Shown in pieces: positions 1 to 64,000 of a stretch of 64,000 nucleotides of DNA (position 1 is its first letter; the number at the start of each line of letters is the position of its first letter). The notes below the pieces were generated by a model that searched no databases, was not told the origin of the DNA, and saw nothing but the letters and a program-made list of their open reading frames with translations. This DNA is from Chthoniobacterales bacterium. GTDB taxonomy: Bacteria > Verrucomicrobiota > Verrucomicrobiia > Chthoniobacterales > JACTMZ01. Location: the NCBI GenBank assembly GCA_021463515.1, contig JAJTYZ010000112.1, positions 54,891-118,890 of the forward strand, given 5' to 3'. The position numbers were made by a program, and so were the translations under genes.

Positions 1-2
1 AA

Positions 3-581
3 ATGGACGCCCGACAACAGCTCGAAGACTCTCTTGAAATTACCGTTTTGCGCTTCGATAAAACAATCGGTACTCCCTTTGAAAACGAAATAGACTTCCG
101 TCGCCGCCTCGAACAAGGAGCCCGCGAACAACGTGATGCGGAAGTCCATCGCCTCCGCGAAAAATACGCCACCAAATCTTCGGCGGCTGCGGCAAAAATT
201 GCCCGCCTTCGTGAGACTGTCGCTCAGCAACAATCCCAAGCAACCGCTGCGAAACTTCAAACCGCCATTAGCTTTGGAACTACGATTCTTGGAGCACTCT
301 TCGGCGGGAAAAAACTCGGTGTGGGCAACATCACCCGCGCCGGAACAGCCGCCCGTGGCGTCACCCGTGTGATGAAAGAATCCTCCGATGTCGGCACCGC
401 CCAAGAGCGACTTGCCGCCGCCCAAGCGGACGCCGAGGCCATTGAAAATGAAATCCAATCCCTCCTCGCCAACATCCCTTCACCCTCCGACGTCGCCAGC
501 ATTCCCGTGGAAACCCTCCGCCTCAAACTCGCTCCCGCCACCCTCCGCATCGAATCCTCCGGCATCCTCTGGGTAGGTTAA
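3..581 (+). CDS. C-terminal part of a HerA/DUF87-like ATP-binding protein (truncated by window edge)
   Basis: ORF open to window start; coiled-coil region, GGKKLG..RAGTAARG stretch and C-terminal end resemble DUF87/HerA-like ATPase C-termini. Confidence 0.5.
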   Translation: MDARQQLEDSLEITVLRFDKTIGTPFENEIDFRRRLEQGAREQRDAEVHRLREKYATKSSAAAAKIARLRETVAQQQSQATAAKLQTAISFGTTILGALFGGKKLGVGNITRAGTAARGVTRVMKESSDVGTAQERLAAAQADAEAIENEIQSLLANIPSPSDVASIPVETLRLKLAPATLRIESSGILWVG

Positions 582-643
582 TGTTCCGCATGTCTTTGAT
601 GGGCCAACGTAACGAGGGCATTAACGCCCAGAAAAAAGCTCAC
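578..643 (-). pseudogene. N-terminal fragment of a VapC-type PIN toxin
   Basis: GTG start overlapping the upstream VapB stop (GTGA); translation MSFFLGVNALVTLAHQRHAEH* matches the VapC N-terminus (xLLDVNxLxALAHxxHxxH), with Gly at the usual catalytic Asp. Confidence 0.65.
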
Positions 644-903
644 GGAAAGCCCTCCAAAAGTGCCCGTACCATGTCACTGGTAACCGGCTCCGCACCCCGA
701 TGCGCCTTGGTCACACGAAGTCCCGTCGCTGGATCTGTTATATATTTTTTAACCCGCTTTTGCGGCATTTCTGGCGTCAGCACCACCGAACCACCATGCA
801 CCAAGCACTGAAACCTAGTGCCTGGTGTCAAGTGCAGCCGACTCCGCACTAGCCGTGGCAGGACAACTTAGCCCTTACGGGAAAGAGTGGTTATCACGCC
901 CAT
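640..903 (-). pseudogene. VapB/AbrB-type antitoxin with in-frame TAA
   Basis: Reading frame MGVITTLSRKG*VVLPRLVRSRLHLTPGTRFQCLVHGGSVVLTP...VTSDMVRALLEGFP; a TAA at 868-870 replaces the expected Gln of the SxKGQVxLP motif. Confidence 0.65.
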
Positions 904-909
904 GGGACA

Positions 910-1182
910 CTATGAGGAGAGTATTAGAAAAATGGTCGCTGGGCCGCCGGGAACCAGTGAGGCAGCTATCCCTGAATCGAAAGTCGCGAAACGTGTGCCG
1001 CACTTAACGGCGAGAGCCAGAAGGTAAAGGTCGGTAAGGTGTTGGGATGCCGGGAGTTTGGGAAAAAATCGGGGGCCCGAAAGAGAAAGCTCATCCGGCC
1101 AGAATTGATGCCCCGGAGCCGCCTTCATCGCATTTAAAAGCCTCCGTGCCTCGTCGGTTGATCTCGGACCATATGGGGCAAT
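910..1182 (-). pseudogene. C-terminal fragment of a VapC-type PIN toxin
   Basis: Frame IAPYGPRSTDEARRLLNAMKAAPGHQFWPDELSL...LPASQHLTDLYLLALAVKCGTRFATFDSGIAASLVPGG matches the PIN C-terminal half; TAG immediately upstream, no start. Confidence 0.65.
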
Positions 1183-1341
1183 CTATTGCTTTATGGGTAG
1201 GGTGCAAGGCTATGATGATGGCATATCCAACTTTCCTCTTGAAATTCTTCGCCTCAAATCTCCCGAGATTTTTTGAAGGGCCTGACATTTTTTGCAGAGT
1301 CCACTGGACGTTGTGAGGCGGGCGGATTAGGGAAGGAGGCT

Positions 1342-2223
1342 ATGAAATCTTTTAAGGCAGAGTGTGTGCTTCCAGCGCAGGCGATGTTGGGAGAAGGAGC
1401 GCGGTGGTTTTCCAACGAACAACGGCTGTATTGGGTGGATATTTTACGCTGTGAAGTTCACCGATTTAATCCGGCAACTGGACGCGATGAAATGCGAAAG
1501 ACACCATGTCATGTCTCGATGGTGCAACCAACGACACAGGGCGATTTAGTTTTAGCAACGCGAGATGGCATCGCCCGTATGGATTTTGAAAGCGGACAGT
1601 TTACCCCCCTTAACGATCCAGAAACTGACTTGCCGGGCAATCGTTTTAATGACGGCAAGCCCGACCCACGAGGGCGGTTGTTTGTGGGATCGTTGGCCTA
1701 CGATGGCTCCGATAAAATGGCGAACCTCTGGCGTATCGAACCGGATTTGAGTTTTACAAAGCTGATTGACCATGTGGGAAATTCCAACGGCCTTGGATGG
1801 TCGCCGGATGAAAAAACTTTTTATTGGACGGACACCAAAACAGGCTGTGTCTTTGCCTTCGATTACGATGTGGCCACGGGAGATATTTACAATCGCCGCA
1901 TCGCGGTGCAGGTAGATAAAGCCATTGGACGTCCCGATGGATTAGCCGTGGATGAAGAAGGATTTCTTTGGACGGCGCTTTGGGCGGGCGGCGGCGTAGC
2001 GCGATGGAATCCTGCCACAGGAGCCATGGTCGCCAAGGTGGAATGTCCGGCTCTCAACGTCACGTGCCCGACCTTTGGCGGCGCGGATTTGGATGTACTT
2101 TATTTCACCACAGCACAATTAGGCCGCGAAGGTGCTGTGGCATCGCCAGAGCCCGAAGCAGGAAATCTTTTCGCGGCCAAAGTCGGTGTCAAAGGGCGTC
2201 CGGAATTTTCCTTCGCGGGATGA
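1342..2223 (+). CDS. SMP-30/gluconolactonase/LRE family protein
   Basis: LGEGARWFSNEQRLYWVDI, NRFNDGKPDPRGRLFVGS, NGLGWSPDEKTFYWTDT, RPDGLAVDEEGFLW motifs; GGAGG before ATG at 1342. Confidence 0.9.
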   Translation: MKSFKAECVLPAQAMLGEGARWFSNEQRLYWVDILRCEVHRFNPATGRDEMRKTPCHVSMVQPTTQGDLVLATRDGIARMDFESGQFTPLNDPETDLPGNRFNDGKPDPRGRLFVGSLAYDGSDKMANLWRIEPDLSFTKLIDHVGNSNGLGWSPDEKTFYWTDTKTGCVFAFDYDVATGDIYNRRIAVQVDKAIGRPDGLAVDEEGFLWTALWAGGGVARWNPATGAMVAKVECPALNVTCPTFGGADLDVLYFTTAQLGREGAVASPEPEAGNLFAAKVGVKGRPEFSFAG

Positions 2224-2450
2224 AATTAAAGGCTTTCTTGGACAACGTAGGCGACTTAATTCCTTCGGTACACTTGACCACCCAAGGATCGAAATCGCTA
2301 AACTTCGCGCAGAAATAAAGCACCGATCGGGGAGCTGTATAAAAGTAATCTTCCTGCTCTCGCCGGAAAGGAGACCCGTGCTATCTCCTACGCAGCCAAT
2401 ACTCCTATCTCATTTATTTCTGAACCGGAGTGGGCGAGATTATTATGCCC
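2222..2450 (+). pseudogene. Possible frameshifted remnant of a VirE_N/BT4734-like primase-associated domain
   Basis: Successive frames give FLDNVGDLIPSVHLTTQ / DHPRIEIAKLRAEIKHRSG / GELYKSNLPALAGKETRAISYAANTPISF, resembling the order of motifs in VirE_N-like domains; no intact ORF. Confidence 0.25.
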
Positions 2451-4380
2451 GGCGACGGCGGAAGAGGAAAATGCCCAAGGTTCCACCAAGGGCGAGCAGG
2501 GCGACGGTGCCCGGCTCGGGAATGGCGACGGTATCGAGCCAGACGCGATTGGAATCGTAATTGATTTGAAATGTGTTGCCGCTCAGCACGAAGGTATTTG
2601 TAGGAGAAAATGCCCCGCTGTTGACCGTTGCAAAGGTGCCGCTCAGAGTTCCGTTTGTGTAAGTGAGCAAATCAATGTCTTCACCAAGCGTAGGCGAATA
2701 TCCAAGCGTCAGCTTAAGGTCTCCGTTCAACGTGACAATCGTTCCTGAGTACCCATTGGTGTTCACTACCGATAAGGCATCAAAGGAGCCTCCGGCGAGA
2801 TGCATCTGGTAGGTGGAACCTGCATCAAGGGTCAAAGTTCCTTCAATTTTGAGGGCATTCGTCGTGGAATGGCTGGCATCTAGGGTGCCTCCAGCCTGAA
2901 CCGTGACCGGAGTGTACATCGTGCCTATGTTGACGTTACCACCACTCCATTGAATCCCCCCGCCAACTTCGCCGCTTCCGGAAAGGGTGGCCCCATCGCG
3001 GACATAGAGAGATTGTATCTCCTTTAATTTTCCATCGAGTTTAAACGATCCGCCTTGAATATCCGTCTTCCCGGCAAAATTCGTTGCACTCCCTGTCCAA
3101 ACGGCAGCACCAGGCCCCGTTTTGATAACGCCATAATACCGATAAGTTCCACCGGAAGAACCTCTGTTGCCAGTAAATGTCAAGGTGCCATCGGTGGAAT
3201 ACTGATGGATGTAGATTCCGTTATTTCCAAAACTATCAACGCCAACGGTATAGTCACCAACGCCTTCTTCCATTAGAAAGTAGGCACTGTTTATACTATT
3301 CGTACCTCCAGACAGTGTTCCAGCACCCTGAATTGTCAGGGATTGGGCCGAGACCGCAGCCGTAAGGGCCTGACTTCCGGAAATATAGTAATTTGTATTG
3401 GCGTTGCCTCCCGAAGTCGGAAGAGAGTTTGTCGGAACATTACGAGTGACCAGACCTGTGCCCGTATCGCGTGCTGCAAATCCTGTTTTGGTTCCGTCTG
3501 TGACAGTGACTCTTCCCGAAAAACTCGTCGTAAGAAACGAATTCCCGACACCGGTCATTACATTGTTAAGCTTTAACGCACTATTCGCAGCAGAAAGATC
3601 AATGTTTAATGTCTGAGAATAAAACCCTCCTGTTTGAATATTGGTAAAAACCAGCGTTGTTCCATCGCCTCCATTGGAATCTACCACAATGCGATTTTCA
3701 CCCGCATTATTACCCAAGTCAATTTCTCGCCCAACATTGATTGTGGTGGTTCCCGATGCGGCACCGCGGCCTTCAATCACGGCTCCGGAAGTTTGATTAA
3801 AGAGAATCTTGCCTGCGGTGAACGAAGCACCCGCCTCAAGCACAAGTCGGCCGCCGTTTATAGAAAATTGACCCGTAAAAGTATTGCTCCCCCCTAGGGT
3901 CAAAGTGCCTGCGCCAGCTTTGATCAAAGTTTTGGAGGTGGTCTCAGAAATATCTCCCAAGATGGCCAGTTCGCCCGCAACGACGGTGAACGTACTGTTA
4001 GCATTCAGCCTGATATTATTATGAATCTTCTGTACTCCGCTGCTGTAATTGGTGATATTAAGATTAAGATCAAATGAATTCCCCCACAGCTCAAAGTCGC
4101 TTGCATTAGCCGCAAAAGTCAGCGTTCTTACACTCGTCATCGTTGTATTGGTTGCATCCAACCCGATGGATCCGGCAAAGATCAAATCTTCATTGGTGTT
4201 CGCTGGTGCCGAGCCCCCCACCCAATTTGCACCCGTATTCCAGTTGCCATTGGCACCCCCACCATTCCATGTGTGCGTGGCCGCATGAGCTGAAGATAAG
4301 GCCATGGCAAGACTTACAGCGAGGGGTACGAAGCGAATAAAAGAGTGGAGCGAGTTTTCATGATTGGCAAATTTAAGCAC
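2443..4380 (-). CDS. Autotransporter-associated beta-strand repeat protein with PEP-CTERM sorting signal
   Basis: Signal peptide, WNGGGANGNWNTGANW start, GAGTLTLGGSNTFTG repeat motif, C-terminal IPEPGTVALLALGGTLGIFLFRRRRA. Confidence 0.9.
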   Translation of the reverse strand: MLKFANHENSLHSFIRFVPLAVSLAMALSSAHAATHTWNGGGANGNWNTGANWVGGSAPANTNEDLIFAGSIGLDATNTTMTSVRTLTFAANASDFELWGNSFDLNLNITNYSSGVQKIHNNIRLNANSTFTVVAGELAILGDISETTSKTLIKAGAGTLTLGGSNTFTGQFSINGGRLVLEAGASFTAGKILFNQTSGAVIEGRGAASGTTTINVGREIDLGNNAGENRIVVDSNGGDGTTLVFTNIQTGGFYSQTLNIDLSAANSALKLNNVMTGVGNSFLTTSFSGRVTVTDGTKTGFAARDTGTGLVTRNVPTNSLPTSGGNANTNYYISGSQALTAAVSAQSLTIQGAGTLSGGTNSINSAYFLMEEGVGDYTVGVDSFGNNGIYIHQYSTDGTLTFTGNRGSSGGTYRYYGVIKTGPGAAVWTGSATNFAGKTDIQGGSFKLDGKLKEIQSLYVRDGATLSGSGEVGGGIQWSGGNVNIGTMYTPVTVQAGGTLDASHSTTNALKIEGTLTLDAGSTYQMHLAGGSFDALSVVNTNGYSGTIVTLNGDLKLTLGYSPTLGEDIDLLTYTNGTLSGTFATVNSGAFSPTNTFVLSGNTFQINYDSNRVWLDTVAIPEPGTVALLALGGTLGIFLFRRRRA

Positions 4381-4532
4381 GTGAATATACGGGATGCAAG
4401 AAAATTTTTCCTAAAATTTTGATGTGGCACAAAATATTTTTTGAGGCTTGATCGCAAGCTTGTGGGAATGTCTCTCAAAATAATCATGACGATACGATAC
4501 GATTTTATGGCGCAGATGGGGTGATCGCGGAA

Positions 4533-6368
4533 TTATACTTGCTTATTTTTGCGTTGCTTTTCCGCATTTAATGCTGCTCGCAATGCATCCAAATCACCCC
4601 ATTGCAGGAACCCGGGGACGAACCACGCAAGCGATTCGTCGCATTTATCCTCCAACGATTTCGGCGCGTTGATCTCGGTTATGGTGATAAGCGAATTAGG
4701 TTTTAGCGCGAGGGCGATCAAGGCCGCAAAGCTGGTTTCGGCTTCGGCTATGATTTCAATGTGTGCTCGCGGAGACTCTTGGTGAACAGCCGCACAAATA
4801 GCGGCGATACACTCTGCCCACTCGCCTACCAACGTGTAGCCAAGCCAGAGGCAAGCGCGCGAAGAATCATGCAATCTCGCTTCACCGACAGGAGCATTCT
4901 CCCACGCAAGTTCGCCCGTTGCGGGAAGATCGGCAGCAAGGCCAATAATTCCGGCGTCGCAGGTTTTCTGAAGTTGCTTTTCTATGAACGTGGTTTTCTT
5001 TCCGTGTGGGGAGAGAAAAAGTCGAATTTCGTGAGCGATTCCCAAATCCCCGGTCGCATAGACGGGCATCTCTATTGCGCGCGGTGAGAGGATCGAACCA
5101 ATGTGCGAGCCGTCGGAGAAGGTTTGTTTGCGCGTCCATTTTGGCGTCATAGTTTCATCGAATTTCCAACCGGTGATTTCCACCAGGGTGTTGCGGTCTG
5201 GCTTTTTTCTGACGACTTGCGCGGCGAGAGTTTTTCGGTTGGCGGCATAATTGGTGCTCTTGGGTTTTTCTCCTTCCGCGTAGCAGAGAAGATCGTTTTC
5301 GGGGATCGGACTCCACGTGGGAAGCACCGTGGGAGACGTGAAAGATTCGCCTTTGAGCCAATGCAACATCCACGCCAGCATGGCCTGAAGCGGCTGCTCC
5401 CAATATCCGTGCTTCATGTCAAAAAGGCGGGAATCAAAATGGTGTCGTGCGCCAAGCATGGTGTAGATTTCCTCAAGCTGACGACAAGTATAGGACATAG
5501 GCTCATAACCGAAAGCAGGCTCATCGTGCAGCGCGTTGAGGATGAGCAGTGGGCGTGGTGCCATGATTCCAAGCAATCCCCATTCATCCATGAGCGGTAG
5601 TCCACCGGGAAGCGTCTCGCAAACGCAGTTGCAACGCGTGACGTAGGCTTCGAAGGAGCCTACGGAAACCACCGGAACGGCCGCCTGAATGCGCTCGTCC
5701 AGCGCAGACAGCCACATAGTTTGATTGCCGCCACCGCTTGCTCCAGTGGCACCGATTTTTTGCGCATTAACAAATGGCAGTGATTGCAGAACATCCACCG
5801 CACACATGTTGTCCCGCACCTGCAGACCAAGTAGGCTGTCGCCGAAAAGGTAAAGCTGCGCCGCAAGTGCGGCACCATGATATTTCCAAGGGCGTTCCTG
5901 CGAAGCACGCTCCCCGGCCCCGGCGACATCCACGGTAAGCGTGACGATGCCGTTTTTCGCCAGAACATGCCCACGAGCCTGTACCCGCGCTGCGATTTTT
6001 CCCTGCGGCCAATGCCCATGCATGTTCAACACGGCGGGAAACGGACCGGAGCCGTTCGGAATATACAAATTTGCGGTCACACGAATCTCCGGTGCCGAGG
6101 CGAAAGACAGACGTTGAATCTTGTAGCCGTCGAGTCGAATTTCCCCATGAATCCGTACGTCTAAGTCTTGTTTCAAACGATGGGTGATGAGCAATTTCTC
6201 ATGCAACGCCGTCCGCAGCTGGGCCGCACGTTCTCGCCATTGCTCCGGCGAAACCGGCAGGGCATGGGAGCGCGAAATTTCCGTCGCCTCCCGCCGCAGG
6301 CGCTCTTGATGCAGGTGTCCATGAGGTCGGGTCCAGAGATTGGGAATGGAAAATGAGGATACGCTCAT
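4533..6368 (-). CDS. Alpha/beta hydrolase / acetyl xylan esterase-like protein
   Basis: LYIPNGSGPFPAVLNMHGHWPQGK, GATGASGGGNQTMWLSALDERI nucleophile elbow, APRPLLILNALHDE, MKHGY histidine region. Confidence 0.8.
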   Translation of the reverse strand: MSVSSFSIPNLWTRPHGHLHQERLRREATEISRSHALPVSPEQWRERAAQLRTALHEKLLITHRLKQDLDVRIHGEIRLDGYKIQRLSFASAPEIRVTANLYIPNGSGPFPAVLNMHGHWPQGKIAARVQARGHVLAKNGIVTLTVDVAGAGERASQERPWKYHGAALAAQLYLFGDSLLGLQVRDNMCAVDVLQSLPFVNAQKIGATGASGGGNQTMWLSALDERIQAAVPVVSVGSFEAYVTRCNCVCETLPGGLPLMDEWGLLGIMAPRPLLILNALHDEPAFGYEPMSYTCRQLEEIYTMLGARHHFDSRLFDMKHGYWEQPLQAMLAWMLHWLKGESFTSPTVLPTWSPIPENDLLCYAEGEKPKSTNYAANRKTLAAQVVRKKPDRNTLVEITGWKFDETMTPKWTRKQTFSDGSHIGSILSPRAIEMPVYATGDLGIAHEIRLFLSPHGKKTTFIEKQLQKTCDAGIIGLAADLPATGELAWENAPVGEARLHDSSRACLWLGYTLVGEWAECIAAICAAVHQESPRAHIEIIAEAETSFAALIALALKPNSLITITEINAPKSLEDKCDESLAWFVPGFLQWGDLDALRAALNAEKQRKNKQV

Positions 6369-6507
6369 AACATTGCTTGAGACCTTTAATAATAATTATG
6401 GATAAATAGCTTTAACTATATACTCGATCGAGATGTATATTTTCATTGAGGATCGTTTGGAGTCCTACCTTTTGATCACACCGATAATATTGCCAGCCCT
6501 CAAAGTA

Positions 6508-8667
6508 TTACCGCAATCCGCTTATGCTTGCCTCGAACATACGAAATTCCGCCGCCTGCAATTCTACACGTTCGCAACGGCCAAAGGCATGTAAAAAAAC
6601 GCTGTGTTGGCGAGCCGGATCAATATTGTAGAGGCAAATTTTTCCTGCTTCAGGAAAGTAGGAAACATTGAGGTATTCGCATTCCGTGCGGGGCTCATCA
6701 CCATCATCGGTGATCCACACCAGACCTCGTGCATTCTTCGCGATGTGGCGATAAAGCATACCCACAAGTCCCGGGGAGGTGCGTGTACTTCCCGGGCCAA
6801 AGTCCTGATCAAACGCACCTGGATAGGCCCAGGAATTAAGGAAGTAAACTGCACCCGCTCCAAGTTTGTGTCGCAATACCAAGGGATAGGCTTGCTCGTC
6901 ATCCACAGCAAGCACCTCGATGTCAGCATCTACAATTTCAATCTTTCCCATCGGCGTTGCCAGAATTCCAAATCGGCGCGGAAAGCGAAAACCAAGCTTT
7001 TCATTGTTATCGGGGGCCGTTGCCCAGTAAATACGCTCACCGCGTCCGAGCACTCTTACCCCGCACAGCTCCGAGAAATCCCCGCCATGAACGAGCTCTC
7101 CCACCTCGTAATTATTAAAATTGCGCGTCATGTTGGTGGAAAGCTGTGGGATTGAGATGAAAAGCACACCACCCTCTCGAACATATTCTGTGAGGATGGA
7201 GTACTGTCGCGGTGACGCTGTATTCCACCCCGCAAAAAGGAGTGCCTTGTAATTTGCATGGAGGAACTTCGCCTCGAGGCGATCCTGTGCAAATGAAACG
7301 ATGTCCACCTGCCCAAATGGAGTTCCAGAAAGAAAAGGATTTTCAAAGGGATCGATCACATTGGGTGTAGGATAAAAAACTCTTTTCACAATGTTCCATC
7401 CGCGCTCAGGAACGCCCTCGTACCATGCTGGGTTCTGATCCGCCAAAGTATAGGCACCGGCGATGGCATACTGCGGGCTGAAGCGGAAATTGCAAAGGTC
7501 GTAGTTGCCCTTGGCGATGGCGATCGTACTCTCCGGCTGTCCCTGCGGCGTACCGTTTGCTTTCACAAAATCGTAAAAGTCAGAAATTTCACGACGGTAG
7601 CGGCATGCAATCGGCGCGTTGTAATTAATCTTACCAAAGTGCCTCCGAGCGTCCTCGATGTAAGGAATGTATTGGATCGGCTTATGTCCACCCCAATCTG
7701 CCTCCCCCGGCGCAAGCGGCACTCGTGGAAGCGAATGCTTTGGGGAATCTTCGCACAATGAGGCTTCAACAAACCAGTTGCCGCTTTCGTTAAGAATGAT
7801 TTTGCAGCCACTCATATATTTCATATACATGGCGCCCCTCAACAAATGCCATTTGTGCTCACTGGCATTAGGTATCCAAGAATAGTGCTCATGCGCCAAG
7901 TGACTGCCCCATAACGGCAGGTTGTATTGACGATAAAGTCCGCGAGAAAGCGCGGAGGCAATGTTTAATGGTGAGAATGCGAAGTCCTCCAGCAATGGCA
8001 CATCTGTACCGGCGGCAATTTCATAATCGACGTAGAAATTACCACTCGTCGCATAGATGGGACCCCAACCTGCAGCACGACGAGCGTCCACATGCTCGCG
8101 CACTCGTTCCATAAGGTCATCCACAAAAGCCTTCAATGTGACCTTTTCTAGAGGATTCGAATCATCAAGTCGAAAGGTGTAGCGCTCGCCAAAATCATAC
8201 CCGAGATAAAACTTCCCGGAGTTCTGAAACTGCTTTGCCCACTCCGGATTAGCACTAACATAAATCAGCATAGTATAAATACCGCGTTGGGCCGCCTCAC
8301 GAATAAAGCGGAGAACACCGGCACCATTACGTTCAGGATGTGCCTTGATCACCTCACACTCGTGTGCTTTAAGGTTTGTCTGTTTCTCCCAATCTGGCTC
8401 TGGCACATGAACGCCGATTTCATCCAAAGCATACTGCCATTCGGCAATAGTCGCCGGTGAATAGCCACGCGCTGTACCCCACAGTTGCGCGACATTACCC
8501 TGATTATCCTCGATAATTTTTTCAATCATCTCCTGGGGTGTAAAACTCTGAGGCATCCACGATTGATGGCCGTGCAAGGTGCATAATAAATAGTCCTTAC
8601 TCATGGGATAAATACCACTTCCTAAGAGTAAACCACAGGGAGGCAGTTCGATTTTGAATTTATTCAT
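6508..8667 (-). CDS. Uncharacterised glycoside-hydrolase-like protein (TIM-barrel plus beta-galactosidase trimerisation-like region)
   Basis: 719 aa; (beta/alpha)-barrel-like pattern with HEHYSWIPN, NESGNWFVEASL; C-terminal YVREGGVLFISIPQLS and LGAGAVYFLNSW resemble glutamine amidotransferase-like trimerisation domains. Confidence 0.5.
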   Translation of the reverse strand: MNKFKIELPPCGLLLGSGIYPMSKDYLLCTLHGHQSWMPQSFTPQEMIEKIIEDNQGNVAQLWGTARGYSPATIAEWQYALDEIGVHVPEPDWEKQTNLKAHECEVIKAHPERNGAGVLRFIREAAQRGIYTMLIYVSANPEWAKQFQNSGKFYLGYDFGERYTFRLDDSNPLEKVTLKAFVDDLMERVREHVDARRAAGWGPIYATSGNFYVDYEIAAGTDVPLLEDFAFSPLNIASALSRGLYRQYNLPLWGSHLAHEHYSWIPNASEHKWHLLRGAMYMKYMSGCKIILNESGNWFVEASLCEDSPKHSLPRVPLAPGEADWGGHKPIQYIPYIEDARRHFGKINYNAPIACRYRREISDFYDFVKANGTPQGQPESTIAIAKGNYDLCNFRFSPQYAIAGAYTLADQNPAWYEGVPERGWNIVKRVFYPTPNVIDPFENPFLSGTPFGQVDIVSFAQDRLEAKFLHANYKALLFAGWNTASPRQYSILTEYVREGGVLFISIPQLSTNMTRNFNNYEVGELVHGGDFSELCGVRVLGRGERIYWATAPDNNEKLGFRFPRRFGILATPMGKIEIVDADIEVLAVDDEQAYPLVLRHKLGAGAVYFLNSWAYPGAFDQDFGPGSTRTSPGLVGMLYRHIAKNARGLVWITDDGDEPRTECEYLNVSYFPEAGKICLYNIDPARQHSVFLHAFGRCERVELQAAEFRMFEASISGLR

Positions 8668-8806
8668 AGTATGAAAAGCAATAAGAAACCTGCATTTGCC
8701 AGTATTTAAAGGGTGAGAAAGCTTCCAAACGTGTTAAAGCAGCACTTTTAAGAGTATTTTCAGAAATTTTGGATAAAATTCCCATGGGGGTTCGTATTTA
8801 TAAGTA

Positions 8807-10489
8807 TTATTTATCTGAAGGGACGACGATACCCCGAAGGATGATGTTTTGGCAAAAAATAAAGACAAGGAGAGTCGGAATAGCGGTTAACACGAGCGAA
8901 GCATAGACTACGGGCGAGTCAACCATGGAGCGAAGTTGGTAAATATAAACCATGATTGTCCACATTTTAGGATCAGGTGCTAAAATGAGGGCGTAAAAGA
9001 AAGTTCCATAGGCGGCCGTAAATGCGCCTAAAGCAATGACAGCTAATATCGGTTTAGAGAGATTCATTCCGATTTGCCAAAACATAGTCCACTCATTGGC
9101 ACCATCTAACTCGGCAGCCTCGTAAAGTTCTTTTGGAAGACTATCAAAAAAGCCTTTAAGAAGAAATATAGAAAACCCACTTGCCAGCCCGGGCAAAACT
9201 AATGCTCCAAAAGTATTGAGGAGATGAAATTCTTTAAGCTGTAAAAAAACAGGGATCATGGTTACTTCTGCTGGAAAGGCAATCGTCGCTAAACAAAACA
9301 AGAGAATGTGATAGGTTTGACGGAGTTTAAATCGGGAAAGAGCGTAAGCGGCGAGAGGATTCACCAGAAGAGCACCGCTCATGGTAAGGATAACGAGGAT
9401 GATAGTATTTGTTATAGCACGGCCATGAATAAGGATTTCGTCAAGTACTCGTTGATAGTTTAAAATGATAAATTGCCACTTCCAAAAAGATTGCTTTTGG
9501 GTGAAAGATTGCATATCCAAAGCTTGCTGTGGAATACGAACACCGGAAACACCATACTTAGTAGCAACCCAATCTTCGTATTGAACGTCAAGGCTCTGAA
9601 CGCTTAAATGTTCAGGGAGAGCTTGTGTACGTATAAACTCATTCCGATCAATTCCCGCTACATTTTGAGCCACTTTTCCAGGTTCTGTCAGTTCAACAAA
9701 CTCTGGAGAAAGGATGTTCTGAACAAAGGTTAGCCAATCTCTGGGCGTTACTTTAGAAACAACCCGCGTAAAGGGTATTTCTGTATATGAAGTATAGGCC
9801 GTCCCGTGCTTCTTATTAAAGTTTTGGATATCATCACCGTAGAGAGATGGCAAATAGACACCACGGTAATATCCACCCACGTTCCAAGGCACTAGAAACT
9901 CGTTTCCTAGTGTCGTAGAAAACTCAAAAAGCTGTTCCAACATAGGGGTCGTAGGCCATGCTGCACCGATGATATTGAGAAATGGTGGTTCGATGTTGTT
10001 TTGGTTTGAAAATTGAGTTCTAAGCTGCTGATTGAGATTTTCGAGGGTATGAAATTTCTTCATCAACCAAAGGCGAAATTCCCGCCCAGTATAGGAAGGC
10101 ATGCGTGAAGATCGAAGAAACGCAAGTTGAAAATATTTTATAGGAGGTTGTGTCTCCTTGAGAAATTTCTCCCATTGCCTAATAGATTCAGAGTTTACCT
10201 TCAGAATTTGTACATTACGAAAATTCGTATTAGAATCTCCCCAAGAGGAACGCAGATTATCAGTCCTTCCTTGATACTTTGCCGTCAAATATCGCCGCCA
10301 CATTTCCTGACGATTGAAAAAATAGCTAGGAAATAAAGATCCACTCGCCTGTGTATCTACTTCCACTGAGCCGGTAATCATAATCATAAAAGGAATCACC
10401 ATGCTCATACCACCAAAGATCAACAGAGCGTAAAGAAACAGATAGAGCGAGCGAACTCTCCAAGAACGTTGTGAGATGGGTGAGAACAT
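8807..10489 (-). CDS. MalG-like carbohydrate ABC transporter permease with a ~300-aa insertion after TM1
   Basis: EAA loop ELYEAAELDGANEWTMFWQIGMNLSKPIL; FPAEVTMIPVFLQLKEFHLLNT; ATG at 10489 lies 8 bp after the upstream stop (ORF track extends to 10558). Confidence 0.85.
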   Translation of the reverse strand: MFSPISQRSWRVRSLYLFLYALLIFGGMSMVIPFMIMITGSVEVDTQASGSLFPSYFFNRQEMWRRYLTAKYQGRTDNLRSSWGDSNTNFRNVQILKVNSESIRQWEKFLKETQPPIKYFQLAFLRSSRMPSYTGREFRLWLMKKFHTLENLNQQLRTQFSNQNNIEPPFLNIIGAAWPTTPMLEQLFEFSTTLGNEFLVPWNVGGYYRGVYLPSLYGDDIQNFNKKHGTAYTSYTEIPFTRVVSKVTPRDWLTFVQNILSPEFVELTEPGKVAQNVAGIDRNEFIRTQALPEHLSVQSLDVQYEDWVATKYGVSGVRIPQQALDMQSFTQKQSFWKWQFIILNYQRVLDEILIHGRAITNTIILVILTMSGALLVNPLAAYALSRFKLRQTYHILLFCLATIAFPAEVTMIPVFLQLKEFHLLNTFGALVLPGLASGFSIFLLKGFFDSLPKELYEAAELDGANEWTMFWQIGMNLSKPILAVIALGAFTAAYGTFFYALILAPDPKMWTIMVYIYQLRSMVDSPVVYASLVLTAIPTLLVFIFCQNIILRGIVVPSDK

Positions 10490-10496
10490 GAGAAGC

Positions 10497-12914
10497 TTAT
10501 TTCGCGGCTTTAAACTCCATTTGACTAAGGCGTTTGAGCTGGAGAACGGTAAAACCAATTAAAATGCTACCAAGAATCCAAGCCATCGCTGTCGCGGGGC
10601 CAAAGCGCAAACGGGCAAAAGATTCATAGAAAATTTTTAAGGATATAACTTCAGTGATGCCATTGGGGCCACCTCCCGTCATAATGAGAATATTCGTGGC
10701 ACCGTGAAAGGCAGCACCTACCGCTCCTACAAAATTAATAAAAATGAGAGCCCGTAACCCCGGGTAAACAATCCCACTTGTTTTCTGTAAAAAACTCGCA
10801 CCGTCAATTTCTGCCGCCTCAAATTGTTCTTCCGGAATTGTTTTGAGTGCCGCAAGATAAATCAAACACCCGGGGCCGGCTCCAGCCCAAATTCCGGGGA
10901 GCACGCACGATAACATCGCGAGATAAGGGTCTTCGGTCCAAGCCCGTCGCGCCTCAAAACCTAAAATGCGCAAGCTTTCATTTAATGGTCCATTAACGCC
11001 AAAGAGTTCCCTCCAAAGAAAAAATACCGCTGCAGCACTCATTACTGCTGGCAAGTAATAGACGGTGCGGTAAAAAATTTTATACTTGGGGATAAGATGG
11101 AGGGCATAAGCTAGAAGAATCGGTGCCACGAATCCCAGTGTTAAGGCGTAGGTGGCAAAGTGCAATGTTGCTAAAAGCGCATTCCAGAAACGAATATCAA
11201 ATAGTGCATTGGCGAAATTGTCGAGACCTACAAAAGTAGATTTAAGGATAAGTTGGTAATCTAAAAAGGCAATGACCGTTCCTCGTGCAAGAGGAATGTA
11301 GCTCCAAATCAAGATCAATACACAAGCTGGAAGCAAACAAAGCCAAGGGATAAGGCTGCGACTATTCACTGGACGTGAAGCCTTTTCGGCATTACGCATG
11401 AAAATTCGCATAACATACCAAGTTACCAAGATAAAGATCGCAATAATGGTGCTTACAACGACCAAGGCAACAAGACGCCTTATTTGCATTTGCTCCGGCG
11501 AAACGTAGCCGATCATTCGTTCATTTGTCTCCTCTACGGCATGGTTGAGAATAGCCTGAATTTGGTCAAAAACAGATTGCGAGTCGCCTTGCTCCCATGC
11601 CGTATGGATCGAGGGACTAAGCAATATCTTATCAAGGGGATAATTCATCTCGATATACACCAAATTACAATTTTTACCGTACGGTTCGGGCTTACCATGC
11701 TCTAAGGCTTCGGCAAGCTCTTTCTCCAACCCGGGCGGTGAGAGCACAAGGTATTGATTAAATCCATATTGCCTTAAATCAAGGGGATTTACATTGCTTG
11801 CCTGCCCAAATTCAACCATCGTTTCGACTTGGATTCGCTTGGCTTCTGGCCCTGTCATAAACTCCACATAACGCCAAGCCGCTTCGCGTACGCGAGGATC
11901 TTTGATGCCGGAATAAACACCTAAAATGCTTGCGTTGACTTCCGAGCCACGAAGTCCGGAAGGCCCCGCTGGAATAGCACCAAAAGCAAAGGTTTCCGGA
12001 TTCCATGTCATGATGTCGCCTATATAAGAGAAAAACATACCAACACGTTCTCGCTCTTGTGGAGTGAGTGCACTAGATGATCTCCGTGCGATGCGCTCTA
12101 CCTCAACCAATCTATAATAGAAGGTAAAAGCTTCCACGGCTTGAGGGGTATTAAAAGCAGCCCGCCATTCATTTGGTGCAATCTCTTGCACTGCATCACC
12201 TCCAGCGGACCAAAGAAAGTTCATGAGGTTCCAACTGGATGCCTGACCACCAGAAAGGGATAAGCCAGTGTACTCCGGTCCGAGTTCGCTAATTTTGCGG
12301 GCAAATTGCACCAGCTCCTCCCAATCTTTTGGTGCCCTAGCGGGAAGACCTGCTCGGCGAAACAACTCTCTATTATAATAAAGGCCAATTACCTGAAGGG
12401 GATTAGGAAGACCAAATAGATGTCTTGTACCTGCCGCCAACGGACGATTCACGACGTCTCGAATCTGGGGGGGGATGCGGTCTAAAACATTGACTCCATT
12501 GGCCTTCGCCTGCTCTACATATTCGTCCAAGGGCGCTACCATGCCTTGACTTACGAAGGTATCTATACTCCGAAAATTCATAGCAAGTACATCCGGAGCA
12601 ATGTCACCGGCAACCATCATGATAGTCGTCACTTCACTTGCCATTGATTCAATATTGATACCCGTTGCAGACTGAAGTGTGATATGTGGATTAAGTTGCT
12701 TAAATCGTTCAAATATGCGTTGTCGAGCAATGGATTGCGGTGCAGTTGAACCGCCGTCTGGAACACTAGGGACTCGGAGTACAATCCTTTCTTCTCCAGA
12801 ACTCGCATGTCCCACAGAGAGAGAAAATATGCTCATCCATACGCTCAAGGAGAGATTCAATAGGCGAAGACAACGAAAGGGGAGGTTCACAGGTAATTCG
12901 GAGATGATGCGCAA
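10497..12914 (-). CDS. Fusion: extracellular solute-binding protein (family 1-like) + MalF-like ABC permease
   Basis: N-terminal signal peptide and SBP domain (GDIAPDVLAMNFRSIDTFVSQGMVAPLDEY, GLYYNRELFRRAGLPARAPKDWEELVQFARK); extra TM ~490; C-terminal permease with EAA loop EQFEAAEIDGASFLQKTSGIVYPGL. Confidence 0.9.
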   Translation of the reverse strand: MRIISELPVNLPFRCLRLLNLSLSVWMSIFSLSVGHASSGEERIVLRVPSVPDGGSTAPQSIARQRIFERFKQLNPHITLQSATGINIESMASEVTTIMMVAGDIAPDVLAMNFRSIDTFVSQGMVAPLDEYVEQAKANGVNVLDRIPPQIRDVVNRPLAAGTRHLFGLPNPLQVIGLYYNRELFRRAGLPARAPKDWEELVQFARKISELGPEYTGLSLSGGQASSWNLMNFLWSAGGDAVQEIAPNEWRAAFNTPQAVEAFTFYYRLVEVERIARRSSSALTPQERERVGMFFSYIGDIMTWNPETFAFGAIPAGPSGLRGSEVNASILGVYSGIKDPRVREAAWRYVEFMTGPEAKRIQVETMVEFGQASNVNPLDLRQYGFNQYLVLSPPGLEKELAEALEHGKPEPYGKNCNLVYIEMNYPLDKILLSPSIHTAWEQGDSQSVFDQIQAILNHAVEETNERMIGYVSPEQMQIRRLVALVVVSTIIAIFILVTWYVMRIFMRNAEKASRPVNSRSLIPWLCLLPACVLILIWSYIPLARGTVIAFLDYQLILKSTFVGLDNFANALFDIRFWNALLATLHFATYALTLGFVAPILLAYALHLIPKYKIFYRTVYYLPAVMSAAAVFFLWRELFGVNGPLNESLRILGFEARRAWTEDPYLAMLSCVLPGIWAGAGPGCLIYLAALKTIPEEQFEAAEIDGASFLQKTSGIVYPGLRALIFINFVGAVGAAFHGATNILIMTGGGPNGITEVISLKIFYESFARLRFGPATAMAWILGSILIGFTVLQLKRLSQMEFKAAK

Positions 12915-12938
12915 TATATTAGGTGGTTGGGGTCCGGA

Positions 12939-15900
12939 TCAATTTGCTTTCGAAGCCTCATAAATGCCCCCTGCGTCTTTAAACCGAAGGACAGGTTCGA
13001 CCGTCGCAAAATCTACAAGATGTAAGGGCTTGCGATTCATTTCCACAATGAGAGCGCGGAGTTTTATAGGATATTGAATTTTTTTATCACCACCGCTAGA
13101 GACCCATTGCTCCGAAACGGCACCCGGGCTTTGATCCACGTAAAGAGATGATTTGCGCAGAGGAACCGAGATAAAATTCCACCCGTCAAAATTTGCTGAG
13201 AGGTGCCCGGGCCAATCCAGAATATCCACACCCCAGCCACCCGTTCCGAGAGAACGCCAGATTTCACCTTGGGCATCTTCGATCTCAAACATCACACGTC
13301 CCCAGTTAGAGTTTCCCTTGAGCCAGACGCCAAGAGCGGCGGGCTCGTCGCTGATGGACGCCGGGGTATTAAGGCGAATGGTGGTGTATTCCGTGATATA
13401 CTTATTGAGATTCGGTGTTTTAGAGGTGTTCAGGCGCAGTTCCAGAGCGTTGCCCTTTTCGTCGTCGGTCACCTGCTGCAAGCTAAAATCGCCGAGTTGT
13501 CGGATTGGCAATTGCATAGGGTAAACCTGCGGTGTATCCAAACTATTGTCCTTATCCAGTGTCACATTTTGGATATTATCCAAAGGTGCAGCAGCTTTGG
13601 CAAGTGCTGCGCGCGCAGCATCTTCCGGAAAAGTCCGATTGGTCAGCGTCACGGATGAGAAAGGCTTGTTCGTTACCAAATACACGGGGCGCGTTCCCGC
13701 ATGTACGGTAATTTTGTTATCTTCGGGTTTAAGCTCCTGAGATTTTCCGTACATCTCGATCTTAGTTACAGGTGTGCTTCCATCCGTGGTAAGGGTGAAG
13801 TCCGCATCGCCCCGCACGGCCCACAGAGCCGTGACAAATTTCTTGTCCGCACGCTCGAATTCCACCGCATAAACCGTGGGTGATCCGGTGTCCAACTGCC
13901 GCTTAAATGTTGCTCGATCCAGAACATTGGTCAGCGTCGCATAGGCGACGTACGCCGGTTTAGGATAGCCATAGGGCATACGCTCCAAGATGCCGCTGGC
14001 ACCCCAGAAGATGTTGTAGTAAGCATTGGTAGTGTCGAACAAAACGCCCGGGCTGATGGTGGTGAAATTATTTGCAAGGCTGATGAGTACATCGCGAGTG
14101 TACCATTCGGCTTGCTTTTCTAATCCCATGTCGCGCTCGGCACGGTAGGTGAACTCATAAGATCCTGTTGCAGGAATGTCCCGCCCTGAGAGTGCCTTGG
14201 CGGTATCCATAGCAATGTGCATGCCCTGCAAGGCCCATTCTTGCAGCCTTTCTGGTGGAAAGACCTGCGTCGGTGATTCGATGCCGATAAAATCAATGTA
14301 GTCGGGGTTGCCACCACGGCGCAAAATGGCTGCAATATTAGATGCAGAGGCACTGTTGTTTCCAACTACCGTTTTGAGCTGTGGGAAATTTTCACGCAAG
14401 AACGCACCCGTCATATTCAGTTGGTCTGCATAACGTTGTTGAAGCGTAACCTGATTTGGTGTCCACTCCGGCTTCAGCCCAAGCACTTCGGGCGGCACAT
14501 CATTGCCAGGACCGCTTTCGTGAAAAATGAGAACCTCCTTCACATGCGGATGTGTTTGGAGAATTGCTTCCATCTGCGACTTGACGCGTTCCATGGCTGC
14601 TTCGGGTTTTTTAAGATCAGCTTCTTGAAAGAGAGAGCGGATTTGCGGGATGGTAATCATCCATGGAGCCATTTCCTCCTCGGAGTGTTTCTGCCATCCG
14701 GCCTTGCGGATACCAGCCTTAAACATGATTGGACCAGCAAAGTTTATGTCTGTAGGTGTACCGTGAGTTCCATCAAACCACCATGTCGAATAGGGAGATT
14801 CGTATTTTGCAGTTCGGGTATCCTTTCCAAGCAGCGCAAAACTTGCGGGATGCGTGAGCAAGGTGTTTCCGGAGGAATCTTCCACCGAGAGAATCAGCTT
14901 GTACCAGCCTACATTTGGCATCTTCAGCGATAAGAGCATTTCTTTTTTTTCACCGGCCTTGCTGAAGGCATAATCTTCGGACCCGCTTTTTACTTTCTGT
15001 CCGTCCACATCGTAAATGTTCCATGCCAACTTGCCACGGGAAGACGCGAATGATGTCAGTATTACGGTAGTTTCCGGCTTTTCACTGTCTGCAAAAACAT
15101 TCCCGGGTTGCGCTTGAGTAATCTTCATGCCTACGGGAGACTTTTCCAATGTCACTCCAAAAATTTGCACGGCACTGGTAGATCGTGGGTCGGGCTGGGT
15201 GGATTTGTCCAACTGCTCTAGATTCTCATCGGGCTTCCCAAAGAGATCAAAATTCATCGTTACATTGTCATATTGATCGAGAATTTCGCCGCTTTTGAGC
15301 GGAATTTTTGCAAGGTACAAGGGAAGTGCTTTTTTCCCGGCGTCAAGAGTGACTGTCCCCACCTGCGTGATATTGTTCGACAACTTTTCGTCACCTCGTG
15401 GAATGGTGATCGTGGTATCGGCCATCAAATTGCGACCAATGCCATTCTTGGAATAATGCGTAATCCGCGCTGTAAGAATGGGGTCTTTTGCTGGATCAGG
15501 ATCTATGGCAAATAGAACCCAAGCATCGGAGTATGGTACTCCGCCTGGAACGATAAAATGTACTTCGGTCAGCAAACCATCGAAGGGTGAACGTGCCGTG
15601 TATTCGTCCACTTCCAAGGCCCAGTTTCCCTGCCCAGCTCGCGTCAATCCGATATCAGCACTCCCTGAACCAGATGCCACCACCATAGGGATGCCTTGAA
15701 CTTCCGAGAAACCTGGCTTCATCGAAAGCGTTGTTTCGGCAAATGATTTTGCCATATTCAGAGCCGTCACATCCAAGGGCTCAAAACGTACGGAATTATA
15801 TTTAGTGTTTAGCGAAAACGTTTTACCGATTGACGTGGATGGAGAGGCGGTAAAAGTTACGTTTTTAACATCTGCACCCTCTAATGTTCCGGTGTAACTA

Positions 15901-17036
15901 CCATCGAGGTAGAGGGCAACACCCGTAGCTGTCGGAGATAACGTCACTTTTAATGGATGCGCAGAAGCCTTAGTAAGCAGCCCCCAATCCCGTACGATGT
16001 CATGATATGTATCGGTAAAACTATAACTCGTGCGGTAGCGACGCAGGCGGGGACGAATGTAGTAGTTGAGCTTTGATTGTTTCTCTCCAAGGCCGTTCAC
16101 TTGAATGATGGAATCAGAACGGTCAAGCTTACTCGTTGCGTCATCGGCTTTTTTGATTTCGCGCTCATCGGGTGCCTCTACGGAGGTAAAAGTTATCTCT
16201 TTGTTCTGACCATTATTCCAGTTCACAGTCAACTTGACGCCTTCCGCATCCGTGCCGGTACGGATAGTTGCTCCAAACAAATCATTGGCAGCTACGGTTT
16301 GCGTTGCGCCTCGTTTGAAGGCAGCTTCCTCTACTTTCCGCAGCGTTGGTAAAATGGCCTCGATCGAGCGATCCGGCAGTGGCGCAGGGCTGCGCAGAAG
16401 GATATCCGTGAGTTTAAAGGGGCTTTTAGCAAAGCCCTGAAAATTAATTCCAACACCAGCGGCATTAGAAATTTTTGCCTCGGCCACCTGCTTCATTGCC
16501 CGGTCATTATCTATAAAGACCGTCATGGTTTTGCCTCGCACGGTGATGGCGGCCGTGTGCCATTCTTTAGCGGCAATTTCGAAGGGCAGCTTTGTAACGT
16601 TCCCCGCAATAGTCACGGCATCCGACGCAAAGCCAATTGGCGTCACCGTGTTTTTGGCGTCGCGTAATTGAATTTCAAAATGAGCTAACTTGTCGCCCTC
16701 TCCTGCACCCAAAAGGAAGTCAAATAGCACATCGTAATTTGTGAGATTTTCTGCCCCATCTTTTGGCAAAAAGTGAGTGAACACTAACCTCGTTTTTTCC
16801 AAGTTCACACTCAAATCAGCACGACCCGAATAAACCGGTTCGTTTTCGACGGTAAGGCCGGGGAGATTTGCGCTGTCAGGGGACTTGACGCCATAATTAC
16901 GAAAAGTTTCGTGCCAATAAATACGAGGGCGCTCTGAGTTTTTCTCGCTTTCCCGAGCTAGTGCAGATTGAAGAGGGACAAAACTTGCAAGGGCGGCAGT
17001 GTACAAAAGTGTGACGGAAAGGGATGTAAAATTCAT
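12939..17036 (-). CDS. Giant secreted protein, putative glycoside hydrolase (1365 aa)
   Basis: Signal peptide; N-terminal LamG-like region; barrel-like C-terminal region with VLIFHESGPGND, DYIDFIGIESPTQ, GLEKQAEWYTRDVLISLANNF; paralogous to 19925-23551. Confidence 0.6.
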   Translation of the reverse strand: MNFTSLSVTLLYTAALASFVPLQSALARESEKNSERPRIYWHETFRNYGVKSPDSANLPGLTVENEPVYSGRADLSVNLEKTRLVFTHFLPKDGAENLTNYDVLFDFLLGAGEGDKLAHFEIQLRDAKNTVTPIGFASDAVTIAGNVTKLPFEIAAKEWHTAAITVRGKTMTVFIDNDRAMKQVAEAKISNAAGVGINFQGFAKSPFKLTDILLRSPAPLPDRSIEAILPTLRKVEEAAFKRGATQTVAANDLFGATIRTGTDAEGVKLTVNWNNGQNKEITFTSVEAPDEREIKKADDATSKLDRSDSIIQVNGLGEKQSKLNYYIRPRLRRYRTSYSFTDTYHDIVRDWGLLTKASAHPLKVTLSPTATGVALYLDGSYTGTLEGADVKNVTFTASPSTSIGKTFSLNTKYNSVRFEPLDVTALNMAKSFAETTLSMKPGFSEVQGIPMVVASGSGSADIGLTRAGQGNWALEVDEYTARSPFDGLLTEVHFIVPGGVPYSDAWVLFAIDPDPAKDPILTARITHYSKNGIGRNLMADTTITIPRGDEKLSNNITQVGTVTLDAGKKALPLYLAKIPLKSGEILDQYDNVTMNFDLFGKPDENLEQLDKSTQPDPRSTSAVQIFGVTLEKSPVGMKITQAQPGNVFADSEKPETTVILTSFASSRGKLAWNIYDVDGQKVKSGSEDYAFSKAGEKKEMLLSLKMPNVGWYKLILSVEDSSGNTLLTHPASFALLGKDTRTAKYESPYSTWWFDGTHGTPTDINFAGPIMFKAGIRKAGWQKHSEEEMAPWMITIPQIRSLFQEADLKKPEAAMERVKSQMEAILQTHPHVKEVLIFHESGPGNDVPPEVLGLKPEWTPNQVTLQQRYADQLNMTGAFLRENFPQLKTVVGNNSASASNIAAILRRGGNPDYIDFIGIESPTQVFPPERLQEWALQGMHIAMDTAKALSGRDIPATGSYEFTYRAERDMGLEKQAEWYTRDVLISLANNFTTISPGVLFDTTNAYYNIFWGASGILERMPYGYPKPAYVAYATLTNVLDRATFKRQLDTGSPTVYAVEFERADKKFVTALWAVRGDADFTLTTDGSTPVTKIEMYGKSQELKPEDNKITVHAGTRPVYLVTNKPFSSVTLTNRTFPEDAARAALAKAAAPLDNIQNVTLDKDNSLDTPQVYPMQLPIRQLGDFSLQQVTDDEKGNALELRLNTSKTPNLNKYITEYTTIRLNTPASISDEPAALGVWLKGNSNWGRVMFEIEDAQGEIWRSLGTGGWGVDILDWPGHLSANFDGWNFISVPLRKSSLYVDQSPGAVSEQWVSSGGDKKIQYPIKLRALIVEMNRKPLHLVDFATVEPVLRFKDAGGIYEASKAN

Positions 17037-17130
17037 TCTTTAATAAGCGGCATTTCTTTCAAAAAAAGCAAAAGGGTCAAGCTTAAATTACCTCAATCGA
17101 GCTTAAACTGCATTGCGCTGTTATTAAAAA

Positions 17131-17149
17131 TGCAGTTGACATGTCTGCA
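17131..17149. promoter_or_regulatory. Candidate operator (inverted repeat TGCAG-N9-CTGCA) in the divergent promoter region
   Basis: tgcagttgacatgtctgca between divergent giant-protein and LacI genes. Confidence 0.35.
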
Positions 17150-17172
17150 CGTGCTTGCAAGGTTTAGGAGCG

Positions 17173-18309
17173 ATGCAAAGTGATTCGAAAATTGCCACCC
17201 AGAAGTCTATCGCTTTATTATGTGGCGTATCACGGGCTACGGTGGGGATTATACTGGCTGGCGGGGCTTTGGCATCACGCTATCGTAAGGAGACGCGAGA
17301 GCTTGTTTTGCAAACGGCGGCTCGCCTGAATTATTGCCATCATCGGGCTGCGGCTGCGATGCGCAGACAGCGGAGTAATTTGATTGCCATTGTGCATTAT
17401 GGCGCGGAGATTGAGTCGGCTCGTAAGTCCAACCTTGCCCTTGCGCATGAAGTGGGTGTGGCTGGGTATGACTATTTATCCGTAGATATGGACTGGTATG
17501 GAGGCAGCGTAGAGCGAACAGTCAGGGAGCTCATTCAGGCACGTGTGGAGGGGGTTGCCATTTCTCATATTCAAGAAGTTTTTGAAGATGTGCATCTCGC
17601 GAGGTTGTTGCAAGCCGGGATTCCTGTGGTTTCGATCAATGGAAATGAGCGTGCAGGAGTGCCTTTGTTTTGCGATCATGTAAGCAAGGCATTTTATGAT
17701 TTGACAACGCATTTGATCCGCCTTGGGCATCGGCATATCGTTCAGCTTCTCCCATTCGTTGATTTGAATAATCCTTCCGTCCATCGTCCTTGGCGTGAAA
17801 GGAAGGAGGGCTTTCGCGCCGCTTTTGCAAAACAAGGAACATGGCAGGAAGCTCAATCTGAGGAGTATTCCATGGATTTATTTTCCAGCACGGCACCTAT
17901 CGGCGTTTCTGTTTATCACTCCCCTCAGCATTATAAACGCCTCGAAAGGTCGAATTATCATCTTTGTAAGCTCCTCTTTGAGGGCAAGAGATGGCCGGAT
18001 GCCATTGTTTGCAGCAATGATGCGTATGCAATTGAGGTCATGATGGCGGCAATGGAGATGGGTGTTCGGGTGCCGGAGGATGTTGCCGTCACTGGTTATG
18101 ATAATGATACGCTGGGAAGTTTTCCCGTTTTGGGGCTGACGACGGCGGAGCAGGATATTGAAAGTATTTGTCGAGAGGGGATTCGTAATTTATTAGCGAG
18201 GCACGAGTCCACCGATGCCGCTATAGTCGTCAAGAAGTTTGATTCCACTCTCATTTACCGTACGTCCTGCGGCAGAGGATTAAATGCAAATGGGAGGTCT
18301 ATTGTATGA
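17173..18309 (+). CDS. LacI-family transcriptional regulator
   Basis: N-terminal HTH QKSIALLCGVSRATVGIILAGG, periplasmic-binding-like domain, AVTGYDNDTLGSFPVLGLTTAEQD; ATG 17173 with upstream AGGAG. Confidence 0.85.
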   Translation: MQSDSKIATQKSIALLCGVSRATVGIILAGGALASRYRKETRELVLQTAARLNYCHHRAAAAMRRQRSNLIAIVHYGAEIESARKSNLALAHEVGVAGYDYLSVDMDWYGGSVERTVRELIQARVEGVAISHIQEVFEDVHLARLLQAGIPVVSINGNERAGVPLFCDHVSKAFYDLTTHLIRLGHRHIVQLLPFVDLNNPSVHRPWRERKEGFRAAFAKQGTWQEAQSEEYSMDLFSSTAPIGVSVYHSPQHYKRLERSNYHLCKLLFEGKRWPDAIVCSNDAYAIEVMMAAMEMGVRVPEDVAVTGYDNDTLGSFPVLGLTTAEQDIESICREGIRNLLARHESTDAAIVVKKFDSTLIYRTSCGRGLNANGRSIV

Positions 18310-19037
18310 AAATTTTTTCAGTTGTTTGTGTGGGAATGGCACTAACTTCCCTACCCGCGCTGTGCGCGACACCGGCTTGGCAGACCGTATTTTCCGTGCC
18401 ACCTTATCAATTGGATGAGACAGTTGTGGATCGTGAGGGTTGGAAAAAGGTGTCATCGGGAAATCCTGATAAGGCTCTGGTTCGCCCGAATCCAGGCGAT
18501 GCCAGTAAGACAGGGCTGCAACTCCAAATGTATGGCATCCAGCATGATTTTGATGAGCGGTTGGTTGGTTCTGTTAACATCACCGCAGTGGTGGCGTTTG
18601 GTCAGATTCCCTTACGGGGGTCAACAGGAACCTTGACCTTTATGCCAGTTTTCAACAAAGGTCATCTTGGGTATGCCCCATTTGGCTATTCGGATAAGGA
18701 AGCTACTGATGATATGGAGGGTGGTGGAATTTTTTATGAGTTTAGCGAAATAAATGACGAGGGAGTACAGAAATCTAAACGGATCATTCTAGTACCACGG
18801 GCTGATATTAATCCTGAAACAAAATATACTTTATCTATGAATCTCAATCTCGATGCTCAGGTCTATGAAATAAGTGTGACCAGTGCAGATAACTCCTTTC
18901 AGGCGAAGTCTGGTGAAATTATGATGACCAACGGAGATCGGCGATTTGCAATGTTTTTGGATGGAATTCGAATTGCTTCATCTCTGATTAATACGGAGCT
19001 TTACATCGAATCCCTTACATTTTCTGTTAACGACTGA
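18306..19037 (+). CDS. Secreted protein of unknown function (243 aa)
   Basis: Signal peptide; ATGA overlap with LacI gene stop. Confidence 0.75.
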   Translation: MKIFSVVCVGMALTSLPALCATPAWQTVFSVPPYQLDETVVDREGWKKVSSGNPDKALVRPNPGDASKTGLQLQMYGIQHDFDERLVGSVNITAVVAFGQIPLRGSTGTLTFMPVFNKGHLGYAPFGYSDKEATDDMEGGGIFYEFSEINDEGVQKSKRIILVPRADINPETKYTLSMNLNLDAQVYEISVTSADNSFQAKSGEIMMTNGDRRFAMFLDGIRIASSLINTELYIESLTFSVND

Positions 19038-19038
19038 T

Positions 19039-19923
19039 ATGCAATTAAAGTCTCTCACAGTTGCAAAGGGAGAAGAAAGTGCATTTACACTTTTGGAATT
19101 GATGGTTGTTGTAACTATTCTAACGCTACTCGCACTTTTATTGTTTCCGTCATTTAAGTTCTTGATAGAAAAAACTCAAGGTGCCGCGTGTGCAGGAAAT
19201 ATGAAGGCATTGGCGGCGGCTTTGTTTAGCTATCAGGCAGATCATAATGGTTGGTTTCCCCCAGGATATCCAGTGTCTAGCAGCTCAATTAGTGCAGCAA
19301 ACCAGCAACCGGGCATGCCGTCGCAACCCGGATTAAGCGAACTGCACTTTAAACCTTATTTGGTGCCAAGCTACCTAAAGGAAATGCCTGTCTGCCCGGG
19401 GAATAACATGACCGCTGCTGCAAAGAAAATATCTCCCAATTGGCGGAAACGTCTTAGTGATATGGGAGGTGGCTATGCAATCAATGCTTTTTATGTGCAG
19501 TGGAAACCTGTTGCGTTTCCTCCCAGAACGTGGACGTGGAATTCGACCTCACCTTATATAGCATCACAAACAGTATTTCTAACGGAAAATCTAGGGTATG
19601 CCAATGCTACATGGAGCACGGAACACTTGGATCAGGCACTTGACGCACAATCTTTGGTGGGCATCACAGGGCGCAGTCACGGGTCAGGAGGGGCACTCAA
19701 CTTTATGTTCTATGACGGCCACATTGAGGTTATCGCCCGCAACGCGCCAGAAGGCACGCCACCTGCTAAATTACAAAGTGGTCAGATGTGGATGAGATCG
19801 AATAACCCTCGAGGAAAATTCAGTTCTACAGGATCCAATGATACAATCAGAACGGTCGGTTATTTCGATCAGAACGAATTTAAAAAATACTATCCTCAAT
19901 TTTTTCCACCCGATAACCCCTAA
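19039..19923 (+). CDS. Prepilin-type N-terminal cleavage/methylation domain protein (type II pseudopilin-like)
   Basis: AFTLLELMVVVTILTLLALLLFPSF; H-X9-DG motif HGSGGALNFMFYDG. Confidence 0.9.
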   Translation: MQLKSLTVAKGEESAFTLLELMVVVTILTLLALLLFPSFKFLIEKTQGAACAGNMKALAAALFSYQADHNGWFPPGYPVSSSSISAANQQPGMPSQPGLSELHFKPYLVPSYLKEMPVCPGNNMTAAAKKISPNWRKRLSDMGGGYAINAFYVQWKPVAFPPRTWTWNSTSPYIASQTVFLTENLGYANATWSTEHLDQALDAQSLVGITGRSHGSGGALNFMFYDGHIEVIARNAPEGTPPAKLQSGQMWMRSNNPRGKFSSTGSNDTIRTVGYFDQNEFKKYYPQFFPPDNP

Positions 19924-19924
19924 A

Positions 19925-22900
19925 ATGCTCTCACCCAAATTTATTTTAATGCTAGGTTTATCGCTTGGTGCGATTCCCTCTCTCTCTGATGCCTTGGCCG
20001 TTTCGCTACCACCGGGAACAGAGATTGAAGGATCGTATAAGGAAGTCGAAGGTTCATTGGTGGCATTGCCTCCAGATTCAAATTACCCTGTGGCCGGTTC
20101 AAATTACCCTGTGACATTAAGCGGAGAGATTTCCCCGAACACACCTATTTTTGTCTTAAAGGGACGCCTAGGCACCGAACCTCGTGGTATTGTGATTGAG
20201 CTACAAGACGAGGAGGGTAAGTTTATTCCGATAGCAACGACTCTACTACCTTTCAGATTATATCCTTTGGATATTAAGTCGAATGGGAAGGTTTTCCCAC
20301 GGCATGCTATTGGTATATCTGGAGGAGAATTTTTTGTGCGCCCTAATCCGCGCCTTCTTCATCCCAAAATGTCCGAGGTAAGAAAAAAGGAATGGGAAGC
20401 TCTTCCCGATGCTGGGGAACACACTTTTACGTTTGAGGTGCGGCCAATTGATGGAGATCAGGTAGAAGTTTGGATGGATGGGTATTTTTTACGCCATTAT
20501 GATTGGCCGAAGCAAGCCGTGAAATTTAAGGTGAAATTGCCGCCCGGAGCTGCTGTGGAAAGCCTTCGACTGGAAGAACAACGCTCATCAGATTCGTTGT
20601 TGTGGCCTTGGCAACCATTGACATCCGCCGAGAAAAGGGTGGAGGGCGAAATCAAATTTTTCGATCTCAAAACTGTACCACAAGGGTTTCAATCCCTAAA
20701 CCAAACGCGGGTTTCCGGGCTTTCTCTTGAAAAGATGGGACAGGTGCGCGGAGCTATGTATGATGATCTACAAAGCTACTTTTGGCGCCGTAATGTATCC
20801 AATCGGCTCGAGGGAGAAAAACTTTTTAGTGTCCCTTTAGCCACATATTCTCAAGCGAAGGTACTCTGTGCCATCGACCCAGATAACACAAATCCTCCTT
20901 CTTTCACCATGCGTGTGACGCGCTATGGGAGAAGTCGTGGCAACGCAATGGCAGATAGTATTGTTACGGTTCCCTTGAATGATGCAAAGGATTCAACTCA
21001 TGCCGTGCAAGTAGGGACCGTCACGCTTACTCCCGGGGGGAAAGTCTTACCACTTTGGCTTGTTACAGTACCCATTAAAAACGGCTTGATACAGGATATT
21101 TTACAGGAGGATACCTTGGGGAATCGAAACTTTTCCAATGAATATAAGTATCTTGATATTGAACTCATGGAGCCTTTAGAGAAGGTGGAGGAGGCGGATG
21201 CGTTCCCCCCCCCCATGGGAATAATCCAACGATCCTGGCAACCGACCCCCTACGATTATAAAGGTTCGGATTACTTTCGATCCATGCCTCGGGCTGTAAG
21301 TAGTTCGGCACTTATATTCGGTGTACTCCTAGAAAAAAGTCCTGCCTCTCTCGTGATTCGAGCAAACACGGGACTTCAAGTTTTTTATCCAAGTGATAAT
21401 CCCGAGTGGCTTGCAACCGTAAAGGCGGATAAAGCCGCAGAATATACGTTAGACTGGGACTTTAGTGATGTAACAGGAAAAATCGTAACTTCGGGAAAGC
21501 AGGTGTTGACCCTCGCGGCGGGTGCAGAAGAAACCATAAAAGTTCCTATCAAGGAAGGTGTGGGTTGGTATGCAGTACGTTTTCGCTTGCGGCATAACAA
21601 GGAAGAATTGGTAGATTCGCGCACCTCTTTCGTCATGTTGCCGCCGGACACACGAAAGGCGGGACTGGAGTCGCCCTATTACGGATGGTGGTTTCAAAAG
21701 AATCAGCTGAGCGATGTTAAACTCTCCGAAGCTGGCCCGTTGCTGCAGCGATTGGGAATACGTCGTGCGGGTTTAGCGGATGACATGCCGGAGAATGAGA
21801 GCCTCAAATATGGTATTACGGGTTCTACGATTGAATGGGGGGCTGGGAGAAAGGCACTGGAGATGTATCAGAGTGGTAAAAAGCCTCTCCCCGAGGTGAT
21901 TAATTTTTTAGAGGAAGCAATTCGTGAAGACCTTAAAAAATGGCCATCGATAGATCGGATGAATGTCTTTCACGAAAGTGGAGGTAGCGGGGCTCCTTTT
22001 CCTGCGGAGATTTGGGGAGAATCGGCCCGTACGGTAGGACCTGGCTTTGAAGATGAAAACTCTCCCCAAGCACTCATGCAGCGTGAAGCCAATAATGCCA
22101 ATGAAAGTACAAAGTCGGTTAATACCATGGGGTGGTCGAAGTCGGAGCAGGAAGGTTGGAAAAAAACTTGGCCGGCTCGCATGCAGTATCTCGAAGCCAT
22201 GGCCAAAATGGTGCGAGAAAAATTTCCGCAATTGAAGCTGCAATATGGCAATGATGGCAACAGCTTAAGAATTGTAGGTGAAATTTTCCGGCAAAAATTT
22301 CCGCGCAAGTACATTGACACCATTGCTATTGAGGATTTGGGGCAGACGATAACACCGGAGAGCCCACGTATGGGAGCCATTCATTCCGCTTGGTTTCTAC
22401 GAGAGGTCGCCCGTCGCATGGGATATGGTGATATTCCTATCACGGCTACGACCGAGTGGATTGGGCGCATGACCGAGCGTTTGGGTCTGGAAACTCAAGC
22501 TGAATGGAAAGTACGCGATGCATTATTAGCTCTGGCCTACGGCATGGACACCATCAGCATTGGCGGTTTGAATGATGCCAGCAGCGGATATTATCAATCC
22601 ATCTGGGCCAATGGCGGCTTGTGTTTTCGCTACCCCACCATGGCACCGAAGCCGGCTTATCTGGCTGTCGCCATATTAACACAGGTCTTGGATCAGGCAA
22701 AGTTTCAGCGTTTCGTCCCCACCGGCTCGACGGTTCTTTATGTTCAGGAGTTTAAACACGGAGATGATTGGATTTATGCCATTTGGACTCCCAGAGGAAC
22801 GCGGCACACGACCTTAGAATTTCCCACAGATACCGAGCGAATGCTTACGGATTTGTATGGGAGGGAATCGAAGCTCCAAGGAAAAACCCTCGAGCTGACG

Positions 22901-23551
22901 GCTGGTACCGCAGTGCACTATCTAAGGTCGAAAGACCCCGTGAAAAATGTCGTGGCCGGTGTTGCAGCATTTCCGGAGGATCCAAGGCCACCTAAAGAGG
23001 TGGAGACAACGATTCCTTTGGAAAGTCTGTCGGAAATTTCCATTATTTCTAACAAAGGGCGTGAAAAAAAATACTTTCTCCGAGAAGGTGAGTTTGAATT
23101 ACGGGAGGTGGATGATTTGGAAATGGGGAAATGCCTTGAGCTGGAACTGAAGCCGAAAACCCCATTGAAATGGGATATGGAAGAGGAATATGCGTATTTA
23201 AAATTAACACATCCGGTAGCTACAACCGCGAAAAACGCGGGAATTTGGGTTAAAGGCAATGGAAGCTGGGGACAGGTAGATATTTGGAAGAGTCGTTCTT
23301 GGGGGCCTTGGGCGGACAATGGAAACCTACACTACAATTGGCCTGCACAAGGAAAGCTGAATTTTGATGGATGGAATTTTATCACCTTCCCCTATTACGA
23401 TTGGGTCAATGAAATACAGGAAGGCACTCCGGCTATGAAAAATACTGTCGAAGGCCTTTTCTTGACGATACCCCGTAAAACGATTGTCGGTGTAAAAACC
23501 GTCCCCGTGGAAAACCTCAAAATTCGCTTTAAGGGTATGACATTATTTTAG
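19925..23551 (+). CDS. Giant secreted protein, putative glycoside hydrolase (1237 aa), paralogue of 12939-17036
   Basis: Signal peptide from ATG 19925; MNVFHESGGSG, KYIDTIAIEDLGQ, GLETQAEWKVRDALLALAYGMDTISIGG align to the other giant protein. Confidence 0.6.
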   Translation: MLSPKFILMLGLSLGAIPSLSDALAVSLPPGTEIEGSYKEVEGSLVALPPDSNYPVAGSNYPVTLSGEISPNTPIFVLKGRLGTEPRGIVIELQDEEGKFIPIATTLLPFRLYPLDIKSNGKVFPRHAIGISGGEFFVRPNPRLLHPKMSEVRKKEWEALPDAGEHTFTFEVRPIDGDQVEVWMDGYFLRHYDWPKQAVKFKVKLPPGAAVESLRLEEQRSSDSLLWPWQPLTSAEKRVEGEIKFFDLKTVPQGFQSLNQTRVSGLSLEKMGQVRGAMYDDLQSYFWRRNVSNRLEGEKLFSVPLATYSQAKVLCAIDPDNTNPPSFTMRVTRYGRSRGNAMADSIVTVPLNDAKDSTHAVQVGTVTLTPGGKVLPLWLVTVPIKNGLIQDILQEDTLGNRNFSNEYKYLDIELMEPLEKVEEADAFPPPMGIIQRSWQPTPYDYKGSDYFRSMPRAVSSSALIFGVLLEKSPASLVIRANTGLQVFYPSDNPEWLATVKADKAAEYTLDWDFSDVTGKIVTSGKQVLTLAAGAEETIKVPIKEGVGWYAVRFRLRHNKEELVDSRTSFVMLPPDTRKAGLESPYYGWWFQKNQLSDVKLSEAGPLLQRLGIRRAGLADDMPENESLKYGITGSTIEWGAGRKALEMYQSGKKPLPEVINFLEEAIREDLKKWPSIDRMNVFHESGGSGAPFPAEIWGESARTVGPGFEDENSPQALMQREANNANESTKSVNTMGWSKSEQEGWKKTWPARMQYLEAMAKMVREKFPQLKLQYGNDGNSLRIVGEIFRQKFPRKYIDTIAIEDLGQTITPESPRMGAIHSAWFLREVARRMGYGDIPITATTEWIGRMTERLGLETQAEWKVRDALLALAYGMDTISIGGLNDASSGYYQSIWANGGLCFRYPTMAPKPAYLAVAILTQVLDQAKFQRFVPTGSTVLYVQEFKHGDDWIYAIWTPRGTRHTTLEFPTDTERMLTDLYGRESKLQGKTLELTAGTAVHYLRSKDPVKNVVAGVAAFPEDPRPPKEVETTIPLESLSEISIISNKGREKKYFLREGEFELREVDDLEMGKCLELELKPKTPLKWDMEEEYAYLKLTHPVATTAKNAGIWVKGNGSWGQVDIWKSRSWGPWADNGNLHYNWPAQGKLNFDGWNFITFPYYDWVNEIQEGTPAMKNTVEGLFLTIPRKTIVGVKTVPVENLKIRFKGMTLF

Positions 23552-23581
23552 GTTCCACCTCTCGCGGACGAAGGTATCTTT

Positions 23582-24955
23582 CTATTGAACTGCAGACCCA
23601 CCGTCCCTCAATATCTGGCGTAATTTATCTGTATTTACCTCCGCAAAACCGACCGATCCATTCATCGCCAGATACGCTGCTACGCCGGCGGCTTCGCCTG
23701 TTTGATTCATATTGATCATCACACGTATGGCTGCATGTGCCGTTTCATCGGAATCAATCATTCTTCCGGCGATAATCAAATTGGGGAATTGGCCACCTTG
23801 AGGGAGCATGGCGGAATAAGGCACCTGATAAAATTTGGGGTCTTCCTCCATCGGTTCACGCCACATGGATTCTTTCGTAGGAAGCCCAGGGCAAGCTAAC
23901 CGTTGTGTGCCGTCAAGGTACATAAGTGTAATCCCAGCACCATTAGGGTGATGCAAATCGGCGGGATATGTGCCGTTGGCGATGGCATCGTCAAATTGCA
24001 TTCCTCGCAGCAATTCATCACCGGTTAAATGCCGCTGACAACGGACATGCCGTGTTTCACGCACACCGATGCTTGACGGCAGTTGCACAAGAACGGGATC
24101 AGCGTTTGGGCAATATCTTCGCAGCATATCCATCATTGCACGCACTTGCCGCCGGCCTTCAATTTCGGCAGCAGTCAATTGACCGGCTTTTGACATATCC
24201 ATGGAAACTCGACTTGCGGAGAGCATATGAACATCAATCGCTCCCGGAAGTTCGGCTCCCCAGATAAAGGTCTCCGGCAAGTCATATTCCTGCCTATGTT
24301 CGCTATACAACTTGCTTAAATCATAAAATTTCTCAACATCGCTCCAGCGTGCAATTTTGGCGCAGGTCGTTCCTGGTTGCAGACGGTTGGCATAAAACGT
24401 TTCTAATCCCAGCCGTGCTGCCAAATCTCCATCGCCACTGGCGTCAATAAACACCTTCGCCAAAATCACTCCGCGTCCGTCCTTATTCTCGACGATGATG
24501 CCAGCCAGCTCCCCATCCCTCACATACGGCATACAAAACAAAGTATGGAGAAACGGCTGCACCCCGCCTTCTGTCAGCATTTCATCCAGCTCAATTTTCA
24601 GCTCATCGGTATTCAAAATAAAATACGCCGGATTATGCCCGTGATTCCGGCTATTCTTCACCGTGATGGCATGGCGTTTTTTAAGCCGTTCTATTGTCTC
24701 TTCGGTTAGCCCGGCAATGATCTGATTTTCACCGGTCGCATCGTACAGCGAGTGCCAGATGTTGACCATGGCGTTTGTGGCAACGCCACCAAAGCAGTTT
24801 TGCCCTTCCACAATGGCCACACGTAATCCCAATCTGGCAGCACGTAACGCCGCAAAAGCACCGGTACAACTTCCGCCAACGACGCATAAATCAGTCTCAT
24901 GAATAACGGGTAATTCTCGGGCCGGTTCTAATATTTTTTCGGTAAGTTTTTGCAT
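23582..24955 (-). CDS. FAD-dependent oxidoreductase
   Basis: DLCVVGGSCTGAFAALRAARLGLRVAIVEGQNCFGGVATNAMVNIWH; VFIDASGDGDLAARLG. Confidence 0.88.
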   Translation of the reverse strand: MQKLTEKILEPARELPVIHETDLCVVGGSCTGAFAALRAARLGLRVAIVEGQNCFGGVATNAMVNIWHSLYDATGENQIIAGLTEETIERLKKRHAITVKNSRNHGHNPAYFILNTDELKIELDEMLTEGGVQPFLHTLFCMPYVRDGELAGIIVENKDGRGVILAKVFIDASGDGDLAARLGLETFYANRLQPGTTCAKIARWSDVEKFYDLSKLYSEHRQEYDLPETFIWGAELPGAIDVHMLSASRVSMDMSKAGQLTAAEIEGRRQVRAMMDMLRRYCPNADPVLVQLPSSIGVRETRHVRCQRHLTGDELLRGMQFDDAIANGTYPADLHHPNGAGITLMYLDGTQRLACPGLPTKESMWREPMEEDPKFYQVPYSAMLPQGGQFPNLIIAGRMIDSDETAHAAIRVMINMNQTGEAAGVAAYLAMNGSVGFAEVNTDKLRQILRDGGSAVQ

Positions 24956-25192
24956 AAGGCTTAAAAAAGCATTCCAGCCTGTAAGTGTTGAGACAATAAA
25001 AAATGGCAGCGAAATAGAGTAGTCGTTGCGCCAAGGACCATAGCACTCTAAGGTTGATTATTGCTCCTCCTTTTTAGACCACTTTAACAAGCCATATTCG
25101 CTTCGCCCTTATAACTCACAATGCGAGGCCATGTTTCCATCCGTATGTCATTCTACTTGACACAATATGGCCCTGATTTCAAAAGGCATGTC

Positions 25193-27337
25193 CTACATGC
25201 TTTCTTTATCTTCCAATCTCGCGATGAGGCGGCGGGCGGCTTCGGGGATTAAGGTGCCGGGGCCAAAAATCTCGGCAGCCCCATTTTCACGGAGATAATC
25301 GTAATCCTGCGCGGGAATAACACCGCCAATGACGACAAGAATATCGGGACGCCCAAGCTTTTTGAGTTCTTCCACTAACTGCGGCAAGAGAGTTTTGTGT
25401 CCGCCGGCGAGCGAGCTAAATCCTACGACATGCACGTCGTTTTCTACGGCTTGTTTGGCTGTTTCTTCGGGGGTCTGGAAAAGCGGCCCAATATCGACAT
25501 CGAAGCCAAGGTCGGCATAAGCCGTCGCGACAACTTTGGCTCCACGATCGTGACCATCTTGTCCCATTTTTGCGACGAGGATACGAGGGCGACGTCCGTG
25601 ATTTTTTTCAAACGCTTCGCATAAGCGGCGAACTTCTGCGATTTGCTTGTTCTCGCCGAACTCGCGTCCATAGACGCCGGAAATAGAACGCACCACGGCC
25701 ATGTGGCGACCATACACTTTTTCCATGGCATCGGAAATCTCTCCGAGTGAAGCACGCGCTCGGGCGGCATCTACCGCGAGATCCAGCAGGTTGCCGGTAT
25801 CATTTTTAGCGGCTTCAGTGAGGGCTTGGAGAGCTTTTGTCACCTGCGCTGAATCACGTTCGGCCCGCATTTTTTGAAGCTGCGCCACCTGTTCTTCACG
25901 CACCGCCGTATTGTCCACCTCGAGAATTTCTAATTCTTCCTCCTTCTCAAGTTTGTTTTTATTAACTCCTAAAATCACTTCGCGTCCGGAATCAATTTGT
26001 GCCTGACGCCGAGCCGCTGCTTCCTCGATGCGCATTTTCGGCAGGCCCGTACCAATGGCCTTGGCCATTCCGCCGAGTTTTTCAATTTCGACGATATGAT
26101 CCCACGCACGAACCATCAGGTCACGCGTAAGGCTTTCGACATAATAGGAGCCGCCCCATGGATCCACGGTGCGGCAAATGCCGGTTTCATCCTGCAAGAA
26201 AAGCTGGGTATTGCGGGCAATGCGGGCAGAAAAATCGGTCGGCAAGGCAATGGCCTCATCAAGGGAGTTGGTGTGCAAAGATTGTGTTCCCCCAAAGGCT
26301 GCCGCCATGGCTTCCACGCAGGTACGGATGACGTTGTTAAATGGGTCTTGCTCGGTCAGGCTCCAACCGGACGTTTGCGAGTGAGTGCGTAGGGCAAGAG
26401 ATTTGGAATTCTTGGCACCAAGTCCCTTGAGAAGTTTTGCCCAAAGCACGCGGGCCGCACGCATTTTGGCGATTTCCATGAACATGTTTTTTCCCTGCGC
26501 CCAGAAAAACGACAGACGCGGCGCAAAGGCGTCAATGGGAATGCCCGCCCGCAGTCCGGCACGCACATATTCCACGCCATCGGCCAAGGTGTAAGCCATT
26601 TCAAGATCGGCTGTGGCACCGGCTTCCTGCATGTGATAGCCGGAAATACTAATGCTATTGAACTTCGGCATGTGTTGCGATGTGTAGGCAAAGATGTCCG
26701 CAATGATACGCATGGAAGCTTCGGGCGGGTAAATGTAAGTATTCCGCACCATGTATTCCTTGAGAATATCGTTCTGAATCGTACCCGTGAGTTTTTCTAA
26801 ACTCACTCCCTGCTCCTCCGCCGCCACGATGTAGAAAGCCATGATGGGCAGAACGGCACCATTCATCGTCATGGAAACCGACATGCGATCGAGAGGAATT
26901 CCATCGAAAAGCATTTTCATATCGAGAACGGAATCCACCGCGACACCGGCTTTACCGACATCGCCCACGACACGCGGATGGTCGGAGTCGTAGCCACGGT
27001 GCGTGGCCAAATCGAAGGCAATGGAAAGCCCCATTTGCCCCGCCGCGAGATTGCGACGATAAAAGGCATTGCTTTCACGAGCTGTTGAGAATCCCGCATA
27101 TTGCCGAACCGTCCATGGACGCGTCACATACATGGTCGCATACGGACCTCGCAAATACGGCGGGATTCCGGCGGTAAAACCCAGTTGGGGGCATGTTGCA
27201 AGATCATCCGCACGATAAACCGGCTGCACCTCGATTTGTTCCATCGTCATCCACTTCGGTGCCGATTGGGGCAAGCGAGCGGGCGTGTTGTTTTCAACTT
27301 CCAACGGAAGGCGAGAAAAATCAGGGAAGGTATTCAT
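25193..27337 (-). CDS. mutB: Methylmalonyl-CoA mutase large subunit
   Basis: [49 protein letters not shown]12-binding [16 protein letters not shown] at 27337 (ATGA overlap with small-subunit stop). Confidence 0.97.
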
Positions 27338-28773
27338 AGTGCAATTCCTAAAGTTTTTTGCCATGCCGTGAGGAAGGCACCGCAGTCGGCCTTCAGGTGA
27401 ATAAAATCGGCGATGCCTGCGGACTTAAAACTCTCCACATCTCCCGAGGGATAACCTGCGAGAAACACCGGCATCGTGCCCGCCATTTCCGCCAAAACCG
27501 CCGATACAAGATCGGGATAAGTTTCATCCGTCGAACAAAGCACCGCCGCCAATGCTCCTGACTCCCGTGCAGCTCGAACAGCATTGGAAGCTGTTTCAAA
27601 ACCGGTAGGATAAAGCACGTCAAATCCGCCAGACTCGAGAAATCCTCGCACAAAATCCGCCCGCGCTTTGTGCTGTTTAAGCGGTCCCATGGTGAGAAGA
27701 AAAACTTTCGGTAACCCGCCGTGTTTCTCCGCGTAAGTCCAAGCATTGTGACGCAAGTTTTCAAAATGCCCCGCAAGGCGCGTGGTAGCCGTGCTCTTAG
27801 TGGGCGCCAAGGGCTTTTCCAAGGGATTGGCGTATTGATTCACCCCCACCATCACGCGGCGACGATTGGAGAGGGAAGATCGTTGAGCCTTCGCGGATGC
27901 CGCAGTATCAACAACCTCAGATTTTTGAAAATCTGCCCAAGCCAGCTCGGCGATTTCACGTGTAAGGTTTTCGACGAACCACGAGCCGCCAGCAGGATCA
28001 CACACCGCCGCCGCATGACATTCATCACGCAAAATCAACTGCGTGTTGAGTGCGAGCCGACGCGAAAATGCATCGGGCTCACGAAACACCTCGTCAAAGG
28101 GCGAAACAACGAGGCTGTTGCATCCGCCAAAAATAGCGGCACAAGCAGAAACCGTAGAACGCAGCATATTCGTGTGAGGATCAAGGGATGATTGCTGCCA
28201 ATGCGAAACACGAGCATGAATAATCATGCGAGCCACTTCCGGCGATCCCCCACTCGCGGTAACAATACGGGCCCATCCATAACGTGCCGCACGTAGTTTC
28301 GCTAGAGCGACAAAAAACTCTCCACCTGCCGCGAATGTGAAACGCAAACATCGAGCCGCTTCATCCACGGATTTTCCTTCGGTCACTCCCCGTCGAAGTT
28401 CCTTGAGCCCTTCAGCCCATGCGTGAGCAACTTCTTGCACTGCGGTTCCACCGTCTTCGTGAATTTGATGCGCATCCACCTCGACACAACCTCTCGGCAG
28501 CGGAGTCACGCCGTCCGTAACAATCTCCCATGCGGCAGACTCCTTGGCTCCGCGAATGTAAGGAAACACCCCGGGATCATTCTCCGATCCCGCAAGCGCA
28601 CGAAAATGATCACGTTGATAAATCGGATCAATCGTCAAGCCGTCCGACGTGCGCGTTGACAGCTTATCAAGCGGCTTGCCTTTCAAGGTCGCTTCCGCTG
28701 CGGCGCGCCATTGCGCGATGGTTGCCCCTTCAAATTCCGAAACATCGAGTTTTTCCGTAAAAAGTTCACTCAT
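27334..28773 (-). CDS. mutA: Methylmalonyl-CoA mutase small subunit
   Basis: Homologous mutase domain with degenerate C-terminal B12-binding region lacking DxHxxG; adjacent to large subunit. Confidence 0.93.
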
Positions 28774-30227
28774 GATGCTAACTCCTCGATTTTCACTTCG
28801 TGTTTTTGACCTTCGATTTGCATGACATAATGCCTCGTGACGCTCTGCGTCGGCTGCGGAGTGACCGAGAAAATTGGCTTTTCGGGTGGGGGCCCTTGGA
28901 TGAGTCGCTCCGTTTCGACGGGAAACATGGCAAAAAGCACCGCCGTTTCATCATCGAAAGGCATATCCTTTTCTTTAAGTTTATCGCGCAGGCTGGGCAT
29001 AGCAGGTTCCAACAAATCCGCAGGGCGTACAGACACAACCTGCTTGCCACTTTGCTTTTCTACGAGGGCAAGAAGCTCCTTATCCACAGGGCCCGGGGTA
29101 CGTCCATATTTTCCGAGAACGACATCCTGCGCCGGTTGCGAAATCATTTTCCAACGACCGAATTTCACATTGAGCATGGCCTGAGTTCCCACAATCTGCG
29201 AGGTGGGCGTGACCAACGGAATGTAACCTAAGGCTGCACGCACATGAGGCATTTCTTGAAGCACCTCCTCATAACGCTCCGCCATGCCTTGGTCTTTTAG
29301 CTGATTGCGAAAATTGCTCAGCATTCCCCCAGGAACTTGGTAAGTGAGAATGTCCACATCCACCCGCTCATTCGCCGGGTTGGTGAAGGATTTTAATTCC
29401 TCATAAACTTTTTCAAAATGCCTCCGCAAACGCACGAGACGTTCGCGATCGTATTCGGGACAACGCGGATGCCCTTCCAGCAGCGCCATCATGCGCAAGG
29501 TGTCGGGTTGTGCGGTGCCATTGGCAAATGGAACGATAGATGTTTCCACCGCATCCACACCGGCCTCAATGGCGGCAATGTAAGCTGACGCCGCCAGCCC
29601 TGCGGTGTCATGGCTGTGCAAAATGATGGGAACGCGAAGGCGACGTTTCAACTCGCGCACCAGGTCATAGGCCATTTTCGGCGTGATGAGTCCGGCCATG
29701 TCTTTAATGGCTACCGACTGACATCCCATGCCCACGAGCGCGTCCCCCATTTGCACAAAAGCTTTAAGGGTGTGAACGGGACTGATCGTATAGCAAATTT
29801 CTCCCCGCGCGTGTTTGCCCGCCGCTAAGGTTGCACGGATGGCCGTTTCCAAATTCCGCGGATCATTAAGAGCGTCAAAAATTCGCAACACATCAATTCC
29901 ACGATTCGTTGTACAACGCACAAACGCCTCCACGACATCATCGGGGAAGCTGGTGTATTGCACTATATTTTGGCCACGCAGCAACATGCTATGCGGCGTT
30001 TTAGGCGCACCTTTTTTTATGGCAGTAATACGGTCAAACGGATTTTCGCCAAGATAACGCAAAGACGCATCAATCGTCGCACCGCCCCATGTTTCGAGTT
30101 GGTAAAATCCGAGAGCATCCAAATCTTCTAACGCCGGAAGCATCTGCGGCGTTTTCATGCGGGTGGCTGCAATGGATTGATGCCCGTCACGCAGGACAGT
30201 GTTAACGAAGGCAACGCGCTTGTTCAT
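28770..30227 (-). CDS. Carboxyltransferase (5S transcarboxylase / OadA / PycB-type), no biotinyl domain
   Basis: VNTVLRDGHQSIAATRMKT, ETWGGATIDASLRYLGENPFDR, HSHDTAGLAASAYIAAIEAGVDAVETSI; C-terminus lacks a biotinylation MKM motif. Confidence 0.92.
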   Translation of the reverse strand: MNKRVAFVNTVLRDGHQSIAATRMKTPQMLPALEDLDALGFYQLETWGGATIDASLRYLGENPFDRITAIKKGAPKTPHSMLLRGQNIVQYTSFPDDVVEAFVRCTTNRGIDVLRIFDALNDPRNLETAIRATLAAGKHARGEICYTISPVHTLKAFVQMGDALVGMGCQSVAIKDMAGLITPKMAYDLVRELKRRLRVPIILHSHDTAGLAASAYIAAIEAGVDAVETSIVPFANGTAQPDTLRMMALLEGHPRCPEYDRERLVRLRRHFEKVYEELKSFTNPANERVDVDILTYQVPGGMLSNFRNQLKDQGMAERYEEVLQEMPHVRAALGYIPLVTPTSQIVGTQAMLNVKFGRWKMISQPAQDVVLGKYGRTPGPVDKELLALVEKQSGKQVVSVRPADLLEPAMPSLRDKLKEKDMPFDDETAVLFAMFPVETERLIQGPPPEKPIFSVTPQPTQSVTRHYVMQIEGQKHEVKIEELAS

Positions 30228-30372
30228 TAGTTGAGCTAATAATACGTAAGAACTCCACACAAGGCAACCCCAAGTCGTTGTTTCATTTTATTGGGGAAAA
30301 AAATGGTCATCGAACATCATTCGGCATTGCGCTCAAGGTCTCCCTGCACGTAATTTTCGCTGCAAAATTTCC

Positions 30373-32151
30373 ATGCGAAAACGCTCTGCAATACGTTGCT
30401 TATTTGTCTTCTTGTTTGGCGTGGCGACCTTGAGCATTTCTTCCTCCCTTGCTGCCATGAGTCGCCCTCTCACATTTTGCAATCCGCTGGATATGTCCTA
30501 CCGATTTGCTCTCGCAGATAATCCCATTACTGCCGGCATTTCCGCTCGTGAAGCGGCGGATCCCACGGTCATTTTTCATCAAGGACAATTCTGGCTTTTT
30601 GCTTCAAAAAGCGGAGGCTACTGGCATTCACGTGATCTTGTTCATTGGGAGTTTATCCACCCCACCGGCTATCCTCTCGAAGAATATGCGCCCACAGTCG
30701 CCATCGTCGGCAACCACTGGGTACTCCTCAATTCCGAGGGAACGGGGATTTACACCACGGACAATCCGGCTCACGGGCAATGGACAAAAGTGCGCACGAT
30801 AGAGCGTGTCAGCGATCCGGCATTGTTTCTCGATGATGATGGAAAGCTCTATCTTTATTCCGGTTCCTCCAATGTCTTGCCGATTATGGGTGTGGAGTTG
30901 GACCCCGCCAAAAACTTCGAACCTGTGGGGGATTCCAAACCTCTCCTTTCGCTCGATCCCCTGCGGCGCGGATGGGAAGCGCGATACCCCTTTGCGACCG
31001 ATGAAGAAATTCGCAATTCGCCGGGTGTGTCGTATCTCGAAGGCTCGTGGATGACAAAACACAAGGGCATTTACTATTTGCAATACGCCGCACCGGGCAC
31101 GGAATTGAAAGGTTATGCCGATGGTGTTTTCACATCAGAGCAACCGCTGGGAGAATTTCACTATGCTCCTTACAGTCCGTTTTCTTATCGTCCGACCGGC
31201 TTTGCACCCTCGGCGGGGCATGGCAGCATATTTGCAGATGCGGACGGACGCCTGTGGCATGCAACGACGCATTTAGTGGGCGTGAGATTTAATTTTGAGC
31301 GGCGACTTGGCATTCATCCGGCAGCATTTTTGCCCAATAAAAAGGGGCCGGATCAACTCGTAGCGGACACTTATCTTGGGGATTATCCACAGCTCGCCGC
31401 AGGGCAAAACCGTGACTCTCGCGCAAGCAAGCTTGTAGGGTGGATGTTGCTTTCCCTACGCAAACCCGCCATCGCTTCCTCCACCCTCGATGACTCGCAC
31501 GGGACGGCAAAAGCCTTTGATGAAAATATCGCAACGTCATGGGCCGCGGCTACGGGAAATCCAAGTGAATGGCTACAGGTAGATTTTGGCAAACCATGCC
31601 GCATCGAAGCAGTGCAGATCAATTTTGCGGATGTACATTCCACAGCGTACGGACATCTCGAAGATGCATATCGTTATGTCTTGGAAGTTTCGGATGATGG
31701 AGACACGTGGCGGACGCTCGTTGATCGTCGAGACAACACACGAGACGCACCGCATGAATATATTCAGCTTGAACAATCCACCACGGCACGTTTTGCACGC
31801 ATTACAAATGTCCACACGCCTGGGGGTGCGGTGTTTTCCTTGAGCGGGCTTCGCTTTTTTGGAAATGGATTGGGAGAAGTGCCACCGCCAGTGAGGGGAA
31901 TAAAAGCGGAGCGGCAGACGAATCGCCGATTGATGAAAGTTTCGTGGGATAAAAACAAAAACACCGATTTTTTTATCGTGCGCTATGGCATTCGGCCTGA
32001 CCGACTCACTCAAAATTGGCAAGTTTACGAAGGTGAATCTGTCGTCATTCCCGGACTCAATACCGAGGAAGAGTATTTTGTCGCCGTAGATGCCGTGAAT
32101 GATACGGGCATCGCCCGTGGCACCGAAACGATCAAGGTATCCGCACCGTGA
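30373..32151 (+). CDS. Glycoside hydrolase family 43-like protein with F5/8 type C-like and fibronectin III-like domains
   Basis: AADPTVIFHQGQFWLFASKSGGYWHSRDLVHWEFI; ATSWAAATGNPSEWLQVDFGKPCRIEAVQINF. Confidence 0.85.
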   Translation: MRKRSAIRCLFVFLFGVATLSISSSLAAMSRPLTFCNPLDMSYRFALADNPITAGISAREAADPTVIFHQGQFWLFASKSGGYWHSRDLVHWEFIHPTGYPLEEYAPTVAIVGNHWVLLNSEGTGIYTTDNPAHGQWTKVRTIERVSDPALFLDDDGKLYLYSGSSNVLPIMGVELDPAKNFEPVGDSKPLLSLDPLRRGWEARYPFATDEEIRNSPGVSYLEGSWMTKHKGIYYLQYAAPGTELKGYADGVFTSEQPLGEFHYAPYSPFSYRPTGFAPSAGHGSIFADADGRLWHATTHLVGVRFNFERRLGIHPAAFLPNKKGPDQLVADTYLGDYPQLAAGQNRDSRASKLVGWMLLSLRKPAIASSTLDDSHGTAKAFDENIATSWAAATGNPSEWLQVDFGKPCRIEAVQINFADVHSTAYGHLEDAYRYVLEVSDDGDTWRTLVDRRDNTRDAPHEYIQLEQSTTARFARITNVHTPGGAVFSLSGLRFFGNGLGEVPPPVRGIKAERQTNRRLMKVSWDKNKNTDFFIVRYGIRPDRLTQNWQVYEGESVVIPGLNTEEEYFVAVDAVNDTGIARGTETIKVSAP

Positions 32152-32185
32152 CAGAGCGAGCCATTCCGAGTTAACGTTATTCGCT

Positions 32186-34675
32186 ATGCCGCCCGAAAAA
32201 TTAACGCCTATGATGCGCCAGTATTTGGACATCCGGCGCGATCTTCCGCAGAACACTCTGCTATTTTTTCGGCTGGGCGATTTTTACGAGATGTTTTTTG
32301 ACGACGCCCGTGAGGCGTCAGCAATTCTCAATGTGGCTCTCACCAAACGCGGGGACACTCCGATGTGTGGTGTTCCCTACCACAGTGCTCGCGCCTATGT
32401 GGCAAAACTCGTCGAAGCGGGCAAACGGGTGGCCATTTGCGATCAAGTAGGCGAAGTCACTCCGGGAAAATTGGTACGGCGTGAAATTTCGAGAATTTTG
32501 AGCGCAGGAACGCTCGATGATTTCGGGCTTGAGGACACCCGACACAACTACCTTGCGGCGATTTACCCGGCAAAAGCCGTATTTGGCCTCGCATGGCTCG
32601 ATCTTAGCACGGGAGAATTTCGCCTCACACAAATCGCCAACGCCGCCTTACTCACGGATCAACTTTCACGACTTCAACCCGGGGAAATCCTCACGCCGGA
32701 CAACGCGACGACTCTCCCTGCTCTGGCCTTTTCTACGACGCCCCATGACGGTTTTGCCTTCGACTCAACGCAGGCGACGGATTTACTCAAGGAACATTTT
32801 CACGTGCAATCGCTCGACGGCTTTGGCTGCGCGGATTTGCCTTGGGGCGTAGGTGCCGCAGGAGCCCTGCTTCATTATGTCACTCGCAGTCTGCGCCGCG
32901 AGGCGACACACCTCATGGTGCCGAAGCCATGGCATGTCACGGAATATGTGCAACTTGATGCCGTCACGCAGTCCAATCTCGAGCTGGTTGAAACACGCAG
33001 TACCGAAGGCACAAGTTTGCGAGACGCCGTCGATCGCACTCTTACTCCAATGGGAGCGCGACTGCTGCGGGAATGGCTCCTGCATCCACTCCGCGACCTT
33101 ACGGCGATCCTACGGCGGCAAGACTTAATAGGCATCTTCCATGATGCACCCACTCTTCTTGCCGCCGTGCGAGACATTTTGCGCGACATGCGCGATATGG
33201 AACGTGCGGTTTCTCGATTGAGTTTGGCGTCGGGTAATGCACGCGACCTCGCGGCTCTCCGCGCCTCTCTGACCCTTCTCCCCACTCTGCGTTCGGCACT
33301 CGCGGAGGATGAAAACTCTCTCCTTGCCGCTTCCGCAGTGCGTTTGCAAACATTCGATTCGCTCGTATCACTGCTTAAATCCGCCGTCGTTGATGACCCG
33401 CCGCCCAGTACGCGCGATGGAGGAATGATTCGTGAGGGCTACCATGCCGACCTCGATGCACTTCGCCACGCCGGAACCGAAGGACGCCGTTGGATCGCGG
33501 AGCTTCAGGAAAACGAAATCATCCGCACCGGAATCAAATCGCTCAAAATTCGCTACAACTCCGTCTTTGGCTATTACATCGAAGTTACAAAAAGTAATTT
33601 GGCTGCCGTTCCCGACGACTACACACGCAAACAAACCACCGCCAACGCCGAACGTTTTATTACGCCTCAACTAAAAGAAATGGAAGGCCGTATTCTCGGT
33701 GGTGAAGAACGTGCCCGTGCGCTCGAAGAAGAAATTTTCGCGCAGCTTCGTTTATCCGTACTGGAAGCACTCACCGCCCTGCAAGAAACCGCGCGTCTTG
33801 TGGCGGAAATTGATGCCCTAGCCGGCCTCGCGGAAACCGCACGTACGTTCCGTTACATCCGCCCAAAGCTCACCGCCGATGGTTCGATAAAAATTACAGA
33901 CGGACGGCATCCTGTCCTCGATCAAACGATGTCCGCCGGTCGTTTTGTTCCCAATGACACGGACCTTGGTAACGACAAGCATCGCCTCGTGATTCTCACC
34001 GGCCCCAATATGGCGGGAAAAAGCACTTACATCCGTCAAGTCGCCCTTCTCGTTCTTCTCGCTCACACCGGGAGTTTCATTCCTGCTGCGGCCGCGGAAA
34101 TCGGTCTTGTGGATCGTATTTTTACCCGCGTCGGTGCGACGGATGATTTGGCGCGTGGACAATCTACATTCATGGTGGAAATGAACGAGACGGCAAACAT
34201 CCTTAATAATGCCACCGCACAAAGCCTCGTCATTTTAGATGAAATTGGACGCGGCACCTCCACCTTCGATGGACTTTCCATTGCGTGGAGTGTGGCCGAG
34301 CATCTTCATGATGTCACCGGATGTCGCACGCTTTTTGCCACGCATTACCATGAGCTGACCGATCTCGCCCGCACCCGCCCGGGCGTGACCAATTGCAATG
34401 TGGCCGTGCGTGAATGGAATGATGACATTATTTTTCTACGTAAAATCATTCCGGGCCCTGCCGATCAAAGTTACGGCATTCAAGTGGCACGCTTAGCCGG
34501 TTTGCCCGCTCCTATCCTGAAACGCGCCCGCGAAATTCTTACCAATTTGGAGCAATCGGAACTCAATGCCGAGGGAAAGCCGGCTTTTGCTGAAAGGCGT
34601 CGTCGCCCTCACAAACTGCGTGCCTTTGCCTCACAATTGGACCTCTTTGAGGATTCAGAAACCGCTCACGATTGA
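32186..34675 (+). CDS. mutS: DNA mismatch repair protein MutS
   Basis: TPMMRQYLDIRRDLPQNTLLFFRLGDFYEMFFDDA; TGPNMAGKSTYIRQVALLVLLAHTGSFIPA; DEIGRGTSTFDGLSIAW. Confidence 0.98.
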   Translation: MPPEKLTPMMRQYLDIRRDLPQNTLLFFRLGDFYEMFFDDAREASAILNVALTKRGDTPMCGVPYHSARAYVAKLVEAGKRVAICDQVGEVTPGKLVRREISRILSAGTLDDFGLEDTRHNYLAAIYPAKAVFGLAWLDLSTGEFRLTQIANAALLTDQLSRLQPGEILTPDNATTLPALAFSTTPHDGFAFDSTQATDLLKEHFHVQSLDGFGCADLPWGVGAAGALLHYVTRSLRREATHLMVPKPWHVTEYVQLDAVTQSNLELVETRSTEGTSLRDAVDRTLTPMGARLLREWLLHPLRDLTAILRRQDLIGIFHDAPTLLAAVRDILRDMRDMERAVSRLSLASGNARDLAALRASLTLLPTLRSALAEDENSLLAASAVRLQTFDSLVSLLKSAVVDDPPPSTRDGGMIREGYHADLDALRHAGTEGRRWIAELQENEIIRTGIKSLKIRYNSVFGYYIEVTKSNLAAVPDDYTRKQTTANAERFITPQLKEMEGRILGGEERARALEEEIFAQLRLSVLEALTALQETARLVAEIDALAGLAETARTFRYIRPKLTADGSIKITDGRHPVLDQTMSAGRFVPNDTDLGNDKHRLVILTGPNMAGKSTYIRQVALLVLLAHTGSFIPAAAAEIGLVDRIFTRVGATDDLARGQSTFMVEMNETANILNNATAQSLVILDEIGRGTSTFDGLSIAWSVAEHLHDVTGCRTLFATHYHELTDLARTRPGVTNCNVAVREWNDDIIFLRKIIPGPADQSYGIQVARLAGLPAPILKRAREILTNLEQSELNAEGKPAFAERRRRPHKLRAFASQLDLFEDSETAHD

Positions 34676-34698
34676 CGCGGGAGCCACGCACTGGGAGA

Positions 34699-35520
34699 AT
34701 GGACGCCATGCAGAACTTGCGATTTACGAAAATGAACGGTGCCGGGAATGACTTCATTTTGCTGGATAACCGCGAGGGCGGCATTTCTCTCGACAGCGCA
34801 CAAATTGCCCGCTTATGCAATCGTCATCGAGGCATTGGTGCCGACGGACTTCTCGTCGTTGAAAAAGCACAAGGAAAGGCCGATTGGCGGATGCGTTACT
34901 ACAATGCCGATGGTGCGGAGGCCGAAATGTGTGGCAACGGAGCACGCTGCTTCGCCCGCTTTGTTCACAAACTGGCTCCCGCAAGAAATAATACGATCAG
35001 CTTTGAAACTCCCGCCGGCCTCATCACCGCCACGCTTCAAAATGAGGCTGTTTCTCTCGGCATGAGCGACCCAAGCCCGCTCGCTGAAGCTCTGGAATTG
35101 GACGTCGCCGGACAAAAGCTCGCCGTTTATTCCATCAACACCGGTGTGCCGCACGCGATAGTTTTCGTGGATGATCTCGAAGGAACGGATGTGGCCAAAG
35201 TCGGTGCAGCACTACGCCTCCACAATCACTTCCAGCCTCGTGGCACAAATGCCAATTTTGTCCGTCAGCTCGGGCCTCAAAATCTCGCCCTACGCACCTA
35301 CGAGCGCGGTGTAGAAGCCGAGACTCTCGCATGCGGCACAGGTGTTGTGGCCTCTGCACTCACCCTCGCCGCTCTCACCGATGTAAAATCCCCGGTGCAT
35401 GTTCTCGTCAAGGGCGGCGACACTCTTGCCGTCAGTTTTCAACGCAAAGGCAAACGCTTCACCCATGTCGTTCTTACAGGCCCGGCAGATTTTGTCTTTG
35501 AAGGTACGGTCACCGTTTAG
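34699..35520 (+). CDS. dapF: Diaminopimelate epimerase
   Basis: FTKMNGAGNDFILLDN; NADGAEAEMCGNGARCFARF; ETLACGTGVVASAL. Confidence 0.97.
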   Translation: MDAMQNLRFTKMNGAGNDFILLDNREGGISLDSAQIARLCNRHRGIGADGLLVVEKAQGKADWRMRYYNADGAEAEMCGNGARCFARFVHKLAPARNNTISFETPAGLITATLQNEAVSLGMSDPSPLAEALELDVAGQKLAVYSINTGVPHAIVFVDDLEGTDVAKVGAALRLHNHFQPRGTNANFVRQLGPQNLALRTYERGVEAETLACGTGVVASALTLAALTDVKSPVHVLVKGGDTLAVSFQRKGKRFTHVVLTGPADFVFEGTVTV

Positions 35521-35532
35521 TTCACTTCACTC

Positions 35533-36411
35533 ATGTTTGTTGGCACCAGCACCGCACTTATTACGCCCTTCCGTGACGGGAAAGTGGATCATGAAGGATT
35601 TCGCCGCCTCATTGAGGCTCAAATCGCAGGTGGCGTGAATGGCATTGTTCCCGTGGGCACAACCGGCGAGTCGCCGACCCTTTCCCATGAGGAACATTGT
35701 GATGTCATTCAATCCGCGGTCGAAATCGCGGCGGGTCGCGTCAACGTGATTGGCGGCACCGGTTCCAACGCCACGGATGAAGCCATCGCACTCACGCAAG
35801 CGGCAGAAAAAGCCGGCGCAGACGGTGCGCTCATTGTGGCTCCCTATTACAACAAACCGTCACCCGAAGGCCTTTACCGTCATTTTCGTGCCATCGCCGA
35901 AGCAACGAAATTACCCATCATTTTATACAGCATCCCCGGACGTTGCGGGATCGAAATTAGCCTTTCCACCGTAACACGCCTCGCGGCAGATTGCCCCAAC
36001 ATTGTCGCCATTAAGGAAGCCGGCGGCAGTGTGGAGCGGGTAAGTCAGCTTCGACAAACGTTGCCCGATACCTTCGCCATTCTCTCCGGCGACGATTCTC
36101 TCACCCTGCCTTTCCTATCTGTCGGTGCTGTCGGTCTTATCAGCGTCGCGTCCAATGTCGCTCCCGCACTTGTTTCCGAACTCGTTTGTACCGCTCGCGA
36201 AGGGAACATGACACGAGCGGAGGAACTTCACCGTCGCCTTTATCCACTCTTCAAAAATCTTTTCATCGAAAGCAATCCGGCTCCGGTTAAATACGCCCTT
36301 TCATTAACCATGGGACTTTCTCCCGAGCTACGTTTGCCATTGGTGGAAATGTCGGAAAAAAACCGCACAATCGTTCGTGATACTTTAGCAGACCTCCAAT
36401 TACATTCATGA
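35533..36411 (+). CDS. dapA: 4-hydroxy-tetrahydrodipicolinate synthase
   Basis: GTSTALITPFRDGKVDHEGFRRLIEAQIAGGVNGIVPVGTTGESPTLSHEEH; YNKPSPEGLYRHF. Confidence 0.98.
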   Translation: MFVGTSTALITPFRDGKVDHEGFRRLIEAQIAGGVNGIVPVGTTGESPTLSHEEHCDVIQSAVEIAAGRVNVIGGTGSNATDEAIALTQAAEKAGADGALIVAPYYNKPSPEGLYRHFRAIAEATKLPIILYSIPGRCGIEISLSTVTRLAADCPNIVAIKEAGGSVERVSQLRQTLPDTFAILSGDDSLTLPFLSVGAVGLISVASNVAPALVSELVCTAREGNMTRAEELHRRLYPLFKNLFIESNPAPVKYALSLTMGLSPELRLPLVEMSEKNRTIVRDTLADLQLHS

Positions 36412-37166
36412 CCACCACCCCACTCCGCCTCTGCATTTACGGCTCCAAAGGTCGCATGGGTCAGGCACTCATTCGCTGCGCTGCAGAAGATTCCGCACTT
36501 CGCGTCACCGGAGAAATTGATGCCGGCGATGATTTTGCCGCTGCGCTAAATCAATGCGATGGCGTTATTGATTTTTCCGTCACCCATATTACTTCCACCG
36601 TCGCGAAAGCCTGCGCGGATGCCGGAAAAATGCTCGTCATTGGCACCACAGGGCACGAATTACCCGAGCGTGAACTTATTAAACAAGCGGCAGAAAAAAT
36701 TCCTCTTGTTTTTTCACCCAACTACAGCGTCGGAGTGAACACCCTCTTTTGGCTTACACGCAAAGCCGCAGAAATTCTCGGCCCAACCTTCGATCTCGAA
36801 GTCGTCGAAATGCACCATCGGCTTAAGAAAGATGCTCCGTCCGGCACCGCCCGGCACCTTGCAGAAATTCTCGCTGAAGTGAGAAATCTGGATTACGTCG
36901 AAGCTTTTCGTCATGGCCGCGCAGGAATTGTAGGCGAACGAACGCAGGACGAAATTGGTATTCACGCCCTACGCGGGGGTGATGTTGTCGGCGACCATAC
37001 GGTTATTTATGCCGCACCCGGCGAACGCCTCGAACTAACGCATAAGGCTTCCAGTCGCGACACCTTTGCGCGTGGCGCACTCCGTGCGGCGCAATGGGCG
37101 GTGAGTCGTCCGCCCGGCCTTTATGATATGCAAGATGTATTGGGACTTAAATCCGGTACTCTCTAG
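36408..37166 (+). CDS. dapB: 4-hydroxy-tetrahydrodipicolinate reductase
   Basis: YGSKGRMGQALIRCA; VIGTTGHE; SPNYSVGVNTLF; EVVEMHHRLKKDAPSGTA; ATGA overlap with dapA. Confidence 0.97.
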   Translation: MTTTPLRLCIYGSKGRMGQALIRCAAEDSALRVTGEIDAGDDFAAALNQCDGVIDFSVTHITSTVAKACADAGKMLVIGTTGHELPERELIKQAAEKIPLVFSPNYSVGVNTLFWLTRKAAEILGPTFDLEVVEMHHRLKKDAPSGTARHLAEILAEVRNLDYVEAFRHGRAGIVGERTQDEIGIHALRGGDVVGDHTVIYAAPGERLELTHKASSRDTFARGALRAAQWAVSRPPGLYDMQDVLGLKSGTL

Positions 37167-37286
37167 CATACAACGACAATGACCAAAGAGCACACCGGTC
37201 TCACGCGGCATTAAAACACACTGACTATGATTTTCGGGGTTCACTTCTTGACGCTTGCGGGCGAGGCTCCTAGCTTTTCAAGGTTT

Positions 37287-38447
37287 ATGCCGCCTCTCCG
37301 CGCTATCTGTGGATTATTTTTCACTGCCTGTTTTCTTCTCGCAGTGTCGTCCTCTCTTGCCCAACCCCCCAAACCTCCGGTTGATGGACATGCAGAAGCG
37401 GCGGCACTCCTGCAGCAAGCTCGTGATTACGAAGCATCCGGCGACACAAAACGCGCCTCTTCCATTTACCGCGACATCGTCAAACGGTATAGCATTTCCT
37501 CCTCTGCTCCGGCGGCGCAATTTCGCGTTGCGGAATTGATCGAACAGTCCGGCAATAAAAACAAAGCCTTCGATGCTTACGCAAAGCTTATCGAAAATTA
37601 TCCGCAATCCCGTGAATTTGAACGTGCCGCAACAGCTCAATTGGCCATCGCCGATGACTTCATGCACCGCCGTCGCTACGAGCGTGCGGAGGAAATGTAC
37701 AAGAGCATTCTCGCCAGTGCGCCTTATGCGAAGTTTGCGCCCGCTGCCCAATTCAAACTCGGTCAAAGTCTCGAAAATCGTAAAGAATACGACAAGGCCG
37801 TTGCCGCCTATCAGATAATTGTGGACCGGTACAGCACCAGCGACTACGCCGATGACGCTCTTTACCAAATAGGCTTTGTGCAATTAAGCGAAGCGCGTTC
37901 GCGCTCCAAAGACCTCTCGGCAGCCATTGATGCCAAAAACACATTTGACGAATTCCTCATGGAATATCCCAACAGCGAAAAGGCGGCGCAAGCACGCGAG
38001 AATCTCGCGCTGATGAGCGGACGAGAAACAACCGACATCCTTTCAATCGCCAAATTTTACGATCGCAGCAACAACTACCGCGCTGCCGTTATTTACTATT
38101 CCGATCTCGTGCGACGTCAACCCGGCTCGGAAGACGCCAAGCTGGCTAGTGAGCGCATTGAGGAAATTCGTGCCATGGTAGGCGACGAAGAATTGCGCTC
38201 CAGTCCCGAACGCGAAGAAACCGGTGATCGTGTCGCCATGCGGCGACGTATGGCCAATCAAGTCGAAACATCGGCCCTCAGCAATTACGCAGGCCCTCCC
38301 ACGGCGGCTGTGGCTCCCAAGGAGGAACTTCCACCGCCTCGTCCGCAGCTCCGCACCTCCACGCGTGATGTTCGTCCCCTTGATGCGGGTTCCGGCCTCA
38401 TGCCTCCCACACTCCCATCCGTAGAACCCGAACTTCCCATCGAATGA
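37287..38447 (+). CDS. Tetratricopeptide repeat protein (BamD/YbgF-like)
   Basis: Signal peptide; repeated KAFDAYAKLIENYPQSREFERAATAQLAIAD-type TPRs. Confidence 0.8.
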   Translation: MPPLRAICGLFFTACFLLAVSSSLAQPPKPPVDGHAEAAALLQQARDYEASGDTKRASSIYRDIVKRYSISSSAPAAQFRVAELIEQSGNKNKAFDAYAKLIENYPQSREFERAATAQLAIADDFMHRRRYERAEEMYKSILASAPYAKFAPAAQFKLGQSLENRKEYDKAVAAYQIIVDRYSTSDYADDALYQIGFVQLSEARSRSKDLSAAIDAKNTFDEFLMEYPNSEKAAQARENLALMSGRETTDILSIAKFYDRSNNYRAAVIYYSDLVRRQPGSEDAKLASERIEEIRAMVGDEELRSSPEREETGDRVAMRRRMANQVETSALSNYAGPPTAAVAPKEELPPPRPQLRTSTRDVRPLDAGSGLMPPTLPSVEPELPIE

Positions 38448-38950
38448 CACGCATCCTAGTCATCCCCGCGCTGTGTGCCGCCTTGCTTCTCGGTGGTTGC
38501 TACACGCTGGGTGAAACAAAGCCGAGCATGATGAAGCAAATTGAAACGCTCTCCGTTCCGGTTTCAAAAAACACAACCCTCGAGCCCAATGTCGAGGCCA
38601 TGTTGGCCGATTCCATCATCAAACAAGTCCAAAGCGACGGAACTTACGCGGTGAATTCCAAGGACCGTGCAGATGCGATTGTTTATACCACGCTTAAAGA
38701 AATTGAGCGCAAGCCCAGTCGTTCCGTGCGAGGCAACATCATTGCCACCAGCGAATATCTCCTCGTTGTCACGATTGACTACCGTGTTGTCGAACAAGCT
38801 TCCGGGCGGGTACTGATGTCGGGAACGGTCCATGGGCAAACCAGCTTTTTCACAACGCCCGATCTTCAAACCGCCGAAGCACAGGCCATGCCGCTGGCAT
38901 TCAACGACGCTGCCGTTCGGCTTACCAGTCGGCTTAGCGAAGGATTTTAA
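38444..38950 (+). CDS. lptE: LptE-like LPS-assembly lipoprotein
   Basis: Lipobox LLLGGC; ETLSVPVSKNTTLEPNVEAMLADSIIKQVQSDGTY typical of the LptE family. Confidence 0.75.
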   Translation: MTRILVIPALCAALLLGGCYTLGETKPSMMKQIETLSVPVSKNTTLEPNVEAMLADSIIKQVQSDGTYAVNSKDRADAIVYTTLKEIERKPSRSVRGNIIATSEYLLVVTIDYRVVEQASGRVLMSGTVHGQTSFFTTPDLQTAEAQAMPLAFNDAAVRLTSRLSEGF

Positions 38951-38954
38951 TCTC

Positions 38955-39704
38955 TTGCTTACTCTCGTTCCCACACCCATCGGGAATCTTGAGGATATCA
39001 CCCTGCGGGCCTTACGTACCTTACGTGAAGCGGATGCCGTGGCGGTGGAGGACACGCGTCACGCCGGCATTCTGCTCAAGCATCACGGCATCCATCGTCC
39101 CTTACTTAGTCTTCATGAACATAACGAAGCGGCGCGTGCCGAGGAAATTATCGCTCGCTTAGCCGCAGGAGAAAACATTGCTTTGCTAACCGATGCGGGA
39201 ATGCCCGGCATTTCCGATCCGGGCTACCGCACCGTACACCTCTGCATTGAGCGCGGACTTGCCCTTACGGTGCTTCCCGGTCCCTCCGCCCTACTTCCGG
39301 CTTTGGTGGGGTCAGGATTGCCTTTGCATGAATTTTATTTTGGAGGATTTCTTCCCGTAAAATCCGGGCGTCGCTACACCGCGCTTAAAGCTGCTCTTGC
39401 TCGCCACGAAACAAGTCTCTTTTTTGAATCCCCGCATCGCATCGCCAAATCCCTCGCTATCCTCGCCGAATTAGCTCCCGATCGCTCTGTTTGTGTCGCA
39501 CGCGAGTTGAGCAAAAAGTTTGAGGAATATTGGCGCGGCACGGCTAAAGAATTAAGTACGCGAGCCCAAGAAAAGTCGCCGCGTGGAGAAATCTGCCTTT
39601 TAATTGCGGGAACAGATGGCGCGATTCAGCCGGTAAAGCGGATTTTTTTTCCAAGTGAATTCAAAGGAATACGGCCACGTCGAAACGACGTTGGGCGAGC
39701 GTAA
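38955..39704 (+). CDS. rsmI: 16S rRNA (cytidine1402-2'-O)-methyltransferase
   Basis: LVPTPIGNLEDITLRALRTLREADAVAVEDTRHAGILLKHHGI; TDAGMPGISDPGYR; TTG start likely at 38955. Confidence 0.95.
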   Translation: MLTLVPTPIGNLEDITLRALRTLREADAVAVEDTRHAGILLKHHGIHRPLLSLHEHNEAARAEEIIARLAAGENIALLTDAGMPGISDPGYRTVHLCIERGLALTVLPGPSALLPALVGSGLPLHEFYFGGFLPVKSGRRYTALKAALARHETSLFFESPHRIAKSLAILAELAPDRSVCVARELSKKFEEYWRGTAKELSTRAQEKSPRGEICLLIAGTDGAIQPVKRIFFPSEFKGIRPRRNDVGRA

Positions 39705-40714
39705 GGAGGAAAAACGGAAAACGCTTCTTGCGCCTCGTGGAGAGCCTCAAGATGTTCTGCAACGACGTGCAGCGTTGCCCCATTACGGGCATCGCATTTT
39801 ACATCCACCCGCACGAGGCCGGTGGGCACCTGTGCTTGCAAAGCACGCTCCAAAGCGCCCACATCCACAAGTTCCCCACGAACCTTCACCAAATCATCCG
39901 TCCGCCCCATCATCCTCAACATTCCTCCCTGCAACTCACACCGATCCTGAGTTTGTAACCAACCGTCCACCTTCGGGTTTTCCCAGCGCACGGCATCTTC
40001 ACCCTCAAAGAGCATCCATCCCGTAAGCAAGGATGGCCCACGCAATGACATGATTTTAGCCGCATCAAGACGTACTTCGATATGCGGGAGAAGCGGCAGC
40101 CAAGGGGAAGTGTCCCCGTTAATCCGAGCAGTTGCCACCTGCGAAGCCGCCTCGGTAAGTCCATAGCTTGGCAACAAAGGCCAGCCAAGTTTTGCGGCCT
40201 GCGCCTGCAATGATTTCTCCAGAGCTCCCCCACCCACCACCACGGCCCGCAAAGAAGGCGGTGCAAGAAAAGAACCTCGCACAAGATCATGCACCTGAGT
40301 TGGAACAAGCGATGTGAGCGTGGCTTTATGGTTTGTCACCAACCGTACAAACTCTGCTGCATCCCAGAAACTTTGAGCCTCCCACCGCGCTCCGACAACA
40401 GCCGCTCGAACCACAATTCCAAGTCCTCCCACATGAAAAAGCGGCAAAGGATTGAGCCAAACATCCTCCGCTGTCGCCTCAAGATGCCCATTCACCGCCG
40501 CTGCCGAAGCCTCAAGAGCAGATTTTGAGAGAGCGATAATTTTTATACTTCCGCCCGTCCCCGAGGATGCGAGCCAAACATGGCCCGCAAGTTCCGGAAA
40601 CGCCGTCGCCAAAATGCGCTCCCGCCACGTAGATGCCATGCGCGGATTCAATCGCAGGCCGCCCCTTTCCCACAGCGCATCCTCACGACAAAAAAGTTCC
40701 TTTCCTTTGGGCAT
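39626..40714 (-). CDS. menE: AMP-binding acyl-CoA ligase, o-succinylbenzoate-CoA ligase-like
   Basis: ASSGTGGSIKIIALSKSAL; PLFHVGGLGIVVRA; PSYGLTEAASQVAT; LGKKIRFTG C-terminus. Confidence 0.75.
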   Translation of the reverse strand: MPKGKELFCREDALWERGGLRLNPRMASTWRERILATAFPELAGHVWLASSGTGGSIKIIALSKSALEASAAAVNGHLEATAEDVWLNPLPLFHVGGLGIVVRAAVVGARWEAQSFWDAAEFVRLVTNHKATLTSLVPTQVHDLVRGSFLAPPSLRAVVVGGGALEKSLQAQAAKLGWPLLPSYGLTEAASQVATARINGDTSPWLPLLPHIEVRLDAAKIMSLRGPSLLTGWMLFEGEDAVRWENPKVDGWLQTQDRCELQGGMLRMMGRTDDLVKVRGELVDVGALERALQAQVPTGLVRVDVKCDARNGATLHVVAEHLEALHEAQEAFSVFPPYARPTSFRRGRIPLNSLGKKIRFTG

Positions 40715-40968
40715 AATTCAAAATTAACACACCGTCTCAGGCAAGCACGCCAACTCTAATTTTTCCCTTCGAAAGTATGAATCCCGTTCTTTTATTGACT
40801 CCTTCGTGTCCATTCCATCGTGGGAGATTACGGGGCGACCCTGAAGCTAGATTGTGGTTGGAGCTTGACAAGTAAGGAGTACCTCCTTTGGATTAAAACT
40901 CGCGTGCCAGTCAATTAACCACGGCAAATGGCCATGGCACCCATGCGAAGCCGGACTGATTTTCTACC

Positions 40969-42018
40969 ATGCCCCAACGGATTTCCATGCGCGATATTGC
41001 GGCCAAGGCCAAGGTGAGCGTTATGACAGTATCGCTTGCGCTGCGTGAGTCTCCGCGGGTTTCTTCGAGCACTCGCCAGCGTATTTTGACACTTGCCACG
41101 AAAATGGGTTACCAACCCGATCCGGCGCTGCAGGCACTTGTGGCTTACCGGCATCGTCGAGCAGGCTCCTCCTTTCTTGGCACAATCGCCTATCTCAATA
41201 ATTTTGAGATGCCATCTATCGTTCAAACCATCCCACTGCATCGCAATCTTTTTTGCGGTGCTCATCAGCGAGGCAAGGAACTCGGCTTCAAAGTCGAAGA
41301 GTTTTGGCTCAAAGAACCGGGTCTCAATCCAGAACGCATTTCCAACATTCTTTCGGCACGCGGGATTCAGGGGTTGCTTATCGGGCCGCAGCCGACGGCA
41401 CATACAACTATGAATTTAGATTGGAAGCACTTTGCGAGCGTACAGCTTGGCTTTTCTCTTCGATCGCCGCGCTTTCACACCGTGATTACCGATCAATTTC
41501 AGGCCAGCGCACGAATCATGCACGAGCTTTGCACACTCGGTTACCGGCGTATCGGCTTAGTAATCCAAGGAGAGCAGGACATGCGTTCTGAGAATCGTTA
41601 CAGCGGAGCTTACCTCGCACTCCAACGCCGACTTCCCAAGGCTTTGCCTCGCATTCCCATTCTCGCTGCTAAGGACATTGATGAAGCGACATTCTGCGCA
41701 TGGTTTGCCCGACACAAGCCCGATGCACTTATGGGTTCCACGACGGCACCGATTGCATTTCTGAATAAAATGAAAATGCGCATTCCCAAAGACATTGGCT
41801 ATGCACTGTCCTACGCCTACTTGCAAAATGGCCTGCAGTTTGCCCATTCGGAGGGGCGTCAGGAGGTCGCTGGAGCTTTGGCCGTTGAATACTTGAGCGG
41901 CATGCTTCTGCGCAATGAACTTGGCGTACCTGTCATGCCTGTGTCTCTCCTGGTCTCGCCGGGTTGGGAAATGGGAGAAACCGTTCGTCAAGTAGGGCCA
42001 CCGGTTGCGTTCGTTTAG
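40969..42018 (+). CDS. LacI-family transcriptional regulator
   Basis: SMRDIAAKAKVSVMTVSLALRESPRVSSSTRQRILTLATKMGYQPDPALQALVAYRH. Confidence 0.95.
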   Translation: MPQRISMRDIAAKAKVSVMTVSLALRESPRVSSSTRQRILTLATKMGYQPDPALQALVAYRHRRAGSSFLGTIAYLNNFEMPSIVQTIPLHRNLFCGAHQRGKELGFKVEEFWLKEPGLNPERISNILSARGIQGLLIGPQPTAHTTMNLDWKHFASVQLGFSLRSPRFHTVITDQFQASARIMHELCTLGYRRIGLVIQGEQDMRSENRYSGAYLALQRRLPKALPRIPILAAKDIDEATFCAWFARHKPDALMGSTTAPIAFLNKMKMRIPKDIGYALSYAYLQNGLQFAHSEGRQEVAGALAVEYLSGMLLRNELGVPVMPVSLLVSPGWEMGETVRQVGPPVAFV

Positions 42019-42175
42019 TAGGTGGGAGGATGCGAGCAACTTCGAGGGAGTGATTTCTGTGCGAAGCTATTTGCCCGCAGGCTCAGACATCCTGACCTCA
42101 TGCAGGAAAAAGGGACACCTCGAGAAAACTAATAAGCCGGATTCAAAGGCTGGGAATATTGGGAGATAAGGAGAC

Positions 42176-42338
42176 ATGCCGCAGATTCAACTTCCGATAT
42201 TTCCAAGCAACAGCACGTTGATAACCCCTGAACTTGCCTTCGAAGAACATGAAGAGAGGGTGTGGTATTTTCGCGGTCATCAACCAGTTTTTAGTCATTT
42301 GGTGGAGAGCTTAAATTCCTTTCGGCATTTTACAGGCG
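42176..42338 (+). pseudogene. N-terminal remnant of a helix-turn-helix transposase-like protein
   Basis: MPQIQLPIFPSNSTLITPELAFEEHEERVWYFRGHQPVFSHLVESLNSFRHFT resembles the N-terminus of a transposase-like family; similarity stops at SFRHFT; good SD upstream. Confidence 0.45.
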
Positions 42339-42360
42339 AGAGGACACATCTCCTCCTACT

Positions 42361-42386
42361 CTTCGTGCCTTCGTGTCTTCGTGAGA
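42361..42386. repeat. TTCGTG-rich intergenic repeat (cttcgtgccttcgtgtcttcgtgaga)
   Basis: Tandem CTTCGTG-like units; encodes the RRHEGTKSRRR-type peptide seen in intergenic repeats. Confidence 0.55.
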
Positions 42387-42434
42387 GAAAGACGAGTTGG
42401 AAAACTCGTTCTACCTCTCCACACCCCAGCACGT

Positions 42435-42462
42435 AACTTTCGACTTTTGACTTTCGACTTTC
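42435..42462. repeat. Short tandem repeat of ACTTTCG/ACTTTTG units
   Basis: aactttcgacttttgactttcgactttc. Confidence 0.6.
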
Positions 42463-42559
42463 ACCCATCACCTCTCGTCCTTTTATCATCATCTTTCTTC
42501 GACTTTCCTCCAACTTTCCACTATAAATTTCCTATGATCTATCACCAACTCACAACTGG

Positions 42560-43714
42560 ATGCAAAAAGCTATGGCTCGTCTAACCGCTGCCAAACGCCC
42601 TGCGGAGACGGTACGGGCTTACTTGGAATCGGAGTTTTTAAGCGGTGGTGCCACGGAACCGATCCGACTGCCGACCATTAAAGAGTTTTCCAAACATCTT
42701 GAAATCAGTGCGTCCACCGTGCGCACGGTGTTTAAGGAATTGTCGGACGAAGGGCGACTTACGATGGTGGCGGGGCGCGGGACGTTTTTGGTGCCAGGAA
42801 AATCAACGGTAAAAACAGCACGGCACAATTGCCTCGGCATCAATATGCCTAAAACCATCATCGAAGGCTGGGGTGGAACGATTTTTCTAGGGGCAGCAGC
42901 AAAGGCACTTAAAGAAAACATGACACTCACCGCTTTAGGGCATGTACGAAATTTGGAGACCACATCCGAAGAAACGCTTGCTGCATTGGATCAGGTGGAC
43001 GCGATGATTGCTTTTCCGGATGGTGGTCACTCACACGAAGTGGACCGCCTATGCGCCCAAAAAAACATTCCCGTAATTCATATAAATCCCTCGGGGTTTC
43101 AAGCCACGGCGAATTTCGTCTCCAACGACTATTTTGCCTTCTGCTACCAACTGGCACTGGCATGGTGTGAAACGGGGCGCAAACATATCGCACTGCTCAA
43201 CGCATCATCCGTCAACGACTCGGTCTCCGCAGCGCAAACTTATGCGGCATTTTCCTTGGCCGTCGCCTCGTATTCGGAAGTTCACCTGAATCTGCTTGGC
43301 AATGTCTCCGCCGAAACCACGCAGAAGACAGGCTACGACTTATTAAAGAAATTTTTGACCACCCCCGAAGGCAGCCGCGTAGACGCTGTCTATGGATTTG
43401 GAGACTATCTCGCCGAAGGTGCGGCGCAGGCTCTATTGGACGCCGGGCGTTCCATTCCCAGCGAGGTCAGTGTCGTCGGCGGCACGGGATTAAAACCTAT
43501 CCGCCTTTCCTGCGGAAATCTGGTTACCATGAAACAGCCGATGCAGGAAATCGGCAAAGTGGCGGCAACCATGGCAATTACCCGCATTCGGCAAAAAGGC
43601 ATGGCTGTCCCTGGCCGCTACATTATGCCGACATTAAGCGAAGGAACGACTATCCTTACGGAAGAACGCGAAGCTTTTCAACGTTTGCTCACGCAGGAAA
43701 AGGAATTGATCTAA
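42560..43714 (+). CDS. GntR-type winged-helix regulator with LacI-like sensory domain
   Basis: RLPTIKEFSKHLEISASTVRTVFKELSDEGRLTMVAGRGTFLV; substrate-binding-like C-terminal domain. Confidence 0.85.
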   Translation: MQKAMARLTAAKRPAETVRAYLESEFLSGGATEPIRLPTIKEFSKHLEISASTVRTVFKELSDEGRLTMVAGRGTFLVPGKSTVKTARHNCLGINMPKTIIEGWGGTIFLGAAAKALKENMTLTALGHVRNLETTSEETLAALDQVDAMIAFPDGGHSHEVDRLCAQKNIPVIHINPSGFQATANFVSNDYFAFCYQLALAWCETGRKHIALLNASSVNDSVSAAQTYAAFSLAVASYSEVHLNLLGNVSAETTQKTGYDLLKKFLTTPEGSRVDAVYGFGDYLAEGAAQALLDAGRSIPSEVSVVGGTGLKPIRLSCGNLVTMKQPMQEIGKVAATMAITRIRQKGMAVPGRYIMPTLSEGTTILTEEREAFQRLLTQEKELI

Positions 43715-44439
43715 TCTCTACGTCGTGCCGGGCGCAACGGCTTTCTCCGGCGATTGCCACGTAAGGATTCCACTTCACGCGCCGTCAGCACGCGCCATGC
43801 ACCTCGTGGAAGACGTCCGAGGCGCAAGGTGCCGAGCCGCAGACGCGTGAGGCGCTTTACTTTGTACCCGAGTGCCGCAAACATACGGCGGATTTGCCGA
43901 TTGATTCCCTGGGTGAGAACGACACGCAGTTTGTTGGGAGCTTCAACATGTACGTGTACCGCTTTAGCACGCCCCTCTTCCAAATAAATTCCCTTTAATA
44001 ATTTTGCGGTGTGCGCGTGATCAAACGGGCGGTCAATGATCACCTCGTATTCTTTTTCCACATGCCACGAAGGATGCGTGAGTTCCTGCGTTAGATTACC
44101 ATCATTCGTCAGCAACAAAAGCCCTTCACTTTCCGCATCCAACCTTCCCACGTGGGCAAGCGTCGCCACTTCCTGCGGAAGAAAATCATAAATCGTCGGC
44201 TTTCCGCCTTGCGATGCCCGAGAGCTCAGACATCCCGCCGGTTTGTGAAAAATAATTAATCGTGCTGCTGCGGGCCGCACTTCACGCCCACGTACACGTA
44301 CAGAATCGTTCGGCTGAACAACTGTTGCCAAGTCTTCCACCGAGCGTCCATTGAGGCGTACATCGCCGTTCAGAATGATTTGCTCGCAGGCGCGACGCGA
44401 CCCTAAGCCACACAGTGCCTAATAGCGGTTGAGTCGCAT
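43711..44439 (-). CDS. RsuA/RluB-family pseudouridine synthase; S4-domain part contains an in-frame TAG
   Basis: HVGRLDAESEGLLLLTNDG; GINRQIRRMFAALGYKVKRLTRLRLG. Upstream of the ORF-track start (44340) the frame reads MRLNRY*ALCGLGSRRACEQIILNGDVRLNGRSVEDLA with TAG at 44419-44421. Confidence 0.85.
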
Positions 44440-44450
44440 AGGTTTGATAA

Positions 44451-44480
44451 TAACAAAACAGGCGGCTGTTGCCGCCTGCT
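44451..44480 (-). terminator. Rho-independent terminator of the small basic protein gene
   Basis: CAGGCGGC-AACA-GCCGCCTG stem-loop followed by TTTTGTTATTAT on the minus strand. Confidence 0.75.
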
Positions 44481-44510
44481 AAAAAGTTCCGCTCTAAGCG
44501 GAAGTAAATC

Positions 44511-44666
44511 TCATTCGTCAGGCTTAGTTTTCGGAAGCCCAATCACACGTTGACCGTCCTTAAACTGCCCGCGCCTTTTTAAAACCTCGACCCGCTCGAA
44601 ACGCTTAAGAACATTGCGCTTCGCCTTGATCGCCCCTTGACCTTTGAGACTGCTATGCTGACTCAT
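44511..44666 (-). CDS. Small basic protein, Verrucomicrobia/Chlamydiae type (51 aa)
   Basis: MSQHSSLKGQGAIKAKRNVLKRFERVEVLKRRGQFKDGQRVIGLPKTKPDE; read from sequence, below the ORF-track length cut-off; matches the conserved MSxHSSLKG...KRNVLKRFERxExLKxxGxxKxGxRVxGLxKTKP pattern. Confidence 0.88.
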   Translation of the reverse strand: MSQHSSLKGQGAIKAKRNVLKRFERVEVLKRRGQFKDGQRVIGLPKTKPDE

Positions 44667-44732
44667 AAACTGAGTACCTTACCGGCAATTGCAGCGTCTG
44701 CCAATCAAAAGTAGTAACCTGCGACTTAAAAT

Positions 44733-44861
44733 GACAGGACAGACACGACAGATGGGACTACTTCCCTCTCACCAACCTAGACCTGCATCTTGCCAAAATA
44801 TACAAAGATGCCACGAAGCGAGTTGTACTAAATCTGCCCTATCCGTCGTGTCAGTCCTGTC
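44733..44861. repeat. Imperfect inverted repeat pair of GACAGGACAGACACGACAG type
   Basis: 44733-44757 gacaggacagacacgacagatggga vs 44837-44861 ccctatccgtcgtgtcagtcctgtc (reverse-complementary over most of 25 nt). Confidence 0.6.
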
Positions 44862-44885
44862 CGTCCCCTCCGCGACAAAACGCGC

Positions 44886-46187
44886 CTACACCTCTCTTGA
44901 TATCGCCGGCACTAAAACAGCATCTCTCATCCCGTGGAGTAATTTTTTATCGGCAGGGCACACCGTTGCCAACACACCACCCAACTTTGTTTCGCGCACC
45001 CCGCAAAAATAATACGGACACAACCGTACGCGCCCTCGCATGGATACCATCAGGCCACCCTCTTCATAATCCATGCCAACCATGCGTGGATGGTGAAACT
45101 TTTGCAAAATCCATGGGCGTCGTTTCCAATCTGCCAAGGCTTCGTCAATCGCCCGTTTCCAATCTTCCTGCGGCATATCTTGCCCCACCCGCACGCTGCG
45201 TGAGCCCCAGGCGAGTTCGGAAAACCCGCTGATTTTTAAAACCAACTCGCGCTCACGTTGACTAAATTTTTTGAGCTCCTCCCAGTCGTGAATTTCCAAT
45301 CCGGGATAAACCCCCGTCGGCGGCAAAGGCTGGGGGTCCATGAGCCAAGTTCGTGGAATGACTTTTCGTAATGCCAACAAATTGCGATCGCCCAATTCAC
45401 GCTGCCAAAAGTCGGCTAACGGACGCAGCCAAAACAATGCAAAGAGCAATTTTTCCTCCAGCCACGGTTTAGGCGGTGGTGTCATCTGACGTTTTCCTTC
45501 GGCTACCTCACGAAGCAAAATATCCACGCCCGGGATATTTGGTAAATCGAATAGTTCAAAAAATCGGTACGTGCTCGATCGCAAATCCGGCGGCAATACC
45601 TCCGCATCCACGACTCGCGCACCAATACGTGCCGCCATCCATTCCATTTCCGGGCGGTAGCCTGCGGCCTCTTTGGAAATCACGATGTCACCATGGCCTT
45701 GAACCACGGCAGCAAATCCTTCATCCATCCCTTTCCCTCCCAACACATCGAATCCCTCCGCAGCATAGACCTCATTGAGCCACGATGTAAGGCCGATGCC
45801 ACCGGGCACGCTATCGAGTTCCGCGATGGTAAATCCACCCTCGGTGAGAATCACATCCGGGCGCAAAATGTGTGGAATTTCTCCTGCTAAAGCTTTGGCT
45901 CGCGCTATGGAAATCAATGATTCCGGCTTACCACAATCAAGAAGCTCCGCTATCCACGCAGGGCGTTTTCCGGAGACACTGAGGCGATAAAGAAGATTCG
46001 CCGCTTCGAGAAATTTGCGTAGGCGATAACCAAGTTTTTCCAACTCCTCCGCAAGTGCCGCATCGAGAACAAAAGGCTCGGCGGCCACACGCCATTCCTT
46101 TCCGGCAAATAGTCCGCCTTCGGGAAGCGCCGTACGAACGCGCACCGCTCGGGCGACGCGTGCTTCTGGAGAATCGGTGGTGTTCAC
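44886..46187 (-). CDS. Conserved hypothetical protein, possibly ATP-grasp-like (433 aa)
   Basis: Long ORF overlapping ruvA stop by ATGA; LTEGGFTIAELDSVPGGIGLTSWLN and WILQKFHHPRMVGMDYEEGGLMVSMRGRVRLCPYYF suggest an ATP-grasp-like fold. Confidence 0.6.
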   Translation of the reverse strand: MNTTDSPEARVARAVRVRTALPEGGLFAGKEWRVAAEPFVLDAALAEELEKLGYRLRKFLEAANLLYRLSVSGKRPAWIAELLDCGKPESLISIARAKALAGEIPHILRPDVILTEGGFTIAELDSVPGGIGLTSWLNEVYAAEGFDVLGGKGMDEGFAAVVQGHGDIVISKEAAGYRPEMEWMAARIGARVVDAEVLPPDLRSSTYRFFELFDLPNIPGVDILLREVAEGKRQMTPPPKPWLEEKLLFALFWLRPLADFWQRELGDRNLLALRKVIPRTWLMDPQPLPPTGVYPGLEIHDWEELKKFSQRERELVLKISGFSELAWGSRSVRVGQDMPQEDWKRAIDEALADWKRRPWILQKFHHPRMVGMDYEEGGLMVSMRGRVRLCPYYFCGVRETKLGGVLATVCPADKKLLHGMRDAVLVPAISREV

Positions 46188-46786
46188 AGCAACAATTTGA
46201 GTGCTTCGCGCACGAGTTCTTCCGTGCCAAGCGATGTCTGTCTCTGCGCCACCTCACGAACCGCCTTAGCCGCATTAACCTGTTTGTAACCCAGCGCAAT
46301 GAGTGCCAACACCGCATCATTCGACACCCGCGCTTCTTCCGTCGGTGCTTTGGATGCACTGGCAGCTTCCCATGCAGCGGCGACGCCGAGTTTATCTTTA
46401 AGTTCGAGAACAATTCGCTCCGCCGTTTTCTTCCCGAGGCCACTAATTTTAGAAATGGACGCAATATCCGACTCCACAACGGCGGCCTTAAAACGCACCA
46501 CATCCATGCCACTTAACACCGCAAGAGCTAACTTGGGACCAACACCGCTGACACGATTTACCAACAGGCGAAACAAGTCCCTTTCCTCGCTGGAGGCAAA
46601 TCCATACAATAGATGTGCGTCTTCGCGAACTTGCAAATGCGTAAGCAAGCGAACCGACTGACCGGGCGGCGGCAGACGATCATAGCTGGAGAGCGGAATG
46701 AAAACTTCGTAGCCTACACCATGCACTTCAATCACCACTTGCGTGGGGAGAATCTCACGGAGAATGCCTTCAAGGTACGTAATCAT
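46184..46786 (-). CDS. ruvA: Holliday junction branch migration protein RuvA
   Basis: MITYLEGILREILPTQVVIEVHGVGYEVFIPLSSYD; REDAHLLYGFASSEERDLFRLLVNRVSGVGPKLALAVLSGM. Confidence 0.97.
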   Translation of the reverse strand: MITYLEGILREILPTQVVIEVHGVGYEVFIPLSSYDRLPPPGQSVRLLTHLQVREDAHLLYGFASSEERDLFRLLVNRVSGVGPKLALAVLSGMDVVRFKAAVVESDIASISKISGLGKKTAERIVLELKDKLGVAAAWEAASASKAPTEEARVSNDAVLALIALGYKQVNAAKAVREVAQRQTSLGTEELVREALKLLL

Positions 46787-47397
46787 TGCCCATGACCGCT
46801 ACCACACCCCACCGCTACGGCAAGCGTGCTTTTGTGATTTTTTTGATGTTGAATTTCGTGGTCGGAGCGCAAACCACGGATGACGCATGGCGCCTCACGA
46901 TTGTTCCGGCGTTTCAACGTCCGCCTTTGCACAAGCCCCTCCGAGGCTCCAAAACGGCGGTGTTGGTTGTCGCTCGTGAAGCAGGTTATGGAGCCTTGGA
47001 ATTTGCGAAGGAAAATGAAGCGTTTCAACGTGCTCGAACGAGCGCAGAAAAATTCGGAGACGGCTGGGTTGCGTCTGCGAAAATGGAGATTCATCGCGAT
47101 AAAAATCGCGTCATTGAAAGCATTATCATCACCGACGAAAACGGCCCGTTCCTTCCGAGTCTCGCTCTTGCTCCCGCCTTTTACGAACATTTCGAGCCCC
47201 TGCTCGGCGCCGGATTTTATGTCGTTATTCCCGACCGCAGCACCCTCGCGCTCTTCCCGCGTCTTGCCGGTGGTATTCCTGCCGAAGCTACGGTGCAACT
47301 TATCGAAAAGAACCGCTTGGCAACTTATCCGGTCAGCCGCGAGGTTTTCCGAGCGCATCGGGGTGGATTGACCGCTGTCGGTATTCTCGAAGAGTGA
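46786..47397 (+). CDS. Hypothetical secreted protein
   Basis: Intact ORF with N-terminal hydrophobic segment between ruvA and a convergent hydrolase. Confidence 0.65.
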   Translation: MPMTATTPHRYGKRAFVIFLMLNFVVGAQTTDDAWRLTIVPAFQRPPLHKPLRGSKTAVLVVAREAGYGALEFAKENEAFQRARTSAEKFGDGWVASAKMEIHRDKNRVIESIIITDENGPFLPSLALAPAFYEHFEPLLGAGFYVVIPDRSTLALFPRLAGGIPAEATVQLIEKNRLATYPVSREVFRAHRGGLTAVGILEE

Positions 47398-47416
47398 TGG
47401 ATCGAACACCGAAAAA

Positions 47417-48097
47417 TTAAAATTCCTTCGACGCCCCAATTTCCATCAAGTGCAAAAGGGCCGCACGATCAGAAAACTCGCGTGCGGCATCCGCATGGTT
47501 GATTTCGATGGGCGGGAACGTGTCGTAGTGAACGCCAATGACCTGTGGTGTTTCCAAAAGATTCGCCGCACGTGCGGCATCCGCAGGGCCCATGGTAAAA
47601 TTGTCGCCGATGCACAGAACCGCAAACTTGAGGGCCGCTTCCTCCGCAATGAACTTCATATCTGCGGTGAGTGCCGTATCGCCGGAATAGTAAAAATTTC
47701 CCTCCGTCGTCTCGATGAGAAATCCTCCCGGATTCCCGCCGTAAGTGCCATCAGGCAACACGCTGGAATGAATGGCATTTGTCATTTTGACGCGGCCAAA
47801 AGGAAAAGCGCGGCTTCCACCAAGATTCATCGGATGCGTTTTTTCAACACCCTGATTGTTGAACCAATCCGCAATTTCAAAATTGGCAATCACCGTTGCG
47901 CCCGTACGCTTCGCAATCTCGACAGCATCGGCCACATGATCAAAATGCCCGTGAGAAATGAGAATATAATCCGCAGGAATTTTTCCGATATCAAGAGTGG
48001 CAGCCTTCGGATTCGGGGTGATGAAGGGGTCAAACAACAAATGTGTTCCCGCGACTTCAACTTCGAAACAGGAATGACCGTAGTAAGTAAGTTTCAT
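47417..48097 (-). CDS. Metallo-beta-lactamase-fold metal-dependent hydrolase (UPF0173-like)
   Basis: LTYYGHSCFEVEVAGTHLLFDPFITPNP; ISHGHFDHVADAVEIAKRTGA; GVHYDTFPPIE. Confidence 0.92.
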   Translation of the reverse strand: MKLTYYGHSCFEVEVAGTHLLFDPFITPNPKAATLDIGKIPADYILISHGHFDHVADAVEIAKRTGATVIANFEIADWFNNQGVEKTHPMNLGGSRAFPFGRVKMTNAIHSSVLPDGTYGGNPGGFLIETTEGNFYYSGDTALTADMKFIAEEAALKFAVLCIGDNFTMGPADAARAANLLETPQVIGVHYDTFPPIEINHADAAREFSDRAALLHLMEIGASKEF

Positions 48098-48098
48098 G

Positions 48099-49100
48099 TT
48101 AACTCACAGGGACAGACGCCGGAGAATACGGCTCAAGCGGCTGAAGATCGAGCGCGGCGAGCAGTTCCATATCCTCGTTTTCACCCGGATTCGGCGTCGT
48201 GAGAAGTTTATCACCGTAAAAGAAGGAGTTCGCCCCGGCGAAAAAGCAAAGGGCTTGCCCTTCCTGCGTGAGGGACGTGCGGCCTGCGGAGAGGCGGACT
48301 TTGGAAAGCGGGAGAACAATGCGTGCGGTGGCAATGAGGCGCACAAGTTCAAAAATTTTCACTGGTTCGGCCCGCGATTCGAGGGGCGTTCCCGCAACGG
48401 GAACGAGACAATTGATCGGCACGCTTTCGGGAGGCGGATTCAAATTGGCCAACACTTCCAACATACGCAGCCGGTCGCGCCGCGTTTCGCCCATGCCGAT
48501 AATTCCACCGCAACAAACCGACATGCCTGCTCGTTGAACGGCACCGATAGTAGCGAGACGGTCATCGAAGGTATGGGTGCTGATAACTTGCGGATAGTAT
48601 TCCGGCGACGTGTCAATGTTGTGATTATACGCGGTAACACCGGCCTCTTTTAGTTTTTTGGCCTCCGAATCGTTGAGATGCCCCAAAGTCACACACACCT
48701 CCATGCCCAGCTTGCTCACCTCACGAATGCTTTCGAGAACGGAATCAAACCGCCGATCACCCTCGCGCACCCCTTTCCATGCCGCGCCCATGCAAAACCG
48801 CGTTGCCCCATTGTCACGGGCAGCCTGCGCATGAGGAAGAATTTCTTCTACGGGCATCAAAGGCTCGGGCTTTAGGCCCGTATTGTGATGCGCACTTTGA
48901 GAACAATAACCGCAATCTTCACTGCAAGCACCCGTCTTAATGTTCAGCAGCGTACACAGCTGTACCTCACTCCCAGGCCAATGCTTTTTATGAACCCGAT
49001 GCGATTCCTCAATAAGCTCAAAAAAAGGACGATCGTAAATTTCTTCCAGTTGCGCGTAAGTCACATTCACCCTGTAAAAAGTAAGTCCGCAAAAATTCAA
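48099..49100 (-). CDS. bioB: Biotin synthase
   Basis: NIKTGACSEDCGYCSQSAHHNTGL; YNHNIDTSPEYYPQVISTHTFDDRL; GANSFFYGDKLLTTPNP. Confidence 0.96.
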   Translation of the reverse strand: MNFCGLTFYRVNVTYAQLEEIYDRPFFELIEESHRVHKKHWPGSEVQLCTLLNIKTGACSEDCGYCSQSAHHNTGLKPEPLMPVEEILPHAQAARDNGATRFCMGAAWKGVREGDRRFDSVLESIREVSKLGMEVCVTLGHLNDSEAKKLKEAGVTAYNHNIDTSPEYYPQVISTHTFDDRLATIGAVQRAGMSVCCGGIIGMGETRRDRLRMLEVLANLNPPPESVPINCLVPVAGTPLESRAEPVKIFELVRLIATARIVLPLSKVRLSAGRTSLTQEGQALCFFAGANSFFYGDKLLTTPNPGENEDMELLAALDLQPLEPYSPASVPVS

Positions 49101-49705
49101 GTCAATGGCATTGCAACGCCAAGTTCTCGCAGCGTCTCGACAAAATCTCCGTGGGCCTCGTCCATGTAATGCAGAGACTGTAACCTCGCTGCCCGCGCCC
49201 CTTCCACATTGGCTTCCAAATCATCAATGTAACATGTCTCCTCCGCACGCACGCCGAACTGTTGAATGGCCCGATGATAAATCTCCGGCTCCGGCTTCAT
49301 GAGATGTACCCGGTAGGAATACACGCCATCGGAAAATTTCTGAAAAATCTCATAATTCCTAACGATAAAATCGTGGTGCAAAGCGTTTGTGTTTGAGAGC
49401 AGATAGAGCGGGAAATGCGAATGCAAAACGGACACCACCTCCCACATCGGCGCATTCGGTTCAAACATATCCTGCCATGCCATGCACAAAGTTTCTCGAT
49501 CCACCACATGACCATAAACGCCGGACAGAGCGGATAAAAATTCATCACTCTCCACCAAACCCCGCTCGTAATCCTGCGCAAGCTGAGCCAGATCCGGTTG
49601 TTTTGGAGGCGGTGCCTTCGCCTCGCGAAGAAGGCGTTGCGCTCGCGTGTAGTCGAGCCGCAAAAGCACATTGCCAATGTCGAAAATGAAAGCGCGTATT
49701 TTCAT
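49097..49705 (-). CDS. HAD-superfamily hydrolase (subfamily IA)
   Basis: FIFDIGNVLLRLD; LYLLSNTNALH; YIDDLEANVEGARA. Confidence 0.9.
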   Translation of the reverse strand: MKIRAFIFDIGNVLLRLDYTRAQRLLREAKAPPPKQPDLAQLAQDYERGLVESDEFLSALSGVYGHVVDRETLCMAWQDMFEPNAPMWEVVSVLHSHFPLYLLSNTNALHHDFIVRNYEIFQKFSDGVYSYRVHLMKPEPEIYHRAIQQFGVRAEETCYIDDLEANVEGARAARLQSLHYMDEAHGDFVETLRELGVAMPLT

Positions 49706-50607
49706 ACCTTGAAATGATCATAGCCCCGTACCGCGCCAAGTCCCTCACGAATACCTTTTCGCGCTAAAGTGCCAATTCGCGTCAGGCGCAATTTTGGAAA
49801 ATTCTTACGCCACTCGATCTCCAAGCGATCCGCATCCACGCGACCCACCGCAAAGAGCAATTCAAAATCCTCCCCATCCCCCAACGCCTGCTCCGGCGTA
49901 ACCCCACGGCGACGTGGTAAGAAGGACGTGTCCAATGTAAAACCCACATCACTTGCCTTAGCAAGACGCGGCAAATCGGCTGCCAAGCCATCGCTCAAAT
50001 CCATCATGGCGTGAATGTGAAAATGCCTCACCAACCACACTGCCTCCTCCACGCGTGGTTGAAAACGCAAATGCCATCCCGACGCCAACGAACCACCGAG
50101 AACTCCCGTGACAAAAAGCACATCCCCGGAACGTCCTCCGCAGCGACGCACAAAATGCTTTTCATCAACTTCGCCCGTCATCGCCACATTGATAACCATC
50201 GGCCCCTCCGTACGCGCCATCTCGCCCCCCACCACATGAAATCCAAATGTTCGTGCCGCCTTTTCAATTCCTCGGTACATCTGCGTGAGCCAAACTCCTG
50301 TTTGTTTCGGACGCAGCACGCAGGTGATCAAGGCGTGCTTTGGACGCCCCCCACACGCCGCGATGTCACTCACCGCACGGCACACCGCCTTCCAACCAAC
50401 AGCTTGCGGCACGTCGGCCTCGCGAAAATGACGCCCCTCAACCACCACATCGGTTTTGAGCAAAAACAAAGACGTTTCCGACGGGCCTCGCACCGCCGCA
50501 CAATCATCTCCAATCCCCGCCGGAACGCAACGCGATGCGGGTTGACGCACGAGGTGCTGAATCCGCTCCACAAGCGCATCTTCATCGGTTATTAGGCGTC
50601 GGTTCAC
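49702..50607 (-). CDS. thiL: Thiamine-monophosphate kinase
   Basis: GIGDDCAAV; LLKTDVVVEGRHFREADVPQAVGWKAVCRAVSDIAACGG; MDLSDGLAADL; GTG start 50607 overlapping the previous stop (GTGA). Confidence 0.93.
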   Translation of the reverse strand: MNRRLITDEDALVERIQHLVRQPASRCVPAGIGDDCAAVRGPSETSLFLLKTDVVVEGRHFREADVPQAVGWKAVCRAVSDIAACGGRPKHALITCVLRPKQTGVWLTQMYRGIEKAARTFGFHVVGGEMARTEGPMVINVAMTGEVDEKHFVRRCGGRSGDVLFVTGVLGGSLASGWHLRFQPRVEEAVWLVRHFHIHAMMDLSDGLAADLPRLAKASDVGFTLDTSFLPRRRGVTPEQALGDGEDFELLFAVGRVDADRLEIEWRKNFPKLRLTRIGTLARKGIREGLGAVRGYDHFKV

Positions 50608-51398
50608 AGCACAAAAAGAATAAGCCCCACTTGGAAGGCATTGAAAATCGCGTGCATAAGCATCGGCACCACTAATGATCCTGTACGCTCGTAGGCGAGC
50701 CCGAGACAAAATGCTAAAGTGAAAAGTGCGGGAATAGAAAACGCATGACCGTGAATAAGGGCAAAGAGCAAACTGGTGAAGGTTAATGCCAAAAATGCAC
50801 CGATGTATTTTTTCATCACCGCATACAAATAACCGCGAAAAATGAACTCTTCGGCAAACGGTGCAATGACAATTGCCATCGTCAATACACCCACGCGATC
50901 ACGCGGAGATTTTGCCTCGACCAAAAACCGAACCACATCCTGCGGTGTCCCCTCATTTCCCGCAGCTCCATGCACCATGCCTTGCACAAGAACCAACAGC
51001 GGATAGGCCGCAGCGATATAAAGGAGACCTCGACCCAAAGCGCGCGGAAAGGAAATCGCTCTCCAGCCAAATACCTGCTTGAGCGAAAAGTTGCGGTAAA
51101 TAATTAGTCCGAGAAGTAAGAGAACAATGGAGCCATAGAGAACTACGCCAAGGACAATATGGCGAAACTCCATCGTCGGAGGTTCGGTGTCCGCCAAAGA
51201 ACTTCGCCCCTGCATGGCAAACCACGCCATCAGCACAAGTGCCATCGCCAGATCCAAACGCGCCACCCACGCCGTGTTTACCAGACCTGCATTTCGCACC
51301 AAAATGGTACGCGCCACCGGAAGGTAAAATCGCAACCCTACCGCCGTAAAAACGGCGATCAAAAGCACTTCAACCCATGCAAATCCCGTATTTACCAC
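50604..51398 (-). CDS. CPBP-family intramembrane glutamic endopeptidase (CAAX protease-like)
   Basis: FAEEFIFRGYLYAVM; SLLFALIHGHAFSIPALF; multiple TM segments. Confidence 0.88.
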   Translation of the reverse strand: MVNTGFAWVEVLLIAVFTAVGLRFYLPVARTILVRNAGLVNTAWVARLDLAMALVLMAWFAMQGRSSLADTEPPTMEFRHIVLGVVLYGSIVLLLLGLIIYRNFSLKQVFGWRAISFPRALGRGLLYIAAAYPLLVLVQGMVHGAAGNEGTPQDVVRFLVEAKSPRDRVGVLTMAIVIAPFAEEFIFRGYLYAVMKKYIGAFLALTFTSLLFALIHGHAFSIPALFTLAFCLGLAYERTGSLVVPMLMHAIFNAFQVGLILFVL

Positions 51399-52387
51399 GC
51401 GTAAAATTCCGGCAAGAGGTACGCGCGCCCCGGCTGCATCCGAAAGGAAGGCGTAACTCCGAGATTCAATTCCACTTGCGATTTTGCACCCATCCCAAGC
51501 CAGCGAAGAATACGTCGAAAACTCATTTGCGGCTCATAGCGAATCACTCCGGCCTCCGGCGTTTTAGCCAACTCACGCGCTTTGTCGAAGGCATCTTCCA
51601 TATAGCCAATCTGATCCACCAACCCGGCTTCCTTGGCATCTCGTCCTGTTAAAACACGACCATCTGCCAGCCCTTCCCGCAGATCGCCCGCCGAAAGATT
51701 TCTGGCATTGGCCACAATATCCAAAAAACGCCCATAAGTTTGCTGCACCATACCTTCGACATAAGCCTTTTCTTCCGGCGTCATCGGGCGCGAACCACTT
51801 AGCATGTCCTTAAATTTCCCGCTCTTAAATACCACAGCATCGAGGCCGACTTTCTGAAAAAGCCCCTCGTAGTTGAGCGTCTGAATAATCACGCCGATGC
51901 TTCCCGTGAATGTCGTATCGTTGGCGACAATCCAATTTGCCCCGCAGGAAAGATAATAGGCACCCGAAGCACCCATGGAGGACATCGCAGAAACAACGGG
52001 CTTTACGGCACTGACCTTTTTAATTTCATGCCACAAAATATCCGAGGCCGTCACTTCTCCACCCGGTGAGTCCACGGCAAGCACGACCGCTTTGATATTT
52101 TCATCCTCCGCAGCAGTTCGCAAAGCTTTGGTAATATCGTCCACCATCGAAGTTCCCCACTCGCTTTCATCGTTGGCGTGAATCACTCCCCGCACGGGAA
52201 TCACCGCAATTTTGCCCGCATCCTTCGCACCTTCCTCAATCACGATTTGCTCGAGGGGCGGGATTTTATTGATCGTGGCACTTTCCGCTTCACCAACGCC
52301 GAGAGCGGCCACAAGAATGAAGTTAACAAACATGCTGGCACACAGCGCGAGAAACACGACTAACAAGGCACACCCTGTTTTTTTCAT
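51392..52387 (-). CDS. sppA: Signal peptide peptidase SppA
   Basis: AVDSPGGEVTASDILWHEIKK; SMGASGAYYLSCGA; TGSIGVIIQ. Confidence 0.93.
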   Translation of the reverse strand: MKKTGCALLVVFLALCASMFVNFILVAALGVGEAESATINKIPPLEQIVIEEGAKDAGKIAVIPVRGVIHANDESEWGTSMVDDITKALRTAAEDENIKAVVLAVDSPGGEVTASDILWHEIKKVSAVKPVVSAMSSMGASGAYYLSCGANWIVANDTTFTGSIGVIIQTLNYEGLFQKVGLDAVVFKSGKFKDMLSGSRPMTPEEKAYVEGMVQQTYGRFLDIVANARNLSAGDLREGLADGRVLTGRDAKEAGLVDQIGYMEDAFDKARELAKTPEAGVIRYEPQMSFRRILRWLGMGAKSQVELNLGVTPSFRMQPGRAYLLPEFYAW

Positions 52388-52483
52388 CCTCGGAACATCG
52401 CCGACCTCGTGCCGCAAGACAAGCGGGAACCCTGCGGTGACTTGCTATCTCATGAACCAAACTGCTTAATTGCCTGCAAACCC

Positions 52484-53311
52484 ATGCACCCACAAAAGGA
52501 AGCACTTGTGCGACTGCTTGCTGACGATGACGAGTCAACCGTCCATCTGGTCAAAGTGCAATTGGCACAAGTAGGGTCCGAACAGCTCGCTGATTTGCGC
52601 GACCTCGCGAATTGCGACAATCCTGCGGCAGCACTCCACGCCCGCGATGTTTTGCACGCGGTGATACAAAATGAAGCGGTCACACAATTTGAGGCACTTT
52701 GTGCAACCTTTGACGAACAATCCGATCTCGAAGAAGCCTGCTGGTTGCTAAGTACATCGTTGCTCCGTGGATTAGATACTGTCTCCTGCTGTCAGCGTCT
52801 GGACATTTGGGGTGCCGAGCTAGAACGCCGCTTGCGCCGATCATCCCACGAAAAATCGCATGTGGAAATTATGACGGATTTCCTCGCAAACGAGCTCACA
52901 TTCACGGGAAATACCGAGGACTATTACCATGAGGAAAATTCCTTGCTTCCCTGCGTACTCGATTCCCGCAAAGGTGTTCCCATTACCCTTGTGCTGCTCT
53001 ACATGTTCATCGGTCGCCGCGCCGGTATTTCGATTGGCGGCGTCAATTTACCCGGGCATTTTCTCGCACGGCACGGCGCTGTCCTTTTCGATCCATTCCA
53101 TGGTGGCCGCGTGATGACACAACGGGATTGTGCGGAAATTCTACGACGTCAAAACAAACAACTCGAAGCGTGGCATCTCCATGTCGCCACCCAACGGCAA
53201 ATTCTCACCCGCACCCTCGCCAATCTTCTCTATGCCTACCATCGTTGTGGTAACCAAGTGCTTTACCAACGACTCAAACGCTGGAGTCATATCCTCTGCG
53301 GCAACACATGA
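52484..53311 (+). CDS. SirB1/transglutaminase-like protein
   Basis: YYHEENSLLPCVLDSRKGVPITLVLLYMFIGRRAGISIGGVNLPGHFLAR. Confidence 0.88.
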   Translation: MHPQKEALVRLLADDDESTVHLVKVQLAQVGSEQLADLRDLANCDNPAAALHARDVLHAVIQNEAVTQFEALCATFDEQSDLEEACWLLSTSLLRGLDTVSCCQRLDIWGAELERRLRRSSHEKSHVEIMTDFLANELTFTGNTEDYYHEENSLLPCVLDSRKGVPITLVLLYMFIGRRAGISIGGVNLPGHFLARHGAVLFDPFHGGRVMTQRDCAEILRRQNKQLEAWHLHVATQRQILTRTLANLLYAYHRCGNQVLYQRLKRWSHILCGNT

Positions 53312-54600
53312 TTCAAGCCGAAGTCATCAATACCGGCTCCGAGCTGCTCCTCGGACTCGTTCAAAACACCCACCTCACCTGGCTCGCCGGTCAGCTCGCT
53401 CCCCTCGGCGTAACCATCACAAGGCAAGTGTGCGTTCCAGATGGCCCGGAGATTCGCAACGCCCTCGCAGAGGCTCTCCAACGTGCGGATATTGTCTTTT
53501 GCACGGGGGGGCTGGGGCCAACGACGGATGACATTTCCCGCGAGGCCACGGCAGAACTTTTAAATCTCCCGCTGCAGCTGGATGAGGACGTGTTAAAAAC
53601 CATCCAAGATATTTTCGCCCATCGCCATTTACTGCTCACCGCAAACAATCGGCGTCAGGCCATGGTGCCACAGGGCGCCCACGTTCTCGCCAATGCTTGC
53701 GGAACCGCTCCGGGACTGTATTTCCCACCGCCACTCCTCGAATCCTATCATAGCGGCCATCTTTTTCTGCTCCCCGGGCCACCACGTGAATTGTATCCGA
53801 TGTTTGAAGCGGCGGTGTCACCGATTTTGCAGACGTCTCTTCCGCCGAAGGAAGACCGTGATTGCCGCATTTACCGTTGCACCGGCCTAGGTGAAAGCTT
53901 GCTGGAAAATCAGATTGGTTTCCAAATCGAAGCTCGTGGCGATATCAATGTGGGCTATTGCGCCCGCCCCTCCGAAGTTGATTTTCGCCTCATGGGGCCC
54001 AAGGCTGCCCTTGATGAAGTGGAACCTCTCATCCGGGCCTCGGTGGGAGAATGGATTTATTCCCGTGGCGAAACACTCGAGCAAACCGTAGTGAATCTTC
54101 TCAAAAAAAATCATGCAACATTGGCTATTGCGGAGTCATGCACAGGCGGTGCTCTCGCCAGCCGCATCACCGATGTGCCGGGAGCCTCCGAAGTTTTTCT
54201 CGCGGGCCTTACAACTTACGCGAACTCGGCCAAACAGGCTTTCCTCCATGTTCCCGCCGAATTGCTGGAAAAATATGGTGCTGTCAGCGAGCCTGTCGCT
54301 ACAGCAATGGCGGAAGGGGCACGGCTAGCTGCGGGAAGTGCGTTGGCACTTTCCACTACAGGCATCGCGGGACCAAATGGTGGCACCGACTCCAAACCCG
54401 TAGGTACGATTTACATTGGACTCGCCGTGAAAGGGGTCCCCACGATCGTGAATCCTCATTTTTTTCCCGGTGATCGCCTGACATTTAAGCAACGCGCCGT
54501 GACTGCAGCACTCGATCTCCTGCGGCGACATTTAGAAGGGCTACCCTTGGTCAGCGGCTCGGGAACGCCTCCCGGTTCTCGAACGCAAAGGGCACGTTAG
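53308..54600 (+). CDS. cinA: CinA-family protein (competence/damage-inducible, nicotinamide-nucleotide amidohydrolase)
   Basis: NTGSELLLGLVQNTHLTWLA; GGLGPTTDDISREA; AESCTGGALASRITDVPGAS. Confidence 0.96.
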   Translation: MIQAEVINTGSELLLGLVQNTHLTWLAGQLAPLGVTITRQVCVPDGPEIRNALAEALQRADIVFCTGGLGPTTDDISREATAELLNLPLQLDEDVLKTIQDIFAHRHLLLTANNRRQAMVPQGAHVLANACGTAPGLYFPPPLLESYHSGHLFLLPGPPRELYPMFEAAVSPILQTSLPPKEDRDCRIYRCTGLGESLLENQIGFQIEARGDINVGYCARPSEVDFRLMGPKAALDEVEPLIRASVGEWIYSRGETLEQTVVNLLKKNHATLAIAESCTGGALASRITDVPGASEVFLAGLTTYANSAKQAFLHVPAELLEKYGAVSEPVATAMAEGARLAAGSALALSTTGIAGPNGGTDSKPVGTIYIGLAVKGVPTIVNPHFFPGDRLTFKQRAVTAALDLLRRHLEGLPLVSGSGTPPGSRTQRAR

Positions 54601-54614
54601 ATTTTTTTCACATC

Positions 54615-55178
54615 ATGCGCACCGGAATTTTTGGAGGAACCTTTGACCCCATTCATCATGGGCACCTCATCCTCGCTCGCACCGCTGCCGAAGAACTCGC
54701 ATTGGATCGCGTGGTTTTTATTCCCGCCAAGACATCTCCGCACAAAAGCAAAACCAAAACCACCTCCCCTGCGGGCCGCTTCACCATGACGCAACTCGCC
54801 ATAGCGGCAGAGCCAATGTTTGAGGTGTCGGATATAGAATTAATGCGCCCTGCGCCGAGCTATACCGTAAACACCCTTCAGCAATGGAAAGCACAATTTC
54901 CCCAAGATGAATTATTTCTCCTCATCGGCGCCGATAATGCCGCCACTTTTGAAACGGAATGGCATCAACCCCATGTAATACGGCGCCTCGCTTCGATCAT
55001 CGTGTTGGATCGCGTGGGTAGTTTGATTCCCGAAGAATGGCGCATCATCCGGCATCTCGTAGATATTTCTGCCACCGATATTCGCACTCGAATTTCCCAA
55101 GGCCGAAGCATCCGGTATTTGACGCCGGACGCTGTGTGCGATTACATCGCCACTCACAGCCTTTATCGTACAACGTGA
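54615..55178 (+). CDS. nadD: Nicotinate-nucleotide adenylyltransferase
   Basis: GIFGGTFDPIHHGHLILARTAAEEL; ISATDIRTRISQGRSIRYLTPDAVCDYI. Confidence 0.96.
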   Translation: MRTGIFGGTFDPIHHGHLILARTAAEELALDRVVFIPAKTSPHKSKTKTTSPAGRFTMTQLAIAAEPMFEVSDIELMRPAPSYTVNTLQQWKAQFPQDELFLLIGADNAATFETEWHQPHVIRRLASIIVLDRVGSLIPEEWRIIRHLVDISATDIRTRISQGRSIRYLTPDAVCDYIATHSLYRTT

Positions 55179-55540
55179 CACCCGATTCCGAAATCATTGC
55201 CCTCGCTGCCGCAAACGCAGCCTCCGACAAAAAAGCCGACGACATCCGCATTCTCGATCTGCGCAACATTTCCAGCTTTGCCGATTTTTTTGTCATCTGT
55301 TCGGGAAATAGCGAGCCGCACCTCAAAGCCATTGCCTCCGAAATTCGCGAAAAACTACGTGAGAGCTTAGGGATTCATGCCAACACCGACGGCTTTCCTG
55401 CCAGTCAATGGGTGGTTCTCGATTTCCATGGCGTCCTTATTCACATTTTCCATCCGGAAAAACGAAACTTCTACGATCTGGAATCCCTTTGGCGCGACGC
55501 GCCGCTCATCCCCTTTGAAACAACGGCGGAGAATCTGTGA
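55175..55540 (+). CDS. rsfS: Ribosome silencing factor
   Basis: GTG start overlapping nadD stop (GTGA); DIRILDLRNISSFADFFVICSGNSEPHLKAIASEI; WVVLDFHGVLIHIFHPEKRNFYDLESLW. Confidence 0.94.
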   Translation: MTPDSEIIALAAANAASDKKADDIRILDLRNISSFADFFVICSGNSEPHLKAIASEIREKLRESLGIHANTDGFPASQWVVLDFHGVLIHIFHPEKRNFYDLESLWRDAPLIPFETTAENL

Positions 55541-55620
55541 AAACTATCTTAAGGCTCCGTATAGAGTTCTCGGTAGCTCAGGGTTAAATAAGACGGCCTT
55601 TTACTTGGAGGAAAATAGGG

Positions 55621-55767
55621 ATGTCGGCTTTTCCGAAAATTGCCTTTGGGTACCACACCCCTGCGGGAAACTTCGTGCGCAAAAACGAAGATTCGTTCGT
55701 GAGAGTGCGGACTATCACAACCGAGGGGACTGTGGCACCTGAAGAGAAATTTTTTGAAGAGCAGTGA
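55621..55767 (+). CDS. Small ORF (48 aa) with strong Shine-Dalgarno, C-terminus lies in a dispersed repeat
   Basis: TTGGAGGAAAATAGGG-ATG; MSAFPKIAFGYHTPAGNFVRKNEDSFVRVRTITTEGTVAPEEKFFEEQ. Confidence 0.4.
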   Translation: MSAFPKIAFGYHTPAGNFVRKNEDSFVRVRTITTEGTVAPEEKFFEEQ

Positions 55768-55808
55768 CTTTTACGATCACGGGCGAGACGCCCGTGCCCC
55801 CTGAGCTT
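55730..55808. repeat. 79-nt dispersed repeat copy A, contains CACGGGCG-AGA-CGCCCGTG hairpin
   Basis: About 90% identical to 60430-60508. Confidence 0.85.
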
Positions 55809-55841
55809 CCCTGAGCGTTCCTGATCTCCCCTGGACACTCC

Positions 55842-55880
55842 TAGAACGTGTCCTGCACTTTTTAAGCACCAAGGGCGCGA
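55842..55880. repeat. 39-nt dispersed repeat copy A (tagaacgtgtcctgcactttttaag...)
   Basis: About 85% identical to 60326-60364. Confidence 0.7.
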
Positions 55881-55950
55881 TATTGGTGGCGTCCCGTTAC
55901 ACGGTGCATGACACGCTCTAAACTTGAACTTTAAAGATTCTTGATAGGCT

Positions 55951-56340
55951 CTAACTAAGCGACAGCACCACAAGATCAGGAATTTTTCGGAAATGCGCAT
56001 CTGCCGTCAGCACGGCGGCGCCGAAACGCAGCGCACACGCAGCGATCAAAATATCCTGAGCCGGAAGCACAATGCTGCGTCGGTCCAGTCGCCACGCCAA
56101 ATCTGCGGCTTCCGACCACAGCCGGTTGTCCGTCGGTACACAGCACATGACGTCCATAAATGCGGACACCCTTTCGCGGACAGTAGGCTGTTTGATGCCG
56201 CGCAGCACTTCGAGGCGAATCATCCCGCACGTCACCAAATCCATGTCATGCGCCCATGCACGCAACTCCCAGGTAGGATCGCACCCCTGTCGTAACAAGT
56301 CTATAAAGACATTACTGTCAACCAGCGCGGCGTTTACCAT
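55951..56340 (-). CDS. VapC-type PIN-domain toxin
   Basis: ALVDSNVFIDLLRQG; TCGMIRLEVLRGI; PAQDILIAACALRFGAAVLTADAHFRKIPDL. Confidence 0.88.
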   Translation of the reverse strand: MVNAALVDSNVFIDLLRQGCDPTWELRAWAHDMDLVTCGMIRLEVLRGIKQPTVRERVSAFMDVMCCVPTDNRLWSEAADLAWRLDRRSIVLPAQDILIAACALRFGAAVLTADAHFRKIPDLVVLSLS

Positions 56341-56578
56341 GTTTTTCGGAAGTTTCCGCGACGCGTAATCCCATCAAGTCATAATCGGGATCAACGGCAT
56401 TTTTTAATTCTTCGGAACTGAATCCGAGTCCCTCGTTGAGGAAGGTCTTCAAACGGCTACGCCGATCCATTTCCCGAAGGGCCATTTCGACCGCCTCGGT
56501 TTTGGTCTCAAAGCCGTAAGCTTTCATCACTCTCGCAAGCAAAGCCTCGTCCATGTGCATTGTCATTTTCATTGCCAT
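56318..56578 (-). CDS. VapB-type antitoxin
   Basis: MTMHMDEALLARVMKAYGFETKTEAVEMALREMDRRSRLKTFL; overlaps toxin start. Confidence 0.85.
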   Translation of the reverse strand: MAMKMTMHMDEALLARVMKAYGFETKTEAVEMALREMDRRSRLKTFLNEGLGFSSEELKNAVDPDYDLMGLRVAETSEKHGKRRAG

Positions 56579-56656
56579 ACCAAGTATGGCACGAGGGCCA
56601 TTTTGTCAAGCGAGAATTATTTGCCTCAAAAATTAATTCCGTCGCAGAGCTGACTC

Positions 56657-57577
56657 CTATTTGCGAGCTATTGCTAAAACTGTCTGAAAATGAGGTGCCT
56701 TAATCTCGCGGCTAACCACGGAAACTTCAGCATCCTTAAATCCCGTCTTTTCGAGAAGCTGCCACAATTCCACTTCCGAAAATCCCAGCCACACATGCGC
56801 ATATTGCGTGCGGGCCTGTTCAAAAGAATGACTCAGTAAATCGAGAATGAGAAGGCGTCCTCCCTGCTTGAGAATCCGCCGCGCCGCAGAGAGTGCTTTT
56901 CCCGGGCTAGCCGCATGATGCAAGGCTTGGCTGAAAAGCACCAAATCCACACTCGCAGCCTTAATCGGTGGGTCTTCAATTTCTCCAAGTCGGTATTCGA
57001 GATTCTCGATCCCATTTTCTTCCGCCAATCTCATTCCAAAATCCACCATCGCCGGAGAATTATCCACCGCGATAATTTTCTTCGCTCGCCCCGCGAGAAG
57101 CTGCGAAAGCGTTCCCTCACCCGCCCCAAGATCGGCGATGACCATCGGCGGCAACAACCGCAATAACCCATGCGCCAAGGCCCGCCAAGAACGCCCAGGA
57201 ACATACGTGCGGCCAAATTTTCCCGCAAGGCGATTGAAATACTCTCCTGCCTTATCACGACGTTTGCGCAGCACTAACTTCAAAGCCGCATCATCCTCCG
57301 CAGCCTCTGCCATCTCATCCCCGCCGCTCTCAATAAGCTCCGCGACCGCCGCAGGAACGCGGCGTCCACGTGCATAGTAAATGTTCCGCCCCGCTCGACG
57401 ATCGGATACCAGCCCTTCTGCCTTCAACTGCGCCAAATGCGCACTAATCCGCGATTGCCCCATCCGAAAAATTTGCTGCAGCTCCGCCACCGTCAATTCC
57501 TCACGCCCAATTAATCGCAAAATCCGTAGCCGCGTCGCGTCGGAAAGCAATTTCAAAATTTTAACAAGAGACGTCAT
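56657..57577 (-). CDS. ArsR-family regulator fused to SAM-dependent methyltransferase
   Basis: [92 protein letters not shown]. Confidence 0.93.
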
Positions 57578-57591
57578 TTTTTCGTGGACTC

Positions 57592-57615
57592 ATCAAAATA
57601 TCATGATACGTTGAT
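57592..57615. promoter_or_regulatory. Candidate operator, 24-bp imperfect palindrome ATCAAAATATCA/TGATACGTTGAT
   Basis: 10 of 12 half-site positions symmetric; lies between divergent ArsR-methyltransferase gene and metK. Confidence 0.55.
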
Positions 57616-57676
57616 AGGTCACGCGGAAACGTCAGACGCTATCCTGCGGTTTCGCTCCATCAACCATTCAAATCCC

Positions 57677-58858
57677 ATGATTTCAGACTTCATTTTTTCA
57701 TCCGAGTCGGTTGGCGAAGGCCATCCTGACAAAGTATGCGACACCATTTCCGACGCCGTTCTTGACGCGTGCCTCGCGCAGGATAAACGCAGCCGTGTGG
57801 CTTGCGAAACATTGGTCAAGAGCAACATTGTCGTCCTCGCCGGTGAAATCACCACCGATGCCAAACTCAATTTCGAATCCATCGTTCGCGAGGCAATTCG
57901 TGGCATTGGCTATGTGAATGACGATGATATTTTTCACGCCGATAAAGTTTTCATCACCAAGGCCATCACCCAGCAAAGTCAGGACATCGCCCAAGGCGTC
58001 AATGCCTCCAAAGCCAAAGGCAAAAAAACTGCCGAGCAAGGCGCGGGCGATCAAGGTCTGATGTTCGGATTTGCGTGTAATGACACGGCGGAGCTTATGC
58101 CTGCACCGGTCATGTTTGCCCATCGCCTCGGACGCGATCTCACCAAGATTCGCAAAGCCGGCAAAGCCGCATGGCTTCGCCCCGACGCGAAATCACAGGT
58201 GTCCGTTCGTTATGTGGATGGCAAGCCACGTGAAATCACCGCAGTCGTGGTTTCCACGCAACACGCGGCGAATGTCAGCCACGCAACCATTGAAAAATTC
58301 ATCATCGAAAACCTCATTAAAAAATCTCTGCCCGCGAAACTTCTTACCAAAAAAACGGAATTTCTCGTCAATCCCACCGGCAATTTCGTCATCGGCGGAC
58401 CGCAAGGAGACGCGGGCCTGACCGGACGCAAAATCATCGTAGATAGCTACGGTGGCATGGGACGTCATGGTGGAGGAGCATTTAGCGGTAAAGATCCCAG
58501 CAAGGTGGATCGCAGTGCCGCCTACATGGGTCGTTGGGTTGCCAAAAACATCGTCGCCGCCGGCCTCGCCGATCGTGCCGAAATTCAATTTGCCTACGCG
58601 ATTGGGCATCCCAATCCGGTTTCAGTCACGGTGGATACCTTCGGAACTAACAAAGTGGACGAGAAAAAACTCGAGCGGGCGGTATTAGAGACATTCAGCT
58701 TTAAGCCTGCGGACATCGTCAAACAACTCGATCTCCTTCGCCCCATCTACGGCAAGACAACCAACTATGGCCACTTCGGCTACAAGTCGGGCCTCGCCTT
58801 TGCTCCATGGGAGGACACAAGCAAAGCCGCCACCTTGAGAAAAAAGGCAGGACTCTAA
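57677..58858 (+). CDS. metK: S-adenosylmethionine synthetase
   Basis: [67 protein letters not shown]. Confidence 0.98.
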
Positions 58859-58897
58859 GCGCAGTCCTTATCGAACAACCTAGAAAGTCAACACATC

Positions 58898-60328
58898 ATG
58901 AGCACGACAACTGCCACCGCTAAAACAACCGATTTCAAAGTCAAAGACCTTTCTCTCGCCGATTGGGGGCGCAAAGAAATTGAAATCGCCGAAAAGGAAA
59001 TGCCGGGCCTTATGGCCATTCGCGAGAAATACGCCAAGGACAAACCTCTCGCCGGTGTTCGTGTCACTGGGTCGTTGCACATGACTATTCAGACAGCCGT
59101 GCTTATCGAAACGCTTGTCGCACTCGGTGCCAAAGTTCGTTGGGCCAGCTGCAATATCTTCTCCACGCAAGACCAAGCCGCCGCCGCCATCGCTGCCACC
59201 GGCGTTCCGGTTTTCGCATGGAAAGGCGAGACACTCGAAGAATATTGGGACTGCACATGGAAGGCCATCGTTAACCCCGAAGGCCTCGGACCTCAACTCG
59301 TCGTGGACGACGGCGGAGATGTGACCCTTTTTCTCCACAAGGGCTACGAAATGGAAGACGGCGACGATTGGGTGAACACACCCAGCGGCAGCCACGAAGA
59401 AAAGGTCATCAAGGACCTTCTCAAAAAAATCCACGAAGAGAATCCCTTCATTTTTCACGAGCTTGTCCAGCAATGGCGCGGCGTGTCGGAAGAAACAACC
59501 ACAGGCGTCCACCGCCTCTACAAACTTCAGGAAATTGGCAAGCTCCTCATCCCGGCGTTTAACGTCAATGACTCCGTCACCAAATCAAAATTCGACAATC
59601 TCTATGGTTGTCGCCACTCATTGGTGGACGGCCTCAACCGCGCCCTCGATGTCATGATCTCCGGCAAAGTCGCCGTCGTTTGCGGTTATGGCGATGTCGG
59701 CAAAGGCTCAGCACAATCCCTGCGTGGTCAAGGCGCACGCGTTATTATCACGGAGATTGATCCCATCAACGCACTGCAAGCCGCGATGGAAGGTTTTGAA
59801 GTCACCACGCTCGAAGACACACTCGGGCGCGGCGATATTTACATCACCACGACCGGCAATAAAGACGTGATCACGGCGGATCATATTTCCAAGATGAAAG
59901 ATCAGGCCGTGATCGCCAACATTGGCCATTTCGATAACGAGATTCAGGTGGACAAACTCAACAACCTTCCTGGCGTCAAGAAAGTCAACATCAAGCCTCA
60001 GCTCGACAAATACATCTTCCCCGACGGCAAAGAAGTCTTCCTTTTAGCCGAAGGCCGTCTCGTCAATCTCGGCTGTGCTACGGGACATCCGAGCTTTGTC
60101 ATGAGCAATAGCTTCAGCAATCAAACCCTCGCTGCACTCGATCTTTGGAAAAACAAAGATGTCTATAAACCCGCCGTCTATGTGCTTCCAAAGAAACTGG
60201 ACGAAGAAGTCGCGCGTCTCCATCTCGATAAAATCGGCGTCAAGCTCACCAAGCTCACCAAGGAACAATCCGACTACCTCGGTATCCCTGTGGACGGCCC
60301 TTACAAGGCCGAGCATTATCGGTATTAG
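58898..60328 (+). CDS. ahcY: S-adenosylhomocysteinase
   Basis: [70 protein letters not shown]-terminal [10 protein letters not shown]. Confidence 0.98.
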
Positions 60329-60364
60329 AACGTGCCCTGCACTTTTCAAGTGCCAACGACGCGA
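60326..60364. repeat. 39-nt dispersed repeat copy B (tagaacgtgccctgcacttttcaag...)
   Basis: About 85% identical to 55842-55880; begins at the ahcY stop codon. Confidence 0.7.
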
Positions 60365-60370
60365 AGCTAT

Positions 60371-60395
60371 CCCAGCCCTGCCCAAACGGGCTGGG
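60371..60395. terminator. Stem-loop downstream of ahcY
   Basis: CCCAGCCC-N9-GGGCTGGG perfect 8-bp stem; no U-tract, so factor-independent termination is uncertain. Confidence 0.4.
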
Positions 60396-60429
60396 TTCAG
60401 GTGACATATTGAAGGCATTCCGTCAATAA

Positions 60430-60508
60430 CTGTGGCACCTGAAGAGGAATTTTTTGGGGAGTGATTACTTTTACGATCACGGGCGAGACGCCTGTGCCCC
60501 CTGAGCTT
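60430..60508. repeat. 79-nt dispersed repeat copy B with the same hairpin
   Basis: About 90% identical to 55730-55808. Confidence 0.85.
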
Positions 60509-60554
60509 GCCACAACTCTAAAATTGGCCTTAAAGCGATAGCAGCGTGCCGCTG

Positions 60555-61721
60555 CTACATGATTCCTGCCCTATTCCACAGAGGACGAACGTCCACAATA
60601 CGATTTTCACGCACCGATTGGTCTATGGCAAAAGCAGTGATGGCGGAGTAAAGACCTTCCTTCACCGACGCATAAGGCGGCTCACCTTCGAGCAGTGTGC
60701 GGCTGAGCTTTTCACCCATAATCTTATCCCCTCCCCCGTGCCCATCCGTAGGATCATCAATAAGAGTTTCCATGGAGGAATCCCATCCTATACGCCCTAG
60801 CTCAAGTTTCCCTGCTACCAAATCTCCGCGTAATGCTGCTCTTGCACCCACAAAAAGCATCCGCCGCTCGGGAATTCCCGCGTTGCAATTCGTATGAAAC
60901 GTTGCACGCACGCCGTTGGCGTATTCCAAAATCGCCACCTGATTGTCGAAAATGTCGGCGTCTCCGGAAAATGGGTCCGTCACCTCAATAACAGGCGTTA
61001 TCCATCCGCGATATGCCGGAAGCCCCTCAGCATTAGGGCCAATGTCTTCCGCCAATTTTGCATTTTCCCGCGTAAAAACATCCTGCCCACCAAAGCTCGC
61101 AGCGCGAACAGGCAGGGAGCCAATGAACCAATTGGCGAGGTCAATATCGTGGCAGCATTTCTCCAACACATGTCCACCGGAGAGCTCCCATGACTTCCGC
61201 CAATTTCCGAAAATATAGCCGCCGTGGTTAAACCCAAGCGTTTCATTAAACTCGAATGAAATTAATTTCCCGAGAACGCCGGAATCCACCACTTCGCGGA
61301 TTTTCTGATAAAACCGCGAATACCGCAGCACCAATCCCAGCGCAAATGTACGGTCGGAAGCCGCCACCGCATCACGAATCGCCAAACAATCCTCTAGCGT
61401 TGTTGCTAGCGGTTTTTCCGCAAAAACATGCTTGTCTGCCGCCAACGCACCAAGAATATGACGCTTATGCTGATTGTTCATCGAGCCAATAAATACCCAT
61501 GAAATCGCGGGGTGCGTGAGTAATTCTTCTTCGGAACCGCAAGCTATCACGGATTTTCCAAAGAGCCTCTGCGTCTCCTCGACCGCCAAAGTACTCGGAT
61601 CATACACCGCCCGAATTTCAATCTTATCTCCAGCGGCTTTTTTTAAATTCTGCACCACGCCACGCATGCGATTGCCACTGCCAATGATTCCAATTCCTAC
61701 GGGAGTCTCGACGCTTTTCAT
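60555..61721 (-). CDS. Gfo/Idh/MocA-family oxidoreductase
   Basis: VGIGIIGSGNRMRGVVQNLKKA; KHVFAEKPLATTLEDCLAI; GGHVLEKCCHDIDLANW. Confidence 0.92.
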   Translation of the reverse strand: MKSVETPVGIGIIGSGNRMRGVVQNLKKAAGDKIEIRAVYDPSTLAVEETQRLFGKSVIACGSEEELLTHPAISWVFIGSMNNQHKRHILGALAADKHVFAEKPLATTLEDCLAIRDAVAASDRTFALGLVLRYSRFYQKIREVVDSGVLGKLISFEFNETLGFNHGGYIFGNWRKSWELSGGHVLEKCCHDIDLANWFIGSLPVRAASFGGQDVFTRENAKLAEDIGPNAEGLPAYRGWITPVIEVTDPFSGDADIFDNQVAILEYANGVRATFHTNCNAGIPERRMLFVGARAALRGDLVAGKLELGRIGWDSSMETLIDDPTDGHGGGDKIMGEKLSRTLLEGEPPYASVKEGLYSAITAFAIDQSVRENRIVDVRPLWNRAGIM

Positions 61722-61788
61722 AGCGTGACAACGTAGCATGGAGTATTCGTGTTAAGGTATAGTCAATTTGCCAAATAATTTAACAATT

Positions 61789-62670
61789 ATGACAACCTTA
61801 AAATCTCCCAATCTTCTAACTTTGCTCCCCATAGTGCGTCAGCTTCCACCTCCTCGGAGCTATGACGGCATGGATGGAGTGGCACCCTTGCAACCTCGGC
61901 ATTTGCTGCTCTTCCTTCGTGAAAAATCGAAATCCCTCATGCACGGAAGAGAAGAGTTTTCGCGGCATCACCGCCATGTGCTCATCATCGCCCTGCGTGG
62001 AGAAGGGAAAGTCGGTATTGATGCCCATGTTTTTGCCATCAAAGCCGGACAAGGAATTCTCATCCTTCCATTCCAATCGCACTATTACCTTCAACCGCTC
62101 GCTGCCGATTTGGCATGGCTGTTCATCACCTTTGAGCATCCGCCGGAAAAACGTCTTGCGTCCATGCGTGGACGCGGAGCCTTGTTGTTGGAAGAAACCG
62201 ACGCCTACCATCTGCAAAACCTCGTCGCCGCATGGTTGAACACGCGAAAAAAAAGCGATGCGCCTCTGCATCTAACGCTTATTCTAGAAAACCTAATTCG
62301 TCGGCGAACGAAGCGTCCAAGGCGTCCGGGGCAGGAAGGATATGCTGATGTTTGGCTGACCCGCGTTAACAGTCTCATTTTTGACCACCGCGCCACCAAC
62401 TTCACCATGCGGAATCTCGCGCATTGGCTTGGGGAGTCCGTCAGCTCCCTTCGTGGCAAGTTTCATCAAGCCACCGGAACCTCTATTGGGCGTCATGTGC
62501 GGCATGTCAAAATGCGCTATGCCTGCGAGCTGCTGTTAGCGGATACCTTGCGCATTGGAGAAATTGCCTCCCATTGCGGCTACGACACCCTTTTTGCCTT
62601 TAGCCGAGCCTTTCACAAAACTATAGGCCAATCCCCCACAGCGTACCGCAAGCGTCTGCTTGGAAGGTGA
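61789..62670 (+). CDS. AraC-family transcriptional regulator
   Basis: MRNLAHWLGESVSSLRGKFHQATGTSIGRHVRHVKMRYACELLLADTLRIGEIASHCGYDTLFAFSRAFHKTIGQSPTAYRK. Confidence 0.93.
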   Translation: MTTLKSPNLLTLLPIVRQLPPPRSYDGMDGVAPLQPRHLLLFLREKSKSLMHGREEFSRHHRHVLIIALRGEGKVGIDAHVFAIKAGQGILILPFQSHYYLQPLAADLAWLFITFEHPPEKRLASMRGRGALLLEETDAYHLQNLVAAWLNTRKKSDAPLHLTLILENLIRRRTKRPRRPGQEGYADVWLTRVNSLIFDHRATNFTMRNLAHWLGESVSSLRGKFHQATGTSIGRHVRHVKMRYACELLLADTLRIGEIASHCGYDTLFAFSRAFHKTIGQSPTAYRKRLLGR

Positions 62671-63052
62671 GAAGTTATTGAGATTGTATGTTCAAATCGT
62701 AAGAAACCGCCAAGGAACACGAATTAACGGGAATAAAAAGCAGGAAGAAACATATCTACATGCTTGGCTCCAAGTGGCACTGGCAGCACCAGCGGGTGTC
62801 GGAGTCTCCGATCTGGTGCTCCGAATGGCACACTGAGATAAGGGGAGGTTGAGAAAATTTCGATGCTCTCAGCTTTCCGGAGGGTACCACACCCGCCTCG
62901 GGCGCCGTGCTGTGCGCCCTCGCACGGCACATGGATCGGGAAAACTCTCACGCCAAAGCCCTCGACGGGGAGCATCGAAGACAAGCGCGAAGACTCTGCG
63001 TCCGATGCGGAAAAGGGAAAGGGTTGCCCCCCCCCCAATGTCTTCGCGAATG

Positions 63053-63445
63053 TCATCCCAGCCGCGGGATGCTCGGTATGCGGTCGAAATGGGCATCGCG
63101 CGAATAGAGGAGCAGCGAGTGCTCTATGGCAAGGGCAGCAATCCAGATGTCGTTTGTGGGAATCGGCGTGCCGGCTTTACGCAGGCGTCCGTAAATCACC
63201 GCGTAGTGGTAGGTCGTCGTGTCCGTGCTGTGGGCGGCCCTCACTCCGGGTTGTTGCAGCAGTTCGTTGAGGACGCGAACCTGCACATCCCCGCGCTTTA
63301 AGGCCACGGAACCCGCGCGGATTTCCGCCAATACGACAAAGGGAATCACAAGGAGCGTCGCCTGCTCGAAGGTGTCAACCACAGTAGGATCGCCCGCGCA
63401 GAAATCTATGAAGCGATTCGAGTCTATGAGAAGTCTCATCGCCAA
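63053..63445 (-). CDS. PIN-domain toxin (VapC-like)
   Basis: LLIDSNRFIDFCAGD; FVVLAEIRAGS; PTNDIWIAALAIEHSLLLYSRDAHFDRI. Confidence 0.88.
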   Translation of the reverse strand: MAMRLLIDSNRFIDFCAGDPTVVDTFEQATLLVIPFVVLAEIRAGSVALKRGDVQVRVLNELLQQPGVRAAHSTDTTTYHYAVIYGRLRKAGTPIPTNDIWIAALAIEHSLLLYSRDAHFDRIPSIPRLG

Positions 63446-63702
63446 TCATCCTTATTCACCCTGTCCTGAGCCCGCAGCGCGGCCCGCCACGCCTTGATAT
63501 CTGCCTTGGGAACATGGCGGACGATGCTGCCGAGCGAACGATAGCGCACCGGCGTGCCATCCACGCCTAGTCCGCGTGCAAGGGCACCGAGTGTCGCTTG
63601 ATTGAGGCTTACCCCCTCAAGCGCCGCCGTCTCCCGCAGGCGTATATCCACTTCCGAAGGTACATCGCGAATGGTATATTGTACAGATTGCCTCTCATTC
63701 AT
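63436..63702 (-). CDS. Antitoxin (FitA/VapB-like ribbon-helix-helix)
   Basis: YTIRDVPSEVDIRLRETAALEGVSLNQATLGALARGLG; overlaps toxin start; likely start ATG 63702. Confidence 0.78.
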   Translation of the reverse strand: MNERQSVQYTIRDVPSEVDIRLRETAALEGVSLNQATLGALARGLGVDGTPVRYRSLGSIVRHVPKADIKAWRAALRAQDRVNKDDWR

Positions 63703-63760
63703 GCAGGCATTGAATACGATACCCACAGGCACGTCAAGCCTTTTACTTTTCTCATGGGAA

Positions 63761-63793
63761 CATGATAGACAGGATGAACAGGGTTTTCAGGAT
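63761..63793. repeat. Intergenic repeat of the AGACAGGATGAACAGGGTTTTCAGGAT type
   Basis: Tandem (N)ACAGGAT-like units; pattern seen in many bacterial intergenic regions. Confidence 0.5.
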
Positions 63794-63952
63794 AGGGAGC
63801 AGGAAATCCTAACGATCCCCCCCAAAAAAAGCATTCGCTTAAATTCACCGCCTAGGGCCTTGCGAGCGGCGGTGCGTATGGCGGATGATTTGGACGGTTT
63901 GAAAAGCGGATGCGGAAAATAGGGGGGTGGATAAAGTGAGGAAGGAGTTATT

Positions 63953-64000
63953 TTATTCGGATTCGATGCGGTCTTTCATGCGGTAGCTTGTGCCTTCTAT
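63953..64000 (-). CDS. C-terminal end of a protein, possibly IstB-like ATP-binding protein (truncated by window edge)
   Basis: Minus-strand frame ...IEGTSYRMKDRIESE* resembles IstB C-termini (GxSYRxK). Confidence 0.3.
   Translation of the reverse strand: MEGTSYRMKDRIESE

Follow-up and report, generated by a model that had tools for sequence, protein, structure and literature searches.

Verrucomicrobiota degrade complex polysaccharides with the help of many proteins that carry no database name. The locus described here, which lies in a stretch of 64,000 nucleotides (the window), raises the question of what two giant proteins encoded on its opposite strands do, and whether they belong to a new kind of glycoside hydrolase, as an earlier note on this DNA had proposed. 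Both open reading frames were confirmed with the coordinates and lengths given there: the gene for protein A, delineated by its ORF, its homology to B and the family alignments A1 and A2, occupies 12939..17036 on the minus strand (1365 aa, predicted to be secreted, with a hydrophobic signal at the N-terminus), and the gene for protein B, an ORF call, occupies 19838..23551 on the plus strand (1237 aa as listed, likewise predicted to be secreted). Because the listed start of B lies inside the preceding pilin-like ORF, which ends at 19923 directly before Met30 of B, and because the alignment of a Terrimicrobiaceae relative (neighbourhood L006) to B begins only at about residue 33, the true start of B is probably Met30 at 19925, which gives a protein of 1208 aa; residues 30–54 then read as a predicted signal peptide. 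In a BLASTP comparison A and B form a single alignment of 925 columns with 31% identity (E 4e-107), covering residues 462–1292 of A and 295–1185 of B, or roughly two thirds of either protein. The proposed homology is thus borne out and extends past the C-terminal halves in which it had been noticed. The motifs quoted for it are present, except that one had been misquoted (B reads RLGLETQAEW, not MGLETQAEW).

In single-sequence searches against Pfam, NCBIfam, PADLOC and the PDB neither protein gave a match above the curated cut-off, and literature searches returned no description of the family. LamG, GH59_C and 3-keto matches in the N-terminal part of A (E ~0.01–0.02) were set aside as too weak. 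A scan at the level of contigs found one relative only, and whole-genome searches, which were used instead, found relatives of A and B in several Verrucomicrobiota families. With a 34-sequence profile (E 1e-20 or better), family members were detected in 24 of 388 sampled genomes, all of them Verrucomicrobiota; this survey scored no more than two candidates in each genome, so that copy numbers are lower bounds. The genome from which the window derives (66% complete) holds three family copies, A and B included. In a maximum-likelihood tree, A falls into a clade of seven rows (support 100/99) together with sequences of other Verrucomicrobiota families, and B into another clade of seven rows (support 100/99), which holds sequences of the same order and the third copy of the same genome. 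Since they are placed in different clades, A and B are, judged by their sequences, old paralogues, and a recent duplication is not their origin. Outside the invariant residues, mean identity within the family is only ~29% (45-member alignment).

The two genes flank a single LacI-type regulator (17155..18309, plus strand, divergent from A; Pfam Peripla_BP_3, 3e-25), and the gene order LacI, hypothetical protein, pilin-like protein, B recurs in L006. The intergenic region between A and the regulator (17037..17154) contains the repeats TCAAGCTTAAA and TCGAGCTTAAA, with a spacing of 20 bp, along with an inverted pair formed by AACTGCATT and AATGCAGTT; together they make up a possible operator. Located 3' of A on the same strand are genes for a sugar-binding protein fused to an ABC permease (10497..12914, 805 aa; Pfam SBP_bac_1 1.4e-26 and BPD_transp_1 2.6e-10), a second ABC permease (8807..10558; BPD_transp_1 4e-12, residues 416–573 only), a 719-aa protein of no known family (6508..8667), an acetyl-xylan-esterase-like protein, and an autotransporter-type repeat protein with a PEP-CTERM sorting signal (2443..4380), which also adjoins giant genes in the neighbourhoods L128 and L129. 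The second permease carries an insert of ~320 aa, which follows the first hydrophobic segment, precedes the permease domain and has short motifs recalling GH42 enzymes (weak Pfam match, E 0.006); a 675-aa relative of this permease is found in L147. Across 20 neighbourhoods of family members, the recurring genes are those for the 719-aa partner, FAD-dependent oxidoreductases, the PEP-CTERM protein and the pilin-like protein; transporter genes recur in one of the 20. In L006 (14438–16597) a Gfo/Idh/MocA oxidoreductase fused to an aldo/keto reductase is encoded close 3' of the B relative, after an FAD oxidoreductase, which hints at redox processing of sugars.

The 719-aa protein is the conserved partner of the giants. 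Copies with 47–59% identity adjoin giant genes in L129, L134 and L137, which belong to distant genomes, and a fragment does so in L128. Of the 388 genomes, 11 encode full-length relatives (bits >600), and 10 of these 11 also carry the giant family (6% expected); a hypergeometric estimate, which ignores shared ancestry, puts this co-occurrence at 1e-12. The protein has no match in Pfam or the PDB and may be the more novel gene of the locus, and its function may reveal the substrate of the giants. We also considered it as a relative of the giant family itself and rejected this (E 0.84, 0.28 and 0.48). It is more conserved than the giants are. A second copy of its gene lies beside the third giant of the same genome (L128, contig C108, 1753–2988) and seems internally shortened, matches being found only to positions 5–77 and 444–519.

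What kind of protein are the giants? AlphaFold models built from the family alignments were obtained for A 618–1140 (pLDDT 92.8, pTM 0.92) and B 50–1237 (pLDDT 83.1, pTM 0.88), and both present a core in the order beta-sandwich, TIM barrel, beta-sandwich, with further beta domains on both sides. In A, the strands of the model place the first sandwich at about residues 635–737 (14826..15134, minus strand), followed by the barrel at about 738–1036 (13929..14825) and a second sandwich at about 1037–1127 (13656..13928), the latter also outlined by a profile match to residues 393–506 of the PDB entry 5jvk; in B, the barrel spans about residues 604–948 (21647..22681, plus strand). A C-terminal beta domain of A (12972..13544, minus strand), retained in the A1 consensus, is common to B, where the model is all-beta, and is possibly carbohydrate-binding. 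When the models were compared with the PDB by Foldseek, 5jvk, a GH39 enzyme, ranked first for both, with E 1.2e-21 and TM-scores of 0.62/0.66 for the A core and E 4.5e-18 for B; among the matches listed for the A core, the rest (mostly GH2) reached TM-scores of 0.42 at most. The guess of a clan-A-type barrel, made from the sequence alone, thereby finds support in the models.

The profiles point in the same direction. The family profile matched 5jvk with E 9.6e-8 and then 3.4e-9, and none of the Pfam, NCBIfam or other PDB families matched better than GH39. A direct comparison of the family with GH39 by hhalign is weak (E 1e-4, 57% probability) but agrees with this, and an unrelated local family gave E 0.48. 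Eight weaker relatives, most of which have canonical WNEP and TExG motifs, form a bridge group: its profile aligns with that of the family across the full core (E 2.2e-37) and with GH39 sequences (E 1.7e-24), and it matches 5jvk (2e-49), PslG (3e-31) and GH39 xylosidases (down to 7.5e-21). PF01229 found no match in A or B at E 1, in the 34 family members even at E 0.1, or in the genome itself at E 0.001. The barrel appears homologous to that of GH39, a link that leans on the bridge group. The family lies outside all Pfam and NCBIfam families, but its fold and its profiles connect it to GH39; it is a remote, unnamed branch of the GH39 superfamily rather than a wholly new kind, and the proposal of a new family is right only in part.

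Within this barrel, three Glu residues are invariant in 34/34 members, A-E840 (HES; 14517..14519, minus strand), A-E929 (PPE; 14250..14252) and A-E961 (YEF in A, TEW in B; 14154..14156), and all three, together with one Arg, are also invariant in the 45-member alignment, A2. According to DSSP assignments of both models, A-E840 and its aligned counterpart B-E713 (21974..21976, plus strand) follow strand 4, whereas A-E961 and its counterpart B-E873 (22454..22456) sit at strand 7; A-E929 lies just past strand 6. A-E840 aligns with the Glu of the GH39 WNEP motif and of the GH10 NEP motif, so that the HES Glu matches, as far as alignment can tell, the acid/base of these families, and its earlier nomination as one of two catalytic residues gains support. 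The second nomination, the IES/IED Glu (A-E920; 14277..14279, minus strand), is not supported: this strand-6 position is Glu in 33/45 and Asp in 12/45 members and His in 8/8 bridge proteins, and the known GH39 nucleophile, the Glu of TEW, aligns with A-E961/B-E873 in the direct comparison (E 1e-4). The Glu that ends strand 7 is therefore the most likely nucleophile; its column is off by one residue in the distant clade when the bridge group is included in the alignment, but invariant in the in-family alignments. The residue preceding the acid/base is His in 32/45 members and otherwise Ala, Pro, Gly or Trp, never the Asn that is usual in GH39. In A3, the set of GH39 sequences, the strand-6 His does not vary. 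The alignments thus indicate a barrel of the expected kind with an active site altered at two positions that are usually fixed in GH39.

From what was computed, namely the homology, the predicted fold, the link with GH39, the conservation of residues and the gene context, we consider it likely that A and B are secreted multidomain enzymes, most plausibly retaining glycoside hydrolases of a remote, GH39-like branch of clan GH-A, which would feed ABC uptake under LacI control; catalysis, retention of configuration, endo action and regulation are what we infer from these data. The GH39wh2-like core would be embedded in ~600–800 further residues of beta domains, probably glycan-binding. Acting outside the cell and probably in endo fashion, the enzymes would cut a polysaccharide, with the HES Glu (A-E840, B-E713) protonating the leaving group and the strand-7 Glu (A-E961, B-E873) attacking the sugar; the products would be imported by the neighbouring ABC transporter, with LacI in control. 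A and B are thus probably polysaccharide-cutting enzymes that current databases fail to recognise, and a family of very large secreted proteins is now placed on a known enzyme fold with candidate catalytic residues that can be tested.

With Asn replaced by His and other residues, and the strand-6 His by Glu or Asp, this site may have a function other than that of the GH39 site. It is conceivable, and we put it forward tentatively, that the giants make up a separate enzyme family, in which a rewired GH39-type site (Asn to His, strand-6 His to an acid, an extra invariant Glu) would act on a glycan, or by a reaction, beyond known GH39, in a two-enzyme pathway with the 719-aa family. The same two differing positions, along with the secretion and mostly beta structure of the giants, could also speak for a dead barrel, i.e. 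for carbohydrate-binding or structural proteins; yet the invariance of three Glu and one Arg, in a family that is otherwise ~29% identical, is hard to explain without catalysis, and we regard this reading as improbable. Still less probable is a different glycan reaction on the same fold (inverting, transglycosylating or phosphorolytic) by way of the strand-6 acid or the PPE Glu: the change from His to Glu/Asp, the invariance of A-E929, and the conserved partner and redox genes nearby would fit it, but the two residues that retaining hydrolysis calls for are there and do not vary, and retention and hydrolysis are the rule for most clan-A relatives. Finally, a wholly new family of glycoside hydrolases in which the HES Glu would pair with the IES/IED Glu for catalysis is very unlikely. 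The strand-6 position is acidic in 45/45 members, and Pfam and NCBIfam hold no matching family, but the residue is Asp in 12 of these members and His in all bridge proteins, A-E961 aligns with the known GH39 nucleophile, and fold and profiles lead back to GH39.

As probable retaining enzymes of a GH39-like branch, A and B can be compared with several known systems. Their nearest solved structure, by fold as well as by profile, is 5JVK (GH39wh2 of Bacteroides cellulosilyticus WH2), which is counted as GH39 and described as endo-acting with a large groove (PMC6933502). The sandwich-barrel-sandwich core is common to both; identity is 16%, and the giants (1150–1480 aa) are far larger than the 587-residue chain of 5jvk. 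Assuming that 5jvk shares the residues of the bridge group, A and B would further differ from it by HE in place of WNEP and, on strand 6, by an acidic residue instead of His. From GH39 beta-xylosidases and PF01229, whose Glu residues ending strands 4 and 7 align with A-E840 and A-E961, A and B are separated by an identity of only 12% and by their extra domains. The Glu of the GH39 WNEP motif is present throughout the family in the form of HES or of A/P/G/W-E, never N-E (45 members), and at the nucleophile position TEW is preserved in B and becomes YEF in A with the Glu invariant, whereas the GH39 strand-6 His is replaced by Glu or Asp in 45/45 members. PslG, a GH39-like endoglycosidase of Pseudomonas aeruginosa with a 416-residue chain, is tied to A and B via the bridge group only, the match of the family profile itself being weak (E 0.08). 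The GH10 xylanases 4PMY and 4PMX are matched by the family profile at 9e-5, with the NEP Glu aligned to the HES Glu, but this alignment is limited to the middle of the barrel and leaves out the sandwich domains. GH2 enzymes account for many of the Foldseek matches on the strength of their mixed sandwich and barrel architecture; an identity as GH2 was rejected on TM-scores (mostly <0.4), the rmsd was ~20 angstrom, and no relation in sequence was found. Among solved structures, GH39wh2 is the one that the giants resemble most.
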